From Pseudoalteromonas sp. XMcav2-N (lineage in GTDB: Bacteria > Pseudomonadota > Gammaproteobacteria > Enterobacterales > Alteromonadaceae), in contig NZ_JAMXSF010000002.1 of the NCBI RefSeq assembly GCF_024124545.1, positions 310,001 through 374,000 of the forward strand: 64,000 nt of DNA, written 5' to 3'. The notes beneath the pieces were generated by a model that ran no database searches, was not told the origin of the DNA, and worked only from the letters and a program-made list of their open reading frames with translations. Every line of letters begins with the position of its first letter. Position 1 is the stretch's first letter. Shown here one piece after another: positions 1-64,000 of the stretch. The position numbers and the translations under genes were made by a program.

Positions 1-1290
1 ACCTTGAGAGTATGCATAGCTATCACTTGAAGGTCCGTTACTACCAGAGTTGTAAGTAGACAAAATACCTTCCGGGTCATTGGCAAAGCTTTGCGCGCCA
101 CCTGGTGCTGCAACGTCGATGTTTGAACCGTAGTTTGAGTAATAAGCGCGGCCACCGTTACGACCTACAGAAGCAACATTGATGATGCCGGAGCAGTTAC
201 CCGGATTGAAATTGGCAGAATTTGAGTTGTCGTTACCCGCTGCAATTACGATGGTCGTACCGTTAGCACGCGCCGTGTTAATAGCGCTCTGTGTCGTTGA
301 GCTACATGCACCGCTACCACCTAAGCTCATGTTGATGACATCAGCCGGGTTTGCGTTAGATGGTACGCCTGATACTGAACCACCTGATGCCCAGATGATA
401 CCGTCTGCGATATCAGAAGTCAGACCGCCACATTTACCTAGTACACGTACAGGTACAATTTTGGCGTCATAAGCGACACCAGCCACACCCTGACCGTTGT
501 TTGAAACCGCCGCGACCGTTCCCGCAACATGTGTACCGTGCCAGCTAGAGCTGCGAGCACTATGTGTATAGCCGCATTCATTGGCAGATACTGCATCACC
601 CGGGTCACGTGCATCACTGTCACGACCACCGCCGTCGTTTGCTACTGACAAGTTGGAGATCATGTCGTAACCTTGCAGGATGTTTGCGTTCAGATCTGAG
701 TGAGGGCGGTAACCAGTATCCAGTACAGCCACTACCACACCATTACCCGTTGCCTTATCCCACGCAGCAGGTGCGTTGATACCACCAGCAGACTCAAAAT
801 AGTGCCACTGGCTTGAGTACTGTGGATCATTAGGGGTAGCGAAAGGTTGCAACATCTGGTCGATTTCGATGTATTCAATATTGCCTGTCTCGACCATTTC
901 CTGCATCAGACTATGCGCATCAGCCGCAGAAAGCGTTTGGTCAACGCGCATAACGTGGTGATTGCTCAATGCCATTTGACGGACATATTTAGTTTGTAAC
1001 GACGCTTTCTTTTTGCTCTTGAAGCTCTTAACAAAAGTTTGTGCTCGCGAATTCATCATCGCCGGAGACATCTCGGCCTCAGAGATGGACATAAGCTGAT
1101 TGCTATTGTCCTTGTATTTAATGATAAACTGCGTGCCTGCGGTGTTTTGGCCTTCAATTTTCTGGCTCAACTGCGCCATACTTGCAACGCTATTGAACGC
1201 TTCAGCGTTATTTGCCGCAGCTTGAGTTGCGGCGAACATGCCTGAAATAGCCAGCGCAACGGCACCAATTTTTAAATTATTAGTTGTCAT
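1..1290 (-). CDS. S8 family serine protease (subtilisin type), 3' end cut by the window
   Basis: This is an exported subtilisin-like endopeptidase. It starts with ATG at 1290 and is open to base 1, giving 430 residues. The order is a signal peptide (MTTNNLKIGAVALAISGMFA), an inhibitor_I9-like propeptide, then the catalytic domain. The Asp motif is VVAVLDTGYRPHSDL and the His motif is WHGTHVAGTVA. The oxyanion Asn region reads IVIAAGNDNSNSANFNPG. The frame stops at YSQG, just before the expected GTSMA serine motif, so the catalytic Ser and any C-terminal domains lie outside. It probably degrades protein outside the cell. Family assignment is firm; the substrate is unknown. Confidence 0.93.
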   Translation of the reverse strand, partial: MTTNNLKIGAVALAISGMFAATQAAANNAEAFNSVASMAQLSQKIEGQNTAGTQFIIKYKDNSNQLMSISEAEMSPAMMNSRAQTFVKSFKSKKKASLQTKYVRQMALSNHHVMRVDQTLSAADAHSLMQEMVETGNIEYIEIDQMLQPFATPNDPQYSSQWHYFESAGGINAPAAWDKATGNGVVVAVLDTGYRPHSDLNANILQGYDMISNLSVANDGGGRDSDARDPGDAVSANECGYTHSARSSSWHGTHVAGTVAAVSNNGQGVAGVAYDAKIVPVRVLGKCGGLTSDIADGIIWASGGSVSGVPSNANPADVINMSLGGSGACSSTTQSAINTARANGTTIVIAAGNDNSNSANFNPGNCSGIINVASVGRNGGRAYYSNYGSNIDVAAPGGAQSFANDPEGILSTYNSGSNGPSSDSYAYSQG

Positions 1291-1756
1291 AATAGTTTTT
1301 CCCTAGATTTAGTTGTTGTTCCTTCCGTTCAGCAACGCGTACAGAAGGCACTTGAATGTAAACACGCAGTTACTTTTAATTTAAATTCCGTTTACTTATA
1401 ATGCATGTAATTTGGGTTATAAGCGTTGAGCAGATTTCACACAGCTAGTTGTTTTGTAATATTTAATTCACGATTATTGGAGTTGTTATGATATATTTTT
1501 CATGTAAATGAATGTAAACAACTAGTGATAAATTATGAGTAATTCACACCTCTTTGGCCCTTTAATAAACACATGATCTGCATTAAGAAGTTCCAGTAGG
1601 TTTTGTAAATTCTGACTATCTTGAGTTATGGGCGGGCAGTTTTCTTTTAACTTTGTGAACACAGATATGTTCCTGCAAAAACACCTTAGAAAAGAGTAAT
1701 AGCCAAAAATCAGCGCACTTTTCAGGTGCTGCTTTTTGGCTTAAGCTTGTTATCGA
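1291..1756. other. Intergenic region, about 470 bases, upstream of the S8 protease
   Basis: AT-rich sequence with no credible gene. The part next to 1290 should hold the S8 protease promoter, but I could not fix a convincing -35/-10 pair. The part next to 1757 holds the hairpin listed separately. I see nothing else. Confidence 0.5.
1702..1740 (-). terminator. Probable terminator of the M43 protease gene
   Basis: Inverted repeat with arms gccaaaaa (1702-1709) and tttttggc (1733-1740), continued inward by cagc/gctg-type pairing with one mismatch. It lies 17 bases past the stop of the leftward M43 gene. The T run after the stem is weak (TATTACTCTTTTC on the minus strand), so efficiency is uncertain. 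Confidence 0.5.
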
Positions 1757-4700
1757 CTACTGTTTACGACATTGCTGTGCGTCAAAGTCGACAATTATGC
1801 TGGTGTTTTCTGCATTACCAGAGATCTTTAGGTAAGACCAATACTCGCTTCCAGCTGCGATTTGAATGCATTCCGATGTGCCACCAGAATTAGATTGTGC
1901 GTCCTTATCGTTATCACTTGGCCAGCCACCATTTTTGTACAAAATGTTCAGACTTCCACTGCCATGCGCTGTTGTAATAGCCAGGCTTTGTGTAGAGGTA
2001 ATATCTCCAATAGATAACCATAAAGTACCGTCTCCTCCCAGACAGGCCGCTTCGCCCGCCACCAGTCGACCGCCGGTTACTGGCTGCTGAGTCGCACATG
2101 CATCAGGTACCGAGCCACTGGTATCTTTGGGCATGATCTCAACGGTATAGTCCTCAACTTCTCCATCACCTACCGAGCCACAGGCACTGGCAGCAGCGCC
2201 GTTGTACTTCATAGCAATACGTAATCTCGCTTTAGAACCCACCATATTTGCAGGAACATTAATTGAGCCTGTCACTTCGCCTTTACCAGACACGTCTGAC
2301 ATAACCTGCTCAGTTTCTTCGAACTGACCATTGTTATTAAAATCTATCCAGGCAACCCAATGCTCGGTGTAACTTCCGCCTGGCGTAAAGGTAAACAGGT
2401 TAGATCCCTCTGTAAGCTTAATAGTCTGATTAGAAAAATCACCATATCCGTCTGCCTGAGAAGGGTTGCTAAACGATCCATTTTGTACATTTGCGATCCA
2501 TTCATATCGGGTGTTGCCACTGGCTGAACAGTATTCAATGCCGGAAATGCTTACGGCGGCTTGCGCGCTGTTACTCAGTCCATCGTTATCTGTCACTGTT
2601 AAAGTTGCCAAATAGTCGCCAGTCTGAGTGTAGGTATGGCTTGGGTTCTGCTCATTGCTTGAGTTGCCGTCGCCAAACTCCCACTGGTAAGTAACAATAT
2701 TGCCATCCGGATCTTCAGAACCTGCACTGCTGAAGGCGACGGCTTGTCCTGACATGGCAGAGTAGGGGCCATTGGCTAGTGCAGTAGGGGCGACAAGTTC
2801 TGATTTCACCTCAGCAGTTGCAGTATCTGTTGCCGTGTTACCGTCATTATCTGTTACGGTCAGTTTCACTGTATATACCTCTGCGTTTTGGTAGGTATGC
2901 ACAGGGCTTGCAGCGGTGGAGGTGTTACCATCACCAAATTCCCAGTAATAACTAACAATACTTCCGTTAGCATCGTTTGAGCCTGCACTGCTAAACTGAA
3001 TAGACTCGCCAATAGTGGTGCTATAAGGGCCATTGGCTTGTGCGATGGGTAAGCCAGAGTCACCAGCTCGTTCATAATAAACAACTAACGAGGCGCCGCT
3101 ATACTCTAGGAAAGGGTCAACCATGATATTTAACTGGCCACCGCCAGCTGCAAATTCGCAGTACTCGCTGTGTCTTGGCGCACTGAATGGCCCGCAGTCA
3201 TGGTTATCAGCCGTTGGCACTGAGTTCATACTAACATAGGCATCTGGATCACCCTGATACCCGCCAGGCATTACCGCAACCGTGCGTACAGCGTCAGATG
3301 GAATTTCAAACTGATAGGTTTTTGGATCGGCACCTTTAACAGACTCCAGGTTATTAATCTCGGCTAAGAATACGCGCTCACAGCCATTGCACAGCGTATT
3401 GTCAGTGCCAGAAATGACACTAAGCGTCGCATTTGAATAAGCACTAAAAGCGTCAATTGCAGTGTGATAGGGCACTGTACTGGATGGAGCAGAAATCGTC
3501 ACCAGCTCCGGAGAGCCTGCACTTCTGAATGAGATAAAATCAGCGTCCCAGTTGTCGCCATTTTTAACCGGTGCTTTGCCCTTAGATACATACATATCAG
3601 GATCTTCATCGTAACCGTCTAAATAAAAGGCGACGGCCTGAGTACCTTCAGGCACCGAGACCTCGTAATTATCTACTTCACCTTTTTGTCCCGACAAATT
3701 AGTGAATGACTGAATAACATCGCCCTTTGGCGGCGTAACCGCGCCGGACGTGCCATCCCATGGATGATCAGCATTGCTGGTATATTCATCAAGGCCAGTG
3801 GCGATTAGGTTTGCATTAGACCAAAGCGTTGCCCTTGCAGGCCCATGAAGGGCAGCGGTCATTCTGTCTACCTGATCACTGGTGAACATGGCATAGTTAT
3901 CAGAGTAGTGCATAAAGTTTTCTGTGTTCGTGGGCTGACCCAGGCAGTTTTTTGCGTTGTTCTGTAATATGCTGCTACTCATTTGCGGCGTATCGCACGA
4001 GCCGTCGCCAGTCGCATTACAAAAAGCCTCAGAATGAATTGTACAGACATCGCCATCAAAGGTATGGGGCAGGTTTAGCCAGTGACCAAATTCATGGGTC
4101 AAAACAGAGCGGAAGTTTTCATTGGTGTTAGCGCCAACATAATCACCATTATAAACAACCCGTGACAAGCCATTTTGAGACATACTCAATTGCGGATACC
4201 AGGCTACGCCGGAGTTATTGGTAGACCCATCATCATATAAGTCTTGCTGAATATAGATATTCATATACTTAAAGTTGTCCCAGGCATCAGCTGAAATTTG
4301 ATCGTCAACGCCACTGCCTTTACCATATCCTGCCTTTTCTGGGTGGCGGACAATACCATTTGTTGGTTGGCCGTTTGGATCTTTTTTTGCCAATACAAAT
4401 TCAATGTTAAGGTTTTGCCTGATTGCCTGAAACTCAGGCGCAATGGGTCCATCATCTGTGATTAAACCCAGGAAATCCTGGTTAGACTTGTTCAGTCCGT
4501 CTATGACTTTTTGCTCAGTTAAGCAGTAGGTGCCTGTTTCACAGTTGTATCTGTCGCCATAAATATGCACTACCACAGGAATATAGTAACGTCCGGGAAC
4601 ACCATTGCCATTTTCTGCTGCAAGATCGTCCTGGCTCGCAAGCTCAGACATAATGTGCGTTGCAAAACTAGAGCTCAAAGACCGTTGTCTGAAATTCTCT

Positions 4701-4942
4701 TTCTGGATAGCAGACCAATCCTGCGAATTGTGGTCGGTACCACAGATCTGTCCTGCATGTTTATGGCTGGTGGAATTCGCAAATACGGATTGTATCCTAC
4801 TATCAAGTTCAGTTTGTTTTACCTTGACAGGCTCGCCTGCAAATACAGAGACGGGGGACAGCGTAGTCAGCAAAATAGCCGTAGCCTGGCTGAGTGTTTT
4901 TCTGGTCGGTGTTTTTGCCAACACACGTTTAGAAAAAGGCAT
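1757..4942 (-). CDS. Secreted M43-type zinc metalloprotease with two PKD domains and a GEVED domain
   Basis: A 1061-residue exported metallopeptidase. A signal peptide ends near residue 35 (SPVSVFA). The zinc motif HEFGHWLNLPH lies at about 281-291, matching the extended HExxHxxxxxH of the pappalysin/cytophagalysin family, with the downstream Met-turn region at TENFMHYSDN. Two pre-peptidase-like beta domains follow, then two PKD domains (each with WEFGDGN), then a GEVED domain (AWIDFNNNGQF, GDGEVEDYTVEI). The tail is a further beta domain. The PKD and GEVED modules suggest binding to extracellular polymer or matrix. It sits next to another secreted protease but has its own terminator. Family assignment is strong; substrate unknown. 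Confidence 0.92.
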   Translation of the reverse strand: MPFSKRVLAKTPTRKTLSQATAILLTTLSPVSVFAGEPVKVKQTELDSRIQSVFANSTSHKHAGQICGTDHNSQDWSAIQKENFRQRSLSSSFATHIMSELASQDDLAAENGNGVPGRYYIPVVVHIYGDRYNCETGTYCLTEQKVIDGLNKSNQDFLGLITDDGPIAPEFQAIRQNLNIEFVLAKKDPNGQPTNGIVRHPEKAGYGKGSGVDDQISADAWDNFKYMNIYIQQDLYDDGSTNNSGVAWYPQLSMSQNGLSRVVYNGDYVGANTNENFRSVLTHEFGHWLNLPHTFDGDVCTIHSEAFCNATGDGSCDTPQMSSSILQNNAKNCLGQPTNTENFMHYSDNYAMFTSDQVDRMTAALHGPARATLWSNANLIATGLDEYTSNADHPWDGTSGAVTPPKGDVIQSFTNLSGQKGEVDNYEVSVPEGTQAVAFYLDGYDEDPDMYVSKGKAPVKNGDNWDADFISFRSAGSPELVTISAPSSTVPYHTAIDAFSAYSNATLSVISGTDNTLCNGCERVFLAEINNLESVKGADPKTYQFEIPSDAVRTVAVMPGGYQGDPDAYVSMNSVPTADNHDCGPFSAPRHSEYCEFAAGGGQLNIMVDPFLEYSGASLVVYYERAGDSGLPIAQANGPYSTTIGESIQFSSAGSNDANGSIVSYYWEFGDGNTSTAASPVHTYQNAEVYTVKLTVTDNDGNTATDTATAEVKSELVAPTALANGPYSAMSGQAVAFSSAGSEDPDGNIVTYQWEFGDGNSSNEQNPSHTYTQTGDYLATLTVTDNDGLSNSAQAAVSISGIEYCSASGNTRYEWIANVQNGSFSNPSQADGYGDFSNQTIKLTEGSNLFTFTPGGSYTEHWVAWIDFNNNGQFEETEQVMSDVSGKGEVTGSINVPANMVGSKARLRIAMKYNGAAASACGSVGDGEVEDYTVEIMPKDTSGSVPDACATQQPVTGGRLVAGEAACLGGDGTLWLSIGDITSTQSLAITTAHGSGSLNILYKNGGWPSDNDKDAQSNSGGTSECIQIAAGSEYWSYLKISGNAENTSIIVDFDAQQCRKQ

Positions 4943-5246
4943 AGTGTTCTCCTGTTGTTTTTATTTGTTAACATATGGATGTTAAGAACCTGTTTTCTTA
5001 TCCCTTAAGTTAACTTGTAGCGTTGTTGCAAGTACCTTTATTGGTACTATGTTATTTTCCTTGAACTGCATAAAAGTGCATTTATATCAGCCACCTAACT
5101 TCAAACCATAAAGATACAGTGGATTTTTGAACGTTACGAAAGCTTTGTGTAACTTACATCAGCAAGATTATATTGTATACAGTATAATTTAACATTTTGC
5201 ATAATTGTTATTTTGGTGAAGCAGGGCGGGCACCTCAGTAAGTAGG
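4943..5246. other. Intergenic region upstream of the M43 protease
   Basis: About 300 AT-rich bases between two leftward genes. It must carry the M43 promoter. A short palindromic GTATAC sits near 5174 in a TATA-rich stretch, but I cannot assign it. No gene is visible. Confidence 0.4.
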
Positions 5247-5573
5247 TTAATGGCTTGTTTTTAGTGCTAATGTTAGCGATACAAGCGACAGGTTTGGGTT
5301 GTCACAAGTTCGGTCAACAGCAGGGCTTTTTCTAGATTTGAAGTCTTGCATGACAAACTTGCCCAGCTGACCACGGAATTCGGCCAGGAACGCATCCAGG
5401 GCTAATGCGTCATCCTCACGGACATTGGTTAGTTCGAGTTCAAATTCTCGGTTCGCGCCTTCAAGGTCACAGACCTTTGACGCGTTGTTGGCCTTGCTAA
5501 CAAGCACCTGGCTGTTCGGTTTCAACCGGAATACGCAAAATTTAGGCGGTTTTGGTAGGGGCAATTGCTCCAT
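5247..5573 (-). CDS. Orphan phage-tail-like protein, apparently short
   Basis: A 108-residue protein beginning MEQLPLPKPPKFCVF. Residues 45-85 (FELELTNVREDDALALDAFL then AEFRGQLGKFVMQDF) recall a siphophage tail-associated family in which a proline-rich start is followed by an RxxxxxLxxFLAxLRGxxGxF block. From memory those proteins are about 180-200 residues, so this one may lack its C-terminal half. No capsid, portal, tape-measure or integrase gene lies nearby, so it may be a prophage relic or a domesticated gene. The start codon has a poor ribosome binding site. Family recognition is from memory and moderate; function is unknown. Confidence 0.45.
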   Translation of the reverse strand: MEQLPLPKPPKFCVFRLKPNSQVLVSKANNASKVCDLEGANREFELELTNVREDDALALDAFLAEFRGQLGKFVMQDFKSRKSPAVDRTCDNPNLSLVSLTLALKTSH

Positions 5574-5647
5574 AGTTTTTCATCGCTCGTCGTTTACTGT
5601 GGGAGCGAGTACAAAATTATGGAGCTGAGTTCTTGGTGTCAAACGTT

Positions 5648-6610
5648 TTACAAGGGATTGGAGTCGGCAAGAGCTTTTAACCCTTCGAACTCTACCGAAG
5701 TAAAATGAAACTGATATTCTTTGGAAAGTACATCTTCGTAATCAGAATTTTCAATTAGTTGTCTTACATTTGCAGCCATCTCAGCTACCAACATATCTTG
5801 ATATTTACTTGGGTCGCTTACTTCATTTCGCTCTTTGTATTCTTTGACCACCGAAAAATATGTTTCTTTATAGAGGAGCAAGACTAGGTTGTTAAGGATC
5901 CTCTTTATATCCTCTTCTTTTCTATCTCCCAGGCCTGATTTCATAAGTCTTAAATAAGCAGTTGCGTGGTGCTTAGACTGCATACTGAAAATATCTCTAA
6001 ATGTTGGAGCCTTATTCCCAACTGATGCGCTTAAGACTATAAGCTCATCAAAGGTATTGTGCGCATCTAATCTCAACGGCTTCGCCGAATCTTTTAGCAG
6101 TATGCCTCTAACCCTGTTTATTACCGAATGTAAATCATCCAAAAAACCGGATTCGTTTGTTTCACTGTTGTTTTTTAAAACTTGCACACTAGCCTTAAAG
6201 TCTAAATAGGCTGAAGGCGTTACATCGAGATTTTTGTTCAACAGTTGTATCCTTGACCTCAAAAGTTCTAAATCTTCTTTTTTTCTCAGAATATCCTGAG
6301 TCTGGGCTAGTTCTTGTTTGCTTGTTAGCCACGTACGGTATAGCAGATAGATCGTGGCCAACAACAATATAGGAGTTAGCATATTGTTTAGGTACACAGC
6401 ACCATCTACCCAGTCCTTGATATTTCTGTTGTTGGGGTCAAATCCAAACTTATCAAAGTACTCAATAAGGATAATGGCAACCGATAAGAAGAGTGGAATG
6501 ATGAAATGCATACTGTAAGGGTCTTTTTTCAAACCTCTTGTTAGTGCTTTCCAAGACAGGCCGACAGCAATCAAAGTACTGAGGAAAAGCATTTGAGACA
6601 TCCAGGACAT
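5648..6610 (-). CDS. Uncharacterised membrane protein with N-terminal helices and coiled coil
   Basis: A 320-residue protein I do not recognise. Hydrophobic segments lie at about 4-22 (QMLFLSTLIAVGLSW), 36-52 (FIIPLFLSVAIILIEYF) and 74-92 (NNMLTPILLLATIYLLYRTW). A charged, probably coiled segment follows (SKQELAQTQDILRKKEDLEL), then a soluble helical domain of about 200 residues ending near VEFEGLKALADS. The layout, a membrane anchor plus a helical cytosolic domain, is seen in some putative phage-abortive-infection proteins, but no diagnostic motif is visible. It is AT-rich compared with flanking genes and lies beside a phage-tail-like gene, so it may be acquired. Function unknown. Confidence 0.6.
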   Translation of the reverse strand: MSWMSQMLFLSTLIAVGLSWKALTRGLKKDPYSMHFIIPLFLSVAIILIEYFDKFGFDPNNRNIKDWVDGAVYLNNMLTPILLLATIYLLYRTWLTSKQELAQTQDILRKKEDLELLRSRIQLLNKNLDVTPSAYLDFKASVQVLKNNSETNESGFLDDLHSVINRVRGILLKDSAKPLRLDAHNTFDELIVLSASVGNKAPTFRDIFSMQSKHHATAYLRLMKSGLGDRKEEDIKRILNNLVLLLYKETYFSVVKEYKERNEVSDPSKYQDMLVAEMAANVRQLIENSDYEDVLSKEYQFHFTSVEFEGLKALADSNPL

Positions 6611-6756
6611 CTTTAAACTCCTTTTAACGAAATTCTCAATATATCAGGAAATCTCATATGGATCAGCTGAACACTCACGTCTGAAATAAACGTCTTTACA
6701 GACTATCGAATGTAACTTACTGTCTGTTATGTATGTAGGACATTAGGAGGGACACA

Positions 6757-7080
6757 GTGAATTACTTTATAAAACATACATTCCTAGTTGTCATTGCAGT
6801 ATTAGTGCTAATAGTAAATGTGTTCGATGTTAACCCGTTTGTAGCAAAGGCTGGCGAATTCGCATATTCGGCGAATGCACCTGCAACTGCAGCCAAACTC
6901 TTTTCAGCAGCGGGCTATGCTGATTTCGCGGCAAAAACTATACCCGCGATGTCATGCATGAAGTTGTTTGCAGAAGCTACCGAGCATCTGGCAAACAAGC
7001 CAGCATCATATTCAAACGAATGGCAGAAGCGACATAATCAAATCAATTCAATTATTCATTCAGCGTGCTCAAGCCATTAA
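6757..7080 (+). CDS. Small secreted or membrane-anchored protein of unknown function
   Basis: A 107-residue protein starting with GTG at 6757; an AGGAGG at 6745-6750 supports this start. The N-terminus (MNYFIKHTFLVVIAVLVLIV) is a signal anchor or signal peptide. The remainder is alanine-rich and holds two cysteines, in SCMKLF and at the C-terminal HSACSSH, which could form a disulfide. No homologue is recognised. It has its own terminator at 7188-7218, so it is a single-gene unit. Confidence 0.6.
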   Translation: MNYFIKHTFLVVIAVLVLIVNVFDVNPFVAKAGEFAYSANAPATAAKLFSAAGYADFAAKTIPAMSCMKLFAEATEHLANKPASYSNEWQKRHNQINSIIHSACSSH

Positions 7081-7187
7081 AATGTATCGGCGCGCCAAAA
7101 GAAAAGACGCCGTAGCTTTTGCTTGGATTTATCTTTTTGAGCGCGCTTATTTGTATGATATTTAGCTGGTCTGCTTCAAACAACAAT

Positions 7188-7218
7188 AAAGACCGATACT
7201 GGTTAGTATCGGTCTTTT
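7188..7218 (+). terminator. Rho-independent terminator
   Basis: Perfect stem aaagaccgatact (7188-7200), loop ggtt, then agtatcggtctttt (7205-7218). It follows the small secreted gene by about 110 bases. A-rich and T-rich flanks make it potentially bidirectional. Confidence 0.8.
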
Positions 7219-7611
7219 AAGTGCATCAGATATCCCTTATTTTCAGATACTACAAAAGTGTTTATCATCTCAGAACCTCGAGTGGAGATCTTGCTCAAGA
7301 TTTTCGAAAAAAGATGTAGAATTAGCTGAGCCAAAATGGCTCATTAACTGATGATAAATAACATCGAGAGACGAATCTGGTATCCTCAACTAAGCATGTC
7401 TTAAGCTAGTAATACAAGATAAATAGGGCCATGGCATGGAGAGGCTATTTTTAGAAAATAATGCCATTTAACATAATATATATTATAGGATATAATATAT
7501 AAGTAACAGCTGCCCATGTGGGTTCAGCAAATTAGCTGGTTTGCTCTGTTTGACTATATACGACGTATGTCATGTCCAAATTGACAGTCTATTTTCTGCT
7601 GAAACGAATGA
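7219..7611. other. AT-rich gap between convergent units
   Basis: About 390 bases between two terminator hairpins, with a TA-rich run around 7471-7505 (ataatatatattatagg). I find no coding sequence, RNA signature or long repeat. Confidence 0.4.
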
Positions 7612-7650
7612 CAGATAAAAGCACTAAGCCTTGCTTGATGCTTTTATCTG
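7612..7650 (-). terminator. Probable terminator of asd
   Basis: Arms cagataaaagca (7612-7623) and tgcttttatctg (7639-7650) form a 12-bp perfect stem with a 15-base loop, 20 bases past the asd stop. The T tract on the minus strand is interrupted, so strength is uncertain. Confidence 0.6.
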
Positions 7651-7670
7651 AAACTTTTAGAGCGTGGGCT

Positions 7671-8783
7671 TTATTGCTCTACAATAATCCGCAGCATACG
7701 ACGTAAAGGCTCGGCAGCACCCCAAAGTAGCTGATCGCCTACGGTGAATGCGCTAATATACTCCGGGCCCATCGTCAGTTTACGTATTCTACCAACAGGG
7801 ATATTCAGTGTACCCGTCACTTTAACGGGTGTCAGCTCCTGTTCGGTTATTTTTCTATCATTAGGAATGACCGTAACCCATTCGTTGTGCGCTTCTAAAA
7901 TTTCTTCTATTTTTTCAATCGCAATGTCTTCTCTTAACTTAATCGTTAATGCCTGAGCATGGCAGCGCATTGCACCGATACGAACGCAGATCCCATCAAC
8001 TGGGATCGGTTGCTTACTTGAACCCAGGATTTTATTTGCTTCGACCTGCGCCTTCCATTCTTCCTTACTCTGGCCACTTTCCATAGATACATCAATCCAA
8101 GGGATCAAGCTACCGGCCAGAGGTACACCAAACTGATCTGTAGGCAAGCTTTGTGACTTAAGCTTTTCGGCTACAAGTTTGTCAATTTCGAGTATTGCCG
8201 CACTGGGATCTGTCAGCTGTGTTTTCACAGAATCATGTATTTCGCCCATCTGAGAGATCAGCTCTTTCATATTTCGTGCGCCGGCTCCGGAAGCTGCCTG
8301 ATATGTCATTGGGCTGACCCATTCAATCAGATCCTGTTCAAACAACCCACCCAGGGCCAGTAACATCAGTGACACGGTGCAGTTACCGCCAACAAAGGTC
8401 TTCACGCCCTGCTCAAGACCCTGCTCTATTACATCTCTGTTCACCGGATCCAGGACAATAATGCTATCCGACGACATTCGCAAAGCTGAAGCCGCATCAA
8501 TCCAGTAACCATGCCAGCCAGTTTCTTTTAATTTATCGTACACTGCTTTTGTGTAATCGCCGCCCTGACAAGACAAAATGATGTCCATCTCACAGAGACT
8601 ACCGAGATCATATGCATCTAACAATGCCTTGGACTGAGACTTAACTTCTGGCCCCGGTTGACCGGCTTGCGATGTTGTAAAGAAATAAGGTTCAATATCA
8701 GAAAAGTCATTTTCTTCGTGCATACGTTGCATCAACACAGAGCCGACCATTCCACGCCAACCAATTAGTCCTACTTTTTTCAT
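7671..8783 (-). CDS. asd: Aspartate-semialdehyde dehydrogenase
   Basis: Cytosolic NADPH-dependent enzyme converting aspartyl-4-phosphate to aspartate 4-semialdehyde, the branch point to lysine/diaminopimelate, threonine and methionine. It has 370 residues, the normal length for the gammaproteobacterial type. The N-terminus [20 protein letters not shown] is the nucleotide-binding loop. Cys135 in [10 protein letters not shown] is the expected active-site nucleophile, and [16 protein letters not shown] carries the substrate-binding Arg and catalytic His. It is monocistronic, with its own sigma-70 promoter, a MetJ-like operator in the leader and a terminator downstream. Confidence 0.98.
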
Positions 8784-8825
8784 GGTATTACCTTTTTTTG
8801 AATCATTGAGTATTTTGCGTGAGAG

Positions 8826-8841
8826 GTATGTCTAGACGTCT
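8826..8841 (-). promoter_or_regulatory. MetJ-like operator (met boxes) in the asd leader
   Basis: Two adjacent 8-mers, gtatgtct (8826-8833) and agacgtct (8834-8841). The second is a perfect match to the MetJ consensus AGACGTCT; the first matches 5 of 8. They lie roughly at +10 to +25 from the predicted asd start point, suited to repression by MetJ with S-adenosylmethionine. Known biology: Asd feeds methionine synthesis. metJ itself is not in the window. Confidence 0.6.
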
Positions 8842-8857
8842 AAAAATAGCAAACATT

Positions 8858-8886
8858 GTTATAAGAAACTATACTTTTAGCGTCAA
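8858..8886 (-). promoter_or_regulatory. Sigma-70 promoter of asd
   Basis: On the minus strand, TTGACG (8886-8881), a 17-base spacer, then TATAAC (8863-8858). It lies downstream of the terminator at 8907-8928, so asd transcription restarts here rather than reading through from upstream. Confidence 0.7.
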
Positions 8887-8901
8887 AATTGAACATTAAT
8901 C

Positions 8902-9042
8902 ATAAAAAACCCCGCGAAAGCGGGGTTTGGATACAACATGTAAAGGTTGTGTCCCACACTGTCGCCTAAGCAACAGTTTAGAACTAGGTTGTTGATAATT
9001 TGAGCTCAGGTCAAATTATCATAAAATTGCAGTACTAAATTA
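8902..9042 (-). ncRNA. Candidate structured small RNA upstream of asd
   Basis: About 140 bases with four hairpins and no reading frame. Stem 1 pairs 8994-9003 with 9011-9020 (perfect, 10 bp). Stem 2 pairs 8959-8965 with 8970-8976 (7 bp, one G-U on the minus strand). Stem 3 pairs 8929-8937 with 8946-8954 (9 bp, one mismatch on this strand). A GC-rich terminator closes it. A possible promoter, TTGAAT (9077-9072) - 17 - CATACT (9054-9049), would start near 9042. Minus-strand polarity rests on the terminator T run. It matches no RNA family I know. A leader or attenuator of asd is less likely because asd has its own promoter. Confidence 0.4.
8907..8928 (-). terminator. Strong rho-independent terminator closing the candidate small RNA
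   Basis: Arms aaaccccgc (8907-8915) and gcggggttt (8920-8928) with a gaaa loop. On the minus strand it is followed by a run of T residues; on the plus strand the T run is short. It therefore ends a leftward transcript that is not asd. Confidence 0.85.
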
Positions 9043-9060
9043 GAACAAAGTATGGCTTAA

Positions 9061-9380
9061 GTTTAGCGAGTATTCAAGTAATTTTGATTACAACAAGCTG
9101 AAATTAAAGAAAATAATTTGTAACTTAAAACTGACTTAAGTCTCATTTACATTACACTGCCAATAAACGCTTCTATTGAAAGCGTAAGCCACACCTTAAA
9201 CTAAGGCATCTTAAATAAGAAACTTTGCTTCAATGCAGATTTTTACTCAGTCTAATTTACAAAGTATCCAATTTGAAAAAAGTAAAACTGCGCCCCTTCA
9301 ATACGCGTCACAACGATACCGTTTTAGTAAATAGTTTCAACGCTAACTGTCAGATCTTAAGGTAAATCGATGTCAGAATT
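9061..9380. other. Intergenic gap between the TonB receptor and the candidate small RNA
   Basis: About 320 AT-rich bases with no convincing gene. The leftmost part may contain the promoter of the candidate small RNA. Nothing else is assignable. Confidence 0.4.
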
Positions 9381-9410
9381 AAAAAAGCCTGACCGAAGGT
9401 CAGGCTTTTT
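9381..9410 (-). terminator. Terminator of the lipoprotein/TonB-receptor unit
   Basis: Perfect stem gcctgacc (9387-9394), loop gaa, ggtcaggc (9398-9405), flanked by six A and five T residues, so it can work in both directions. It lies about 20 bases past the receptor stop. Confidence 0.85.
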
Positions 9411-9430
9411 CTCGCTCAAACCGCGAATCT

Positions 9431-12163
9431 TTAGAACTCAACAGAAACATCTAGACTGATTTGCTGTGCATTCTCACGAGAACGAATAACTACATCGTTT
9501 TGCTGAACTTCAAAGTCCTGACCAAGCAGGTTCTTAGCTTTTACAGTAATCGTTGTGTTAAACGTTGGATAATAACTATACACAAGGTCCAAAGAATTGA
9601 TTGGCTGCTCGTACGCATCGTCGAATCCATTTACACCTGCCGCCAGGATGCGGTCACCAAATACATTATATATTAATGAACCCTGGTGGTTACCGTTGTG
9701 CGAATCGTAGTTCAACTGAAAGTTGGCTACGTATTTAGAGTGGCCACTCATTCGGCGCTTAATATTTGTTAAATCACCACGTGCACTTTCTAAAATTTCA
9801 ACTTCAGAATCACTGACTGTCAGGTTACCAGACGTAAAGAACGCACCACCTAGCATATCTGCTGACAACTCGACCAACCACTCAGCTTCCAGGCCGTATA
9901 CATAGGCGCTGTCGGCATTTTCAAACTCAAGTGTAAAACGACCGTCGCGTTCAGTAAGCTGTGCTTCAATTGGCTTATCGATGTCCTTATAGAAGGCACC
10001 AACTGAGAAGTTGTCACCACCGTCGAAATAGAACTCGACTCGCGCGTCGAAGTTATCAAGATAGCTTGATTGCAAAGTTGGGTTACCCAAAGTTCTGTAA
10101 TCTGTTAGCGGGTCTTGATACTGAACAGGTGTAAGTTCACGTAAATCTGGACGAACGATGGTTTCACCCCAGCCAAAACGAACCTGATAGCCTTCCTGGC
10201 TGTATGTCATGGACAATGAGCCGAATGTTTCATCTTCCATCACAGTAGCATCTTTAATCGCTTCTTCGCTTAATTTATCTTGCAATAATGCTGAGTCATA
10301 AGCTGAACGAGAAAATGCCAGTGCGACTTGTCTGAAATCTTCGTATCTCAAACCACCAGAGAGTCGCCAGTCGTTTTTAAAGACGTAGTCGAATGCGCCA
10401 AAGTAAGCATCGATTTTTTGTGCAGCAAGATAGTCATCTGCTGTTGGTTCCTGGAACAATAGTTCTACATCGACACTGTCTACTACTGCATCGTCCTTAA
10501 AGTAGCTGCCCATACCCAGTGCCTGACTGTGAGTATCAGCAAGGCTGATCACTTCACTAGGGCCAAAGCGATATTTAAAGAAATCCGTTCGATAGTCACG
10601 TGTTTTCTCTACAAAATAACCACCGCCTTTGACTTCAAGCTCTGAATTGTCGAAATAAAAGGCTTTAGATAAGTTCCAGCCGTAATTTTCAACTTTATCT
10701 TCCATATCGACAAAGCGATATAAGAAAGGATCGCCACCTAGTGCGCCGCTGGTATAGGTTTCGACGTACGCCCCATCTTCATAACGATCTCTAGCTGTAA
10801 TTTCCAGCTCGCTTGGGATGTTAGTAGTTGCCGTAGAATCTGTATAATGCCAGTCAAAACCGAGGCCATCGAGGTTCACGCTCTTAAGGAAATCATAATT
10901 TAAATTATGTGTACCGCGGAGCTGGACTATTTCCAATTCGCGTTGTTCGAAAGAGGTCAAATGCTTACGCTGAACTTCGCCGTCTTCTTTACTCAGAGAC
11001 TTCGAAGGCTCCTGGTAAATGGACACTGACGCTTCATCTTCTGTGTCGCGAAGCTTCATAAAGCTTGCCGTCAGATCATGGTCATTGATTTTATAGCCAA
11101 GGCTCAGTGAACTGTTTAACTTAACATTTTTCTTAGTTGACTCTTTGTCATCACGAGCGGAATAACAAGCCAATGGGCTTTCGCCACAGTTAGAATCGGC
11201 ATTGTCTACCGACGCCAGAACTGCCGTATAGCCTTTACTGTGTGACCATTCATGGTCGTACGCCAATGACGCTAAAAAGCCAAACTGCCCACCCAAACCG
11301 AACAGGTCGTCAAAACGGTCGCCATAAACCAGTTTACCGCCAACATCAGGATCCAGGTCTTTTTCAACCATACCAAAATCGCGATGCAGTGCTTTGGTAA
11401 TGTCTTTATTAAGCTCGATTGCCTGCTGCTGTGTTACCGCTTCACCTCGGTCTTGTGCTTCTACAGCACGAATGTTCAGACGTGAGATATCCGATATGCC
11501 ATTTACGTATTTGCTCAGCGCATTAGTTACCGCAACCGGCATACCGCGCAGGCCGTCGTCTTCTCCTAACCAGTCGTCATCGCTTCCGTTGTAAACAAAG
11601 CCTTTGCTGTTAGTGTCTTTATGTGCAACGCCAATCTCTAACTTAAGGACGCGATCACTGGGAATACTTTTGGTACGGATATTTACGTCACCGCCACCAA
11701 ACGCTGCTGGCATATTTGGTGAATATGCTTTTTGCACAGCGAGAGATTCAATGATACTCGATGGAAAGATATCTAGCGGAATTACGTTACGCGTTAAGTC
11801 AGGACTTGGAACCTGAGCGCCATTTAATCGGACGCTTGAATATCGCTCACCCAGACCACGCACATAAATAAACTTATCGTTTACCAGGCTGAGACCTGTT
11901 ACACGGCGAAGTGCCGACGCTGCATCACTGTCACCAGTACGCGAGATCTGCTCTGCACCCATGATATCAGCAACGAAGGCCTGATTTTTCCTTTCTTCAA
12001 TAACTGCACTGGCACTGCCTTTAAGGCGGCTGCCCACCGCAACTACTTCTTCAATCTCTTGCGCTGTCTCTTCTGCTGAAACCGAATGTACAGCCAAAGG
12101 GGAAGTAAGAGAAAGCAAAGAAAGCGTGATCAAATTGGTTTTAAACTTTTTGATTGGTTTCAT
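9431..12163 (-). CDS. TonB-dependent outer membrane receptor
   Basis: A 910-residue outer membrane active transporter. Signal peptide at about 1-30 (LLSLTSPLAVHSVSA), then a TonB-box-like EEVVAVGSR segment, then a plug domain with YVRGLGERYSSVRLNGAQVP and the closing VNIRTKS. The rest is a beta barrel ending in the typical terminal phenylalanine (SLDVSVEF). It follows a beta-helix lipoprotein gene by 78 bases and lies just downstream of the TonB2 energising operon, so it is probably powered by that system. Ligand unknown: no SusD partner, siderophore genes or sugar enzymes adjoin it. Confidence 0.93.
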   Translation of the reverse strand: MKPIKKFKTNLITLSLLSLTSPLAVHSVSAEETAQEIEEVVAVGSRLKGSASAVIEERKNQAFVADIMGAEQISRTGDSDAASALRRVTGLSLVNDKFIYVRGLGERYSSVRLNGAQVPSPDLTRNVIPLDIFPSSIIESLAVQKAYSPNMPAAFGGGDVNIRTKSIPSDRVLKLEIGVAHKDTNSKGFVYNGSDDDWLGEDDGLRGMPVAVTNALSKYVNGISDISRLNIRAVEAQDRGEAVTQQQAIELNKDITKALHRDFGMVEKDLDPDVGGKLVYGDRFDDLFGLGGQFGFLASLAYDHEWSHSKGYTAVLASVDNADSNCGESPLACYSARDDKESTKKNVKLNSSLSLGYKINDHDLTASFMKLRDTEDEASVSIYQEPSKSLSKEDGEVQRKHLTSFEQRELEIVQLRGTHNLNYDFLKSVNLDGLGFDWHYTDSTATTNIPSELEITARDRYEDGAYVETYTSGALGGDPFLYRFVDMEDKVENYGWNLSKAFYFDNSELEVKGGGYFVEKTRDYRTDFFKYRFGPSEVISLADTHSQALGMGSYFKDDAVVDSVDVELLFQEPTADDYLAAQKIDAYFGAFDYVFKNDWRLSGGLRYEDFRQVALAFSRSAYDSALLQDKLSEEAIKDATVMEDETFGSLSMTYSQEGYQVRFGWGETIVRPDLRELTPVQYQDPLTDYRTLGNPTLQSSYLDNFDARVEFYFDGGDNFSVGAFYKDIDKPIEAQLTERDGRFTLEFENADSAYVYGLEAEWLVELSADMLGGAFFTSGNLTVSDSEVEILESARGDLTNIKRRMSGHSKYVANFQLNYDSHNGNHQGSLIYNVFGDRILAAGVNGFDDAYEQPINSLDLVYSYYPTFNTTITVKAKNLLGQDFEVQQNDVVIRSRENAQQISLDVSVEF

Positions 12164-12241
12164 TTGTCGTTCCTCTAAACCAAAACCGGATTCACAAAGG
12201 GCGCATGAATGCGCCCTGTTAAAAGCTAGAAATGGATTAGA

Positions 12242-13879
12242 TTACTTCGTGCGCTCTAAAGACATAGCAACAAATTTCGCCCAAGTAGTGTCTGTTTCAC
12301 TTTCGCCGATTGCACCGATGTAGGTAACATCTTCGAAGAATGAGTTGTCTTCGCTCAGCTTGCTGCTTTCGACAGCCACTGTGTTGCCATCTTTATCAAG
12401 AATTGAGCCTTTAGTTGCAACACCGTTCTCGCCCAGTACGCTGGCAAAATCTTTAAAGCCGATTAGTTTGTTGCCGCTGTCAGCTGCCGTGAACCAAGCT
12501 TCGATGTCGAAATCAGCCAGGTCACCAGTAAGCGTTTCTTTAACCGCTTCGAAGTTCAGGCCACATGCAAATACAGAGTTTTTGAACGCGATGTCGCCAG
12601 CTTTGGCATTAGCGTGAACACCCATAGGGGTAGATTTATCTTTTTCATTGTAAAGGTCAAAACACCCTGCACCGGCTTCTGTACCCGCGTTTACAAACAA
12701 CATGTTATGAAGCTGAGCTTTACCCCACTCTTTCATTTCCATACCTGCGCCGTAACCACGTGGACCTTTTACGCCATTACTAACAACAGTTGCGTTAGCG
12801 ATAGTTGGGTAAGATACCGTTGTTGCACGATCCTGACCATCAGCAGATGAAGGATCTTTTTTACCACCGTCAGTTTCAAAACCGTGGTTACCCTGAGTTA
12901 ACGTTTGAACCAAAATGAACTGACCGTTACCTTTCCAGCCAGTATCCCAGTCGATACCGTCATCTGCTGTTTCAGTAACTACAATGTGTTTGATATTAAC
13001 TGTACCGCCGAATAGCTCGATACCATCATCGTAACCATTGTGGATGTGTACATAGTCAACAGTTGTGCCTGAACCAACCGCATTTAGGGTAATTGAGTTA
13101 AGTTCGTCGCCTTCAACGCCGAAACCAGCATATTTAACTACTACGTGTTGTAGTACACCACTGCTGTCTTCGTTGTTATTGCCGCCGTAGTAAGAAACTA
13201 CGCCTTCTGCGTCTACGTTACATTGACCTTGCTCTGCCTCAGTTTTTGAACATTCAACAGTCTGAGCCATACCGTTTACCTGAATACCACCCCAGTCCTG
13301 CATCGCTGGCACAGTTGTGTCATCGCCGTCAATTTCATTAATTGATGTAAAGGTGATTGGCTTATCTACCTCACCGATAGCGTTGATTTTCGCACCACGA
13401 GCAATACGAACAAAGTTTTCAGCTTTAGTGAATGCTATGTTTGCACCGGCTTCGATTGTCAGAGTTGGGCCGTCTGTATTAACAGTTTCGCCTTTAGAAG
13501 TATCAACATCCTTACCGATGAAAAGCGCACCTTCAAAGATGTGCGCGCCGCCATTAGGAAGTGCGTTAATCAGGAAAGAAGATGTAATGTCTTTTGCGTA
13601 GCTAGCGAATGCCTGGGTGTAAACACAGTTCTTGTTATCTGAATCTGGCTCACCTTTATATTCTGTGCCTTCCATTGTGTAACTAGCACAAGTGATTGCC
13701 GTCGGCGAATCTTTGTCGCCGTTATCAACGTCGCCACCCGTACCTGGTGATACGACATCCTGAGAGTTATCTACGCGATTGTCATTTGTAGTTGGTGTTA
13801 TATTGACATCACCGCCACAGCCAGCAAGAACCAAAGCAGAAGTGATAAGGCTTACTTTAAATAACCCAGCAAGTTTCAT
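12242..13879 (-). CDS. Beta-helix lipoprotein paired with the TonB receptor
   Basis: A 545-residue lipoprotein: ALVLAGCGGD is a lipobox with the lipidated Cys near residue 21. A Thr/Asp-rich linker follows. The body has repeated short beta strands with Gly/Asn turns (GPTLTIEAGANIAF, WGGIQVNGMAQ, IHNGYDDGIELFGGTVNIKH), the pattern of a right-handed parallel beta helix as in pectin-lyase-fold proteins. No catalytic motif is visible. Its placement before the receptor suggests a surface-exposed binding or capture partner. Role is inference; the lipoprotein call is firm. Confidence 0.8.
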   Translation of the reverse strand: MKLAGLFKVSLITSALVLAGCGGDVNITPTTNDNRVDNSQDVVSPGTGGDVDNGDKDSPTAITCASYTMEGTEYKGEPDSDNKNCVYTQAFASYAKDITSSFLINALPNGGAHIFEGALFIGKDVDTSKGETVNTDGPTLTIEAGANIAFTKAENFVRIARGAKINAIGEVDKPITFTSINEIDGDDTTVPAMQDWGGIQVNGMAQTVECSKTEAEQGQCNVDAEGVVSYYGGNNNEDSSGVLQHVVVKYAGFGVEGDELNSITLNAVGSGTTVDYVHIHNGYDDGIELFGGTVNIKHIVVTETADDGIDWDTGWKGNGQFILVQTLTQGNHGFETDGGKKDPSSADGQDRATTVSYPTIANATVVSNGVKGPRGYGAGMEMKEWGKAQLHNMLFVNAGTEAGAGCFDLYNEKDKSTPMGVHANAKAGDIAFKNSVFACGLNFEAVKETLTGDLADFDIEAWFTAADSGNKLIGFKDFASVLGENGVATKGSILDKDGNTVAVESSKLSEDNSFFEDVTYIGAIGESETDTTWAKFVAMSLERTK

Positions 13880-14002
13880 TTTATATCTCCGAAAAAGTAA
13901 TAGTTATAAGCGCAATAAAAAGCTTGAGTAAAGAATAGATTCACCTCATGACGATAAGGTTACACTTTTGGTAAATAAAGATGACATTTGACTTTTAAAC
14001 AT

Positions 14003-14024
14003 AAAAAAACCGCCCGAAGGCGGC
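14003..14024 (-). terminator. Terminator of the TonB2 operon
   Basis: Stem ccgcc (14010-14014), loop cgaa, ggcgg (14019-14023). On the minus strand it is followed by seven T residues. It separates the TPR gene from the lipoprotein/receptor unit, so the two are distinct transcription units. Confidence 0.8.
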
Positions 14025-14045
14025 TTTGGTGTTGCGATTATAAAA

Positions 14046-15350
14046 TCATAACAGTGCTTGTTTTAATGTTTCAGCGTGAATTTTTTCACGCTTTACGTAC
14101 TTAATCCATTGCTTCGCAAGATTAGCCGATTTTTTGTGCTTTTCCGCCTGTTCAAACGCCAGTATAGAAGCATCGAAGTTTTTAAGGTTATATTGAGCCA
14201 TACCCAATGCAACATAAGCATTAGACTCGAACGTTAAAGCACCTTTTTCCAAGGCAGCTCTGGCAGAATCCGCGGCTTCATCAAACTTTTCCAGATTAAT
14301 GTAGACTTCGGCAATACGCTGGAGGTAGTTACCATGCTCAACTTCTTTGTCTGCCTTAGCGAAGAAATCGATAGACTTATCTTCATCTTTAGACTGGACA
14401 TACGCTTCTGCGATGAATGCATAGTTCTTTGCATTACCCTTAACCACGCCACTTTTAATGCCTTCCTCTAATGCAACGGCAGCCTTATAAGGCAAGCCAT
14501 TAAAAAGATAGACCTGAGCAAGCTGAATTATATCGCTACGTTTCTTTATAAAACCACGCTGATGAGCAGTTTCGAGAATAGCAAGCTGCTTTTTCTCAGC
14601 TCCAAGCTCACCAAACATACCTGCAAGCTGAACCCAGTATTCTGGCTTATCAAACAGCTTAATCATTTTTTCAAGGACTTCTGCAACTTTTTCTGGCTGA
14701 TTAAGTGAGTAATATAAAGCCCTCTGCAAAACCAGCCAGTTTTCTTTCGGCACTTTATTTTCACTTTCAGTTAACGATATTGCCAGATTAATATTCTCTA
14801 CAGCTGCCTGGTAATTTTTATCCTGGTAAAGTGCTTGCGCTTTCAATACATAATAATTGCTTTTAACTGGCTGAGTATTTATCTTCTTCCAGTTGTCCAG
14901 ATATTCTACAGTTGCTTTATAATCACCATTAGCCATTGCCAGCTGTGCCAGACTAAATGTAGTAGATAATCGTAATGACTCTGGGATGGCCTCTTCAGCT
15001 ACCACCAGCTCAAAAGAGGCAATGGCTTTGTCCAGCTGATTTTCGTTGTAATAGATGAAACCATAGAAGTTATACATCATTGCCACTTCATAAGAGTTCA
15101 TGCTGCCTGCACGTTTCTTGATGGTATCAAGTACCTCAAGACCGCCTTTAACATCCCCTTCATCGGCAAGCTTTTGCGCTCTCGCAAGCTGACTGTATAC
15201 CTTTTCACGCAATGCCGGCACTCGCTTAGTTTTAGTCTCAGCGTTCGCAACGGCAAGGTCAACGCCGGGCAAAACAGACAACAGACTTGGGGCTACCAGA
15301 CCGGTACAACTTAATGCACTGACAAGTAGTAGCTTTTTAAACGTTTTCAT
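14046..15350 (-). CDS. Periplasmic TPR protein of the TonB2 operon
   Basis: A 434-residue exported protein with a signal peptide (LLLVSALSCTGLVAPSLLSV) and many tetratricopeptide repeats (for example MMYNFYGFIYYNENQLDKAI and AQYNLKNFDASILAFEQA). It is the last gene of the DUF3450-TtpC-ExbB-ExbD-TonB operon, 17 bases after tonB. Such TPR proteins accompany TonB2 systems in Shewanella, Vibrio and Pseudoalteromonas, where they presumably scaffold contact between the inner membrane motor and the periplasm or outer membrane. Exact function unproven. Confidence 0.85.
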   Translation of the reverse strand: MKTFKKLLLVSALSCTGLVAPSLLSVLPGVDLAVANAETKTKRVPALREKVYSQLARAQKLADEGDVKGGLEVLDTIKKRAGSMNSYEVAMMYNFYGFIYYNENQLDKAIASFELVVAEEAIPESLRLSTTFSLAQLAMANGDYKATVEYLDNWKKINTQPVKSNYYVLKAQALYQDKNYQAAVENINLAISLTESENKVPKENWLVLQRALYYSLNQPEKVAEVLEKMIKLFDKPEYWVQLAGMFGELGAEKKQLAILETAHQRGFIKKRSDIIQLAQVYLFNGLPYKAAVALEEGIKSGVVKGNAKNYAFIAEAYVQSKDEDKSIDFFAKADKEVEHGNYLQRIAEVYINLEKFDEAADSARAALEKGALTFESNAYVALGMAQYNLKNFDASILAFEQAEKHKKSANLAKQWIKYVKREKIHAETLKQALL

Positions 15351-15367
15351 AATCGCACCTTTTTACT

Positions 15368-15973
15368 CTAGCCGTTAATCTGGAATGAGATCTTGTTCTG
15401 AACACCGGCGACCTCAACGGCCTCACCATTCACAACTCTCGGCTTGTATTTGAACTTCAACGCTGCGTCCATTGCTGCCCGGTCAAATATATTTTCTGGT
15501 TCGGCTTTCACCACAACCGGATTTCTGACTGTACCTTGCTTTGTTACGACAAACTCTACGATGACATACCCTTCGATCCCTCTTGAAAGGGCGCGTCTGG
15601 GGTAAACAGGTGCCACTTTAACAATAGGCAAATATTCACCGTCACTGGATTCCAAGGCCAGGCCACCAGCTAGATCAACATCAGCCGTCACGTCAGCACT
15701 GAAGTTGAAATCGGCGCCAGCAGCATCCAGGTTGTTGCTTTGCATTTGAGGCGCATCCATTGGCGGAGGAGGCTCTTTGGGTGTAGGTGGTTTTTGTGGT
15801 TTTCGTTCTTTTTTCTCAACAGTTTCTTCTTTTTTCAGGCGGACAAAATCAAGCACGTTGCCCTTAACAGGCTCGTCCATCTTGCCTTCTCCGCCTGTGA
15901 TCAGTGCCTGCATGCCAAGAAACAAGAAAAAAGTCACAATACCTGCAATAACGAGTGCTAGTAAGTAACGCAT
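15368..15973 (-). CDS. tonB2: TonB energy transducer (TonB2 type)
   Basis: A 201-residue TonB. One N-terminal membrane helix (LLALVIAGIVTFFLFLGMQA) is followed by a proline/lysine-rich periplasmic spacer (RKPQKPPTPKEPPPPMDAP) and a TonB C-terminal domain (YPRRALSRGIEGYVIVEFVV, ending FKYKPRVVNGEAV). It passes proton-motive energy to outer membrane receptors. It is shorter than E. coli TonB (239), as usual for TonB2. It lies 11 bases after exbD. Confidence 0.95.
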   Translation of the reverse strand: MRYLLALVIAGIVTFFLFLGMQALITGGEGKMDEPVKGNVLDFVRLKKEETVEKKERKPQKPPTPKEPPPPMDAPQMQSNNLDAAGADFNFSADVTADVDLAGGLALESSDGEYLPIVKVAPVYPRRALSRGIEGYVIVEFVVTKQGTVRNPVVVKAEPENIFDRAAMDAALKFKYKPRVVNGEAVEVAGVQNKISFQING

Positions 15974-15984
15974 CTTTTCTATTC

Positions 15985-16395
15985 CTATGATTCCTGGGCC
16001 GCAATTGATACATCGAATGCGCCTGCAGCACGAGATGCATCCATTACCTTGATTAAGGTATCGGTTGTTGCTTTCTTATCGGCCTGAATGACCACGCTAC
16101 CCTGTGGGTTTTCCGCTTTCAGACGCTCAATGTTTGCCTGTACAGCGCGGATATCGACCTGGCGTTTGTTAATCCAAATTTCACCTTTGTCTGAGATGGC
16201 AACAAGTATATTTGCACGCTGCTTTTTAACTGCCGTGGCTGCTTCCGGGCGGTTTACATCGATACCAGCTTCTTTAACGAACGATGCTGTTACGATGAAG
16301 AAGATAAGCATGATAAATACAACGTCCAACATGGGTGTCATGTTAATTTCTTCGGCTTCTTCTTCCTGAAAAACCTTTGCTAATGGAGCTCTCAT
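15985..16395 (-). CDS. exbD2: ExbD-family biopolymer transport protein
   Basis: A 136-residue inner membrane component of the TonB2 motor. The single helix MLDVVFIMLIFFIVTASFV carries the conserved Asp near its start, which takes part in proton translocation. A periplasmic domain follows (ILVAISDKGEIWINKRQVD). Starts with ATG at 16395, 20 bases after exbB. Normal length and intact motifs. Confidence 0.96.
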   Translation of the reverse strand: MRAPLAKVFQEEEAEEINMTPMLDVVFIMLIFFIVTASFVKEAGIDVNRPEAATAVKKQRANILVAISDKGEIWINKRQVDIRAVQANIERLKAENPQGSVVIQADKKATTDTLIKVMDASRAAGAFDVSIAAQES

Positions 16396-16415
16396 TACGT
16401 TTCCTCAATTCTTTT

Positions 16416-16943
16416 CTAGTGATCAAGCAACAGCTTGTCTTCTAACAGTTCTACTTCGCGTTTTGCCTTACGTTGCAAGAAAGTAGAGGCAAAAACCCCT
16501 GACAGCGCGCCAACCATACCAGCCATAGTTGGGATTGTTGCTTTAGAAACACCGGCAGCCATAGACCGGGCACTTCCCGACCCTGTGATTGCCATTACAT
16601 TAAATACTTCAATCATGCCGGTTACCGTACCTAGTAGCCCGAGTAGCGGACACAAGGCAACCATGACATTGATGTAAGGCAGGTTTGAGTTAAGCTGAAT
16701 TCCTGCTCGTGAGATCATGGCCTGACGGATCTGCTCTGCGTTCCAGCTGTTTCTTTCCTCTCGACTTGTCCAGCTGTTCAGCAGATCTTTGCGATAGGCT
16801 CTGAACTTGCCGAAAACAAACATAAAGCGTTCGAGGATCAACAGCCACATCACAAATGTGACCAGTCCGATGACCAGGAGAACCTGGCCACCTGTGTCTA
16901 GGAACTCACGTAGCGCATTGATTGCATCTACTAAAAGAACCAC
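16416..16943 (-). CDS. exbB2: ExbB-family proton channel protein
   Basis: A 175-residue MotA/TolQ/ExbB-domain protein starting with GTG two bases after the ttpC stop, so translation is likely coupled. Three membrane helices are visible; the last two are the channel pair (PYINVMVALCPLLGLLGTVT and the later TIPTMAGMVGALSGVF). It forms the TonB2 stator with ExbD. It is shorter than E. coli ExbB, as usual for ExbB2. Confidence 0.95.
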   Translation of the reverse strand: MVLLVDAINALREFLDTGGQVLLVIGLVTFVMWLLILERFMFVFGKFRAYRKDLLNSWTSREERNSWNAEQIRQAMISRAGIQLNSNLPYINVMVALCPLLGLLGTVTGMIEVFNVMAITGSGSARSMAAGVSKATIPTMAGMVGALSGVFASTFLQRKAKREVELLEDKLLLDH

Positions 16944-16945
16944 AA

Positions 16946-18319
16946 TTACGCTCCTTTCTCGCTGCGCTCAGCAATGATGCCTGCACTTTGCTCCTGAAGG
17001 ATAAGCAGCAAATTACGAGAACGCGTGTTAAGCAAGGTGTACAGGAATACGGTAGGAATCGCGACCACCAGACCCAGTACGGTTGTAACAAGCGCTGTTG
17101 AGATACCACCGGCCATCAGTTTCGGGTCACCTGTGCCAAACAGGGTAATCGCCTGGAAGGTGTTAATCATACCGGTTACAGTACCAAGCAGACCCAATAG
17201 GGGTGCTACCACTGAGATAATCTTAATCAGAGTCAGGTTACGTGTAATTTTCGGCATTTCACGCAAGATAGCTTCACTTAACTTAAGCTCTAGTGTGTCA
17301 TAGGCAACATCCGGATATTGCTCTTTGACTTTCATTACGCGGCCAAGCGGGTTGTCTTCGCGTGCAACAGAATCTTTCAGCTGGCGGTTGATTTTCGCAC
17401 CCATAATCATCAGAGAGATAAAGCGCTCAAGGGCAATTAATAAGGCAATCAGACCGACACCCAGAATAACGTAACCAACGGCTCCGCCCTGCTCTACTTG
17501 TTCTTTGGTGTTTGGCGCCTGAACCAACAGACCCAGGATTGAACCGCCTGTCGGATCTAGTGCAAAGTCAACGGCACCAGATTGCGCAGATTGAAGCTCA
17601 GCCGCACTCTCCATGAAACGTGCTGTAGGCTGACGGGTCAACTCAGACAGTGTATTGGTTTCCGGGTTGTAAGACAGGTATTTACCATCAGCAATCAGGT
17701 TAAACGCACCAACACGCAAAACTTCTTTTTGCTCTTTGGCACCGCCTGCAACAATCACATCCGTGGTATAGCGAGATACTTTCCCTTGCTCTGTCATTTC
17801 ACGTTGCAGCTCAACCCATACTTTTTCAATGTCTTCGATAGACGCCAGTTTAGTGCTTGAGCCCATGCGTTTGGCCATGTCATCCATAAACGCACTACGG
17901 TTAGGAATTTCTGCAGATACAACTGAGGTACGGAACTTATTGCTTGAATCGCCTGCTACTTGCTGAAGCACACCAAACAGTTCCTTCAATGAACCCATGC
18001 GCTTTGACAGCGTGTCGCCCAAATTACCTAGCTTAATTTCGTTTTCTTCGAACTGAGTTTCCAGGCGCTCCGAGCGATTGAGTTCGCCATCACGGTTAGC
18101 GGTCAATTCGCGCAACATTCTTACCTGCTCACTCTGTTGCGCTTTAAACTGGGCTTCACGCTGTGCATTTTGTGCATTTTGTGCGCTCTGCCCCTGTTCA
18201 AGTTGCTTTAACAGTGTATCCAGGTCCATTGCTTGTTCTGCTGCAAACGCTGAGCTAGATAATGCAAGCGTCGCTGCCATTACAGTTTTTAGGCTGAAAG
18301 ATTTAAAAAAGTTCATCAT
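16946..18319 (-). CDS. ttpC: TtpC-like ExbB/TolQ-domain protein with long periplasmic coiled coil
   Basis: A 457-residue protein with a signal peptide (AATLALSSSAFA), a coiled-coil region rich in Gln/Glu (QNAQNAQREAQFKAQQSEQV), a beta-rich middle domain, and a C-terminal MotA/TolQ/ExbB channel domain (ISVVAPLLGLLGTVTGMINT, LVTTVLGLVVAIPTVFLY). TtpC is known from Vibrio as a fourth component needed by TonB2 systems. Here it lies between DUF3450 and exbB, the expected order. Confidence 0.9.
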   Translation of the reverse strand: MMNFFKSFSLKTVMAATLALSSSAFAAEQAMDLDTLLKQLEQGQSAQNAQNAQREAQFKAQQSEQVRMLRELTANRDGELNRSERLETQFEENEIKLGNLGDTLSKRMGSLKELFGVLQQVAGDSSNKFRTSVVSAEIPNRSAFMDDMAKRMGSSTKLASIEDIEKVWVELQREMTEQGKVSRYTTDVIVAGGAKEQKEVLRVGAFNLIADGKYLSYNPETNTLSELTRQPTARFMESAAELQSAQSGAVDFALDPTGGSILGLLVQAPNTKEQVEQGGAVGYVILGVGLIALLIALERFISLMIMGAKINRQLKDSVAREDNPLGRVMKVKEQYPDVAYDTLELKLSEAILREMPKITRNLTLIKIISVVAPLLGLLGTVTGMINTFQAITLFGTGDPKLMAGGISTALVTTVLGLVVAIPTVFLYTLLNTRSRNLLLILQEQSAGIIAERSEKGA

Positions 18320-18326
18320 ATACCTC

Positions 18327-19079
18327 TTATTCTGCAGCCTGAATTGGCAGAGTTAACATATCCGGTGCCAGTTGCTTACGCGCGATGCGGATACCCTTGT
18401 TGATTTGACTGATGTTGGTGTCTGGCAGTGCAGTAAATGACTTGCTGTCTTTGTTCCAGCTGCCCGCTTTGCTGCCATCTTTAGTCACGTAAAGCAGTTC
18501 AAGGCGACCAATGCGTAGCATATCGACTTCTCGTTCCTGACCGTCTACCGTCAGCAAAGTAGAGTAAGCTTCGATAGTGCGTCCGTACTCAACTTCTACC
18601 TGATAGGCTTCGAGTACGCGACGGAACTTTTCACTTGAAGAAACATCCGCGCGGTCCATCATTGCTTGTAATTTAGCAATGCGCTCCGCACGCTCTTCTT
18701 TTAGGAAAGGAACATCCAGTGTAACGAACTGCTCAAGACCTGTGATCATACGCATCATCAGCGGCGTGATCTGACGTTCAATCACAGACACCTGATCCAT
18801 AGACTCGTTAATCGCAGCCATTTCTTCTAGTTGATTTTTGATCTGCTTGTCTAACTGGCTGTTGTAAACAACCAGGCCATCAATTTCTTTATTCAGTGTT
18901 CTAAACTTTTGCAGTCTTGATTGCATGTCATCTGCAATAGAATTTATTTTATTCTGAGATTGGAGGGCTGACTGGTTAATAGCCGAACTTGAATCAATGA
19001 CCTTGTCCAGATCATTTGCCTGAGCATTAGCCGCAACGGCGACCATACCTGCTAATAGCAAGTGGTTAACGCACTTCAT
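18327..19079 (-). CDS. DUF3450 family periplasmic protein
   Basis: First gene of the TonB2 operon. I prefer the ATG at 19079, which begins MKCVNHLLLAGMVAVAANAQ, a clean signal peptide, with AAGG six bases upstream; a GTG nine bases earlier is possible. After cleavage the protein is mostly coiled coil (QSQNKINSIADDMQSRLQKF), then a beta-rich domain (TLLTVDGQEREVDMLRIGRL) resembling the middle of TtpC. Its stop lies 7 bases before ttpC. Known only as a partner of TtpC/TonB2 genes; molecular role unknown. Confidence 0.88.
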   Translation of the reverse strand: MKCVNHLLLAGMVAVAANAQANDLDKVIDSSSAINQSALQSQNKINSIADDMQSRLQKFRTLNKEIDGLVVYNSQLDKQIKNQLEEMAAINESMDQVSVIERQITPLMMRMITGLEQFVTLDVPFLKEERAERIAKLQAMMDRADVSSSEKFRRVLEAYQVEVEYGRTIEAYSTLLTVDGQEREVDMLRIGRLELLYVTKDGSKAGSWNKDSKSFTALPDTNISQINKGIRIARKQLAPDMLTLPIQAAE

Positions 19080-19183
19080 CGCATACACCTTTTAATATTT
19101 GCTTGTTGCTATATTGGAATTGCGTGCAGTCTAATGTGCCTAAATGACACCCATGTTGCGCTAAAAATACATTTAGGTTACAG

Positions 19184-19201
19184 CTGTCATATATCAGCAA
19201 T
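19184..19201 (+). promoter_or_regulatory. Possible Pho-box-like site upstream of the TonB2 operon
   Basis: The 11-mer ctgtcatatat matches the first Pho-box half and spacer perfectly, while the second half (cagcaat) matches 4 of 7. It lies about 105 bases upstream of the DUF3450 start but points away from the operon, which weakens the case. Confidence 0.2.
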
Positions 19202-19233
19202 GGAGAAGTTTATTTATACTTATGCAATAAATT

Positions 19234-19259
19234 AAAAAAGGCTGCGTATTCGCAGCCTT
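19234..19259 (-). terminator. Terminator of the chemoreceptor gene
   Basis: Stem aaggctgcg (19238-19246), loop tatt, cgcagcctt (19251-19259). On the minus strand the stem runs into a T tract. It sits 9 bases past the chemoreceptor stop. Confidence 0.85.
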
Positions 19260-19267
19260 GTGAAAGA

Positions 19268-21157
19268 TTACACTTTAAATTTGGCGAGCATGTTTTCGAG
19301 TTCGTCAAATTGCAATTTTAATGTCTGACATTCCCGGAGCGTCTTGGTCAAACTGTCACTGCCTTCGACACACAGATCACTGATGCCATGAATATCACTG
19401 TCGAGTGACTGGATCACTGCATTTTGCTCTTGCGTTGCGCTGGCAACGGCATGGTTTACACCGTCGATAGAGTCGATGGCATGAGTAACTTCCTGCATCC
19501 TAGTCCCTGCGGATTGCGCTTGCTGAGCGCTATTGCTGGAGTCATCAATACTTGATTTCATGACCGCAACGGCTGATGCCGAACCTTGCTGCAACTCACC
19601 TATCGTATTTTCAATTTCCTGAGTCGACTCCTGAGTACGCTGGGCTAGCTGTCTTACTTCATCGGCCACAACAGCGAACCCTCGTCCGGCTTCGCCGGCT
19701 CGTGCTGCTTCAATTGCGGCATTAAGCGCCAGCAAGTTGGTTTGTTCACTGACGCCTTTAATAACTTCCAGCACCTGACCTATACTTGCGGTGAGTTTAT
19801 CCAGGCCATCAATAGTCGATTGTGCTTCCTGCATTTTAGCACTGAGAGAGCCAATCTCTTCAATGTTGGCATTCAGTGCCATCTGGCCCTGGCTGGACAA
19901 ACTATTTGCCTCAGTCGCCAGCTCTGAGGCGTGTTTGGCATTATTTGAAATCTCTACAGCACTGGATGATAATTCATTGATCGCCGTCGCGACACTGTCG
20001 GTACGCTTGGTTTGCTCTGTGTAGATATCGAGTGCGCCCTGTGTTTGCGATTGCAGCCCCGCCATAACCTGCTCAAGTGCCAGCGTGGTCTCTTTTACTT
20101 TAGAGATACTCTCATGGATTTTGTCTACAAACAGGTTGAAGTAATTGGACAGCTCACCAAACTCATCGTTGTTTTCAACCTCCAGCCTGCGGGTCAAATC
20201 GCCTTCTCCCTGGGCTATGTCTTTGATCGCTTCGTTTAAGTGAACCATAGGCCGCATCAGATATTTAAGCAGCAGCTGTAGCATAACAACTATAACCACA
20301 ACGCCCACCAGCATATAGATCAGGGCCATATTTCTAAAAGACGCCACAGAGCTGTAGGCAATCTCTTTGTCAATCACCACGCCCAGGTACCAGTCGACAT
20401 TTTTAATGCCGCGCATTTTAATAAATGACACCAGCTTTTCTTTCCCATCAATGGTCAGATCCGCAAACGTCTCTGATAGTGGAAGCTTAGTGCCGAACAG
20501 ATCTGTCATTGGTTTATCGTTGAGTTGGGTATCTGGGTGGCTTAGGATCCGACCTTCCGCATCTAACAGGAAACCGTAACCATAGCCGAGAAAGTCAATT
20601 TCATTGACAATGTTTGTGATTGTTGCCATGTCGATGTCTCCACCGGCGACACCAGAGAAACGTCCATTGTTCATAATGGGCACAACGGCTGTGATGGTGA
20701 GCTCGTTGCTTGTTACATCGATATAAGGCGTGGTAAACGCAGTATCTTGCTTTCGCTCCGCCAATTTGTACCAAGGCCTTTGCGTAGCATCAAAATCGTT
20801 AGGCAACACCACTGTTGTGTCATTTAGTACAAACTGACCATTAGGCGTACCGATAAAAGTATTCTTGAAGTGACCAGCCTCATGTGCGGTTTGAACACGC
20901 CTTAGTATGTCTGAGTAAGCGTCACTACTGCGGTGTCCACCGGCAACAGCGCTAACTATATCCAACCGGTCGTTTAACCAGTTAGCAATATTTTGCGAAA
21001 CCGACTCAGAGATCTCCTGTAACACCAGGGTTAACTGGGCCTGCGTTTGTGAGCGCATCAGGATAAAGTTGTTCACGGTAAAGAGGGAAAGTACGATCAC
21101 CAGCACCAATGAAGCGGCCAGTGTTATTTTAGTTGTAAATTTGAGCGCACTGAACAT
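19268..21157 (-). CDS. Methyl-accepting chemotaxis protein with dCache sensor, probable amino acid receptor
   Basis: Membrane chemoreceptor. I choose the ATG at 21157 ([20 protein letters not shown]); an upstream TTG at 21202 is less likely. A first membrane helix is followed by a periplasmic dCache domain, a second helix ([19 protein letters not shown]), a HAMP domain ([18 protein letters not shown]) and a signalling domain with the hairpin tip [19 protein letters not shown]. The sensor has RPWY, YID and GGDID in order, the dCache amino-acid-binding pattern, with Phe in place of the first Tyr of the motif. So the ligand is probably an amino acid. Monocistronic. Confidence 0.93.
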
Positions 21158-21324
21158 GGGAAGCCCTGTCTTAATTCTACTAATACAAATTTGTTTTACC
21201 AAATCTTAACGAGTTTGTCTTACCTTATCGGCGAAACTTTTGTTGCCTAAAGTTAATTATACACTTGTTTTCACGATTTATTTTTCAACTGATTAGTTAT
21301 TGTTCAGGTTTCAGCACTCAAAAT
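21158..21324. other. Intergenic gap upstream of the chemoreceptor
   Basis: AT-rich sequence that should hold the chemoreceptor promoter; no clear box pair and no gene seen. With the following terminator it fills the space to the GH92 gene. Confidence 0.4.
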
Positions 21325-21354
21325 GAAAAAAGGCGGGACAAATCCCACCTTTTT
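21325..21354 (-). terminator. Terminator of the GH92 gene
   Basis: Arms aaaaaaggcggg and cccacctttttt around acaaat, with one C-A mismatch. A and T runs on both sides make it usable in either direction. It lies about 115 bases past the GH92 stop. Confidence 0.7.
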
Positions 21355-21470
21355 TATTAGTTACAATGATCATCACAAACTTGTCTTTATTTCGTGTGGC
21401 GCAGTTTTTACCTGTATCCTGGTTCAACTCAGTCAGGCTTGTCATGTGATCATCTGGTCGACATGCGAGT

Positions 21471-23822
21471 TTACTTATATTCAGATAAAGCTGGCGGTCT
21501 TGCCGTCAGGCCTTTACCCCAATTTTTATTTGGTTTATCGCTCATCACATATTTAAGCTCACCACCAGCCATGATGTCATCGTGTGTCAGGTAACTGCGC
21601 TCTAGTGCTTTTCCGTTTAAGGTAACCGACTGAATATATTTATGTGTTTTGCTCAACCCCACGGCTGTTGTTGTGAACTGCTTACCGTTTGCGAGCTTAA
21701 GCGTGACCTTTGGTGTTTGAGGCGCGCCAATTGCATAAGCCAGGTCGCCAGGCGCAACTGGATAAAAGCCCATTGCAGAGAAAATATACCAGGCAGACAT
21801 CTGACCAACGTCATCATTGCCAGCAAGACCATCTGGCTTATCCGAACTCAGCGTGTCCATGATTTGGCGAATTCGTTCCTGGGTTTTCCAGGGCTTGCCT
21901 GCATAGTTATACAAATAGGCAATATGATGGCTTGGTTCGTTGCCGTGAGCGTAATTACCAATCAGGCCTGCAATATCTTCATGCTCCTTAATCATTTCTT
22001 GAGACAAAGGCGTATCAAACAAATCATCAAGGCGCTGAGTAAAGGCGTCATCTCCGCCCATCAAATCAATCAACCCGGCTACATCCTGAGGTACATAAAA
22101 GCTGTACTGCATGGCGTTTCCTTCTGTGAAAGGTCCCATGTACTTTGCTTTAAAAGGGTTAAACTCTGGATCCCATCGACCCTGGCTGTCACGACCACGC
22201 ATAAAACCACTTTGTGGATCGAACACATTTTTGTAGCTCATAGCGCGTGCATAATATTGCTTCGCCTGCTCGCTTTTACCCATCGCCTCAAACATTCTGG
22301 CAATCGCAAAATCGTCGTAGGCATATTCCAGTGTAATAGAGACAGATTCTGGCAATACATCCATAGGCACATAACCAAACTTTTTGTACTCAGGGATGGC
22401 ATCATAAACTGGGTTGTTGGCTGTATTGATGATGGCTTCCACGGCCAGATCTACATCATAATCCCGGATCCCCTTAAGATAGGCATCGGCGATAACTGAT
22501 ACCGCATGATAGCCAATCATGGTCCAGGTCTCATGTGCATGGAATGACCAGATAGGCAGCATCTTTTCATAGCTTTGCTGATAGTGAACGAGCATAGATT
22601 GTATCATGCCAGACACTCTGTCAGGGTCGATATAGGTCAACAGCGGGTGTAACGCTCGGTAGGTATCCCAAAGCGAGTACAAAGTATAATGCTCAAAGCC
22701 TTTACCATCATGAATTTCGCCGTTTACGCCGCGGTACTGCCCATTAACGTCCTGATATAAACTTGGCGCCTGTAACGCATGGTAGAGCGCGGTGTAAAAT
22801 TGACGCTTTTCGGAACGGGTGCCCTCTACGTCTACCTTGTCCAGATAGGCAGCCCACTGAGCATTCGCATCTGCGCGCACCTTATCGAAATCCCAGTGAG
22901 GGATCTCAGCTTTGAGGTTCTCGAGCGCATTACTGCGGCTAACCGCAGAAAGCGCTACTTTAATCTTCAACGGTTTGTTTTCGACATCATCAAAACTTGC
23001 TACGAACTTAACGGCTTTACCAGCTGTCATTTTTACCGCTTTATTTTCGATAGTAGAATGCTTTTCTTTACCAAGACATCCCATACAACGATAACGCATA
23101 TTGTCTTCATTGATAAAGCGGTAGTTATCTATAGGTTGAGAAAACTCTATCGCAAAATACATTTGACGGTTACGCGCCCAGCCATTGGTGGCTCGATAAG
23201 CGACCAATGTTGTATCATTGATTTTACGAATATCGCTCCAGATAACCTTGTTCTCGAAGTTGTAAATAGCGCTGGTGAGATCAAACAAAACATGGCCCTG
23301 ACCACCGTTTTTGAAGCTATACTGATGCATACCGACTCTGGGACTCGCGGTGAGCTCAGCCTTTATATTGTAATCTTGCAACTCAACCCCATAGTAACCA
23401 GCCTCTGCCCATTCCTGTTGATGAGAGAAACGCGAGCGATACCCTGAATCAGGATCTTCCGCCGTACCGGGATTAGTTTTTACCTCACCGCTGATTGGCA
23501 TAACCAGCAGATCCCCAAGGTCAGAATGACCTGTGCCTGAAAAGTGCGTATGAGAGAAACCGACTATCGTGGTGTCGTCGTAATGATATCCGGCGCATCG
23601 CTTGTATATCTCAGGCTGCGGTGAGACGCCGCGCATTGGATTATCGGTATCCGGGCTAAGTTGTACCATGCCAAAAGGCACAACCGCACCGGGAAACGTG
23701 TGGCCGTCACCACCAGTACCTATAAATGGATCTACCCACTGCGTATTAGACTCCTGCGCCACCCCTAACGATGAGACAGATATCAAAGCAGCCGCTGTGG
23801 CTACCGATATGATGCGAAACAT
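21471..23822 (-). CDS. GH92 family alpha-mannosidase, exported
   Basis: A 783-residue glycoside hydrolase that removes alpha-linked mannose from glycans. Signal peptide MFRIISVATAAALISVSSLG. The GH92 start (VDPFIGTGGDGHTFPGAVVP), the GFSHTHFSGTG segment and the C-terminal catalytic region are present: YAHGNEPSHHIAYLY with the general acid Glu and GNDDVGQMSAWYIFSAMGFY with the catalytic Asp pair. Full length. An operator shared with the mannose genes lies just upstream, so it probably supplies mannose to the importer and isomerase. Linkage preference cannot be told from sequence. Confidence 0.95.
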   Translation of the reverse strand: MFRIISVATAAALISVSSLGVAQESNTQWVDPFIGTGGDGHTFPGAVVPFGMVQLSPDTDNPMRGVSPQPEIYKRCAGYHYDDTTIVGFSHTHFSGTGHSDLGDLLVMPISGEVKTNPGTAEDPDSGYRSRFSHQQEWAEAGYYGVELQDYNIKAELTASPRVGMHQYSFKNGGQGHVLFDLTSAIYNFENKVIWSDIRKINDTTLVAYRATNGWARNRQMYFAIEFSQPIDNYRFINEDNMRYRCMGCLGKEKHSTIENKAVKMTAGKAVKFVASFDDVENKPLKIKVALSAVSRSNALENLKAEIPHWDFDKVRADANAQWAAYLDKVDVEGTRSEKRQFYTALYHALQAPSLYQDVNGQYRGVNGEIHDGKGFEHYTLYSLWDTYRALHPLLTYIDPDRVSGMIQSMLVHYQQSYEKMLPIWSFHAHETWTMIGYHAVSVIADAYLKGIRDYDVDLAVEAIINTANNPVYDAIPEYKKFGYVPMDVLPESVSITLEYAYDDFAIARMFEAMGKSEQAKQYYARAMSYKNVFDPQSGFMRGRDSQGRWDPEFNPFKAKYMGPFTEGNAMQYSFYVPQDVAGLIDLMGGDDAFTQRLDDLFDTPLSQEMIKEHEDIAGLIGNYAHGNEPSHHIAYLYNYAGKPWKTQERIRQIMDTLSSDKPDGLAGNDDVGQMSAWYIFSAMGFYPVAPGDLAYAIGAPQTPKVTLKLANGKQFTTTAVGLSKTHKYIQSVTLNGKALERSYLTHDDIMAGGELKYVMSDKPNKNWGKGLTARPPALSEYK

Positions 23823-23852
23823 GCACCTCTCCTATCTTTAATTTGTTATTAT

Positions 23853-23866
23853 TTGGACCGTTCCAA
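23853..23866. promoter_or_regulatory. Palindromic operator of the mannoside locus, copy 1
   Basis: TTGGACCGTTCCAA, with arms ttgga/tcca(a), 31 bases upstream of the GH92 start. The same core occurs at 25362-25377. The form is typical of LacI-family operators; Alteromonadales control mannose genes with a LacI-family ManR. The regulator gene is not in the window. Confidence 0.65.
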
Positions 23867-23984
23867 CCAGCATTATCTTACACTGCAAATGAATACGTAT
23901 TCAATAGAAACAAGATAAGAAATAAATGCGGATAATGTAGGTATAGCAGGAGGAAAAAGACAATGGCTAACGACTGAATAACAA

Positions 23985-24006
23985 AAGCCGGCTATGGCGC
24001 CGGCTT
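23985..24006 (-). terminator. Terminator of the sugar transporter gene
   Basis: Arms aagccggc (23985-23992) and gccggctt (23999-24006) around tatggc; on the minus strand followed by TTTTGTTATT. It lies 14 bases past the transporter stop and separates it from GH92. Confidence 0.75.
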
Positions 24007-24019
24007 GATGTGATAAATT

Positions 24020-25294
24020 TTAACTTTCGACCTTTTGCTGCCACCGTTTGTAAAGTGACACAACGTTCAGGCCATACCAGGCGATAAAGACGTAACACAC
24101 CATAGGTACTATGAAGCTAATCTGGATCCCAGCGTTATCAGCCACCAGGCCTTGCACTAACGGGATCAATGCGCCCCCTACAATTGCCAGACATAGCCAG
24201 CCAGACCCTTTACTGGTCAAAGATCCCAGACCTTCGATGGCGATGGAAAAGATAGTCGGGAACATAATTGAGTTAAACAGACCTACGGCTAGCACCGCAA
24301 ACATGGCCAGCTTACCATCGGTAGACATAGTTAGCAGTAACAACGCTATAATTGCAATTGCGTTAAACATCAGGGCTTTTGAAGGTGCGATCTTCTGAAG
24401 TGCGGCCGAGCCAATGAACCGCCCTACCATAGCGCCACCCCAGTAGTAGGAGATGTATTTCGCTGCGGTATGCTCTTCCATACCTGCAATTGAAGGCTCT
24501 GCAAAGTAATTTACCAAAAAGCTACCAATTGCCACTTCAGCGCCGACATAGCAAAAAATGGCTGCAACCCCCATCACTAAGTGTGGCGCTTCTGTGAGCT
24601 TGTGGCCGCGAGCCTTACAGTCACCCTCTTCAGTATGCGCTTCAATGGTGGGTAGTTTTAGAAATGCAAACACTGCCGCGATAAGTAACAGCGCACCAGC
24701 GAGCATCAGATAAGGCACTTTAACCGAGTCAGCACTGGCCGCATCGGTTGCCATGCTGGCACCAGCACCAAACAGCAACATGCCGCCGACGGCAGGACCT
24801 ACAGTAGTCCCCAGTGAATTAAGGGCCTGTGCCAGGTTTAACCGACTGGAAGCCGTTTTTTCTGGCCCAAGCGCTGCTACGTATGGGTTCGCAGATACTT
24901 GCAATACAGTAATACCCGACGCCAGCACAAACAAGGCCGTCAGGAAAAGCCAGTATTCATGAACGACAACAGCCGGGTAAAACAACAAACATCCGCCAGC
25001 CGCTATTACAAGGCCCGTCAGGACACCATTTTTATAACCAAAACGCTTCAAAAACGCGCCGGCAGGTAAAGACACGATAAAATAAGCGCTGAAGAAACAA
25101 AACTGCACCAGCATCGCTTCAGTATAGCTCAGGTCAAACACCGCTTTAAGGCGCGGGATAAGTACGTCATTTAATACAGTAATAAATCCCCACAAGAAAA
25201 ACAGGGTTGTCATTGCTGTCAATGGCAACAAATAGTTGTTGTTTTTTGCATCTCCACTGGCAACATAACTTTGGTTAGTGTTGATTTCACTCAC
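24020..25294 (-). CDS. Sugar MFS transporter, FucP/GluP family (probable mannose importer)
   Basis: A 424-residue major facilitator with about 12 membrane helices and a GTG start at 25294. Family features include MTTLFFLWGFITVLNDVLIP near the N-terminus and LAQALNSLGTTVGPAVGGML in the middle, typical of fucose/glucose-galactose proton symporters. It is transcribed divergently from the mannose isomerase-like gene, with the palindromic operator between them. Substrate mannose (or a mannoside product) is inferred from context. Confidence 0.9.
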   Translation of the reverse strand: MSEINTNQSYVASGDAKNNNYLLPLTAMTTLFFLWGFITVLNDVLIPRLKAVFDLSYTEAMLVQFCFFSAYFIVSLPAGAFLKRFGYKNGVLTGLVIAAGGCLLFYPAVVVHEYWLFLTALFVLASGITVLQVSANPYVAALGPEKTASSRLNLAQALNSLGTTVGPAVGGMLLFGAGASMATDAASADSVKVPYLMLAGALLLIAAVFAFLKLPTIEAHTEEGDCKARGHKLTEAPHLVMGVAAIFCYVGAEVAIGSFLVNYFAEPSIAGMEEHTAAKYISYYWGGAMVGRFIGSAALQKIAPSKALMFNAIAIIALLLLTMSTDGKLAMFAVLAVGLFNSIMFPTIFSIAIEGLGSLTSKGSGWLCLAIVGGALIPLVQGLVADNAGIQISFIVPMVCYVFIAWYGLNVVSLYKRWQQKVES

Positions 25295-25361
25295 TTGGAA
25301 TACTCCGTGTTAAAGGATTTAGAGATTCTACACACTGTTACAGAAAAATCACAAATGTTTT

Positions 25362-25391
25362 ATTGGACCGTTCCAATTTAATTTTGATAAT
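25362..25391 (+). promoter_or_regulatory. Operator copy 2 overlapping the promoter of the epimerase/kinase operon
   Basis: Palindrome attggaccgttccaat at 25362-25377. TTGGAC inside it (25363-25368) works as a -35, followed by a 17-base spacer and GATAAT (25386-25391). A repressor bound here would block RNA polymerase at the -35. The divergent transporter start is 68 bases away, so one site could control both directions. Confidence 0.7.
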
Positions 25392-25416
25392 GCTAAAGTG
25401 AGTTCAAAAGTAAGCA

Positions 25417-26655
25417 ATGCTGGGTCAATTTGCTCTGGCGGAATCCCCAATGACTGGAAAGGTTATGTCAATAAACTTCAGAAGCGATCAATTTTTACTT
25501 AAACATATTGAACGGACAATGGCGTTCTATCACCCAAGATGCATCGATCCCCAGGGCGGGTTCTTTCACCACTTTCTGGATGACGGTACGATTTACAATG
25601 CACATGTACGCCACTTAGTTTCGAGTACACGTTTTGTTTTTAACTATGCCATGGCTTATTTGCAAACATCCGATCCTGACTATTTGGTCCAAGTAAAACA
25701 CGGTCTGGAATTTCTGGAACAATCACACAAGCAACCTGGCGGCGGATACGCCTGGGTGCTGAATAAAAACCAGATTGAGGACGATACGAACCACTGCTAT
25801 GGACTCGCATTTGTTTTACTGGCCAATGCGGTGGCGCTCAATGCGGGCATAACATCGGCTGCGGCGACCATAGAGTCCGTCTGGACTTTGCTGGAAGAAA
25901 AATACTATCAACCTGAATTTCAGCTCTATCTAGATGAATATAACGGCGATTTTAGCAGTGCTGATCCTTATCGGGGCCAAAATGCCAATATGCATATGTG
26001 TGAAGCATTATTAATGTGCTTTGAAGCAACAACAGATAGTAAGTTTTTAGAGCGTGCTCAATCACTTGCCTTTACGATGACGGTACAGCAGGCTGAGTTG
26101 GCTGACGGACTTATCTGGGAACATTATACAAGCGCATGGCAAATTGATTGGCAATATAATCTGGATAACCCTAAACACCTTTTCCGTCCGTGGGGCTTTC
26201 AGCCCGGACATCAAACCGAATGGAGTAAGTTACTCCTGATCCTGTATCGCCATAGTCCACAAGACTGGATGCTGGAGCGTGCAAGAGCTTTATTTGACAA
26301 GGCTTTAGACATCGCCTGGGACGCAAAGAACGGCGGGATATTTTATGGCTTTGCACCTGATGGCGGCATTTGTGATTCTGACAAGTATTTCTGGGTGCAA
26401 GCTGAAAGCTTCGCAGCTGCGGCCTTACTTGCCGATGCAACAGGCGAAGACCGCTACTGGCAGTGGTATGACAAAATATGGCAGTATTGCTGGGCGCACA
26501 TGATTGATCATGAACACGGCGCCTGGTATCGGATCCTGGATTGTAATAATCAAGCTTACAGCAATGAAAAAAGTCCGGCCGGAAAAACGGATTATCATAC
26601 CATGGGTGCTTGCTACGAGGTACTGAGAGCACAACAACTTAAGCGGGAGGTATAA
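25417..26655 (+). CDS. AGE family epimerase/isomerase, probable D-mannose isomerase
   Basis: A 412-residue (alpha/alpha)6-barrel enzyme of the N-acylglucosamine 2-epimerase superfamily. Conserved segments include NAHVRHLVSSTRFVFNYAMA, DPYRGQNANMHMCEALLMCF, FRPWGFQPGHQTEWSKLL and the late DYHTMGACYEVLRA, with the His residues expected for mannose isomerases. It likely turns mannose into fructose. The true start may be ATG 25465 (MSINFRSDQFLL) rather than 25417, since the first 16 residues do not look like family sequence. Its stop overlaps the kinase start (TAATG). Confidence 0.87.
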   Translation: MLGQFALAESPMTGKVMSINFRSDQFLLKHIERTMAFYHPRCIDPQGGFFHHFLDDGTIYNAHVRHLVSSTRFVFNYAMAYLQTSDPDYLVQVKHGLEFLEQSHKQPGGGYAWVLNKNQIEDDTNHCYGLAFVLLANAVALNAGITSAAATIESVWTLLEEKYYQPEFQLYLDEYNGDFSSADPYRGQNANMHMCEALLMCFEATTDSKFLERAQSLAFTMTVQQAELADGLIWEHYTSAWQIDWQYNLDNPKHLFRPWGFQPGHQTEWSKLLLILYRHSPQDWMLERARALFDKALDIAWDAKNGGIFYGFAPDGGICDSDKYFWVQAESFAAAALLADATGEDRYWQWYDKIWQYCWAHMIDHEHGAWYRILDCNNQAYSNEKSPAGKTDYHTMGACYEVLRAQQLKREV

Positions 26656-27605
26656 TGAGCCTGGTATGTTTTGGTGAAGCTCTGATCGATTTTCTTTCAG
26701 ACGGCAAAGAGCCTGAATCTTTTACAAAATATGCTGGTGGCGCGCCTGCAAATGTAGCGGTCGCAGTAGCGCGTCAAGGCGTAAACGCAAGCTTTTGTGG
26801 CATGGTGGGTGACGACATGTTTGGTCACTTTATCAAGCGCGCTTTGGCGCAGTATGAAGTTAACTGTGATTATGTGAAAGTGACAGACAAAGCAAAGACA
26901 GCATTGGCATTTGTTTCACTGGACGACACGGGAGAGCGAAGTTTTAGTTTCTACCGTCCGCCCGCAGCCGATCTGTTATTTCGGGCAGACGATTTTGCCG
27001 AAACAATGTTTGACACCCATTCACTGTTACATGTGTGCAGTAACAGCCTGACAGAAAGCAACATCTATAAAACGACAATTTATGCGTTAACTCAGGCTCG
27101 TGAGCACGGCATGCACACAAGTTTCGATATGAACCTGAGAGAAAATCTGTGGACATCTCTGACCCACTGTACCAAACGCATCTGGCATGTTATTTCACTC
27201 TCAGATATCGTTAAACTCTCCCATGAAGAGCTGGTATTTCTGAATGCACAAAGCCACCCTGAACAACCACTGTCACATACCATTGAAGCCATCATAGCGG
27301 CCAAGGTGAAGCTGCTAATCGTCACCGACGGGAAAAACCCCATTCACTTTTATGGTCAGTCTTATCAAAGCTCTGTGAATGTCCCGGACGTAAATGCTGT
27401 TGATACCACCGCCGCAGGAGACGCATTCGTAGGTGGATTATTGGCAGCAATTATTCGTGCCCGGAATGAACAAAGCATTGATGCATTTTTAGCAAATCAA
27501 TCAGCAGTGAACAGTGCCATTGCTTATGCCAGCCGCTGTGGTGCCTTTGCTGTGACACGCTATGGCGCGTTTGATTCATTACCCAGCTTCGAAGATGTTG
27601 ACTAA
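26655..27605 (+). CDS. PfkB family fructokinase
   Basis: A 316-residue sugar kinase. The PfkB signatures are GGAPANVAVAVARQG near residue 28 and DTTAAGDAFVGGLLAA near 256, the latter with the catalytic Asp. Start ATG overlaps the isomerase stop, so the genes are translationally coupled. With the isomerase upstream, the expected reaction is fructose plus ATP to fructose 6-phosphate, finishing a mannose to fructose to fructose-6-phosphate route. No clear terminator follows. Confidence 0.92.
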   Translation: MSLVCFGEALIDFLSDGKEPESFTKYAGGAPANVAVAVARQGVNASFCGMVGDDMFGHFIKRALAQYEVNCDYVKVTDKAKTALAFVSLDDTGERSFSFYRPPAADLLFRADDFAETMFDTHSLLHVCSNSLTESNIYKTTIYALTQAREHGMHTSFDMNLRENLWTSLTHCTKRIWHVISLSDIVKLSHEELVFLNAQSHPEQPLSHTIEAIIAAKVKLLIVTDGKNPIHFYGQSYQSSVNVPDVNAVDTTAAGDAFVGGLLAAIIRARNEQSIDAFLANQSAVNSAIAYASRCGAFAVTRYGAFDSLPSFEDVD

Positions 27606-27815
27606 AACTTTGTGAGAGAAGGTACAAGGATGTCCCTTTATACAAAATTGCTTAATTAAGTGTTCTATTTTGAGGCGAGAAAATATCGTCGATAACTAGG
27701 CAAAAATTTCGCTATTTAGTTGCTCTTGATGAGAAATCTTTAACACCGTTAGCGGCATATTTGCACCTTCAAATTGAACAGGTATTAAGTAAAATTGGTT
27801 TTACACGCCTGAGGG
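27606..27815. other. Unexplained non-coding stretch after the fructokinase
   Basis: 210 bases with no gene. The part 27690-27790 contains short inverted repeats, such as aacta/tagtt around 27696-27721 and ttcaaattgaa near 27768-27778. It reads like a degenerate dispersed element, but no copy occurs elsewhere in this window. Confidence 0.3.
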
Positions 27816-28082
27816 TTAAATGTGCACCAGAAAACGCATATAGATGTAGTAAAACCCGGGTGAGCACACCGCCAGACCAAGCAGATATATCTTAAAAAAA
27901 CCATCCCGCTGAGCACTTATCTGGGACACTACCAACACTGAGTTCTCATCAGGCTCTGGCACATTCTTGGGCCGATAAAACCGATAAAGTTTCATCAAAC
28001 ACAGGCCAATAAAAAATGGCCCTAAAATAAGAGAGAAAAAAAAGCCCACTGCGTACCAAGTTTCAGGCGCAACTCTATCCAT
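27816..28082 (-). CDS. Small two-helix membrane protein
   Basis: An 88-residue protein if started at ATG 28082, which has AGAGG about seven bases upstream; an in-frame ATG at 28118 is possible. Helices at VGFFFSLILGPFFIGLCL and FKIYLLGLAVCSPGFYYIYM flank a polar loop. I do not recognise it. It is divergent from the metallo-hydrolase lipoprotein gene. Confidence 0.55.
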   Translation of the reverse strand: MDRVAPETWYAVGFFFSLILGPFFIGLCLMKLYRFYRPKNVPEPDENSVLVVSQISAQRDGFFKIYLLGLAVCSPGFYYIYMRFLVHI

Positions 28083-28212
28083 TATATACCTCTGATAACA
28101 ACACCCAGCCAAATACATACCTGTTTACATCTGAATGTTTGATATTATGCCTGTCACTTGTACTATGCAACCAAAGCCTAACACATTAGAAGAACTAAAA
28201 AAGACCCATTAT

Positions 28213-29298
28213 ATGAGCAAAGCCTACTTCCTCTTTCCTTTAACTCTTTTTCTTGGTGCATGTACTGCCAATAAAGTTGCGGTTGAACAGTCAGATCAAA
28301 CTGTTGTTAAGTATAAGACTTCCGAGGGGTATACTGACCGGTTTGCCAACCTATACAAACAACCAGAAACATACCCCTATACCTGTGAAGAGGCGTGTTA
28401 TCCGGATACACCGCTTATTCAATGTCAGGACGACATGGAGCAATGTCAGTACATAGGCGATCGCCCAGACATAGTACCTGAACTCGGTTTTAACGTGAAA
28501 TGGCTGGGTCATGCGAGCTTTTTACTGACTATGCCCGATGGCCAGCAGGTATTGGTAGATCCGGTAAGCGAACAATTTGACTGGCCGATAGACGTTGGAT
28601 TCAAGCTGACCGGAGGCTTTTATCGAACTGAACCAGACTGGCCTTCTGAACCTGAGCTGGACCAGCTGAGCACCGTTGTTTATTCCCACATACATTATGA
28701 TCACTTCAATAAATCAGACATAGACACTCTGGGGACTGGACCAACTTATTATACACCGCTGGGGTTTGCGGACTATTTTTCAGATCGCGGTTACAAAATT
28801 AAGGAAATGGCCTGGTATGCAAGTGCGCAAAACCAAGGGCTTACTGTGCATTTCGTACCGGCACACCACTTTAGTAGCAGGATCATTGTGCCCTATATCA
28901 CAGAAGACAACGACGCCACACTTTGGGGAGGCTGGCTCTTTGAATTTGAAGGAAAAACGTTGTTTTACGCAGGTGATACCGGTTACTCACCCCACTTCCG
29001 TGACATACAGCAACGTTACGGCGACATTGATGTTTGCCTGTTACCAATCGCCTCTTATCACCATGACGAATATGCTAAGTGGTATAGAAATGTACATTTA
29101 ACGCCCGAAGATATGCTTGCAGCAGCTAACGACCTTAACTGCAAGCAGGTGGTACCTTGGGGGTACGGTAACATGAGCTGGAAGATGGGCGATCTGACGT
29201 CACACTCAGCTTTGTTCAGGCTGTTGCATGTAAAACAAGCAATTGCACCGCAACAACCTCTCTATATTCTCAACGAGGGAGAGAGCGTTCGCTTTTAG
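28213..29298 (+). CDS. Metallo-beta-lactamase-fold lipoprotein (NAPE-PLD/UlaG-like)
   Basis: Starting at ATG 28213 gives a lipoprotein signal (MSKAYFLFPLTLFLGAC), so I prefer it over the in-frame ATG at 28135. The 361-residue protein has the metal site HIHYDH at about 159-164, LFYAGDTGYSP with the metal-bridging Asp, and a late conserved WGYGNMSW segment. The GHASFLLTMPDGQQVLVDPV opening is typical of the NAPE-phospholipase D/UlaG branch. It is probably a hydrolase in the outer membrane or periplasm. Substrate unknown. Confidence 0.85.
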   Translation: MSKAYFLFPLTLFLGACTANKVAVEQSDQTVVKYKTSEGYTDRFANLYKQPETYPYTCEEACYPDTPLIQCQDDMEQCQYIGDRPDIVPELGFNVKWLGHASFLLTMPDGQQVLVDPVSEQFDWPIDVGFKLTGGFYRTEPDWPSEPELDQLSTVVYSHIHYDHFNKSDIDTLGTGPTYYTPLGFADYFSDRGYKIKEMAWYASAQNQGLTVHFVPAHHFSSRIIVPYITEDNDATLWGGWLFEFEGKTLFYAGDTGYSPHFRDIQQRYGDIDVCLLPIASYHHDEYAKWYRNVHLTPEDMLAAANDLNCKQVVPWGYGNMSWKMGDLTSHSALFRLLHVKQAIAPQQPLYILNEGESVRF

Positions 29299-29310
29299 AT
29301 GAGCCATTGC

Positions 29311-29817
29311 TTAGTCAACATCCAGCTCAGGCCAGGTAACGATGTGGTCCTCAAACGCCTCTTCGAGATCCACGTCGTTCTCACTAATGGCCTTGCCTAG
29401 GATACTGATCCCTGCATCATGCATGGCCTGTTTAGAACCGTCATGGTGCAGCGGATGCCAACTGGCAAGACCTCGACCTTCATGAAGTCTGCGATAACTA
29501 CATGACTGAGGCATAAAGAAAATATCTTTCAGGTTGTCCTTGGTTAATTGGACACATGAGGGAACCAATGTCTGCCTTTCAGTGTAACGGGTACATGCAC
29601 AAGTCTGCTCATCACTGTATTGACACACGACATCGGTATATAGCAACTCTTCCCCTTCACGAAGTACATCTGTGCTGCTAAATTGTTCTTCCTCTTCTTC
29701 GTCAGAGTCTATAAAAGAATGCAAACAGCATTTTGCGCAGCCATCACAAATGGCTTCCCACTCCTGCTGGTTCATTTCTTCCAATGATTTTTCTATCCAA
29801 AAAGGAGTTGTACTCAT
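29311..29817 (-). CDS. ycgN: YcgN family cysteine cluster protein
   Basis: A 168-residue member of the UPF0260/YcgN family. I take ATG 29817 (MSTTPFWIEKSLEEMNQQEW), which matches the family start; a longer frame to 29880 looks spurious. Conserved cysteines: CDGCAKCC near the start and CACTRY in the middle, with QSCSYRRL, suggesting metal or Fe-S binding. It has an unusual acidic insert (SDEEEEEQFSS) after the first cluster. Function in the cell is not established. Confidence 0.92.
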   Translation of the reverse strand: MSTTPFWIEKSLEEMNQQEWEAICDGCAKCCLHSFIDSDEEEEEQFSSTDVLREGEELLYTDVVCQYSDEQTCACTRYTERQTLVPSCVQLTKDNLKDIFFMPQSCSYRRLHEGRGLASWHPLHHDGSKQAMHDAGISILGKAISENDVDLEEAFEDHIVTWPELDVD

Positions 29818-29867
29818 AACTTCGCACTTGCCACAAACTAACGGGGCGCAGATTGTACTAAAAGAAC

Positions 29868-29890
29868 AAGACCAGCGCAAAGCTGGCCTT
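29868..29890 (-). terminator. Possible terminator of the DUF885 gene
   Basis: Arms ccagc (29872-29876) and gctgg (29882-29886), extended by aag/ctt; on the minus strand followed by a T-rich stretch. It lies 14 bases past the DUF885 stop. Confidence 0.5.
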
Positions 29891-29903
29891 AAACACTATG
29901 GTG

Positions 29904-31706
29904 TTACAGCTGAGATTTCACCCAGCGCTCGATTTTATCCTGTAATACAGGCATGGGGACGGCGCCGTCAATTAATACCTGGTTGTGGAAGGCGCGAATA
30001 TCAAACCGCTTACCCAGCGCCTGCTCAGCATATTCGCGCAGCTGGCGAATTTTAAACTGGCCGACTTTATATGATACGGCCTGACCCGGCCATGCAATAT
30101 AACGCTCGACTTCCGCTTCTACATCACTTTTCGCCATAGAGGAGTTATTCAACATAAACTCTATGGCCTGCTCACGGCTCCAGCCTTTGGCATGTAGCCC
30201 GGTATCAACAACCAGACGCATCGCTCTTAATTGTTCATCCGCCAGACGGCCATACCATTGATAAGGGTCGGTGAACAAACCCAGTTCTTTACCCAGACTC
30301 TCGGCATACAGCGCCCAGCCTTCGACAAATACCGTTGAGCCGCCAAACTTTCTGAACTTCGGCAGATCTTCTATTTCCTGTTGCAATGCCAGTTGAAAAT
30401 GGTGACCGGGCGCAGCTTCATGTATTGACAAGGTTTCGACAATAAACCTGGGCTGTGCCTTCAGGTTATGACTGTTAATATAGAACACACCCGGGCGCGA
30501 TCCGTCTGGCGCAGGACTTTCGTATGACGCGCCGGCTGCCGATGCAGCTCTGAATGCTTCAACGGGCTTTACAACGTAATCTGCCTTTGGCTGGATATCA
30601 AACAACAGAGGCACGCGCGCATCAATTTTCTTTTTCACTTCTTCATACGCTTTTATCAGTTCAGCTTCTGACGAAAAGTAAAATTCGTCACTGTCACGCA
30701 AGTGTTGAAAGAACTGCTGCAGGTCACCATCAAACCCGACCGTCTCTTTGACCCTCCCCATCTCATCGCGAATACGCTTTACTTCGCTCAGGCCAAGCGC
30801 ATGGATCTCTTCCGCACTCATATCAAGCGTCGTATTTTCTTTGATGTAATGTTGGTACCAGGCTTGCCCATTTGGCAACGCACTGTACCCCACTGTCTCT
30901 CTGGATGCTGGCAGATACTTAGTTTCAAGAAACTGTACCATGTCGCTATAAGCAGGGATCAGGGTTCGCTCAATGTAATTTTTGTAGGACTGAGCTATCT
31001 GGTGTTTTTCTTGCGCAGAAAAGGATTCCGGTAAATTCTTTACAGGTCCCCAAAAAATGGAGTCCTCTGCCCGTTCAACCACATGTGTTTTAAACTGAGG
31101 GATAACTTTAACCGTGATGGCCTTTGGCAACACCACCTGATGTTCGATGCCTTGAGACATCATCTCCTGAGCTGAACTTAGCCATGCGACAAAGCCATCG
31201 GCACGTTTAAGAAAGTTACCGTAATCTTCTACTGTTTCAAAAGGCTGTGCACTCTCTCCTGAGCCTAATGAAGCAAAAACGTGATGTGACCCATACATTT
31301 GATCGATAGGCAGAAAATGGCCATCAAACTGTTCAGCCGCTTGCTGCTGTGTTAATTCATAATGAAGTATGTCAAAAGACAATTTAGCCTGACCAGAAAG
31401 CCCTTCCCTTTCTATCTTATCTAGCATGCCAAGGTATTTGGCGGTAAATGCCTGCTGTTCTTTCAGGCTTTGAGGTCCCAGTTCTGATTCGAACTTATCG
31501 TTGTACTCAGACATGCCAAAGAAAGTTGCTGACAGCGGGCTCAATGTAACGCTCTCATTAAAGTAGGCCTCTGCAAGCTCGATCATTTGCGTGTTTGCAT
31601 CCACCTTTTCAGCGCTGACCTGATGAAACTGGGCTTGTTGGGAAGTCACTTCGCATCCGCTCAATGTTAAACCGACTACGAGCGCGACCAGTGTTTTTCT
31701 TATCAT
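29904..31706 (-). CDS. DUF885 family lipoprotein, putative metallopeptidase-like
   Basis: A 600-residue exported lipoprotein (ALVVGLTLSGCEV lipobox, Cys at 18). The DUF885 core is present: SIHEAAPGHHFQLALQQEI and FVEGWALYAESLG. Together these look like a zinc-binding HExxxGHH...E arrangement known in carboxypeptidase Taq-like folds, so hydrolase activity is plausible. Family length is normal (about 600). It sits between ycgN and a histidine kinase gene in the same direction. Substrate unknown. Confidence 0.88.
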   Translation of the reverse strand: MIRKTLVALVVGLTLSGCEVTSQQAQFHQVSAEKVDANTQMIELAEAYFNESVTLSPLSATFFGMSEYNDKFESELGPQSLKEQQAFTAKYLGMLDKIEREGLSGQAKLSFDILHYELTQQQAAEQFDGHFLPIDQMYGSHHVFASLGSGESAQPFETVEDYGNFLKRADGFVAWLSSAQEMMSQGIEHQVVLPKAITVKVIPQFKTHVVERAEDSIFWGPVKNLPESFSAQEKHQIAQSYKNYIERTLIPAYSDMVQFLETKYLPASRETVGYSALPNGQAWYQHYIKENTTLDMSAEEIHALGLSEVKRIRDEMGRVKETVGFDGDLQQFFQHLRDSDEFYFSSEAELIKAYEEVKKKIDARVPLLFDIQPKADYVVKPVEAFRAASAAGASYESPAPDGSRPGVFYINSHNLKAQPRFIVETLSIHEAAPGHHFQLALQQEIEDLPKFRKFGGSTVFVEGWALYAESLGKELGLFTDPYQWYGRLADEQLRAMRLVVDTGLHAKGWSREQAIEFMLNNSSMAKSDVEAEVERYIAWPGQAVSYKVGQFKIRQLREYAEQALGKRFDIRAFHNQVLIDGAVPMPVLQDKIERWVKSQL

Positions 31707-31774
31707 GTCTGTAACCTTACTCTTTAATAACTCGCGCGCAGTCTGACAGACATCAAACAGATTACAACTGTTTT

Positions 31775-33772
31775 CTATGCCAGCGCCAGATCAACTTCAG
31801 ATGTAGGCAGGATAATTTCGATGCACAGTCCACCCAACAGACTATTGTGTGAATCAATTTTTCCACCATGGCATTCTATTATTTTCTTGCACACGGCCAG
31901 TCCCATCCCTTTACCGCCACTGAGTGAACTGCGCGATGCTTCCTCTCTGAACAAAGGTTGGAACAGTTGCCGATGGGCATCATATGACAGCGGCATGCCC
32001 GAATCTTCAATACGCAAAACCAGGTTTCGCTCATTTACCAGTGCACTCATTTTGATATCTACGCCGTCGCCGCCATATTTGAGCGCATTTTTAACCACTT
32101 CTAAGATCGCGTTGCCAATAGAACGTCTGTCAAACTGCATGGTAAAATGAGGGTCCAGTCGGTTGATGATTTCGAGTCTGGCCTTCTTAGGATCGACATA
32201 GGTCATGCAGGTCTGAAATGTTTCATTCATAAAATGTGCAACTTTAACCTCTTCTTTTTTCAAAATATTGGCAACCTCTTTATCGCCGGTTACCAACATC
32301 AGCTGGTCAATGAATTTGTGTAACTCGTCAATCTTGGCCATCAGCTTGGCGTAAGAATCTTCTACGTTTTCAACAATGTTATACTGCAATGATTCAACCT
32401 GAATCTTCATCACGGTAAGTGGTGTACGTAATTCGTGCGACAGGTCAGTAAATAGCTGCTCTTCTTTCGCTTTCAGCTGATTAACCTGCTCGTTTACCAC
32501 CTGGCGCTCGCTGTCCACAGTGCGATTGAGTGCATTCACCTGCTGCTCGAGGTGCCTGACCAGCTGGCCCTGAAGTGACTTATGTTGCAATGCCAGTGCA
32601 ACGGTAAACAACAACACTTCAATAAGGTAACCCACCTTGATAAATGAAGTGATGTCAAAAACATCAATAAGATTGCCATAGCTAGCACCAACTATGGTTA
32701 ACAGGTTTAGAAACACCAGGTGGTTAATCAGACTGTAGGTAAATGTTCTCATGCCCGGTCCTCTCTGTCTGAAACTCCATATACAAGTATAGACGAACAG
32801 CGGGATAACGAACGTACTGGCCAGTAAGTTGTAATAAACGCTTTCCAGATATAAGGCGGTAGGGACCAAACCAATGTAAAGCCAGGTTGCTGCAATATAG
32901 ACAGAGTTAAGTGTCGGGTGATAATGCTTAAGCTGCAAAAAGCCACGAACGAATAGCAAATGAAATATCGGCACTGTCGCCATCAGAGCGATTGAAAACT
33001 GACCACTGAAGAAGCCATGATCAGGCCAGAAATACTGGAAAGAAAAACCGGCCATGTCGATTACGATAAGTAAGAAAAGTAAGGTCCATAAAGCGTAGAA
33101 GACATTAGTTGTATTGCGGTTAAAAGCCAGGTTCACGATGACAATGAGCAAAATGGCTGCAACCACCCCAGCCAGGCTGGCGTTAGTTAAAATGCTAAGT
33201 TGCGACGTCGATAAGTAATGTGCGTGGGAATGCAGACGTAAGTTGGCTGGCGCATTTGCAAAAGTCTGGTACTCAATCAGTAATTCACTTTTTCCAGATT
33301 TAATGTCAAGGGGCAGGTACATTTGAGGGTCCTGAATAGGGCGCTGGCTAAAGCTCGCATGCGCATCCTGCCAGTGCACCTGCCGAAGAGTACCTTCGTC
33401 CAGTTGATATACTGCGAGTTTAGGTAGTCTTGCAAAGCCAAATGATAGCACCCAGTCAGTGTTTCGACTTCTGTTATCGAACGTCAATCTTACCCATTTT
33501 GAATAAAGTGCGTGCTGGGGTCGCTTCTCTATCCTGTCTAAAGGTACAAACTGCTCAGAATGTTTGTGCACATCCTCAGCCGTATCAATTTGATTATCAT
33601 AGTCAAAGAAAAAAACGGCGTCGTTCAGCGAGCGCTGCGTTGTGCTGTCTCCTAACAGAATACTTTGCTGTTGATTTGCGCTGACAACTTTACCAGCGAA
33701 CAAAAAATACCCCATTAAAAGCAATAAGATAAAACGCATGAACAAGACTCGGTAACCATTTGTAACTATCAT
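31775..33772 (-). CDS. 7TMR-DISM type sensor histidine kinase, without a partner regulator
   Basis: Membrane histidine kinase, 665 residues (start 33772, or ATG 33739 giving MRFILLLLMGYFLFAGK). Domains: signal peptide, periplasmic 7TMR-DISM extracellular domain (YSKWVRLTFDNRS), about seven helices from residue 190 to 400, a coiled coil, HisKA with His446 in LSHELRTPLTVM, and HATPase_c with VVKNALKYGG and GKGMGLAVCKKI. All catalytic parts look intact. No response regulator gene adjoins, so its target is elsewhere. The extracellular domain class suggests a carbohydrate-like or other small ligand. Confidence 0.92.
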   Translation of the reverse strand: MIVTNGYRVLFMRFILLLLMGYFLFAGKVVSANQQQSILLGDSTTQRSLNDAVFFFDYDNQIDTAEDVHKHSEQFVPLDRIEKRPQHALYSKWVRLTFDNRSRNTDWVLSFGFARLPKLAVYQLDEGTLRQVHWQDAHASFSQRPIQDPQMYLPLDIKSGKSELLIEYQTFANAPANLRLHSHAHYLSTSQLSILTNASLAGVVAAILLIVIVNLAFNRNTTNVFYALWTLLFLLIVIDMAGFSFQYFWPDHGFFSGQFSIALMATVPIFHLLFVRGFLQLKHYHPTLNSVYIAATWLYIGLVPTALYLESVYYNLLASTFVIPLFVYTCIWSFRQRGPGMRTFTYSLINHLVFLNLLTIVGASYGNLIDVFDITSFIKVGYLIEVLLFTVALALQHKSLQGQLVRHLEQQVNALNRTVDSERQVVNEQVNQLKAKEEQLFTDLSHELRTPLTVMKIQVESLQYNIVENVEDSYAKLMAKIDELHKFIDQLMLVTGDKEVANILKKEEVKVAHFMNETFQTCMTYVDPKKARLEIINRLDPHFTMQFDRRSIGNAILEVVKNALKYGGDGVDIKMSALVNERNLVLRIEDSGMPLSYDAHRQLFQPLFREEASRSSLSGGKGMGLAVCKKIIECHGGKIDSHNSLLGGLCIEIILPTSEVDLALA

Positions 33773-33984
33773 AGGTCTAAATCGTGTAGGAAATGTGGAT
33801 TACGGACGAAATAACTTTCTCTCGCCTCTTGAATGTAAACCAATGTAACACTGTTGCGAATTTCAAAATAGTACTATTTATTAGAAACTTAAAAAAACTT
33901 CCACAATTCCTTCATAGCCAAAATGCCAAACTTGCGCCTTAAACTTTGAGTACCTGGTTAAATGACAATCGCTTTGAAATATTT

Positions 33985-34002
33985 CTGTCATATAACTTTG
34001 TT
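33985..34002 (+). promoter_or_regulatory. Pho-box-like site upstream of the Na/phosphate cotransporter
   Basis: ctgtcatataactttgtt: first half 7/7, spacer 4/4, second half 4/7 against the Pho-box consensus. It is in the same direction as the transporter, 71 bases before its ATG. Phosphate transport makes PhoB control plausible. The rest of the 33773-34072 gap shows nothing else recognisable. Confidence 0.4.
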
Positions 34003-34072
34003 TTAATCCGCCCTGAAATAAAAACGTCATCAAAATGCCACATAACATGGCAAGACATAACTGAGTAAAATC

Positions 34073-35212
34073 ATGAGTGAACAAAATCAAACCTCTCTTT
34101 TTGCAAAGATCTTAAACTGGACCGCAATTGCTTTACTGGTCTACCTCGTATTAGTTGCTGTTGGTACAGTCAGCGGCGGCTTTAAGCTGGCTTCAGGCGG
34201 CACGGAAGGCGCAAAAGAAATTTTCGCATTTGCAACTAACCCGTTCGTCGCATTAATGCTAGGTGCATTTGCAACCGCTCTCGTTCAATCTTCATCTACA
34301 GTTACATCAGTTATTGTCGGCCTTGTGGCCGGTGGCCTGCCGCTGGGTATTGCCATTCCAATGATTATGGGTGCAAACATTGGTACTACCATTACCAATA
34401 CCTTAGTATCGATTGGTCATATCCGTGATAAAGAAGAATTCCAGCGCGCTTTTGCTGCTTCGACGGTTCACGACTTCTTTAACCTGCTTGCTGTGGCCAT
34501 TTTCCTGCCGTTAGAAATTATGTTTGGCTTGCTGGAAAAATTCTCAGCTGCACTGTCTCACCTGTTCGTAGGCGATGCTGACCTGTCTCTTAAAAGCTAC
34601 AACTTCATCAAACCGCTTGTAAAACCAGCTGTAGGGGTAGTAAAAGATGCAGTCAGTTTCCTGGATGGTAAAGCCGTTGGTGTTGCTATGGTTATCATTG
34701 GTATTGCCATGATCCTGTTCGCAGTTACAACCCTTGGTAAATTACTGAAGAAAGCATTGGTTGGCCGCGCTAAAGAACTACTACACAGCGCAATTGGTCG
34801 TGGTCCTGTTGCTGGTATCAGTTCAGGTGCAGTGGTGACTGTCATGGTTCAATCTTCTTCAACCACAACCAGTTTGATGATCCCTCTTGCAGGTAGCGGT
34901 GTATTCAACACTCGTCAGATTTATCCTTTCACACTGGGCGCTAACATTGGTACTACTATCACTGCACTGCTTGCAGCCACCTCAATCACAGGCCCTAACG
35001 CTGAAGTCGCACTGACGATTGCACTGGTACACGTAATGTTTAACGTATTCGCTGTTGGTCTGATATACGGTCTGCCACTTCTGCGTGAAATCCCTCTGCA
35101 ACTTGCTGAAAAGCTTGCTCAAATTGGTACCCGTAATAAATCAGCGGCATTTGGTTACGTGCTGGGCTCTTTCTTCGTCCTGCCAGGACTGTTGATGCTA
35201 GCCATCAAGTAG
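34073..35212 (+). CDS. nptA: Na+/phosphate cotransporter (NptA/PNaS family)
   Basis: A 379-residue inner membrane sodium-dependent phosphate transporter. It has the internal inverted duplication typical of the family: LVQSSSTVTSVIVGLVAGGL with GANIGTTITN in the first half, and MVQSSSTTTSLMIPLAGSGV with GANIGTTITA in the second. The paired QSSST motifs bind Na and phosphate. Several hydrophobic helices flank each. It is monocistronic with a strong terminator, and a Pho-box-like site lies upstream. Confidence 0.95.
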   Translation: MSEQNQTSLFAKILNWTAIALLVYLVLVAVGTVSGGFKLASGGTEGAKEIFAFATNPFVALMLGAFATALVQSSSTVTSVIVGLVAGGLPLGIAIPMIMGANIGTTITNTLVSIGHIRDKEEFQRAFAASTVHDFFNLLAVAIFLPLEIMFGLLEKFSAALSHLFVGDADLSLKSYNFIKPLVKPAVGVVKDAVSFLDGKAVGVAMVIIGIAMILFAVTTLGKLLKKALVGRAKELLHSAIGRGPVAGISSGAVVTVMVQSSSTTTSLMIPLAGSGVFNTRQIYPFTLGANIGTTITALLAATSITGPNAEVALTIALVHVMFNVFAVGLIYGLPLLREIPLQLAEKLAQIGTRNKSAAFGYVLGSFFVLPGLLMLAIK

Positions 35213-35250
35213 TGAGATTAATCTGACGTACCACCTGTCAGAATATGGTA

Positions 35251-35278
35251 AAAAAGGGCTCAGCTAAGAGCCCTTTTT
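35251..35278 (+). terminator. Terminator of the Na/phosphate cotransporter gene
   Basis: Arms aaaaagggctc (35251-35261) and gagccctttttt-type (35268-35278) around a short loop, with a T run on the plus strand. It lies about 40 bases past the stop. Confidence 0.85.
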
Positions 35279-35336
35279 AATAATTTTGACATATTGAACC
35301 GGCATAATTCGCCTAGTTTAATTTTTCGGCAAAATC

Positions 35337-35861
35337 ATGAATACACGTAAGCGGTCTTTGACTTTTGATATAAAGGACCAGGCACAGCAATTGTTTTTTC
35401 TTGAGCATGGCTCACCGTTTGATCAGCTCGAGTTTTACATAGAACAAGACGAACTGATTGTCTCTTGCCAGCTCCCAAAGGACGCTGTAGCTGGAAATCA
35501 GATCCGAGCAACAGCTAACCATCAGGACAATCGCAGCGTCGACTTTGTAGCTCAGCTGCAGTTGCACGAGCATGACATAATCAAAGGGTCGATAGAGTTA
35601 CGCCTCAGCGGTGCTGGTAAATGCGGTTCATACAACTTACAGTTGAGTTTACTGGGCCACAAAGAGCGGGTTAAAAATAGTATGGATTACATGGCGTATT
35701 TGTCTCGTGAGATTAGCAATAGTGACATGGACCGCAAGTCAAGCGCGGCACCATCAGGTTCGCCATCAGGTGTTTTACACATGGTTGCGAAATACATTCG
35801 CACAGAATTCAGCACCCTGTTTGGCTCATCCCGGCAGGCTTATCTTACCGAAAGAAAATAG
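35337..35861 (+). CDS. Hypothetical cytosolic protein
   Basis: A 174-residue protein with no signal peptide or membrane helix. It begins MNTRKRSLTFDIKDQAQQLF, has beta-rich segments (QLEFYIEQDELIVSCQLP, IELRLSGAGKCGSYNLQL) and a Ser-rich linker (SSAAPSGSPSG) before a basic amphipathic tail. I do not recognise it. Its last 36 bases overlap the end of anmK on the other strand. Confidence 0.6.
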   Translation: MNTRKRSLTFDIKDQAQQLFFLEHGSPFDQLEFYIEQDELIVSCQLPKDAVAGNQIRATANHQDNRSVDFVAQLQLHEHDIIKGSIELRLSGAGKCGSYNLQLSLLGHKERVKNSMDYMAYLSREISNSDMDRKSSAAPSGSPSGVLHMVAKYIRTEFSTLFGSSRQAYLTERK

Positions 35862-36992
35862 TCCATCCCCAGCTACGCATTCATTTGCCAGGACCGCAAA
35901 TAATGCCGCTTCTTTAGAGTCTACTCCAACCCCGTCACATGAGAGTTTTGATATATCAAACTCCTCAGAAAGCCGTGACTTTAACTTGGTTATCAGTAGC
36001 GTGTTATGGGCGCCACCGCCACTTAACAATAACTCAGTAGGGCCACTTAACCCTAGACGGTTAATCTGCTCGAGAACACACCAGGCCGTTAACTCATTCA
36101 GCGTTGCCAATACATCGTAATGAGACAAAACTGAACCAAGACACATTAACTTGTCTTCCAGCATCGCCAAACTGAACACTTCTGGCCCAGTTGTTTTCGG
36201 TGTAGCGTAGTGAAAAAATGGAACAGACTTGAGTGAGTCTAAGAGATCGTTCGATACTTTTCCGCGTGCTGCCAGTGTCCCGGCTTCGTCATAAGGTACA
36301 TTAAAATACCGCTGGCAGTATGCATCCATCAGGGTGTTGCCGGGGCCAATGTCAGTGCATTGAACATCATCTACTTTTCCGCCTGCCGGAAGCACAGTAA
36401 AATTTGCTATACCGCCTAAATTAAGCAAAATACGGTGTAAGTTTGATTTTTGATATAACAAATAGTCACCATATTGTGCAAGAGGAGCGCCCTCCCCCCC
36501 CTTAGCAATGTGCTTCTGCCTGAAATCGGAGATTGTTATGATCTGGGTCCGCACTGCGACGTGATCGCCGTCCCCAAGTTGTAAAGTGCCGTTTCCAAAC
36601 CCAGTATGTGAATGCTGATGCTGCGGGCAATGGTAAACGGTTTGCCCATGGCTCGCTATCAGGTCTATATCTTGTGGTTTAAGCTGCCAATGCGTCAGCG
36701 TTTGATTGATAATTTTCGCATGGTATAGACCGCTCCAAGGATTCAGTAGCGTTAAATATTCAAAGTCCACATTGTCTTGAGCAAAGACCTTACGCACTTT
36801 TTCTTTGAACTCATTATCGTAAGGCGCGGTTGTGAACTTAAGTAACTTACAACGCGTCTTTGTGCCTGAACCACTCACCTTGCACAAGGCCAGATCGAGT
36901 CCGTCTAACGAGGTGCCACTCATCAAGCCCAGAATAATACGAGAGGGCTTGTTCGCAATGGAACTCAGCTGATTTATTTGCTTAAGACCCAT
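35826..36992 (-). CDS. anmK: Anhydro-N-acetylmuramic acid kinase
   Basis: A 388-residue kinase that phosphorylates and opens 1,6-anhydro-MurNAc to MurNAc-6-phosphate in cell-wall recycling. The ATP-binding GLMSGTSLDGLDLALC motif, the middle ASHGQTVYHCP and LNLGGIANFTVLP segments, and the late LLLSGGGAHNTLL glycine motif are all present. Length is normal. It starts 3 bases after a small secreted-protein gene, forming a two-gene operon. Confidence 0.97.
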   Translation of the reverse strand: MGLKQINQLSSIANKPSRIILGLMSGTSLDGLDLALCKVSGSGTKTRCKLLKFTTAPYDNEFKEKVRKVFAQDNVDFEYLTLLNPWSGLYHAKIINQTLTHWQLKPQDIDLIASHGQTVYHCPQHQHSHTGFGNGTLQLGDGDHVAVRTQIITISDFRQKHIAKGGEGAPLAQYGDYLLYQKSNLHRILLNLGGIANFTVLPAGGKVDDVQCTDIGPGNTLMDAYCQRYFNVPYDEAGTLAARGKVSNDLLDSLKSVPFFHYATPKTTGPEVFSLAMLEDKLMCLGSVLSHYDVLATLNELTAWCVLEQINRLGLSGPTELLLSGGGAHNTLLITKLKSRLSEEFDISKLSCDGVGVDSKEAALFAVLANECVAGDGLFSFGKISLPG

Positions 36993-36995
36993 TGC

Positions 36996-37418
36996 CTAGT
37001 ACCCGGAATTATTAGCTGTTACAACCGCCACAACGGGATAGTCATTCGCGCCGAGCTCTAGTGTGAAGTTACGCTTTTCATAACCTTCCAACATTACCTT
37101 GTGTGGCAAAGCACTGACTTGTTGCGCAGTACCGTCGGCATAAATGACCATGAGTTGCTCAGGCTCCAAAATTCGTCGCCCCGACGACAGGTTTTCAAGG
37201 TTTAATAGCACCGCCCTATAACCATCGTCGTTCGACATTGCCACACTGCGATTAACTTTAAAGTCGCTTTTAGCGGGTCTTATTCTATCGTTACGGTCGA
37301 ATAAAAGAGTATCCAGCGTCATCTGCATGGTGTCAAAACGATATGGCTTTTGTTCTTTTGCTGCGACACATGCAGAAACGACCATCAGGGTAGCTATCGC
37401 CAACCTTACTTTTCGCAT
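36996..37418 (-). CDS. Small secreted protein in operon with anmK
   Basis: A 140-residue protein with a signal peptide (MRKVRLAIATLMVVSACVAA), possibly a lipoprotein-like Cys at 17. The rest is beta-rich (DGYRAVLLNLENLSSGRRIL, NDYPVVAVVTANNS). I do not recognise it. Being 3 bases from anmK, it may act in the same cell-wall context, but this is inference. Confidence 0.65.
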   Translation of the reverse strand: MRKVRLAIATLMVVSACVAAKEQKPYRFDTMQMTLDTLLFDRNDRIRPAKSDFKVNRSVAMSNDDGYRAVLLNLENLSSGRRILEPEQLMVIYADGTAQQVSALPHKVMLEGYEKRNFTLELGANDYPVVAVVTANNSGY

Positions 37419-37455
37419 TATTTGTACTCCGTAAAAAACCGCAAGGCCAAAGGTT

Positions 37456-38229
37456 TTAGCCTCTGCCGGTTTCTATTCCATATTGGCTAACCAACTCTGC
37501 TATCTCTTCTCGCAACGAGTCAATCGCTGAGTTAATTTCTTCTATTTCTTGTTTATTAAAAGACTTACGACTTAACATGAAATGAATGGCATTATCATTC
37601 ACTATATAAGGGTGAATTTTCATCTCGCTAAACCCGAGCTTCTCTATGTAATGATAACCGGAGAATTCATCTTCAATTAAAAAGTCGACTCGCCCACGAT
37701 TCACCAGCTGCATGCGTTGACTAATACTGGGCACTTCAAGTAAGCGCTCTCTGTACCAGGCAATCTTAAGAATTTGTTCCAGCTCTCTGCCATAATAGGC
37801 ACCCGGGTTAGCAACAAATGTGCTCTCCGCTGCAAATAGCTCTGTCAGGCTTCTTACATCGTTAAGATCTTTACTTCTTGTAAATAAGCGCATTCTTTCC
37901 CGCCGATAAGCCTGGCTAAAAAAGGCAAGCTCAGCTCTTTGAGTGTTAAAACTAGCAGAAGGAAGAATGTCTATAAATCCTTTGGACAGCTCTGTAATAC
38001 CTCTTGCCGAAGAAGGTAACTGAACAAAATCTATACATAGCTTTGCCTTGCTGAAAACCCTTCGGGTTATGTCAATATCAAGACCATAGGGAACCGTCTC
38101 TCGGTACATCACATAAGGGGGCCAGCTCGTGCCCACGCCAACTTTGTAGCGTGTATCACATTGGGTGTTCGCAAACACCGTAACAGGAAGGAGAATTAAC
38201 AGAAATAGTAAATGCACAACGTCTAGCAA
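37456..38229 (-). CDS. Periplasmic solute-binding protein, SBP_bac_3 family
   Basis: A 257-residue exported protein of the amino-acid-type binding fold. Signal peptide LLFLLILLPVTVFA, then KVGVGTSWPPYVMYRETVPY and GLDIDITRRVF, the usual N-lobe start, and the second lobe around STFVANPGAYYGREL. The start is uncertain: TTG at 38229 or GTG at 38217. No ABC permease adjoins, so it may feed a sensor or a distant transporter. Confidence 0.85.
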   Translation of the reverse strand: MLDVVHLLFLLILLPVTVFANTQCDTRYKVGVGTSWPPYVMYRETVPYGLDIDITRRVFSKAKLCIDFVQLPSSARGITELSKGFIDILPSASFNTQRAELAFFSQAYRRERMRLFTRSKDLNDVRSLTELFAAESTFVANPGAYYGRELEQILKIAWYRERLLEVPSISQRMQLVNRGRVDFLIEDEFSGYHYIEKLGFSEMKIHPYIVNDNAIHFMLSRKSFNKQEIEEINSAIDSLREEIAELVSQYGIETGRG

Positions 38230-38271
38230 TCATTGATATTAGCTAGATTATGAAGTATATCGGCAAGAAAA

Positions 38272-38293
38272 CAAAGGCGCGCTAGCACCTTTG
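38272..38293 (-). terminator. Probable terminator of the chitin operon
   Basis: Arms caaagg/cctttg (38272-38277, 38288-38293) with inner gc/gc pairing; on the minus strand followed by TTTTCTTG. A second perfect hairpin, tcagaagc (38324-38331) with gcttctga (38342-38349), lies closer to the stop but has no T tract. Confidence 0.6.
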
Positions 38294-38361
38294 TTCGTTA
38301 TTGTTGGCCAGTCCCTTGGTCAATCAGAAGCAAAAACTTCCGCTTCTGACATCAACATACC

Positions 38362-40827
38362 TTAAAGAGCCTTCCACACCATCGCTTTTCCGGGCTCTTC
38401 ACCGCGAGTCCACCACTTAGCTTCGTATAACTTGCCTTGATAGCTAACGCGATCACCACCGACATACACTTTACTGCGGTCCCAAGGATCAGCACCAACT
38501 GTAGAATCCGTGACATTAACATCGAATGAGACTGTCGTAGTTGCAACACCGTCGGACACGGCAACGGTCACCTGATAAGTGGTGTTCTGAGCAACTTCTG
38601 GCGCAGTAATCGTCGCACTGGCACCCTGGCCGCTTACACTCAAACCGTTGCTTGCTGTCCAGCTATAAGTTAACGCATCGCCGTTAGGGTCTGTAGCATT
38701 AACCTGTACCGATGTGCTGGTATTCTCGGCAAGCGTAACTGCGGAGATAGGCGTTACTACAGGGGCATCGTTACCAGTCGACGGTGCTTTAACCAGCACT
38801 TTAACATTGCGTGTTGTTGTGGCTTCACCATCCGACACTGCGATAGTTAAAGTGTACTCAGTGTCTTGTGTTACTACTGGCGCGGCAACACCCACTGTCG
38901 CACTGGTTGTATTCGTCAGGGTTAGCGCACTTGACGCACTCCAGGCGAACGTCAACGGTTGATTATCAGGATCAGACGCTGTTGCTGTTATATTGACTGA
39001 ACCACCTGACTGAACGGTAACATTACTTTCAACAGATACAACAGGCGGCTTATTAACTGGTACACCACCAGTCAAACCATCATACATAGCGTTCAGAATA
39101 TCGCCATTATCAGCATCGATTTCCCAGGCAAATAATCCACCTAGGTCGTACAGGTTTACATAACGTCCTTTTGCTTCAACAGAGCGAGCACTATCGAAAG
39201 TCAGTAATTTTCCGTTGCTGCGGTTCCAGACGTAAGCAGCTTCTGCCTGCTCGTCGTAGCCAACCTCAAACCCGTTCAGACCTGTGCCATTCGGTCCAAC
39301 TAAATTAGCAGCAATGGCTTTGTAATCCATAATACCCGGCTCCCATACTCCTTCGGAAGTAGAGCCTGAATATTTACCATTACCAGGCGCTGTCATTGGA
39401 TTGCCTGGAATTGTAGTGCTCTGATCCATCACACCTTCCCAGCCACGTCCATACATAGCTGCGCCCATGACGATTTTCTTCGAGTTTACGCCTTGCTGTA
39501 ACAACAGTTGTACCGCGTTATGTGCCGTGTAAGCTGGACCTTTACGTGGTTCACCATTATCATCAACACCGGTACCATTGCACTCATCCTGACTCAGGTG
39601 TGAGCCACAGTACAAACCTGTCTGGTGGCCTGTTACATTGTTCCAGCCACCATAAAAGTCATAGGTCATCGCGAAGATGTAGTCCATATATTGCTGTGCA
39701 GCCTGATAATCTACGTCTTCAATTTTATCGTAGCCAGAACCAATGGCTGAAGTCAGCTCATATGTGCGGCCCGTTTCGGCTTCAAGCTCATCCAGCATCG
39801 CACGTAGCTCCGCCATCAGTGCAATATAAGCCGGACCATCATTGACCGGGTCACCCAAGTCAGGGTTTGGACCGTCACCACCCGGGAATTCCCAGTCGAT
39901 GTCTACCCCGTCGTAGAACTTCCAGGTTTTTAAGAACTTTTTCATCGATGCGACAAATACATCACGATTTGCTTTGTTGGTGAATCCATGAAATGGGTCC
40001 GAGAGCGTCCAGCCACCAACTGATGGTAAGATTTTCAGATCCGGGTAGCGCTGTTTGAGCGCCATTAGCTGGGCATATGTACCACGAATTGGGTCATTTT
40101 GACTTACGCCTGGCAATGTTTTTTGAATTGCGGCCCATGGATCGTGAATCACCACTTCATAGTCAGGTGTTCCTGCACACGCCTTTTGCAATGCACGCCA
40201 GCTGTTGCCATTTTCAATTTCTTTCAGTGATTCATTGGCACCACAAATTGGAATAAAGCCGTATAGCAGGTGGCTTAGGTTCTGTGCCGGGATGTTAGTC
40301 ACGTCAAAGTCGCGGCCATAAATGCCCCATTCTACAAAATAAGCACCTGTTACCTTGCCCGGGATGGTGCCGTTATTGCGGTTGTTAGGGTTAACATCCA
40401 TAGGCAAAGGTTCTAAGTGACCACCGTCTGTGTCTGCTATCACGATCTCTTTGCCTGCACTTCTCGCACAGCCGGTACTATCGCACAGTTCAACATACAA
40501 AGTATGGCGACCGGACTGAGTGTAAGGGAAGGTGATTGTGCCGCTTTTTGTTCCAGCGTCCAATACTCCTTCATTGACTAGCTGATTATCGAAATACACT
40601 TTATAGCTGTCACCACCTGTGCCACTCCATGCATTCCATTTAATCTGAATGTCTACTTTGTCTTTAGCGGTTACCAGGTCTTTGTATGACCCATTGCCAT
40701 CAAGTAAAACATCTACAAAAGAATAGACCTGAGGTTCCCAGCTCAAGCTAGGTGTTGAAGGGGCAGCCAGAACTGATCCGCTCATTAGTGCAAGGCCTAT
40801 TGCCGTGCTGATCTGTTTAATCTTCAT
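38362..40827 (-). CDS. chiA: GH18 chitinase, ChiA type, with two Ig-like domains and C-terminal chitin-binding domain
   Basis: An 821-residue secreted endo- or exochitinase. Signal peptide, then a ChiA N-terminal Fn3-like domain (about 25-130, with SYKVYFDNQLVNEGVLDAG), then a GH18 barrel whose active motif DGVDIDWEFPGG places the catalytic Glu at 313. The barrel's later residues MTYDFYGGWN are as expected. Two PKD/cadherin-like repeats follow (NITATASDPDNQPLTFAW, QVNATDPNGDALTYSW), then a CBM5/12 domain (VYVGGDRVSYQGKLYEAKWW). It is the last gene of the chitin operon and shares the CBM ending with the LPMO. Confidence 0.97.
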   Translation of the reverse strand: MKIKQISTAIGLALMSGSVLAAPSTPSLSWEPQVYSFVDVLLDGNGSYKDLVTAKDKVDIQIKWNAWSGTGGDSYKVYFDNQLVNEGVLDAGTKSGTITFPYTQSGRHTLYVELCDSTGCARSAGKEIVIADTDGGHLEPLPMDVNPNNRNNGTIPGKVTGAYFVEWGIYGRDFDVTNIPAQNLSHLLYGFIPICGANESLKEIENGNSWRALQKACAGTPDYEVVIHDPWAAIQKTLPGVSQNDPIRGTYAQLMALKQRYPDLKILPSVGGWTLSDPFHGFTNKANRDVFVASMKKFLKTWKFYDGVDIDWEFPGGDGPNPDLGDPVNDGPAYIALMAELRAMLDELEAETGRTYELTSAIGSGYDKIEDVDYQAAQQYMDYIFAMTYDFYGGWNNVTGHQTGLYCGSHLSQDECNGTGVDDNGEPRKGPAYTAHNAVQLLLQQGVNSKKIVMGAAMYGRGWEGVMDQSTTIPGNPMTAPGNGKYSGSTSEGVWEPGIMDYKAIAANLVGPNGTGLNGFEVGYDEQAEAAYVWNRSNGKLLTFDSARSVEAKGRYVNLYDLGGLFAWEIDADNGDILNAMYDGLTGGVPVNKPPVVSVESNVTVQSGGSVNITATASDPDNQPLTFAWSASSALTLTNTTSATVGVAAPVVTQDTEYTLTIAVSDGEATTTRNVKVLVKAPSTGNDAPVVTPISAVTLAENTSTSVQVNATDPNGDALTYSWTASNGLSVSGQGASATITAPEVAQNTTYQVTVAVSDGVATTTVSFDVNVTDSTVGADPWDRSKVYVGGDRVSYQGKLYEAKWWTRGEEPGKAMVWKAL

Positions 40828-40861
40828 TACTTTCTCAACCTTATTTACATGTTATATCCAA

Positions 40862-40873
40862 ACCCCGGAGGGT
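40862..40873 (-). other. Intercistronic hairpin between LPMO and chiA
   Basis: Short stem accc (40862-40865), gggt (40870-40873) around cgga, with no T tract. It may affect mRNA processing or stability rather than end transcription. Confidence 0.35.
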
Positions 40874-40908
40874 GATTTATTGGTACTGCTTAAAACTGAC
40901 TCGTCTGG

Positions 40909-42345
40909 CTAAAGTGCTTTCCAGACCTGGGCTTTGCCGGGCTCTTCGCCACGGGTCCACCACTTGGCTTCATAATTTTTGCCCTTGTGCGAGACTTTAT
41001 CCCCACCTACATAGGTGTCAGAGGCTTGCCACTTTGGATGAGTAGACACCGGAATATCTTTAACCGTCACGCTTAGGTCTCTGGATGTGGTTAGCTCACC
41101 ATCAGAAACTGCAATTGAAACCGTATACTGAGCGTCTGCCGATACCTCTGCGCTTTGCAGTGTGACGGTTGCACCACCGCCGGTCATCGTAAGTCCGGAT
41201 GGGACTGACCAGGTGTATGTCAGCTCAGTTTGCTCATCATCAAAGGCATGTACATGAACCTGAACTTGGCCATTTTCATCCATTACAATCGGATCGGGCT
41301 GATGAACCGTTGGCGGTGTATTCGGTGCTTTTGGCACGATTGTCAGGTTATAGGTAAAGGCAGTATCTGTTACGAACACTTCGTTACCCAGTAAGTTGGC
41401 TTCATCAAACACCACGTCACCGTTTGTTTGTTTCACACCAACCCGGACATCACTGGCATACGTAGTATTAAGCTGACCTGCCAAAACACTTGCCCAACTT
41501 GACTGATTTTGCTCTGTCACAGCTAAAGAATGTTTCACTATTTCCTGACCATTTTGGTCAAATACCCTTGCCCAGATCAGGTCTCCAACATTGGCTGACT
41601 GGCCTCTGGTGACAAAATAGCCAGCTGAGATCCAGTCATTTGGTTGTGTATCTGTCACGATATTTATGTCGCTACAGTTATAGAAACCCTCACCCACGAC
41701 ATCGTTTCTCTGCCAGCGAGTATAAAGAATCGCATTTCCGCTTCGGCCCTGAGGGATCTGAATGGTCATCTCATATATGCGTTTTCCGTCCGGGTCTTTA
41801 ACAAAATCGACGTTGCCTACTTCAGTGATCAGATCCAGGCTGCCCCAGGTCATCACGTCTGTCGCAGGATTAAATCCCGGCTTGGTTAGATAAAATTTCC
41901 AGAAACTCGGATTATGTGGGGTTGTGGCATGAAATCGTATGGCCAGCTCCCCCGCAGCGTTTGGTCTGACTTGAGTCGTCTGCCAGTCCGCAGAAGGTAA
42001 GTTCATGCCGCGTTTTTCGTGCGAACCAGCTGCGCACAAGGTGCCATCAGGAATATTTTTTTCTACCGCCTGTTGGTTATTGTAATCGGGCGTATTGACT
42101 GCGAACTCATGCTCCTGAATAAACTGAACATAACCAGATTCCAGGTAAGCCGCTCGACAAGCCGCATTGGGAATATTGGAACCATCTTCTGGCCACCAAT
42201 AGCCCCCCTGGTCTTCACAGATAGCCTGTCTTGCCATAGGAAAATCCATATAGCCATGACTGGCAGCCAGTTCGCTGTAACTCAAAGCGCTCAACACTAG
42301 TGCACCAATTGCAGTCTGTTTCGAAAAAGATGTATATGTCTTCAT
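40909..42345 (-). CDS. AA10 lytic polysaccharide monooxygenase with chitin-binding domain
   Basis: A 478-residue secreted copper enzyme that cleaves crystalline chitin oxidatively. The signal peptide ends before His30 (AAS/HGYMDFPMARQ), which becomes the N-terminal copper ligand; His144 in FHATTPHNPSFW is the second ligand. After the AA10 domain (about 30-215) comes a GbpA-domain-2-like module, then a PKD-like domain (VHVHAFDDEQTELTYTWSVP) and a CBM5/12 ending (YVGGDKVSHKGKNYEAKWW). It lies between two chitinases and would open crystalline surfaces for them. Confidence 0.96.
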   Translation of the reverse strand: MKTYTSFSKQTAIGALVLSALSYSELAASHGYMDFPMARQAICEDQGGYWWPEDGSNIPNAACRAAYLESGYVQFIQEHEFAVNTPDYNNQQAVEKNIPDGTLCAAGSHEKRGMNLPSADWQTTQVRPNAAGELAIRFHATTPHNPSFWKFYLTKPGFNPATDVMTWGSLDLITEVGNVDFVKDPDGKRIYEMTIQIPQGRSGNAILYTRWQRNDVVGEGFYNCSDINIVTDTQPNDWISAGYFVTRGQSANVGDLIWARVFDQNGQEIVKHSLAVTEQNQSSWASVLAGQLNTTYASDVRVGVKQTNGDVVFDEANLLGNEVFVTDTAFTYNLTIVPKAPNTPPTVHQPDPIVMDENGQVQVHVHAFDDEQTELTYTWSVPSGLTMTGGGATVTLQSAEVSADAQYTVSIAVSDGELTTSRDLSVTVKDIPVSTHPKWQASDTYVGGDKVSHKGKNYEAKWWTRGEEPGKAQVWKAL

Positions 42346-42361
42346 AACTTGCCTCTTTCAT

Positions 42362-42377
42362 AGGGGCCGAAGCCCCT
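42362..42377 (-). other. Intercistronic hairpin between the two upstream chitin genes
   Basis: Perfect stem aggggc (42362-42367), cgaa, gcccct (42372-42377). On the minus strand the loop is UUCG-like, very stable. No T tract follows, so processing or stabilisation is more likely than termination. Confidence 0.45.
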
Positions 42378-42397
42378 GATCCTAGTTAGCTAATTGG

Positions 42398-45300
42398 TTA
42401 CAAACTGCAAACCTTGGTGTAATCAGAGCTTACTGATGGTTGCTTATTGCTCCACCACTTCGCTTTGTATACACCGTTGCCGTCGATGATGAGGTCTCCC
42501 TGGGCAGCATGGGTTCCCTTGGGAAACTCAGGGTAAACACTGATCTGTGAGATAGGCACGCCTTCACAACTGGTGATAGGTCCGCCGTTACCATCACCCG
42601 GTTTCGCGTCCGGCAGTTTCGGATACTCGAACTTAAATGCGTAACGCTTGCCATCTTTTTCAGCGACGAAATTAACCGGACCTGTAATTGGCATGTAGTA
42701 CATCACTTGTGCATTTACGGTTTCACCTGGTGCGAATGACTTAGGAATATTTCCCCACTCATCTACCAGTGTGATTGAAAAGCGGTGGAATTCATTTTCA
42801 AATCCGCCGATATTGTTACCGGCTGCGTTTGAACGATTGACCTCAACCGCCATACCAAGTTTTTCCTGAGCATTCCAGTTAGACTTGAAGATTGCAGATG
42901 TTGCAACCGGCACATCAAAGGTGATCTTCGCGCCGGACAGGTCAATGGCTGAGTTATTGGTAAATGAGAACGTTGGCGCGATTGGATAGTTATCATCACC
43001 CAGCGGGAAGTCTTTTGCTGTAAAGCTGACGTCAACTGATTCCGCAGGTACCTGGAAGCTTACATCACCTGGGTGGATATCGTATGGCGCACCCGACTGA
43101 TTAAACTTGTTATAGGCTAACGTTGTCAGGCTTGAACCCATAAAGTACTCACCCTTTGCCGCGTCGTAATCGAAATCCCCGGCCAGCTCCCAGAACATGA
43201 TGCCGCCAAGCCCATTGTTGATGACATAATCGACCTTGGTCCCCATAGACTCTTCATCTTCAATCGACAAGAATACTTTCTTCTCGGCATTCCACAGCCA
43301 GGGGGCAACTGCCACAGAGTCATAATGACGGGCATAGGTACCAGTCAAGCGGTCTGCAGGATCTGTGTCCGGCGTCAGGCCATAATCGGCCAGATAGCTG
43401 GCAACAATACCTGATTGCAGGTTCTTAACATGCCACAATGGGTTAGAACCCGCTGGTACTTCAAGGCCTACGTCATTTTTGTCATGCCAAAGATTGTCAA
43501 TACCTACGGCACCGTTACCACATTTATTCTTTTCACCTTTTCCGGTACCTGGTGGACAGTTCGCCTGGTCCGGGAATGCCGCCTGACCCCAAAGCCCGTT
43601 TGTACCACCTTGGACATTCTGGAAACCTCGGGTGTAGTAAGGAATACCGATATTGATACGACCACCGGACAAAGCGCCACGGAAATATTTAACAGCCCAG
43701 TCTGTATTCAGGTAACCAATACCTTCAAATTCAGCGGTACCATAGACATTCCATGCTTTGAGTTCAGAATCTTCACCTGTGTCAAACAAAGAAGCATTGT
43801 GGCCTACATGCTGGTTCCACGCCCCATGTAAGTCGTAAGACATGATGTTGACGTAATCCAGATATTTAGTGACCTGGAATGTCTCCATACCACGTAGCAA
43901 GTAGCCAGAAGAAGGTGACGCAATTGTTAGCATGTAGTGCTTACCATCTTGTTGGCCTGCTATATCAAGCTCTTCACGCAAGCGCTTCATCAGCACCTGA
44001 TATGAGGCATTCAATCCTGCGCGTAATGCGTTTGAGATTGGGAAGTCATCCGGGTGGCCTGCATCGTTCATTGAAGTTGGGTATTCATAATCAATATCGA
44101 CACCGTCAAAACCGTAAGTACGGATAAACTCCACAGCACTTGCCGCAAATGCGTCAATGCCGGCCTGATTCACACTGCCATCGGCATTAGTGGTCATGGT
44201 GTAAAAACCACCACTGTTGACACGCTTACCATCGCTGCCGAAATAGCCACCAGTTTCAGCCCAGCCGCCAACCGAGATCAGTGTTTTTACGTCAGGATAT
44301 TGTTTTTTGTACTTGTTCAGCAGGTTAAAGTGACCTTTATATGGCAGTGCAGGATCCATTTCTGCGCCAGCCTCTCCAGGCCACTCCATATTCGTTGCCG
44401 GATTACCAGCAGCCGCCGGGTCGCCAATTGATACCTTGTTGTTTGCATCAACGTGCGCAAAGGCGTAGTTAATATGCGTTATTTTGTCCCATGGAATGTC
44501 ATTAACCAGGTAGGATGGTTGGCCATTTGCGCCATTTCTCCAACTGGTAAAGTAGCCGATCACGCGACGAGGGTGGTCATTGCCCATTTTTTCTCGTCCG
44601 TTTACGTCGTAGATAGTACAGTAAGGCGTGTTCACGCCAGGAGTCTGGAACAAGCCCTCTGGTTTACAGTCATCACGCCCCCCCTGCCCCTGCTCAACAA
44701 CTGTCAGTGTCTGAGACACACTTGACGTTGCCCCTTTGTCATCTGTAACCGCTAGGGTAAAGCTCACGGGACCAAGTTGCTGAGCGGTCCATGTGTGATC
44801 GGTCGCGGTGCCATTTGTAGTAACAACGTCCACACCATCTGCCGTAAACGTCAACTTAGTCACCTGACCGTCGACATCGCTTCCAGACAAGCCGAAGACA
44901 ACCTGAGAGCCAACAACGAGTTCAGCTGGCTGGCTCTTTATTACTAACTGTGCTTCCGGAGCCTTATTGCCTGTATCAGCTGGCTTAACAAGGATTTGGC
45001 TAGTCAATACATTAGATGCAGCCCCCTTATCATCATACGCCGTTGCACTGATGCTGTGGCTACCAACACTGGCACTCCACAGCGCATCAAACATATCCGC
45101 AGTTCCGCTTACGTCAGTGGCAACCAAAGCACCATCGACAAAGAACTCAACCTTGTTTATGGTGCCATCGGAGTCGACTGCTTTCACTCTTATGGCAACG
45201 CTGTCATTTTCAGCGAACTCAGAACCAGCAACAGGCTGTAAGTTACTGGCGACAGGCGGCTTATTTTCGACAACGCTGTCACACTGGCCCAGCCAAGTCC

Positions 45301-45523
45301 ATTCTTGCCAGTCGCCTGAATTGGTTGCGGGCTCAGAACGTGTCCACCAGTTAGCTTCATAAGCATTGTTATTCTGCTCGACTTGCTGACCGCCCGTGTA
45401 TGCTTTACCTGATTCCCATGGGTTAAGCCCGGTACAATCATATGCGTTAGCCTGTGTTGAGCCGATCGCAATGGCGATTGCGCTGAGCTGCATTGCCATC
45501 TTGAATTTGTTTCTCGTTTTCAT
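42398..45523 (-). CDS. GH18 chitinase with N- and C-terminal chitin-binding domains
   Basis: I place the start at ATG 45523 (MKTRNKFKMAMQLSAIAIAI, a signal peptide), with GAAGAAAG just upstream; a longer frame to 45640 adds no family sequence. The 1041 residues hold a CBM5/12 (LNPWESGKAYTGGQQVEQNN), two Ig/PKD-like domains, a GH18 barrel with DGVDIDYEYPTS (catalytic Glu480), a chitinase C-terminal domain and a second CBM at the end (GDLIIDGNGVYKAKWWSNKQ). It is the first gene of the three-gene chitin operon. Its Tyr-for-Trp in the motif points to a different subclass from chiA. Confidence 0.95.
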   Translation of the reverse strand: MKTRNKFKMAMQLSAIAIAIGSTQANAYDCTGLNPWESGKAYTGGQQVEQNNNAYEANWWTRSEPATNSGDWQEWTWLGQCDSVVENKPPVASNLQPVAGSEFAENDSVAIRVKAVDSDGTINKVEFFVDGALVATDVSGTADMFDALWSASVGSHSISATAYDDKGAASNVLTSQILVKPADTGNKAPEAQLVIKSQPAELVVGSQVVFGLSGSDVDGQVTKLTFTADGVDVVTTNGTATDHTWTAQQLGPVSFTLAVTDDKGATSSVSQTLTVVEQGQGGRDDCKPEGLFQTPGVNTPYCTIYDVNGREKMGNDHPRRVIGYFTSWRNGANGQPSYLVNDIPWDKITHINYAFAHVDANNKVSIGDPAAAGNPATNMEWPGEAGAEMDPALPYKGHFNLLNKYKKQYPDVKTLISVGGWAETGGYFGSDGKRVNSGGFYTMTTNADGSVNQAGIDAFAASAVEFIRTYGFDGVDIDYEYPTSMNDAGHPDDFPISNALRAGLNASYQVLMKRLREELDIAGQQDGKHYMLTIASPSSGYLLRGMETFQVTKYLDYVNIMSYDLHGAWNQHVGHNASLFDTGEDSELKAWNVYGTAEFEGIGYLNTDWAVKYFRGALSGGRINIGIPYYTRGFQNVQGGTNGLWGQAAFPDQANCPPGTGKGEKNKCGNGAVGIDNLWHDKNDVGLEVPAGSNPLWHVKNLQSGIVASYLADYGLTPDTDPADRLTGTYARHYDSVAVAPWLWNAEKKVFLSIEDEESMGTKVDYVINNGLGGIMFWELAGDFDYDAAKGEYFMGSSLTTLAYNKFNQSGAPYDIHPGDVSFQVPAESVDVSFTAKDFPLGDDNYPIAPTFSFTNNSAIDLSGAKITFDVPVATSAIFKSNWNAQEKLGMAVEVNRSNAAGNNIGGFENEFHRFSITLVDEWGNIPKSFAPGETVNAQVMYYMPITGPVNFVAEKDGKRYAFKFEYPKLPDAKPGDGNGGPITSCEGVPISQISVYPEFPKGTHAAQGDLIIDGNGVYKAKWWSNKQPSVSSDYTKVCSL

Positions 45524-46026
45524 ACTTTCTTCAACCTTTACCGTTTTATTGATTAACATTTTTAAAGTAAAGCTAACATAGAATTTGAGTACGTCAACGT
45601 AAGCATGGCTACTTTTTAATCTCACAAACGAAAAAAACAACCCTTTTTCATTACCAATTATTCAAATGAATGGACTTTTTCTCACATGGCCCTGCTCTTT
45701 GTTAAGTGAGTTAAATTCATATATGACAGTTCGTATACTCCCCTCTATTGCTATAAGAACAACCAGTTAAGTCAAAAAAAGAGACATGAAAAAGAAAAAC
45801 TTATGGTTTCGGATAAGTTATATTAATCCGAATTGTATCCATAAAAAAATTTGACAACGGAATATCTTATACGTATTAGTTATATGCAAATCAGACAAGA
45901 TCAGCATGTATACATCTAGTTAACGTAAAGGTTAACAGGTGGGTGGGTGATACAAATATACTCTTTTTAGGGACAAACTAACGTTAAAACAAAGGTGGCG
46001 TATAGGTTACGGGAACGAGGGCCTGT
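45524..46026. other. Promoter region of the chitin operon
   Basis: About 500 AT-rich bases between a histidine kinase stop and the first chitinase. It contains the inverted repeat listed at 45808-45832 and two gttaac motifs near 45919-45934. No gene is visible, and no box pair can be assigned with confidence. Confidence 0.45.
45808..45832. promoter_or_regulatory. Inverted repeat, possible operator of the chitin operon
   Basis: Perfect 7-bp arms ttcggat (45808-45814) and atccgaa (45826-45832) separated by 11 AT-rich bases, about 285 bases upstream of the first chitinase. The spacing fits a dimeric regulator. No regulator gene adjoins. Confidence 0.35.
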
Positions 46027-46995
46027 TTATTTGACATGGTTTACGGGGATAGCAACGGTCACTGTAGTACCCTCACCCTTTGTGCTTTCAACATTAATAG
46101 TGCCACTGTGTTCAGAAACGATGCCATATGCAACAGCCAATCCCATGCCCGTCCCCTGACCCACAGGTTTGGTCGTAAAGAATGGTTCGAAAATGTGCGC
46201 TATAGCGTCCTGAGCTATACCGGTACCGTTGTCTATCACTTCTATAATAATTTGGCTACCAACCTTTTTGACATGAAGCTCAATCGCAGGAGAAGCACAC
46301 ACGCCATCTGATTTAGCTTGCTCACAAGCATATTTAGCATTCATTAATAGATTAATGACGACTTGATTAAGCGCAGCCAGATTGCAATAGCTCATTGGAA
46401 TGTCGGATTTCTTTACACTTAACTCTATATGTTTGAGCTGATTTGCAAGCAAGCCCAGAGCACTGTCGATGGCCTCAGTCATATCCGCCATGACAAATTC
46501 GTTGTTTTTAGGTCTGGCAAAATCAAGCAAGCTGGCAACTATAGTTGCAATGCGCTGGCAACCATCCTGACAATCATCGATTAAATCCTGGGCATCTTCG
46601 GCGAAAAAACACAGCTGATACTGAGACTCTAATTGCGCAAATGTTTCTTTGAACTGGTCTTCATCTAACGCATTCTTTGCAAACGACTGACTGACCTTGA
46701 TTAAGTCAGAGACACCTTTTGCCACTTGTCCAAGGGTACCTATATTACCGTTTATATATGCAAGCGGATTATTGATCTCATGGGCGACGCCGGCAGACAT
46801 TACACCCAGGGTGGCCATTTTCTCGCTCTGCAGTATCGCAGCGTGCTGCCGCTTTAATTGCGTCAGATTTGCTTCCAGCTCCTGATTTGCAAGGTACAAA
46901 GAGCGAGTTTTATCTTCCAGCAGGGTCTCTAGTTCGTCCCGAGCCTGCTTCTCTCTATGATATGCTTTATAGTACTCGTTGCTTTCGTTCGACAT
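46027..46995 (-). CDS. Cytosolic histidine kinase paired with H-NOX
   Basis: A soluble kinase of 322 residues from ATG 46995, supported by GGAGGG seven bases upstream (a longer frame to 47031 is less likely). N-terminal coiled coil (EKQARDELETLLEDKTRSLY), HisKA with His72 in SAGVAHEINNPLAY, then HATPase_c (VVINLLMNAKYACEQ, GQGTGMGLAVAYGIV). There is no membrane or sensory domain, fitting control by the H-NOX protein encoded 98 bases upstream in the same direction. H-NOX-linked kinases (HnoK) are inhibited by NO-bound H-NOX. Confidence 0.9.
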   Translation of the reverse strand: MSNESNEYYKAYHREKQARDELETLLEDKTRSLYLANQELEANLTQLKRQHAAILQSEKMATLGVMSAGVAHEINNPLAYINGNIGTLGQVAKGVSDLIKVSQSFAKNALDEDQFKETFAQLESQYQLCFFAEDAQDLIDDCQDGCQRIATIVASLLDFARPKNNEFVMADMTEAIDSALGLLANQLKHIELSVKKSDIPMSYCNLAALNQVVINLLMNAKYACEQAKSDGVCASPAIELHVKKVGSQIIIEVIDNGTGIAQDAIAHIFEPFFTTKPVGQGTGMGLAVAYGIVSEHSGTINVESTKGEGTTVTVAIPVNHVK

Positions 46996-47093
46996 ACTTA
47001 CCCTCCGGATCACTGATAGAGCTATATACACATATCAGGCTCTCAGTCGCTTCTACTATATCAAACTCCCTGAGCCTTACTATTATCGTCTTA

Positions 47094-47636
47094 TTAAGAC
47101 AATATATTGACCACAAAACGACAGTGATCATCCCCTTCGTGCATGCAATTGGTGTGAGATATTTCAATTTGTTTGTTGTAATGATCCGCAGCCCCGTAAA
47201 TGAGCCCCTCAGCACAAAAGCATAGTTTTCGGGGTGAACGATAATCAACGAGAATTTTACCTTCATCGATGACCTTAGCATCTATTTTGGGCAGGTTAGG
47301 TTCATCGTAGAGCTTTGCCACCTCTACGTGGATCACACTGTCTATGGCAAGAATTAACTTCTCAAAAGTATTCAACGGTTCAAGCACGGTGTGATGCTTA
47401 GCTGCCAATGAACCAAATAAAAACCGTCCAAATACGCCTAGCACATCTGCTAATGGTAAAGCCATTTTTTCCGCGACGCCATTTGCCAACGCAAACAGCT
47501 CTTCATCGGGATAGGATACAGCTGAGACATAACTGCGGTGTGCCGGACTATGCTCGTCTAATAACGCATTCCATTCAGCCATACCCAGATTTTCTACAAC
47601 CAACTCCTCTAAACTACGAAATATTATGCCTTTCAT
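47094..47636 (-). CDS. hnoX: H-NOX heme nitric oxide sensor
   Basis: A 180-residue single-domain heme protein (HNOB family). MKGIIFRSLEELV is the family start, His103 in VIHVEVAKLYDEPNLP is the axial heme ligand, and YRSPR at 132-136 is the conserved YxSxR motif that binds heme propionates. Near-identical length to other bacterial H-NOX. It would sense NO and regulate the adjacent kinase. It is divergent from the response regulator gene, 109 bases apart, so one promoter region serves the whole set. Confidence 0.95.
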   Translation of the reverse strand: MKGIIFRSLEELVVENLGMAEWNALLDEHSPAHRSYVSAVSYPDEELFALANGVAEKMALPLADVLGVFGRFLFGSLAAKHHTVLEPLNTFEKLILAIDSVIHVEVAKLYDEPNLPKIDAKVIDEGKILVDYRSPRKLCFCAEGLIYGAADHYNKQIEISHTNCMHEGDDHCRFVVNILS

Positions 47637-47745
47637 TTTTTAATCCTTAGCTAACGTAATTTAACAGCAAACTCGCTGCAGCAATTGTTATAAAACAAAG
47701 TTTAGACTAATTTTTATATTATCTATTGCTTTAACTTAATGATAT

Positions 47746-49080
47746 ATGGCTGAACACGATCCCGAGCAAGTAACGATTGACCCACCCGAAGGCCCTATTC
47801 GGGTATTGTGCCTGGATGATGAGCCTAGCGTTCTAAAGGTGCTCAGAAGAACACTGGGTTATGCGGGCATGGAGGTCTCTTTGTTTGAGTGTGGCGAACA
47901 AGCGTTACAGGCACTTGCTGAGCATGACTTTGAGGTTATTATTTCAGACATGCGTATGCCTGAGATGGATGGCGTGGAGTTTCTGACAAAAGCCAGGCAA
48001 GCTTCTCCGCAATCACAACGCATATTATTGTCCGGCTATGCTGATATGGACTCTACTATCGCAGCCATTAATGAAGGCGGAATACACAATTTTCTTCAGA
48101 AACCCTGGCAAAATGAGGCGCTCATCCATGTTATTAAAGATGCAGCAGAAAAGTATCGTCTCAAACATTACAATACCGCGCTTCAAACTGCGATAAGCAA
48201 TCAAAATGAACAGTTAAAAGCATTAAACGGAAACCTTGAAGAATTAGTCGAAAAGCGAACCGCTCAGATCCGCACCGTGCTTCGCCAATTAGAAACAGCC
48301 AACAAACGCGAGCAGGATGAACACAAGGCAACTGTAGAACTACTCTACAATTTCATCAATGCAAATCCCTACATTGATGCGGATATGGCTAAACAGATTG
48401 CCAATCTTAGTGGCTTAATCGCACAAAAGCTGGGTCTGGGCGATAACGTGGTACAACTGACAAAAATGGCCGGCTATCTTGCCCAGGTCGGGTTGCTTGC
48501 AATGGATCCAGTACTGTACGACAAACCGCTTGAGCAGCTCAGCTCTGAGCAACGAAAGCTGTTCTTTACACATCCAGCCACCGCACAACTAATGTTGATG
48601 CCAGCTCAGCACCTGAGCGATGTGGGTGAAGCGATATATCACCAGTTTGAAAAATATAATGGTCAGGGGATCCCGAAAGGGCTTAAAGGCAAACAAATTC
48701 CAATTGGCGCACAAATCCTCGCTGCAGCAAGAGATTATGTTGAAAATCTTCTAAAAAACCAGGGAGACAATGAGACCAGGCGTGGGCATGCACTTGAAAT
48801 TATTAAAATGTATAGCGGATCGTTCTACCACCCAAAAGTAGTCTTAGCACTGGAACAAGCAATTCAAGCCAACACCTCAACAGCACACCAAGTTGGGTCA
48901 ATGAACATCATTAATGCTCAAGCACTCAAACCGGGGATGGAACTTGGACTGGCTATCCATAGCCATAAAGGGATCATGCTGTTACCTAAGGGGCACATTT
49001 TCACGGAAGCAACTGTTGCCAAACTACAACAGTTAGAAACACAAAAACCTTCCCCATTTAGGATCCTGATTAAAGCCTAG
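47746..49080 (+). CDS. Response regulator with degenerate HD-GYP domain (HnoD-like)
   Basis: A 444-residue regulator. The receiver domain ([13 protein letters not shown]) has Asp68 in [13 protein letters not shown] coiled coil (about 150-195) leads to an HD-GYP domain whose metal residues are lost: the HD pair reads AQ at 246-247, the usual HHE reads HQF at 299-301, and GYP reads GIP. A PilZ-free tail follows. It therefore cannot hydrolyse c-di-GMP. In Shewanella, HnoD is such an inactive HD-GYP response regulator downstream of H-NOX/HnoK. No HnoB EAL protein adjoins here. Confidence 0.9.
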
Positions 49081-50627
49081 CGCTTAAAACGTATCACCAG
49101 CTCGTACATGTCATTTGCCACTGTGGTTAGCTCCTCACTGATGACATGCATTTCATTAGAGCTGCTTACACTGGTATTCGCCAGCGTAGCAATATTAACA
49201 ACTTGCTGGTTAATGTCCTCAGAAACAGCTGCCTGTTCTTCTACAGAAGTGGCAATTTGCATGCTACTGGCGCTGATTTTTTCTATCAATTGGTAAATGC
49301 CTTCCAGTTTCATAGAAGACTGAGAAAGCTGCTCTATCCCCTGGCGAGATTCATCCTCGCCTCGTTGCGCTATGAACTCGGCGTTTTGCGTACTCTGTGT
49401 CAACTGTTCGATTATTGCATGGATCTCTTTCGTTGATTCCTGGGTTCTTTGCGCCAGGTGGCGTACTTCATCTGCAACAACGGCAAAGCCCCGCCCCTGC
49501 TCCCCGGCCCTAGCCGCTTCTATTGCCGCGTTCAATGCAAGTAAATTAGTTTGCTCAGCGATTTGTTCAATTATCTGCGCAGCTTCTGCTATCTTGGAAG
49601 TTTGTTTGGCAACACCTAGCACCGAGTCTTTGATATCAACGACCGTTGCACCAAGATTCTCGATTGAAGCGCGGGTTTCTTCAGAGCTTCGTGCGCTTTC
49701 CTGTGCGAGAATAAGCACCCCTTTTGCATCTTCCGAGCTAGCCTGAACGCTATGCGACACTTCATTGATTGTAGTAGCCATTTCATTCATAGCAGTGGCA
49801 ACTTGCTCGGTCTCAAGCTGTTGCTTAGTCAGGCACTCGGTAGTCTCAATACTCTTAGAGTTGCTAATTGTTGCACCACTGGCAACCCCTTTAGCGGCAA
49901 ACTCGATACGAGTGATAATGGTGTCCAGATGCGCCCGCTCGCTAAGCAACTTGACGTGCAGTTGAGCCATCTTACCCGTCCAAGGTGAGTAAACCTGAGT
50001 TGCTATATCGTCACAAAAACTATGAGACATCACCTTATCAATTCGACTTAGCTGCTCGTTATCTCGATACGTGTTGTATGCAAATAATGCCAGTGTATTG
50101 ACAACCAACCAGGCAAACCCGATTGCTTCGCCTGCAGACATATAGAGTAAAATCGCAATAACCACAGCTAACGACGACCAGATCGAACGCAGCTTAGGCA
50201 ACTTAAATCCGTCACGTTGTCCCGACTTAACCCGTTTGTATAACGCTTCTGCCCGCTCAACAGATGCACGGTCCGGACAGCTACGAACGGATTCATAGCC
50301 TATAATTTTCCCGTCTTGCGTCATCGGCGTGACATACGCATTTACCCAGTAATGGTCGCCGTTTTTACAACGGTTCTTTACTAAGCCCATCCAGGGCTTA
50401 CCCGCTTTAAGCTGATCCCACATCGTCTTAAATGCAAGTTCTGGCATATCTGGGTGGCGGACGAGATTATGAGGTTGTCCTATCAGTTCTTCTTTGGAAT
50501 AGCCACTGACTTCAATAAAGTGTTCATTACAATCCAGTATCGTTCCTTTCAGGTCTGTCACTGAAATAAGCCGGGTGTCTGCGGAAAAACGCTTTTCCTG
50601 ATTCGTGACGGGGTGGTTTAATCGCAT
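49077..50627 (-). CDS. PAS-domain methyl-accepting chemotaxis protein, Aer-like
   Basis: A 516-residue receptor. An N-terminal PAS domain ([38 protein letters not shown]) is followed by a hydrophobic hairpin ([20 protein letters not shown]) and a signalling domain with [20 protein letters not shown]. This is the layout of the energy/redox receptor Aer, in which PAS binds FAD. It has no periplasmic domain. Its end overlaps the response regulator gene end by 4 bases on the opposite strand. Confidence 0.92.
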
Positions 50628-50845
50628 TGTTAACTCGAATTCTATGCTGTAAATTGCTGGTGCGGAGCGAGAAAATACGACTAATGCGCTGTTTTTGCAA
50701 CAACAAATCTATATTTTGCCGATTTTTTAAGACAAAATAACTAGATCCAATATGATGCCAAACGCGTATAAGCGAAAATCGTTTTTTCACTCTGGCCTTT
50801 TGTGTAGAATAGCAGGGCTAGAAAAACACACCAAAGGAGCCTTGA

Positions 50846-51868
50846 GTGCCAAAGCTTTCTGCAATAACTGATAATCCGCACGAGAACAGATTTAATGAAA
50901 AAATCGGTGTTCTGGTAACTAACCTGGGTAGCCCTGACGCACCGACAGCCCCTGCATTAAGAAATTACTTAAGAGAGTTTTTGTCAGATCCACGTATCGT
51001 CGAACTTCCCAGAGCACTTTGGTGGTTGATACTACATGGTGTGATTCTGAGGATCAGACCGAGCCGTTCAGCAAAAGCCTACTCAAGTATCTGGACAGAA
51101 AATGGGTCACCATTGGTTCAGATCACTCAAGATCAGTGTAATAAGCTAAGCGCATTATTAAAGGAACAACACTACGAACATGTCGAAGTTGTGATGGCGA
51201 TGCGCTATGGCAATCCTTCTATAAAAAGTGGTCTTGAAGCACTCCGTGAAAAAGGGATCACTAATATTGTTATTTTTCCCCTCTACCCTCAATATTCGAG
51301 TGCAACGACAGGTTCAACATTTGATGCGGTAGCTAATGTACTCAAAACATGGCGCTGGGTACCAAGCCTGAGTTTTATAAACGGATATCACAAACAACCG
51401 AGTTACATTACGGCTTTAGCTAATTCGGTACAGGAACATATTGATAAGCATGGATTACCTGAGAAGCTGCTTTTTTCTTATCATGGCACACCTAAGCGGT
51501 TTTTAGATAGTGGGGACCCGTATCACTGCTTTTGCCACCAGACCACGCGTCTCGTTTGTGAGCAACTCAAGCTTGATAAAGACAGAATCATGACGACTTT
51601 CCAAAGCCGATTCGGACGTGAGGAATGGCTGCAGCCCTATACCGACGTCACACTCAAAGAACTGGCAACGAAAGGCGTTAAAGAAGTCGCTATACTGAGT
51701 CCTGCTTTTAGCGCAGATTGCCTTGAGACGCTCGAAGAGCTGGAAGAGGAAAACCGCGAGTACTTCCTGGAAGCGGGTGGTGAAACCTACCATTATATCT
51801 CGGCACTCAACGACAGAGATGATCATCTCTCCGCATTATTGGACGTACTAAAGCCGTACTTAAAGTAA
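50846..51868 (+). CDS. hemH: Ferrochelatase
   Basis: A 340-residue enzyme inserting iron into protoporphyrin IX, the last step of heme synthesis. Start is GTG at 50846 with AAAGGAG about seven bases upstream. Motifs: GVLVTNLGSPDAPTAPALR at the N-terminus, LLFSYHGTPKRFLDSGDPY with the catalytic His, and FQSRFGREEWLQPYTD. Length normal. Its neighbours are all sensory genes, including the heme-based H-NOX and a PAS receptor. Confidence 0.97.
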   Translation: MPKLSAITDNPHENRFNEKIGVLVTNLGSPDAPTAPALRNYLREFLSDPRIVELPRALWWLILHGVILRIRPSRSAKAYSSIWTENGSPLVQITQDQCNKLSALLKEQHYEHVEVVMAMRYGNPSIKSGLEALREKGITNIVIFPLYPQYSSATTGSTFDAVANVLKTWRWVPSLSFINGYHKQPSYITALANSVQEHIDKHGLPEKLLFSYHGTPKRFLDSGDPYHCFCHQTTRLVCEQLKLDKDRIMTTFQSRFGREEWLQPYTDVTLKELATKGVKEVAILSPAFSADCLETLEELEEENREYFLEAGGETYHYISALNDRDDHLSALLDVLKPYLK

Positions 51869-51870
51869 AT

Positions 51871-51896
51871 AAAAGGGGCCGTTTCAGGCCCCTTGT
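51871..51896. terminator. Shared terminator between hemH and the GGDEF-EAL gene
   Basis: Stem ggggcc (51875-51880) with ggcccc (51887-51892), extended by aa/tt, around gtttca. The minus strand has the better T run (TTTTATTT), so it mainly closes the leftward gene, while hemH ends just before it. Confidence 0.7.
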
Positions 51897-51899
51897 TCA

Positions 51900-54470
51900 T
51901 TAATGTTGCTGTGACGATTTACTGATATACATCAGTTCATCGTTAAACACCTGACCGGAGTTAAACTCTTGTAATAACCTCAGGCAAGCAGATAATGGCT
52001 GAGCCGGGCTGTAGTAAAAGCCCTGTATATGATGACAACCCAGTTGTTCCAGCATAGTCAGTTGACTCTGAGACTCTACACCTTCAGCAATAACTTTAAT
52101 ACCCAGCTCTTCAGCCAGATTAAGCAAGCAGCTAATCATCACCTTTTTGTTTCTGTCTGCCATTAGACTATCTACAAACGACTTATCTATTTTCAAGTAG
52201 TCAACCTGATTTTCTATCAGGTGACTAAGAGAGGAGTAACCAGTACAAAAGTCATCAAGCGCGATTTTCACGCCCTGCTCTCTTAATTTAGAAAGTAGTT
52301 CCCAAGTGTAGCGGTTCGTCGCCATAGACTCAGTAACCTCAAGCGTGACTTTCTCAAATGGAACCCCGGCGTTGGAAATGGCTTCTGTAACGAGTTTGAA
52401 TTGATCGTTGCTCGTCTTGAACTCATTAACCGATCGATTAATAGAAATACTGACATCGTCATACCCATGCAGATGTAATGCTTTGAGATCCTGACAGGCT
52501 TTTTCCAACACAAACTGCCCTATCATATGAATTAAGCCAAATTCCTCTGCAATGGGAATGAAGGTTCCGGGTGATACCATACCTTGTTCGTCATCGAACC
52601 ACCGTACCAGCGCTTCAAACTTAACGATTTTTCTGCGCTGTACATCGACTATCGGCTGATAGTAAACAGTTAGTAAGTTTGCTTTCAGTGCCGCTTTAAG
52701 CTTGTCCTTGAGCTTGACCTTATTCAGATAAGCATTTTGGATAGCGGCATTATGTAAAGCAACATGCCCTCGATGAGTTTTCTTCGCACTCTCCAATGCA
52801 TGTGCCGCGTTGCGAATAAATTTGGCAGCGGTAATTCTGCCTCTGTTTTCCAGTTGTGCTATCCCGGTACTTGCACTGAGTTCAACAGTCAAATCATTGA
52901 AAACATATGGTTGTTTAATCTTATCACTGAGCTTTTTGGCAACCTGCAAGGCGCTTTTTACGTCAGTGTTGTCAAGTAAAATAGCAAATTCATCGCCGCC
53001 GTAACGGGATATCGTATCATTCTCTCTGATGCCGTTTCTAAGCCTTTTTGCGACCGATACGAGGACTTTGTCGCCGATTTCCGGACCGTAGATATCATTT
53101 ACTTCCTTGAAGTGATCAAGGCCAATAAACAACAAAGAGCAAGGTGTATGCAGACTGCGACTGGCAGATATTTTTTCTTCAACTATATCGATAAAACAGC
53201 GCCGATTCAGCAATGCGGTCAGGGGCTCATGGTTTGCATAAAAGGTCAGCTGCGCCTCATTGCGCTTCCACTCAGTAATGTCGCGGAAAATGGCAACATA
53301 ATTCAGTATTTCGCCTTGTTCATCTTTCACCAGACTCAGCGTTAGCTCTTCGGGAAAAATCTGACCGTTTTTACGACGGTTAAATATTTCTCCTTTCCAG
53401 CAACCGGCACTCATCAAGCTGTTCCACATTTTATGATAAAAGTCGTTACTATGCTGACCTGAAGACAGTACTGATGGATCGCGTCCCATCAACTCATGAC
53501 CGGTATAGCCCGTCAGGCGCTCAAATGCCCTGTTCACCATGATGATCTTGTTGTCCCCATCGGTGATCATGATGGCCTCTGTAGCATGCTCGAACACGAC
53601 ATTGGTTAGTTCCAGCTGCTTATTCAAAGAATAAATATAGGTAACATCTTGCACCGTGGCGCTAAATACACGTTCGTCGCGCTGCTCTTCACACTGTTCA
53701 ACACGACCAATGATTCTGTATAGACCTCTTAAATTAGTGCGTTTTTTGTGAGTGACATTCACATCAATATAATCTAAATGTCCGGTCCTGAGCTTTTGGA
53801 TAATCACTCTGAGTCGTTTTTGATCCGCTTCAGTTAAACAATCAGTAAAGTCGTCTAACGTTAGGGTTTCTTCTCTGTGTTGTAGTAAACGGCGCATTTC
53901 ATGACTAAACACATGCTTGTCTCGGCTGATATTCCACGTCCAGGAACTCAGCTTTGCTATACGTTCACCTTTTGCCAATTGCTTTACCAGGATCTGCTGT
54001 GCTGCAATCTCTAGGTTATGATTGAGCTCAGCCCCGACTAGTAAGCTCAACTCTCTGAACCAATGGCGGTCCTCGTCACTCACCTCTACTTTTTCATCAA
54101 ATAGACAGACCATAATCCCTATCGGCTTATGGTCGAGCGCACGTAATGTGACGCCCAAATAGCCATCAATATCAAATATTTTCAGGATTTCATCTTCCGC
54201 GTACATCTGCTGCAGGTTACAGCTAATGGAGCACACGCCCTGACTGGTTTTAGCATCGTTGCAGGGCGTTCCTTCAAGATCATAGATGATATCATTTGAC
54301 CTTTTCCCATCGACAGAATAAGCAACCGTTTTAACACGCGTGTCCGCATCAATGAATTTGCCAATCAAGCAATGCGCCGGTTTGAACTTCTCATAGATCA
54401 AATCGAGCGCGAGCTCATAGCGCGCCTCGCTGCTGCACAAATTGTAAAAAGTACTGAATGAAAAAGTCAT
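51900..54470 (-). CDS. GAF-PAS-GGDEF-EAL c-di-GMP protein
   Basis: An 856-residue soluble protein. Order: GAF-like domain (about 1-160), two PAS domains (about 165-275 and 290-400, the latter with AIMITDGDNKIIMVNRAFER), GGDEF (SRYGGDEFAILL, intact), EAL (KFEALVRWFDDE). EAL catalytic residues seem present: LEVTES, DDFCTGYSSL, YLKIDKSF, AEGVES. It may thus synthesise or degrade c-di-GMP, probably mainly one of them. The sensory input is unknown; the GAF contains several Cys (CNDAKTSQGVCSISC) that could bind metal or be redox active. Confidence 0.93.
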   Translation of the reverse strand: MTFSFSTFYNLCSSEARYELALDLIYEKFKPAHCLIGKFIDADTRVKTVAYSVDGKRSNDIIYDLEGTPCNDAKTSQGVCSISCNLQQMYAEDEILKIFDIDGYLGVTLRALDHKPIGIMVCLFDEKVEVSDEDRHWFRELSLLVGAELNHNLEIAAQQILVKQLAKGERIAKLSSWTWNISRDKHVFSHEMRRLLQHREETLTLDDFTDCLTEADQKRLRVIIQKLRTGHLDYIDVNVTHKKRTNLRGLYRIIGRVEQCEEQRDERVFSATVQDVTYIYSLNKQLELTNVVFEHATEAIMITDGDNKIIMVNRAFERLTGYTGHELMGRDPSVLSSGQHSNDFYHKMWNSLMSAGCWKGEIFNRRKNGQIFPEELTLSLVKDEQGEILNYVAIFRDITEWKRNEAQLTFYANHEPLTALLNRRCFIDIVEEKISASRSLHTPCSLLFIGLDHFKEVNDIYGPEIGDKVLVSVAKRLRNGIRENDTISRYGGDEFAILLDNTDVKSALQVAKKLSDKIKQPYVFNDLTVELSASTGIAQLENRGRITAAKFIRNAAHALESAKKTHRGHVALHNAAIQNAYLNKVKLKDKLKAALKANLLTVYYQPIVDVQRRKIVKFEALVRWFDDEQGMVSPGTFIPIAEEFGLIHMIGQFVLEKACQDLKALHLHGYDDVSISINRSVNEFKTSNDQFKLVTEAISNAGVPFEKVTLEVTESMATNRYTWELLSKLREQGVKIALDDFCTGYSSLSHLIENQVDYLKIDKSFVDSLMADRNKKVMISCLLNLAEELGIKVIAEGVESQSQLTMLEQLGCHHIQGFYYSPAQPLSACLRLLQEFNSGQVFNDELMYISKSSQQH

Positions 54471-54741
54471 TTTTCGGCTAAGTTCTTATATTTTATTGTT
54501 TTCAATATCAACAGGTATTTTTATAAATTGCAATGATAGAATTAAAAGCAAGTCTTATTCTCGATACAGATCAATAAATCGAACTTTTTTCTGAGCATCG
54601 TCAATCCCTGTGCTTGTCGTGATCAGGTTAACGTAACAACTATAACATCTGACCAGTAATATGATATTATTCATATCACAACATAGTAGCAGGTTCAAAC
54701 ACTCCTTTATAAAACGGTACAATGTTTTTCACATGTGTACC

Positions 54742-56346
54742 TCAAACAGCATGTTGTGCAACATCATTATTCGCAGCATCGCCGTGGACCTTTGCCCGGC
54801 ATATTCTGTTGCGGCCATTGCGCTTGGCCTGATAAAGCGCCTTGTCTGCCATTTCAAGCGTTTCCTCAATGCTTTTGCAATTCACAGGCCAACTGGCAAC
54901 ACCAATTGACACGGTGACCTGCCTTGGAATTGACATGGGGTGTTCGCTTATCGCAACGCGCAAACGCTCAGCGATACTATAAGCCCGTTTTTCATCAACA
55001 AATGGCATAAAAACCAGAAACTCTTCACCGCCACTTCGACAGACAAAGTCGTGACATCTGGCGTTTTTCTTCATAACACTCGCAAGTGCGCACAACACGT
55101 CGTCGCCGACGGCATGACCAAATTCGTCATTGATAGATTTAAAGTGATCCACATCCAAAGCAAGTACTGAAAACTGGTATTGCATTGTTTTTACATTTTC
55201 CAGCCAAAGCTGCATGGCAAAGCGGTTGTTGAGCTTGGTCAGCGGATCCATTTTTCTGTCTTGTTCCAGTTCTTTTATCTCCTGACCAAGCAGCTCAGAG
55301 CTATTAAGGATCGCCGACTTTAAATTTTCAGCCTCGAAATACCAGGCGGGCGTCTGATCAATACAGCGCAAATTACGTGGGCTCAAAGAGCTAACGTTTT
55401 GGGCCAACAAAGCAAGAGGCCTGGCAATGACAAACCCGGCGATTAATGTGACGCATAAGATTGCCAGCGCGAACGGTAATGTTGAATAAAGTACATCTTT
55501 GTGTGTCAAATTCAGTTGAGCAACGATACTGGTCAGCGCGCGTTGACTCACTATTCCCCAACCAGTGCTGGATACCGGAGCAAAACCAGCCAGCATATTA
55601 ACATCCTGACTATTTAAGGTTTCTGTCGCGCCAGATTCGCCTCTTAGCACCTTGTTCACTGCAAGATTGCCGACGATTCGCTCGCCTACCCGGTTATTAT
55701 CTCTGTGATAAATGAGACGTTTATCTTTATCTATTACATATACATATGAGTGCTCTGAGACATGGTGTGTGCCCAAAAGCTGGTTTAAGATGGTATCGCC
55801 CTGCAGATAAATACCTCCAGCGATAAAGCCAAGATATGCCCCGTCAGTTGCAAAAATTGGAAAGGTCGGACTCACCATAAGGTTACCCGCCGGCGACACA
55901 AATGGATCGAGAATATAAGGCGCTTGTAGTTCAATAGGCAGTGCTAATGACGAGTCTAAGGTAAGCCCCGTTAGCTCAAGGGTCGAAGGCTGAGCTGAGA
56001 TGACTTTGCGCTGAGCATCTATGACAACCAAAGAGTCAAAACTATTGGTTTGAGCCAGTAACCGTGCTAATTCCGTGTCTATTGCTTTACGATCTTCAAA
56101 GTGATTTGCAATATGGCCAGCACTTACCCTCAACTGACTATTTAAGGACTGCAAAAACAACTCAGTGACTGCTGCGAGCTTTTCAGCATAAGCCTGATTC
56201 GAAGCCAAAGTATCTTTAATAAAAGCGCGCTCATGCACACGATAGCTTGCCATGAGTGCACTATAAACGGACAAAACAATCCCAGCACTTACCAGCAATA
56301 AGATAAGTTGCTTAAGGTCCAGCTTTTTACGTTCGGTTGCCTTCAC
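54742..56346 (-). CDS. Membrane diguanylate cyclase with periplasmic Cache sensor
   Basis: A 534-residue protein with GTG start at 56346. Helix 1 (LILLLVSAGIVLSVYSALMA), periplasmic dCache-like domain (VSPTFPIFATDGAYLGFIAG), helix 2 (LPFALAILCVTLIAGFVIAR), short linker, then GGDEF with MDPLTKLNNRFAMQLW and the active loop SGGEEFLVFMPF. It should make c-di-GMP when its periplasmic domain is triggered. No RxxD inhibitory motif is obvious. Two c-di-GMP genes therefore lie next to each other. Confidence 0.93.
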   Translation of the reverse strand: MKATERKKLDLKQLILLLVSAGIVLSVYSALMASYRVHERAFIKDTLASNQAYAEKLAAVTELFLQSLNSQLRVSAGHIANHFEDRKAIDTELARLLAQTNSFDSLVVIDAQRKVISAQPSTLELTGLTLDSSLALPIELQAPYILDPFVSPAGNLMVSPTFPIFATDGAYLGFIAGGIYLQGDTILNQLLGTHHVSEHSYVYVIDKDKRLIYHRDNNRVGERIVGNLAVNKVLRGESGATETLNSQDVNMLAGFAPVSSTGWGIVSQRALTSIVAQLNLTHKDVLYSTLPFALAILCVTLIAGFVIARPLALLAQNVSSLSPRNLRCIDQTPAWYFEAENLKSAILNSSELLGQEIKELEQDRKMDPLTKLNNRFAMQLWLENVKTMQYQFSVLALDVDHFKSINDEFGHAVGDDVLCALASVMKKNARCHDFVCRSGGEEFLVFMPFVDEKRAYSIAERLRVAISEHPMSIPRQVTVSIGVASWPVNCKSIEETLEMADKALYQAKRNGRNRICRAKVHGDAANNDVAQHAV

Positions 56347-56634
56347 TACATCCTCCCTCTATAAGCACAGTCGTTGCGACCTGTATCATTGTAAAATATT
56401 GCAGGATGAAGAACTTATTCTGGGTCAAATTCTCTGTGCCTAATTCATTCCCACCTACGATTTTAGAATCAAGGTGTTCGCACAGAGATAAGAAGGATAA
56501 AGCAAAGGATGAGACACGAACTAAAAAGCAACACTTTATAACCACACAAAATAATAAAAAGCGGAAATTACTATCACTTCTGAATAATGTGATTTATAAT
56601 ATGGTCGATATTTAGCCATGCCAGTTTTATCGAA

Positions 56635-56850
56635 ATGAAAAAGAAAGCCAGAATGAACCCACTCGTTACACACTTTACTTTTGCAAGTATCGCGTTAGCA
56701 ATGTTATGGATGTTCGTTCAGGATAAAGAGACCTTACTTGCAGGCAGTGCACTAGTGCTTGTCTACATAGCCTGTGCACTTGGATACCGCATGATTGCCG
56801 CTCGAGAGGCTTTTAGAAACGCAAGTAAACAAGCTCACAAAAAGCACTGA
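56635..56850 (+). CDS. Small two-helix membrane protein
   Basis: A 71-residue protein (or 65 from the ATG at 56653). Helices THFTFASIALAMLWMFV and LLAGSALVLVYIACALGYRM, basic C-terminal tail. No family recognised. Upstream of it 56347-56634 holds no other gene. Confidence 0.55.
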   Translation: MKKKARMNPLVTHFTFASIALAMLWMFVQDKETLLAGSALVLVYIACALGYRMIAAREAFRNASKQAHKKH

Positions 56851-56930
56851 GGCAACTCACATTCCCGTCTTGGCCCCTGATTAATTTTGTGTAATCATCC
56901 ACATACACTTAATTAACAGAGGCCATACAC

Positions 56931-57386
56931 ATGTATCGTCTGCTCCTGCCACTGCTATTTGCTGGCGGTTGTGCATCCTTTGACAACCCAACCGCAGAAA
57001 ACACCTGCAAGACACTTGTATATGCGTACCCACAAATTCGCGATACAGGCACACCCACACAATATGCTAACCTGTTCACTGACGACGCCCGTTTTACAGT
57101 TGAGAAACTCAATATCGAATTAAATGGTAAAACGCAAATAGTCGAGCGATTTGATAAAGCACGTCACACCACGAATACCGTTCATATGATGACATCATCC
57201 AGTTTCTACCGTAACCATGACCAACTTGAGGCAGAATCACATTTCATCCTGCTACTTAAGGACAAGGCTCAGCCAGCCACGACAAAAGTCATCAACGGTC
57301 GTTATCTTGATACCTTTAGCTATGACTCAGCACGCTGTTTATTCGACAGCCGGAATGTTGTTATCGACCGCATAGGTGTGCTCTGA
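56931..57386 (+). CDS. SnoaL/NTF2-like lipoprotein
   Basis: A 151-residue lipoprotein with lipobox LLFAGGC (Cys at 14) and AGAGG about eight bases before the ATG. The body resembles SnoaL-like NTF2-fold proteins (YANLFTDDARFTVEKLNIEL, HFILLLKDKAQPATTKVING). Function is unknown. It ends 0 bases before the MarR gene on the other strand. Confidence 0.7.
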   Translation: MYRLLLPLLFAGGCASFDNPTAENTCKTLVYAYPQIRDTGTPTQYANLFTDDARFTVEKLNIELNGKTQIVERFDKARHTTNTVHMMTSSSFYRNHDQLEAESHFILLLKDKAQPATTKVINGRYLDTFSYDSARCLFDSRNVVIDRIGVL

Positions 57387-57986
57387 TTAACCGTGTCTGC
57401 TACGTTTATGCCAACGTAGCATTTCTTTGTGGTCACGGGTCACCACTTGCCCTTGTGCTTCCATTTCAGTCACTTCATTTGCCAGTATTTCTTCTGCTGT
57501 GAGCTCAAGCTTCATCAACAGAGTCTCTAGTAACACCTTTTCGTCTTTGGTCATATGCGCTGTAAGCATGTCTTCCCTTTTACGTACGTGTGCTGTGACT
57601 TTGTCATAAATACTTTCTCCTTCTGCGGTTAGTACAACAGGTTTGCTTTTACCTGTTATTTCTTTTGACTGAACCAATCCAAGCTTCAATAAGACGTTTA
57701 CCGCACGCGTGACCGAATAGGGATCAAGCCGGGATTGATAGCTGACTTCAGCAGCAGTAATTGGCCCATAAGATCCCACGTTAAGCAAAACACGCAGTTC
57801 CCTTGTATTAAGCTCAGTCAAAGAACGAATTACCGGATCACGATCGAGTGACAAGAGATTACTTACAACAGCAACCTGGAAGGGTACGTGAGCAGCCAAA
57901 TCAAGCGCTTCGTCTTTAAGGTTTGTTACGGCCAAAGCACGTTTTCTGTTGGCAATGGCAATTTTCATTTCATTGTCACTGGACAA
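57387..57986 (-). CDS. MarR family transcriptional regulator
   Basis: A 199-residue winged-helix regulator: ELRVLLNVGSYGPITAAEVS then DPYSVTRAVNVLLKLGLVQS (recognition helix and wing). Length is slightly above the family average. It is divergent from the AhpD-like gene, with a perfect palindrome between them, so it probably represses itself and that gene in response to an oxidant or small ligand. Confidence 0.88.
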   Translation of the reverse strand: MSSDNEMKIAIANRKRALAVTNLKDEALDLAAHVPFQVAVVSNLLSLDRDPVIRSLTELNTRELRVLLNVGSYGPITAAEVSYQSRLDPYSVTRAVNVLLKLGLVQSKEITGKSKPVVLTAEGESIYDKVTAHVRKREDMLTAHMTKDEKVLLETLLMKLELTAEEILANEVTEMEAQGQVVTRDHKEMLRWHKRSRHG

Positions 57987-58008
57987 TTTGTACCTCTACA
58001 CATATAGT

Positions 58009-58024
58009 TGTTGCATATGCAACA
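58009..58024. promoter_or_regulatory. Perfect palindrome, probable MarR operator
   Basis: TGTTGCATATGCAACA, a 16-base perfect palindrome in the 62-base gap between the divergent MarR and AhpD-like genes. Its size and place fit a MarR dimer site. Confidence 0.65.
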
Positions 58025-58048
58025 TATAAACATTAACAGGAAAACAGT

Positions 58049-58639
58049 ATGCCTTTAGTTAACCCATTGTCACAAGAACATGATCAGGAAGTCGCAGAAT
58101 TAGCAAAGTTTTTTAATGAAACACTTGGTTTTTGCCCCAACAGTGTGCTGACCATGCAAATTCGACCAGCCATTGCCCGTGCCTTCATCAACCTGAACAA
58201 GGCAGTCATGGAAAACCATGGCCGGGTTACATCAGAGCTTAAAAGACTGATAGGGTATATCACCAGTGCAAACACTGGCTGTCGATACTGCGAAGCACAT
58301 ACCATCCTAGCGGCGCAACGTTACGGTGGTACTGACGAAAGATTGGAGCAAATCTGGCAATTCCGTGAAAGCGAGGTGTACACAGAAGCTGAAAAAGCCG
58401 CATTTGAATTTGCCCTCGCCGCATCAAGTGTACCCAATGCTGTGGATGCACACATTGAAGCCGCAATGCAGGCGCACTGGAATGACGGCGAAATTGTCGA
58501 GATCCTTGGCGTGATCGCGTTATTTGGTTATTTGAATCGCTGGAATGACTCAATGGCGACCACGTTAGAGCCAGGCGCCATTGATGCAGGTCAAACGTTG
58601 CTGAATGAGCGCTGGGAAACGGGTAAACACGCTGAATAA
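58049..58639 (+). CDS. AhpD/carboxymuconolactone decarboxylase family protein
   Basis: A 196-residue CMD-fold protein with the redox motif TGCRYCEAHT (Cys78, Cys81 and the His that follows), as in AhpD-type alkylhydroperoxidases. The surrounding ELKRLIGYITSAN and LIQ-like helices fit. It likely reduces hydroperoxides or acts as a thiol reductant. It is divergent from a MarR regulator and has its own terminator. Confidence 0.88.
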   Translation: MPLVNPLSQEHDQEVAELAKFFNETLGFCPNSVLTMQIRPAIARAFINLNKAVMENHGRVTSELKRLIGYITSANTGCRYCEAHTILAAQRYGGTDERLEQIWQFRESEVYTEAEKAAFEFALAASSVPNAVDAHIEAAMQAHWNDGEIVEILGVIALFGYLNRWNDSMATTLEPGAIDAGQTLLNERWETGKHAE

Positions 58640-58675
58640 AGGCGTAATATCCAAGATAAGAACATCCTTCAACCG

Positions 58676-58711
58676 ATGGGAAAGTAAACATCTGTGCTTT
58701 CCCATTTTTTA
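58676..58711 (+). terminator. Terminator of the AhpD-like gene
   Basis: Arms atgggaaag (58676-58684) and ctttcccat (58697-58705), then a T run. It lies 37 bases past the stop. Confidence 0.85.
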
Positions 58712-58774
58712 ATTTCTCTTGCCCTCTAAATTAGTTGAATATTTGGCTTGATCCAAATCAAAACGCACTATATA

Positions 58775-58804
58775 TTAAAGTTTCAATAATTACTGAAACT
58801 TTAA
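58775..58804. promoter_or_regulatory. Long palindrome before the GbsR-type gene, probable autoregulatory operator
   Basis: Perfect 11-base arms ttaaagtttca (58775-58785) and tgaaactttaa (58794-58804) with an 8-base spacer, ending 2 bases before the ATG at 58807. It would block transcription or translation initiation when bound. Confidence 0.6.
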
Positions 58805-58806
58805 AA

Positions 58807-59352
58807 ATGCAGCTATCACCTAAAATCGAAAACTTCGTTCTCCATTGTGGAGAGATGGGAAGCCGCTGGGGCTTCAATCGCACCATTGGACAAATGGTTG
58901 GCCTGCTGGTCATTAACGAAAAGCCTTTAACGGCCAACGAGATTGCCGAAGCTCTCAAGATCTCTCGAGGCAATGTCAGCATGGGGATCAAGGAGCTGCA
59001 ATCATGGCAACTGGTTAAGGTCCACCATATTCCCGGGGACAGAAAGGAATACTATTCGCCGAATGGCAGTATTTGGGATCTGGCAAACCGCGTTTTTGAA
59101 GAACGCCGTAAACGTGAAATTGACCCTACCCTGACCTTGTTGCGCGATCAAATTCTCGACAGCGCGAATTCACCAGAAGAAAAATACGCGCAAGAGCAAA
59201 TGCAATCTATCCACGACTTACTGGAAACAGTCACCAAGTGGTCTGCTGAACTGCAACGGTTAACACCTGAGCAGTTGCAATCCTTAATGAAACTTGGCTC
59301 ATCGGTCAGCAAGGTGATTGATTTGAAGGACAAGTTACTCAGAAAGTCCTAA
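58807..59352 (+). CDS. GbsR/MarR-type transcriptional regulator
   Basis: A 181-residue regulator from ATG 58807 (MQLSPKIENFVLHCGEMGSR), which matches the family start, so I reject the in-frame ATG at 58735 (it would place the palindrome inside the gene). The winged helix is ANEIAEALKISRGNVSMGIK with KVHHIPGDRKEYYSP as wing. GbsR proteins act in osmoprotectant uptake in Bacillus, but here it lies 123 bases before a bd-type oxidase operon in the same direction, which suggests it controls respiration. Confidence 0.88.
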   Translation: MQLSPKIENFVLHCGEMGSRWGFNRTIGQMVGLLVINEKPLTANEIAEALKISRGNVSMGIKELQSWQLVKVHHIPGDRKEYYSPNGSIWDLANRVFEERRKREIDPTLTLLRDQILDSANSPEEKYAQEQMQSIHDLLETVTKWSAELQRLTPEQLQSLMKLGSSVSKVIDLKDKLLRKS

Positions 59353-59383
59353 AAGAGTCGCTTTTGAAAAGGATTTTTTCATT

Positions 59384-59406
59384 GTGCGCGGTTCGTGCCC
59401 GCGCAC
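59384..59406. other. GC-rich stem-loop between the GbsR gene and the oxidase
   Basis: Perfect 8-base arms gtgcgcgg (59384-59391) and ccgcgcac (59399-59406) around ttcgtgc, in otherwise AT-rich DNA. No T run follows, so it may be a weak terminator or an operator. Confidence 0.45.
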
Positions 59407-59431
59407 TACAGTCGTATCAGTAACCTTTTGC

Positions 59432-59461
59432 CTGACTCAGGCTCAGCTACGCTGATATAAT
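59432..59461 (+). promoter_or_regulatory. Possible promoter of the bd oxidase operon
   Basis: CTGACT (59432-59437), 18 bases, TATAAT (59456-59461). The expected start point would leave a very short leader before the ATG at 59476, with GAGGTG in between, so the assignment is tentative. Confidence 0.4.
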
Positions 59462-59475
59462 ATGCGAGGTGCGTC

Positions 59476-60819
59476 ATGCTTGATACCCTACTGTTGTCGC
59501 GTATTCAATTTGCGGCAAATATAAGCTTTCATATTCTTTTTCCTACCATCACCATCGCTTTGGCCTGGTTTCTGGTGTTCTTCAAATTCCGTTACGACCG
59601 AACCGGCGAAGCGGTATGGCTTCGGGCATATCGGTTTTGGGTTAAGATATTTGCCCTTACTTTTGCACTCGGAGTAGTCAGTGGTATTACCATGTCTTTT
59701 CAGTTTGGTACCAACTGGCCCGGCTTTATGGAACGCGTCGGCAATATTGCCGGACCCTTACTGGGCTACGAAGTACTTACCGCCTTTTTTATGGAAGCCA
59801 CCTTTTTAGGCATTATGCTGTTTGGCATGAAACGTGTCAGTCCACGCCTGCATACCTTTGCGACACTGATAGTAGCCATAGGCACCACATTATCGGCTTT
59901 TTGGATTTTGTCTTTAAACAGCTGGCTACAAACCCCGACTGGATACACGCTTGTCGATGGGGTGTTCTATCCCAAAGACTGGTTTGAGATCATCTTCAAT
60001 CCGTCATTCGGTTATCGCTTTTTCCATATGTTACTGGCAAGCGGGCTCACCGCGTCTTTTCTGATGGCTGGAATAAGTGCTTATCGACTGCTTAAAGAGG
60101 ACCATAAACACGCCCCTAGACTAACCTTGAAAGTATCGCTTACGGTCGCAGCCATGCTCGCCCCGATGCAAATGTTTGTCGGCGATCTGCATGGTCTGAA
60201 CACCTTCGAGCACCAACCTCAAAAAGTGGCCGCGATGGAAGGTGTCTGGAAAACCGAACAAGGTGCGCCTTTGTTACTCTTTGCCATACCGGATGAGCAA
60301 AGCAGAACCAATCACTTTGAAATCGCCATTCCTAATTTGGCTAGCCTGATCCTGACACACGATGCACAAGGCGAAATCAAAGGGCTTAATGAATTTAAAG
60401 GGGAACATCCTCCGGTTAAACCTGTGTTTTTTGGTTTTAGGATCATGGTGGGTATAGGCGTTTTAATGATACTCGTCGCCTTAGTGACCCGTTATACCTT
60501 ATGGAAGCACTCGATCCTCCCGACCTGGCAACTTAAAGCCTTAGTAGTCATGACATTTTCAGGATGGATTGCCACGCTGGCAGGCTGGTATGTCACTGAA
60601 ATTGGCCGCCAGCCGTTTATGGTCAGTGGTCTGGTTAAAATTGAGGAGCTGGTTACAAACGTCCCCAGTGAACACGTCTTGCTGACCTTGATTGGTTACC
60701 TGACTTTATATGCAGTTTTGCTGGCAGCTTACATCAAAACGCTGTTCTACACCGCGCGCAATGCCGTTCAAGTTGAAGAGTATCAGACAACACCGGTTCA
60801 GGGAGGCCAATATGTTTAG
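59476..60819 (+). CDS. cydA: Cytochrome bd-type quinol oxidase subunit I (cyanide-insensitive type)
   Basis: A 447-residue inner membrane subunit that oxidises ubiquinol and reduces O2. His19 (ISFHILFPTIT) is the heme b595/d-side ligand, YEVLTAFFMEATFLG carries the conserved Glu residues, and GRQPF matches the GRQPW motif. The Q-loop is short (about 70 residues after HGLNTFEHQPQKVAAMEG), which marks the CIO-like short-loop subfamily, not the long E. coli type. Its stop overlaps the cydB start by 8 bases. Confidence 0.96.
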   Translation: MLDTLLLSRIQFAANISFHILFPTITIALAWFLVFFKFRYDRTGEAVWLRAYRFWVKIFALTFALGVVSGITMSFQFGTNWPGFMERVGNIAGPLLGYEVLTAFFMEATFLGIMLFGMKRVSPRLHTFATLIVAIGTTLSAFWILSLNSWLQTPTGYTLVDGVFYPKDWFEIIFNPSFGYRFFHMLLASGLTASFLMAGISAYRLLKEDHKHAPRLTLKVSLTVAAMLAPMQMFVGDLHGLNTFEHQPQKVAAMEGVWKTEQGAPLLLFAIPDEQSRTNHFEIAIPNLASLILTHDAQGEIKGLNEFKGEHPPVKPVFFGFRIMVGIGVLMILVALVTRYTLWKHSILPTWQLKALVVMTFSGWIATLAGWYVTEIGRQPFMVSGLVKIEELVTNVPSEHVLLTLIGYLTLYAVLLAAYIKTLFYTARNAVQVEEYQTTPVQGGQYV

Positions 60820-61810
60820 CGCTGAATATCTTGCTTTACTTTATAGTGCGCTGATGGCACTGGCGATTATCGTTTACGCTGTACTGGACGGCTATGATCT
60901 GGGGGTCGGTATTTTGTTGCCGGGTAATAATAAACCCGCAGCGGATACCATGATAGCGTCAATTGGTCCTTTCTGGGATGCCAATGAAACCTGGCTGGTG
61001 CTGGCTGTTGGCCTTGCATTAATCGCGTTTCCTACCGCCCACTCGATTATCTTACAGGCGCTCTATTTGCCCATTGCGTTTATGTTGCTGGGATTAATTT
61101 TAAGAGGGGTCGCTTTTGATTTTCGCGCCAAAGCGAAAACTCGTTACCGGCAAACCTGGGATCGTTGTTTCAAGTTGGGCAGTCTGGTCACCGCCTTTAC
61201 CCAAGGATATATGCTGGGCCTGTATGTGATGTCTTTTGAACACAGCCTGGCGAGTCACCTGTTTGCTACGCTCAGTGGTGTTGGCGTGATTGCGGCTTAC
61301 ACCTTAATAGGCGCAGGCTGGCTGATCATGAAGTGCGAAGGTGAAATACAAAGCGCTGCTATCCGCTGGTGTCGACTGAGTAACCTCATTGCTTTGCTGG
61401 GCGTACTGGCGGTTTCTGTGGTTAATCCGCTGATTAATGCTTACGTTCAGACACGCTGGTTTGGTACCGGGATAAGCCTGTTACTGCTGCCACTGCCATT
61501 AATCTGTATGGTGCTCTTTGTCATACAAGACAGAGTGTTAGTAAAACTCAATGATAACCCTAGCCATGGTTGCTGGTTACCTTTTGCCATCACAGTGATG
61601 ATATTTTTACTGTGCTTCTTTGGCCTGGTATACAGCTTCTTCCCATATGTTGTACCAGGTACGCTCACCATATTCGAGGCTCTTGCCGATCCGTCTGCCC
61701 TCACCTTTATGCTCTACGGCGTAGTGCTGGTGGTGCCGGCTATCATTGGCTACACGTTGTTTTCTTATCGGGTTTTCTGGGGAAAAACTCAGGACCTGAG
61801 CTACTACTGA
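60812..61810 (+). CDS. cydB: Cytochrome bd-type quinol oxidase subunit II
   Basis: A 332-residue membrane subunit with about eight helices. I start at ATG 60812 (MFSAEYLALLYSALMALAII), with GGGAGG upstream; a longer frame to 60710 overlaps cydA. The DGYDLGVGILLPG and IGPFWDANETWLVLAVG motifs are typical of CydB/CioB. Tightly coupled to cydA. No CydX-like small gene follows. Confidence 0.96.
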   Translation: MFSAEYLALLYSALMALAIIVYAVLDGYDLGVGILLPGNNKPAADTMIASIGPFWDANETWLVLAVGLALIAFPTAHSIILQALYLPIAFMLLGLILRGVAFDFRAKAKTRYRQTWDRCFKLGSLVTAFTQGYMLGLYVMSFEHSLASHLFATLSGVGVIAAYTLIGAGWLIMKCEGEIQSAAIRWCRLSNLIALLGVLAVSVVNPLINAYVQTRWFGTGISLLLLPLPLICMVLFVIQDRVLVKLNDNPSHGCWLPFAITVMIFLLCFFGLVYSFFPYVVPGTLTIFEALADPSALTFMLYGVVLVVPAIIGYTLFSYRVFWGKTQDLSYY

Positions 61811-61835
61811 TTTTCACTTGCATTAGCCCAACCAA

Positions 61836-61863
61836 AAAGGCAGCCCGCACGCTGCCTTTTTTA
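61836..61863 (+). terminator. Terminator of the bd oxidase operon
   Basis: Stem ggcagc (61839-61844) with gctgcc (61851-61856), flanked by A and T runs. Lies 27 bases past the cydB stop. Confidence 0.85.
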
Positions 61864-61885
61864 TTGTTGCTTTCTATCTGAACGA

Positions 61886-62905
61886 CTAGATTTTCGGATA
61901 GCCGATACGATCAGATAAATAACCTACACTGGTTGCGAAATAGTAGCTGCGGTTCCAGTTCATCAGCGCTTTGTAGTTGTTGTAAGCCAGATACATACGA
62001 CCGTTCATATCATCGGGCATGACTAACGCAGCGCTAATATTTACCTTAGGTAAGTCGGTGCCGTCTGTACGTCTTACACCCAGGCTCTGCCACTCTTCGA
62101 GTGAGCGCTCAGAATCACGCCAGAACTCCAGCCATTGCTTGTGGTTTTTCGAACCGCGTTTGAGCACATACTGGCTCGGGAAGTCCTCTGGTAATTTTAC
62201 CTGGCGACCCCAGGTCAGGTTATCGTTCCAGCCCACGCTTTTAAGGTAGTTTGCTATCGATGCTAATGCATCTTCTTTGCTGGTCCAGATATCCTTTTTA
62301 CCATCATTGTTATAATCGACAGCATAAGAATTAAAAGAAGTTGGCATAAACTGTGATTGGCCCATGGCGCCGGCCCAGGAGCCTTTGAAGTTGTCAATAT
62401 CGACATGGCCATCTTTGAGAATGTCCAATGCTGCCCACAACTGGCGTTTATAGAGCGCTTCACGACGACCATCAAACGCCAAAGTAACGAGTGAGCTGAT
62501 CACTGGGTAGCCGCCCTGGACGCGACCAAAGCTACTTTCAAGTCCCCACAAGGCAACAATAAAGCGCCCCTGCACGCCAAAGTCTTGGCTGATTTTATCC
62601 AGCAGCTCTTTGTTTTCTTTGTACAGCTTTCTTGCTCGCTGAACTTTCCAGTCTGGTACGCGTTTAGGCAAATAAGTTTCCAGCGTCTCAACTATTTCAG
62701 GCTGGTTCTTATCCTGTTTAATCACTTTCTTTTTAAATTTGACCGTACTAAACGCCCTTTCAATCAGAGCCTGCTCATAGCCTCTTTCCAGGGCTTCAGC
62801 TTTTAGCACCTCTACGTAACTATCAAAACGCGCCTGATCATCTGCTTTAACGGTTTGCGATGCCAGACATAAAGATACTAATATTGCGGATAGTGTTTTA
62901 GTCAC
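61886..62905 (-). CDS. mltB: Lytic murein transglycosylase (MltB/SLT_2 type)
   Basis: A 339-residue periplasmic enzyme cleaving peptidoglycan to anhydro-MurNAc products. Starts with GTG at 62905; signal peptide LSAILVSLCLASQTVKA. The SLT_2 core is seen: catalytic Glu123 in WGLESSFGRVQGGYPV and SWAGAMGQSQFMPTSF. It has no lipobox Cys, so it resembles soluble MltB forms. It overlaps ycgL by 8 bases (GTGACTAA). Its products feed the anmK pathway elsewhere in the window. Confidence 0.93.
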   Translation of the reverse strand: MTKTLSAILVSLCLASQTVKADDQARFDSYVEVLKAEALERGYEQALIERAFSTVKFKKKVIKQDKNQPEIVETLETYLPKRVPDWKVQRARKLYKENKELLDKISQDFGVQGRFIVALWGLESSFGRVQGGYPVISSLVTLAFDGRREALYKRQLWAALDILKDGHVDIDNFKGSWAGAMGQSQFMPTSFNSYAVDYNNDGKKDIWTSKEDALASIANYLKSVGWNDNLTWGRQVKLPEDFPSQYVLKRGSKNHKQWLEFWRDSERSLEEWQSLGVRRTDGTDLPKVNISAALVMPDDMNGRMYLAYNNYKALMNWNRSYYFATSVGYLSDRIGYPKI

Positions 62906-63179
62906 TTTTTACTCCGTTTTGTCTTTTTAATTCGTCCAGAAGATTTTCTTGTGGAGGCGGCAGCTGCAAATAAAACCCATCGTCGATTAATTTTTGCTTA
63001 ACGTTACTTAAATCAGCAACCCCGAGTTTGGTGCGTTTTGCTAAATCCACAATGATTACGAATATAGGCGTACCAAAAGTCGCCATTAAAGGGTCAGGGA
63101 CTTTGCTAAAATCGTCTCGTTTTTCAATAAAAAGATAAGTATCGGCTTTTTTACTACTTTTATATACTGCGGCTAGCAT
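62898..63179 (-). CDS. ycgL: YcgL domain-containing protein
   Basis: A 93-residue protein beginning MLAAVYKSSKKADTYLFIEK, with DPLMATFGTPIFVI and DDGFYLQLPPPQENLL, the full YcgL family pattern. Function unknown; it is found beside minC in gammaproteobacteria, as here. It is translationally coupled to mltB. Confidence 0.95.
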   Translation of the reverse strand: MLAAVYKSSKKADTYLFIEKRDDFSKVPDPLMATFGTPIFVIIVDLAKRTKLGVADLSNVKQKLIDDGFYLQLPPPQENLLDELKRQNGVKSD

Positions 63180-63322
63180 TATAACCCTATAAAATCTTGC
63201 TAATCTGAGAGCAGCACTATACCATGACCTATATAATATTTGGAAAGTTTTGCGACTCTCAAACGTACAGAGTACGGGGTCAGAACAATATTAATCAGAG
63301 TTCGCACTGGTATTGAGCGCTT

Positions 63323-64000
63323 ATGTCTACACAGTCTTTTGAATTGAAGGGAAACCTGTTTACACTCTCAGTTTTACACCTCTTCGACGCCGACCTTGGC
63401 AATGTAAAGCAACAACTGAGTGATAAAATTTCCCAGGCTCCTAAGTTTTTTAAAGGAGCGCCTATCGTCATCAATCTTGCCGACGTCCAGGAACAGAGCA
63501 TTGTCCTCAGCGATTTAAAACGCATTCTTGCAGAGCTGGCACTGAATCCGGTTGGTATATGTAATGGTACAGAACAGCATAATGCTGAGGCGAAAGAAAT
63601 TGGCTTGTCCGTACTTAACTATACTAAAGACGTTAAGCCTGTGACTCAGGACAGTCCTGACACGCAGGTGGTAGAAAAAGAAGTCTATCTCGGCGCCCAG
63701 GTTATCAACAGCACAGTTCGATCCGGGCAACAAATTTATGCGAAGGATCGGGACCTCATTGTACTGGGGGCTGTCAGTCATGGGGCGGAGGTCATTGCCG
63801 ATGGCAATATTCACATCTATGGCACGCTCAGAGGACGTGCTATTGCTGGTGCGCAAGGAAATCACGAGGCTAGCATTTACTGCCAAAAGCTTGAAGCAGA
63901 ACTTGTTTCAGTAGGTGGCAGTTATTGGATCAGTGACTCTTTACAAGGAGAACACTGGGGCAAAGCCTGCCAGATTTCACAAAATAACGAATCATTAGAA
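63323..64000 (+). CDS. minC: Septum site-determining protein MinC, 3' end cut by the window
   Basis: Start ATG 63323 (MSTQSFELKGNLFTLSVLHL), 226 residues in the window, open at the right edge. MinC_N domain (about 1-100) inhibits FtsZ; the C-terminal beta-helix domain follows, with VRSGQQIYAKDRDLIVLGAV and GNIHIYGTLRGRAIAGAQGN repeats. minD and minE are expected just beyond the end. Divergent from ycgL across a 143-base gap. Confidence 0.97.
   Translation, partial: MSTQSFELKGNLFTLSVLHLFDADLGNVKQQLSDKISQAPKFFKGAPIVINLADVQEQSIVLSDLKRILAELALNPVGICNGTEQHNAEAKEIGLSVLNYTKDVKPVTQDSPDTQVVEKEVYLGAQVINSTVRSGQQIYAKDRDLIVLGAVSHGAEVIADGNIHIYGTLRGRAIAGAQGNHEASIYCQKLEAELVSVGGSYWISDSLQGEHWGKACQISQNNESLE

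Follow-up and report, generated by a model that had tools for sequence, protein, structure and literature searches.

A catalytically degenerate HnoD-family regulator beside H-NOX and HnoK in a Pseudoalteromonas genome with no detected HnoB or HnoC

What does a response regulator act on when its HD-GYP domain has lost the catalytic residues and the enzyme it is described to inhibit has no detected ortholog in the same genome? Plate and Marletta reportedly described an S. oneidensis network in which HnoX and HnoK are connected to HnoB, HnoC and HnoD, and Arora and Boon are said to have dealt in 2012 with an H-NOX, a kinase and a response regulator of P. atlantica (Patl_1532-1534). In the available text of one source, the effect of the latter three on c-di-GMP is given as unknown (PMC8738867); compared by gene list only, they resemble the locus studied here in being consecutive H-NOX, kinase and regulator genes, deposited as Pseudoalteromonas. 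For Shewanella, the available parts of three sources state that HnoK phosphorylates HnoB and HnoD, that NO-bound H-NOX stops HnoK, and that HnoD has no phosphodiesterase (PDE) activity but suppresses HnoB unless phosphorylated (PMC6335343, PMC8846402, PMC8738867). The excerpted reviews thus cast HnoD as a fine-tuner acting through inhibition of HnoB, although one of them assigns it an inactive DGC domain, which contradicts another (PMC6335343, in part).

The locus lies in a stretch of 64,000 nucleotides from Pseudoalteromonas sp. XMcav2-N (NZ_JAMXSF010000002.1, positions 310,001 to 374,000), hereafter the window, in a genome of 5.70 Mb and 44 contigs. On the minus strand, the H-NOX gene is followed by hnoK; hnoD is divergent, with 109 bases between the hnoD and H-NOX starts (Table 1). 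An initial annotation had recognized an H-NOX with heme ligand His103 and a YRSPR motif, followed by a soluble kinase, and both readings hold. The sensor scores 203 bits against PDB 2kii over residues 1–178 (phmmer), and both of its motifs align with the H-NOX of PDB 2kii/4u99; it combines the HNOB fold, the proximal histidine and YxSxR, and heme and NO binding are predicted from its sequence. A genome-wide search returned it as the only H-NOX gene. The soluble-looking HisKA/HATPase kinase encoded with it groups with hnoX-linked kinases in a tree. Its frame is listed from a GTG codon, but this start is doubtful, and the methionine at 46995, where its relatives begin, is likelier and yields 322 residues. 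An alignment of 29 kinases places the phospho-acceptor histidine in AHEINNP (His72 of 322), of which HEINN agrees with a phosphatase motif quoted in the available text of PMC12570481. A distant second type of H-NOX, 27–29% identical to that of the window and accompanied by a kinase of 574–577 residues, occurs in G001, G005, G012, G025 and G032 (loci L153, L150-L152, L154, L155).

Table 1. Features of the hno locus and its surroundings, in window coordinates
Feature	Position	Strand	Characteristics
HnoK, soluble histidine kinase	46027..47031	-	HisKA + HATPase_c
H-NOX (HnoX), heme NO sensor, 180 aa	47094..47636	-	PF07700 115.7 bits, above cut-off; proximal His103, YRSPR 132-136
Palindrome TTAGACTAA	47702..47710	.	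between divergent hnoX and hnoD, 44 bp before hnoD ATG; candidate operator
HnoD/NosR-family response regulator	47746..49080	+	receiver (Asp68) + coiled coil + HD-GYP domain (HD_5) without catalytic residues
GAF/PAS-GGDEF-EAL protein	51900..54470	-	GAF, PAS, GGDEF and EAL families matched; EAL-domain signature stretches present; candidate HnoD partner

The regulator is a full-length member of NF053512 (‘response regulator c-di-GMP phosphodiesterase, NosR family’), which it matches over positions 1–422 with 485 bits, above the curated cut-off of 400. Its receiver carries D24, D25, Asp68, S96 and K119. Alignment to HD-GYP proteins encoded in the same genome (four extracted rows, of which three cover the HD pair) shows A246-Q247 in place of HD, G308-I309-P310 in place of GYP and Q300-F301-E302 in place of HHE. 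The initial annotation had noted the first two changes correctly, but had taken the third triplet for HQF; it is QFE, with both histidines lost and the glutamate retained. The protein therefore lacks the HD pair and the HHE motif of an active HD-GYP phosphodiesterase, and instead shows the HnoD combination of a receiver with an HD-GYP domain devoid of catalytic residues. Its earlier assignment to the inactive Shewanella HnoD type is further supported by the shared NCBI family and by 37% identity over 414 residues to HnoD of S. decolorationis (34–37% for the S. decolorationis and R. baltica homologs). A structure prediction from a two-row alignment reached a mean pLDDT of 55.9, with values below 50 across most of the HD domain, and was not used.

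In S. decolorationis and R. baltica (L134, L135; located via a Shewanella-type H-NOX and the family search), the HnoD homolog is divergent from genes for an HTH-receiver, a receiver-GGDEF-EAL and a receiver-HDOD protein. We named the S. decolorationis genes HnoC, HnoB and HnoD by their fit to the S. oneidensis descriptions in the available text of PMC6335343; the naming is our own. As had been noted initially, neither HnoB nor HnoC adjoins the window locus. This says little by itself, since H-NOX (VCA0720) and HnoB (VC1086) of V. cholerae also lie at separate loci, according to part of a review, and it is the genome-wide search, suggested along with that observation, that counts. Models of three rows each, with G020 as a row in both, were run on 60 genomes including that of the window, scoring up to 55 candidates per genome for HnoC and up to 20 for HnoB. 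Among these, the HnoB model found full-length matches in G020 (1127 bits), G014 (543) and G028 (542), followed by a match of 341 bits to the GGDEF-EAL part only, and the HnoC model found G020 (340 bits), G028 (258) and G014 (252), likewise full-length, followed by one of 89. In the window's genome, no HnoB ortholog was found among the up to 20 candidates scored, the best match (338 bits) being confined to EAL/GGDEF positions 258–647, and no HnoC was matched at E 1e-20 among the 55 of 136 candidates scored; by these searches, the complete set of HnoX, HnoK, HnoB, HnoC and HnoD is not present. Nor does this genome contain a FIST (NosP-type) gene, or a relative of the second, receiver-HDOD gene beyond a 95-residue HDOD match. 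As no HnoB ortholog was found, we call the regulator an HnoD homolog and do not claim that it acts on HnoB.

This situation is not special to the window's genome, but prevails in the sampled part of the genus. Among 36 Pseudoalteromonas genomes, 32 encode a full-length HnoD-family regulator (29 above the cut-off and three below it, at 399, 396 and 323 bits), and 29 of these 32 have no HnoB and HnoC among their scored candidates. HnoD was found together with HnoB and HnoC in S. decolorationis, in R. baltica and in three Pseudoalteromonas genomes (G014, G020, G028). Four of the 36 (G001, G011, G021, G022) lack an HnoD-family match on a par with the others, and the best match in S. xiamenensis (G060), at 125.6 bits, lies below the cut-off, which counts against a universal retention of HnoD. 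In a plasmid collection, the closest HnoD matches were all second replicons of Pseudoalteromonas.

Since neither HnoB nor the repressor HnoC was found here, and most of the relatives studied are in the same position, HnoD probably acts on another partner. The account we consider probable is that of a reduced Hno network, in which the target of HnoD is not HnoB but a different c-di-GMP enzyme, with a GGDEF-EAL protein as the most plausible choice. H-NOX would bind NO and control HnoK, HnoK would phosphorylate HnoD at Asp68, and HnoD, having no catalytic site, would act on the c-di-GMP enzyme through protein-protein contact. If the sign is the same as in Shewanella, NO would shut off HnoK and leave HnoD in its unphosphorylated, inhibiting form, so that c-di-GMP would rise and biofilm would be favored.

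The genome offers 39 EAL matches as a pool of possible partners. The first candidate among them is the nearby GGDEF-EAL protein, which had been put forward from the start as a possible partner without a receiver domain; indeed, a domain-family search matched none in it. With up to 16 candidates considered per genome, it finds matches at E 1e-120 in 15 of the 60 genomes, its own included. A tree of the 26 close HnoD orthologs separates clade 1 (12 members, including that of the window) from clade 2 (14 members), with support values of 85/82 and 90/78, and among the same candidates the GGDEF-EAL protein occurs in 12/12 genomes of the former and 0/14 of the latter, being only partly matched in G014 and split by a stop in G023. 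Outside clade 1, it is found in G009, in G011 and, weakly, in G050. The genes for this protein and for HnoD are also close together in G033, G029 and P. xiamenensis, and within ~16 kb of each other in G024 and G035. As this co-occurrence follows a single deep split of the tree, it may reflect shared ancestry, and is suggestive of a partnership only.

The surroundings of the 26 close hnoD genes differ widely. Three, namely those of the window, G033 and G005, have hnoD beside the genes for H-NOX and HnoK; in eight, another receiver gene precedes the H-NOX–HnoK pair (with an HDOD domain in two of three scanned, receiver only in the third, G027); and in twelve, HnoK and HnoD are encoded without H-NOX at the locus. 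In G014 and G028, hnoD stands alone, with hnoX-hnoK and hnoC-hnoB elsewhere, while in G020 it is accompanied by a FIST sensor (NosP operon) and another kinase; there, hnoC-hnoB flanks hnoD on its other side, and hnoX-hnoK is at a separate locus. Nine of the twelve kinase-only genomes (G006, G007, G008, G010, G015, G019, G026, G030, G031) have no H-NOX gene anywhere in the genome, and a FIST gene is found only in G030 among them; the remaining three encode a distant H-NOX (27–29% identity) with its own kinase of 575–577 residues. In the HnoD and HnoK trees, G005, which has H-NOX, nests within the kinase-only group, which implies either repeated loss of H-NOX or a single regain. If HnoB and HnoC were inherited, they were lost at least three times, and HnoD was kept each time. 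We also considered that they were gained by transfer in G014/G028 and G020, in which case fewer losses are needed; the copies of G028 match those of Shewanella best. A UPF0149-family gene follows hnoK at loci mostly without H-NOX (L163:3186-3836, L070, L072, L088, L090; 82 bases downstream in P. shioyasakiensis), and possibly provides an alternative input.

HnoD and HnoK are under purifying selection. All seven pairs that yielded a value gave a dN/dS of 0.03–0.08 for HnoD, although several dS values above 1.5 make these ratios rough and the comparison of the window with G033 gave none because dS was saturated. In kinase-only, HnoB-less genomes, the ratio was 0.03–0.07 for HnoD (six pairs) and 0.04–0.13 for HnoK (a value for five of the six). 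Two pairs between H-NOX-less genomes gave 0.052 and 0.066 for HnoD and 0.102 and 0.134 for HnoK, which argues that HnoK and HnoD are in use without H-NOX. In the pairs compared, HnoD also changes most slowly, with, for example, 94% identity versus 63–70% for HnoK and 78–83% for H-NOX in two pairs of loci with an additional receiver gene.

The persistence of HnoK and HnoD without HnoB and HnoC, and in nine genomes even without any H-NOX gene, together with the slow change of HnoD, would also suit a role unrelated to PDE inhibition. HnoD could be a receiver-HD scaffold in its own right that, for example, activates a cyclase, sequesters phosphoryl groups from HnoK or binds a target unconnected with c-di-GMP; cyclase activation is likewise allowed for by the authors of the Burkholderia NosR study, in its available text (PMC12570481). 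However, homology to the HnoB-binding HnoD favors c-di-GMP enzymes, and no target is known for such a role, which we find doubtful, albeit worth keeping in mind. We see less reason to believe that the place of HnoB is taken by a strongly diverged EAL response regulator encoded elsewhere. A 402-residue, two-domain receiver-EAL protein does exist on contig C44 (L112:6274-7482), as do, by overlap of domain matches, several receiver-GGDEF-EAL proteins. Yet the 402-residue protein has no GGDEF part and never ranks in the genome's top six when the three HnoB proteins are used as queries, and the HnoB model splits orthologs (at least 542 bits) from background (at most 341), making this reading improbable.

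It is more improbable still that HnoD is an active phosphodiesterase with an unusual metal site. Members of NF053512 are called ‘c-di-GMP phosphodiesterase’ in NCBIfam and ‘HD domain-containing phosphohydrolase’ in RefSeq, and His276, Glu302 and Asp330 are conserved in all 26 close orthologs. The same 26, however, have all lost both HHE histidines, the first being Gln (Q300) throughout, and have A/S-Q/E in place of the HD pair; the joint conservation of D68 and Q300 in 26/26 is not a chance pattern. We extended the alignment to 35 members, adding six more distant ones from the same genus, one from another family and those of S. decolorationis and R. baltica, and leaving out of the counts a receiver-only match (L101, G050) and two fragmentary HD-GYP loci of the window's own genome (L063, L064). 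Here, Gln replaces the first HHE histidine in 34 members and Leu does so in one, the glutamate is kept in 35/35, and no member has an intact HHE motif or both of its histidines; Asp68 is kept in 34/35, the exception being G017. Judged from this alignment, the loss of the catalytic residues is old and fixed, and the hydrolase names in the databases are therefore misleading. This agrees with the available descriptions of the Shewanella homolog as lacking PDE activity (PMC6335343, in part) and of Burkholderia NosR as likely inactive (PMC12570481, in part). Least credible of all is a decaying network with HnoD on its way out: various lineages lack HnoB, HnoC, the second receiver gene or, outside the window's genome, H-NOX, four genomes have no comparable HnoD and the member in G017 has no receiver aspartate, but the low dN/dS of HnoD in 7/7 pairs and the retention of D24, D25, D68, K119 and open frames in 26/26 speak against it.

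The reduced network may also differ in its regulation. Strict matches to the palindrome between hnoX and hnoD, written as TTAGWCTAA, are not enriched overall, with 16 in 944,483 bases versus 14 in shuffled sequence, and only their position is striking: 11 of the 16 lie just upstream of hnoD, while 39 of 20,000 random 120-mers contain one. A strict match is present at nine of the ten clade-1 loci whose sensor operon is divergent (G023 has a one-base variant), and also in G020 and P. xiamenensis, but before hnoD it occurs at 0/12 kinase-only loci and not in G005, G014 or G028. By contrast, a direct repeat, TGTC-N5-TGTC, is found 55–76 bases before hnoC in all five HnoC-bearing genomes examined (including L134 and L135) and before hnoX at three of three Shewanella and Rheinheimera loci (L119-L121), which makes it a candidate operator of HnoC. 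It occurs in 11 of 100 hno promoters scanned versus 88 of 20,000 random 200-mers, where the five-base spacer was chosen post hoc, after viewing the sequences, and a six-base version matched nothing relevant. The repeat is absent from the window locus and from the hnoX promoters of G014, G028 and G020. Compared to the Shewanella network, the window's genome thus shares H-NOX, the soluble kinase and a degenerate receiver/HD-GYP regulator of the same family, but lacks HnoB, HnoC and the second receiver gene, has hnoX-hnoK beside hnoD, and lacks the TGTC repeat in the promoter.

Going beyond the locus itself, we tentatively propose, with less confidence than the reduced network as such, that HnoK and HnoD form an ancient core, around which HnoB, HnoC and the NO sensor can be exchanged. 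Pseudoalteromonas HnoD would then mainly control another c-di-GMP enzyme, the pair would in nine species answer to a signal not sensed by H-NOX (in eight of them, not by FIST either), and the loss of HnoC would have been accompanied by an operator change from the TGTC repeat to TTAGWCTAA.

The principle is known: Burkholderia NosR is already in print as a catalytically dead HD-GYP regulator that acts after an NO-sensing kinase and for which no PDE partner is given (PMC12570481, in part). As far as the available text of that study goes, the NosP-NosK-NosR system of B. pseudomallei resembles the window locus in its degenerate NF053512 receiver protein behind an NO-controlled soluble kinase and in the unnamed PDE partner. 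It differs in its sensor, a FIST protein (NosP) rather than H-NOX, and in the altered motif, where HD-GYP has become HG-GTP in NosR and AQ-GIP here; its authors regard NosR as likely inactive and leave cyclase activation possible (PMC12570481). Our search of the open-licence literature, which did not extend to key papers under subscription, returned no paper on HnoD without HnoB. If HnoD is indeed kept by strong selection without HnoB, HnoC and even H-NOX, its description as a fine-tuner is incomplete, and Pseudoalteromonas would be a clean setting in which to study the role of a dead HD-GYP regulator on its own.

Further genes recur around these loci. Tail to tail with hnoD, the window encodes an Aer-like PAS-chemoreceptor (49077-50627), and a 39% identical Aer-like chemoreceptor adjoins the hno cluster of R. 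baltica (L135:4387-5964). The ferrochelatase gene hemH (50846-51868) lies near hnoD here and at the loci of 16 relatives, including 14/14 of clade 2, where H-NOX is mostly missing from the locus. On the other side, hnoK is adjoined by chitin-use genes (38362-45640), two of them GH18-type and one for a chitin-binding LPMO-like protein, all named by reading the sequence; a GH18 gene adjoins hnoK in P. xiamenensis, too.
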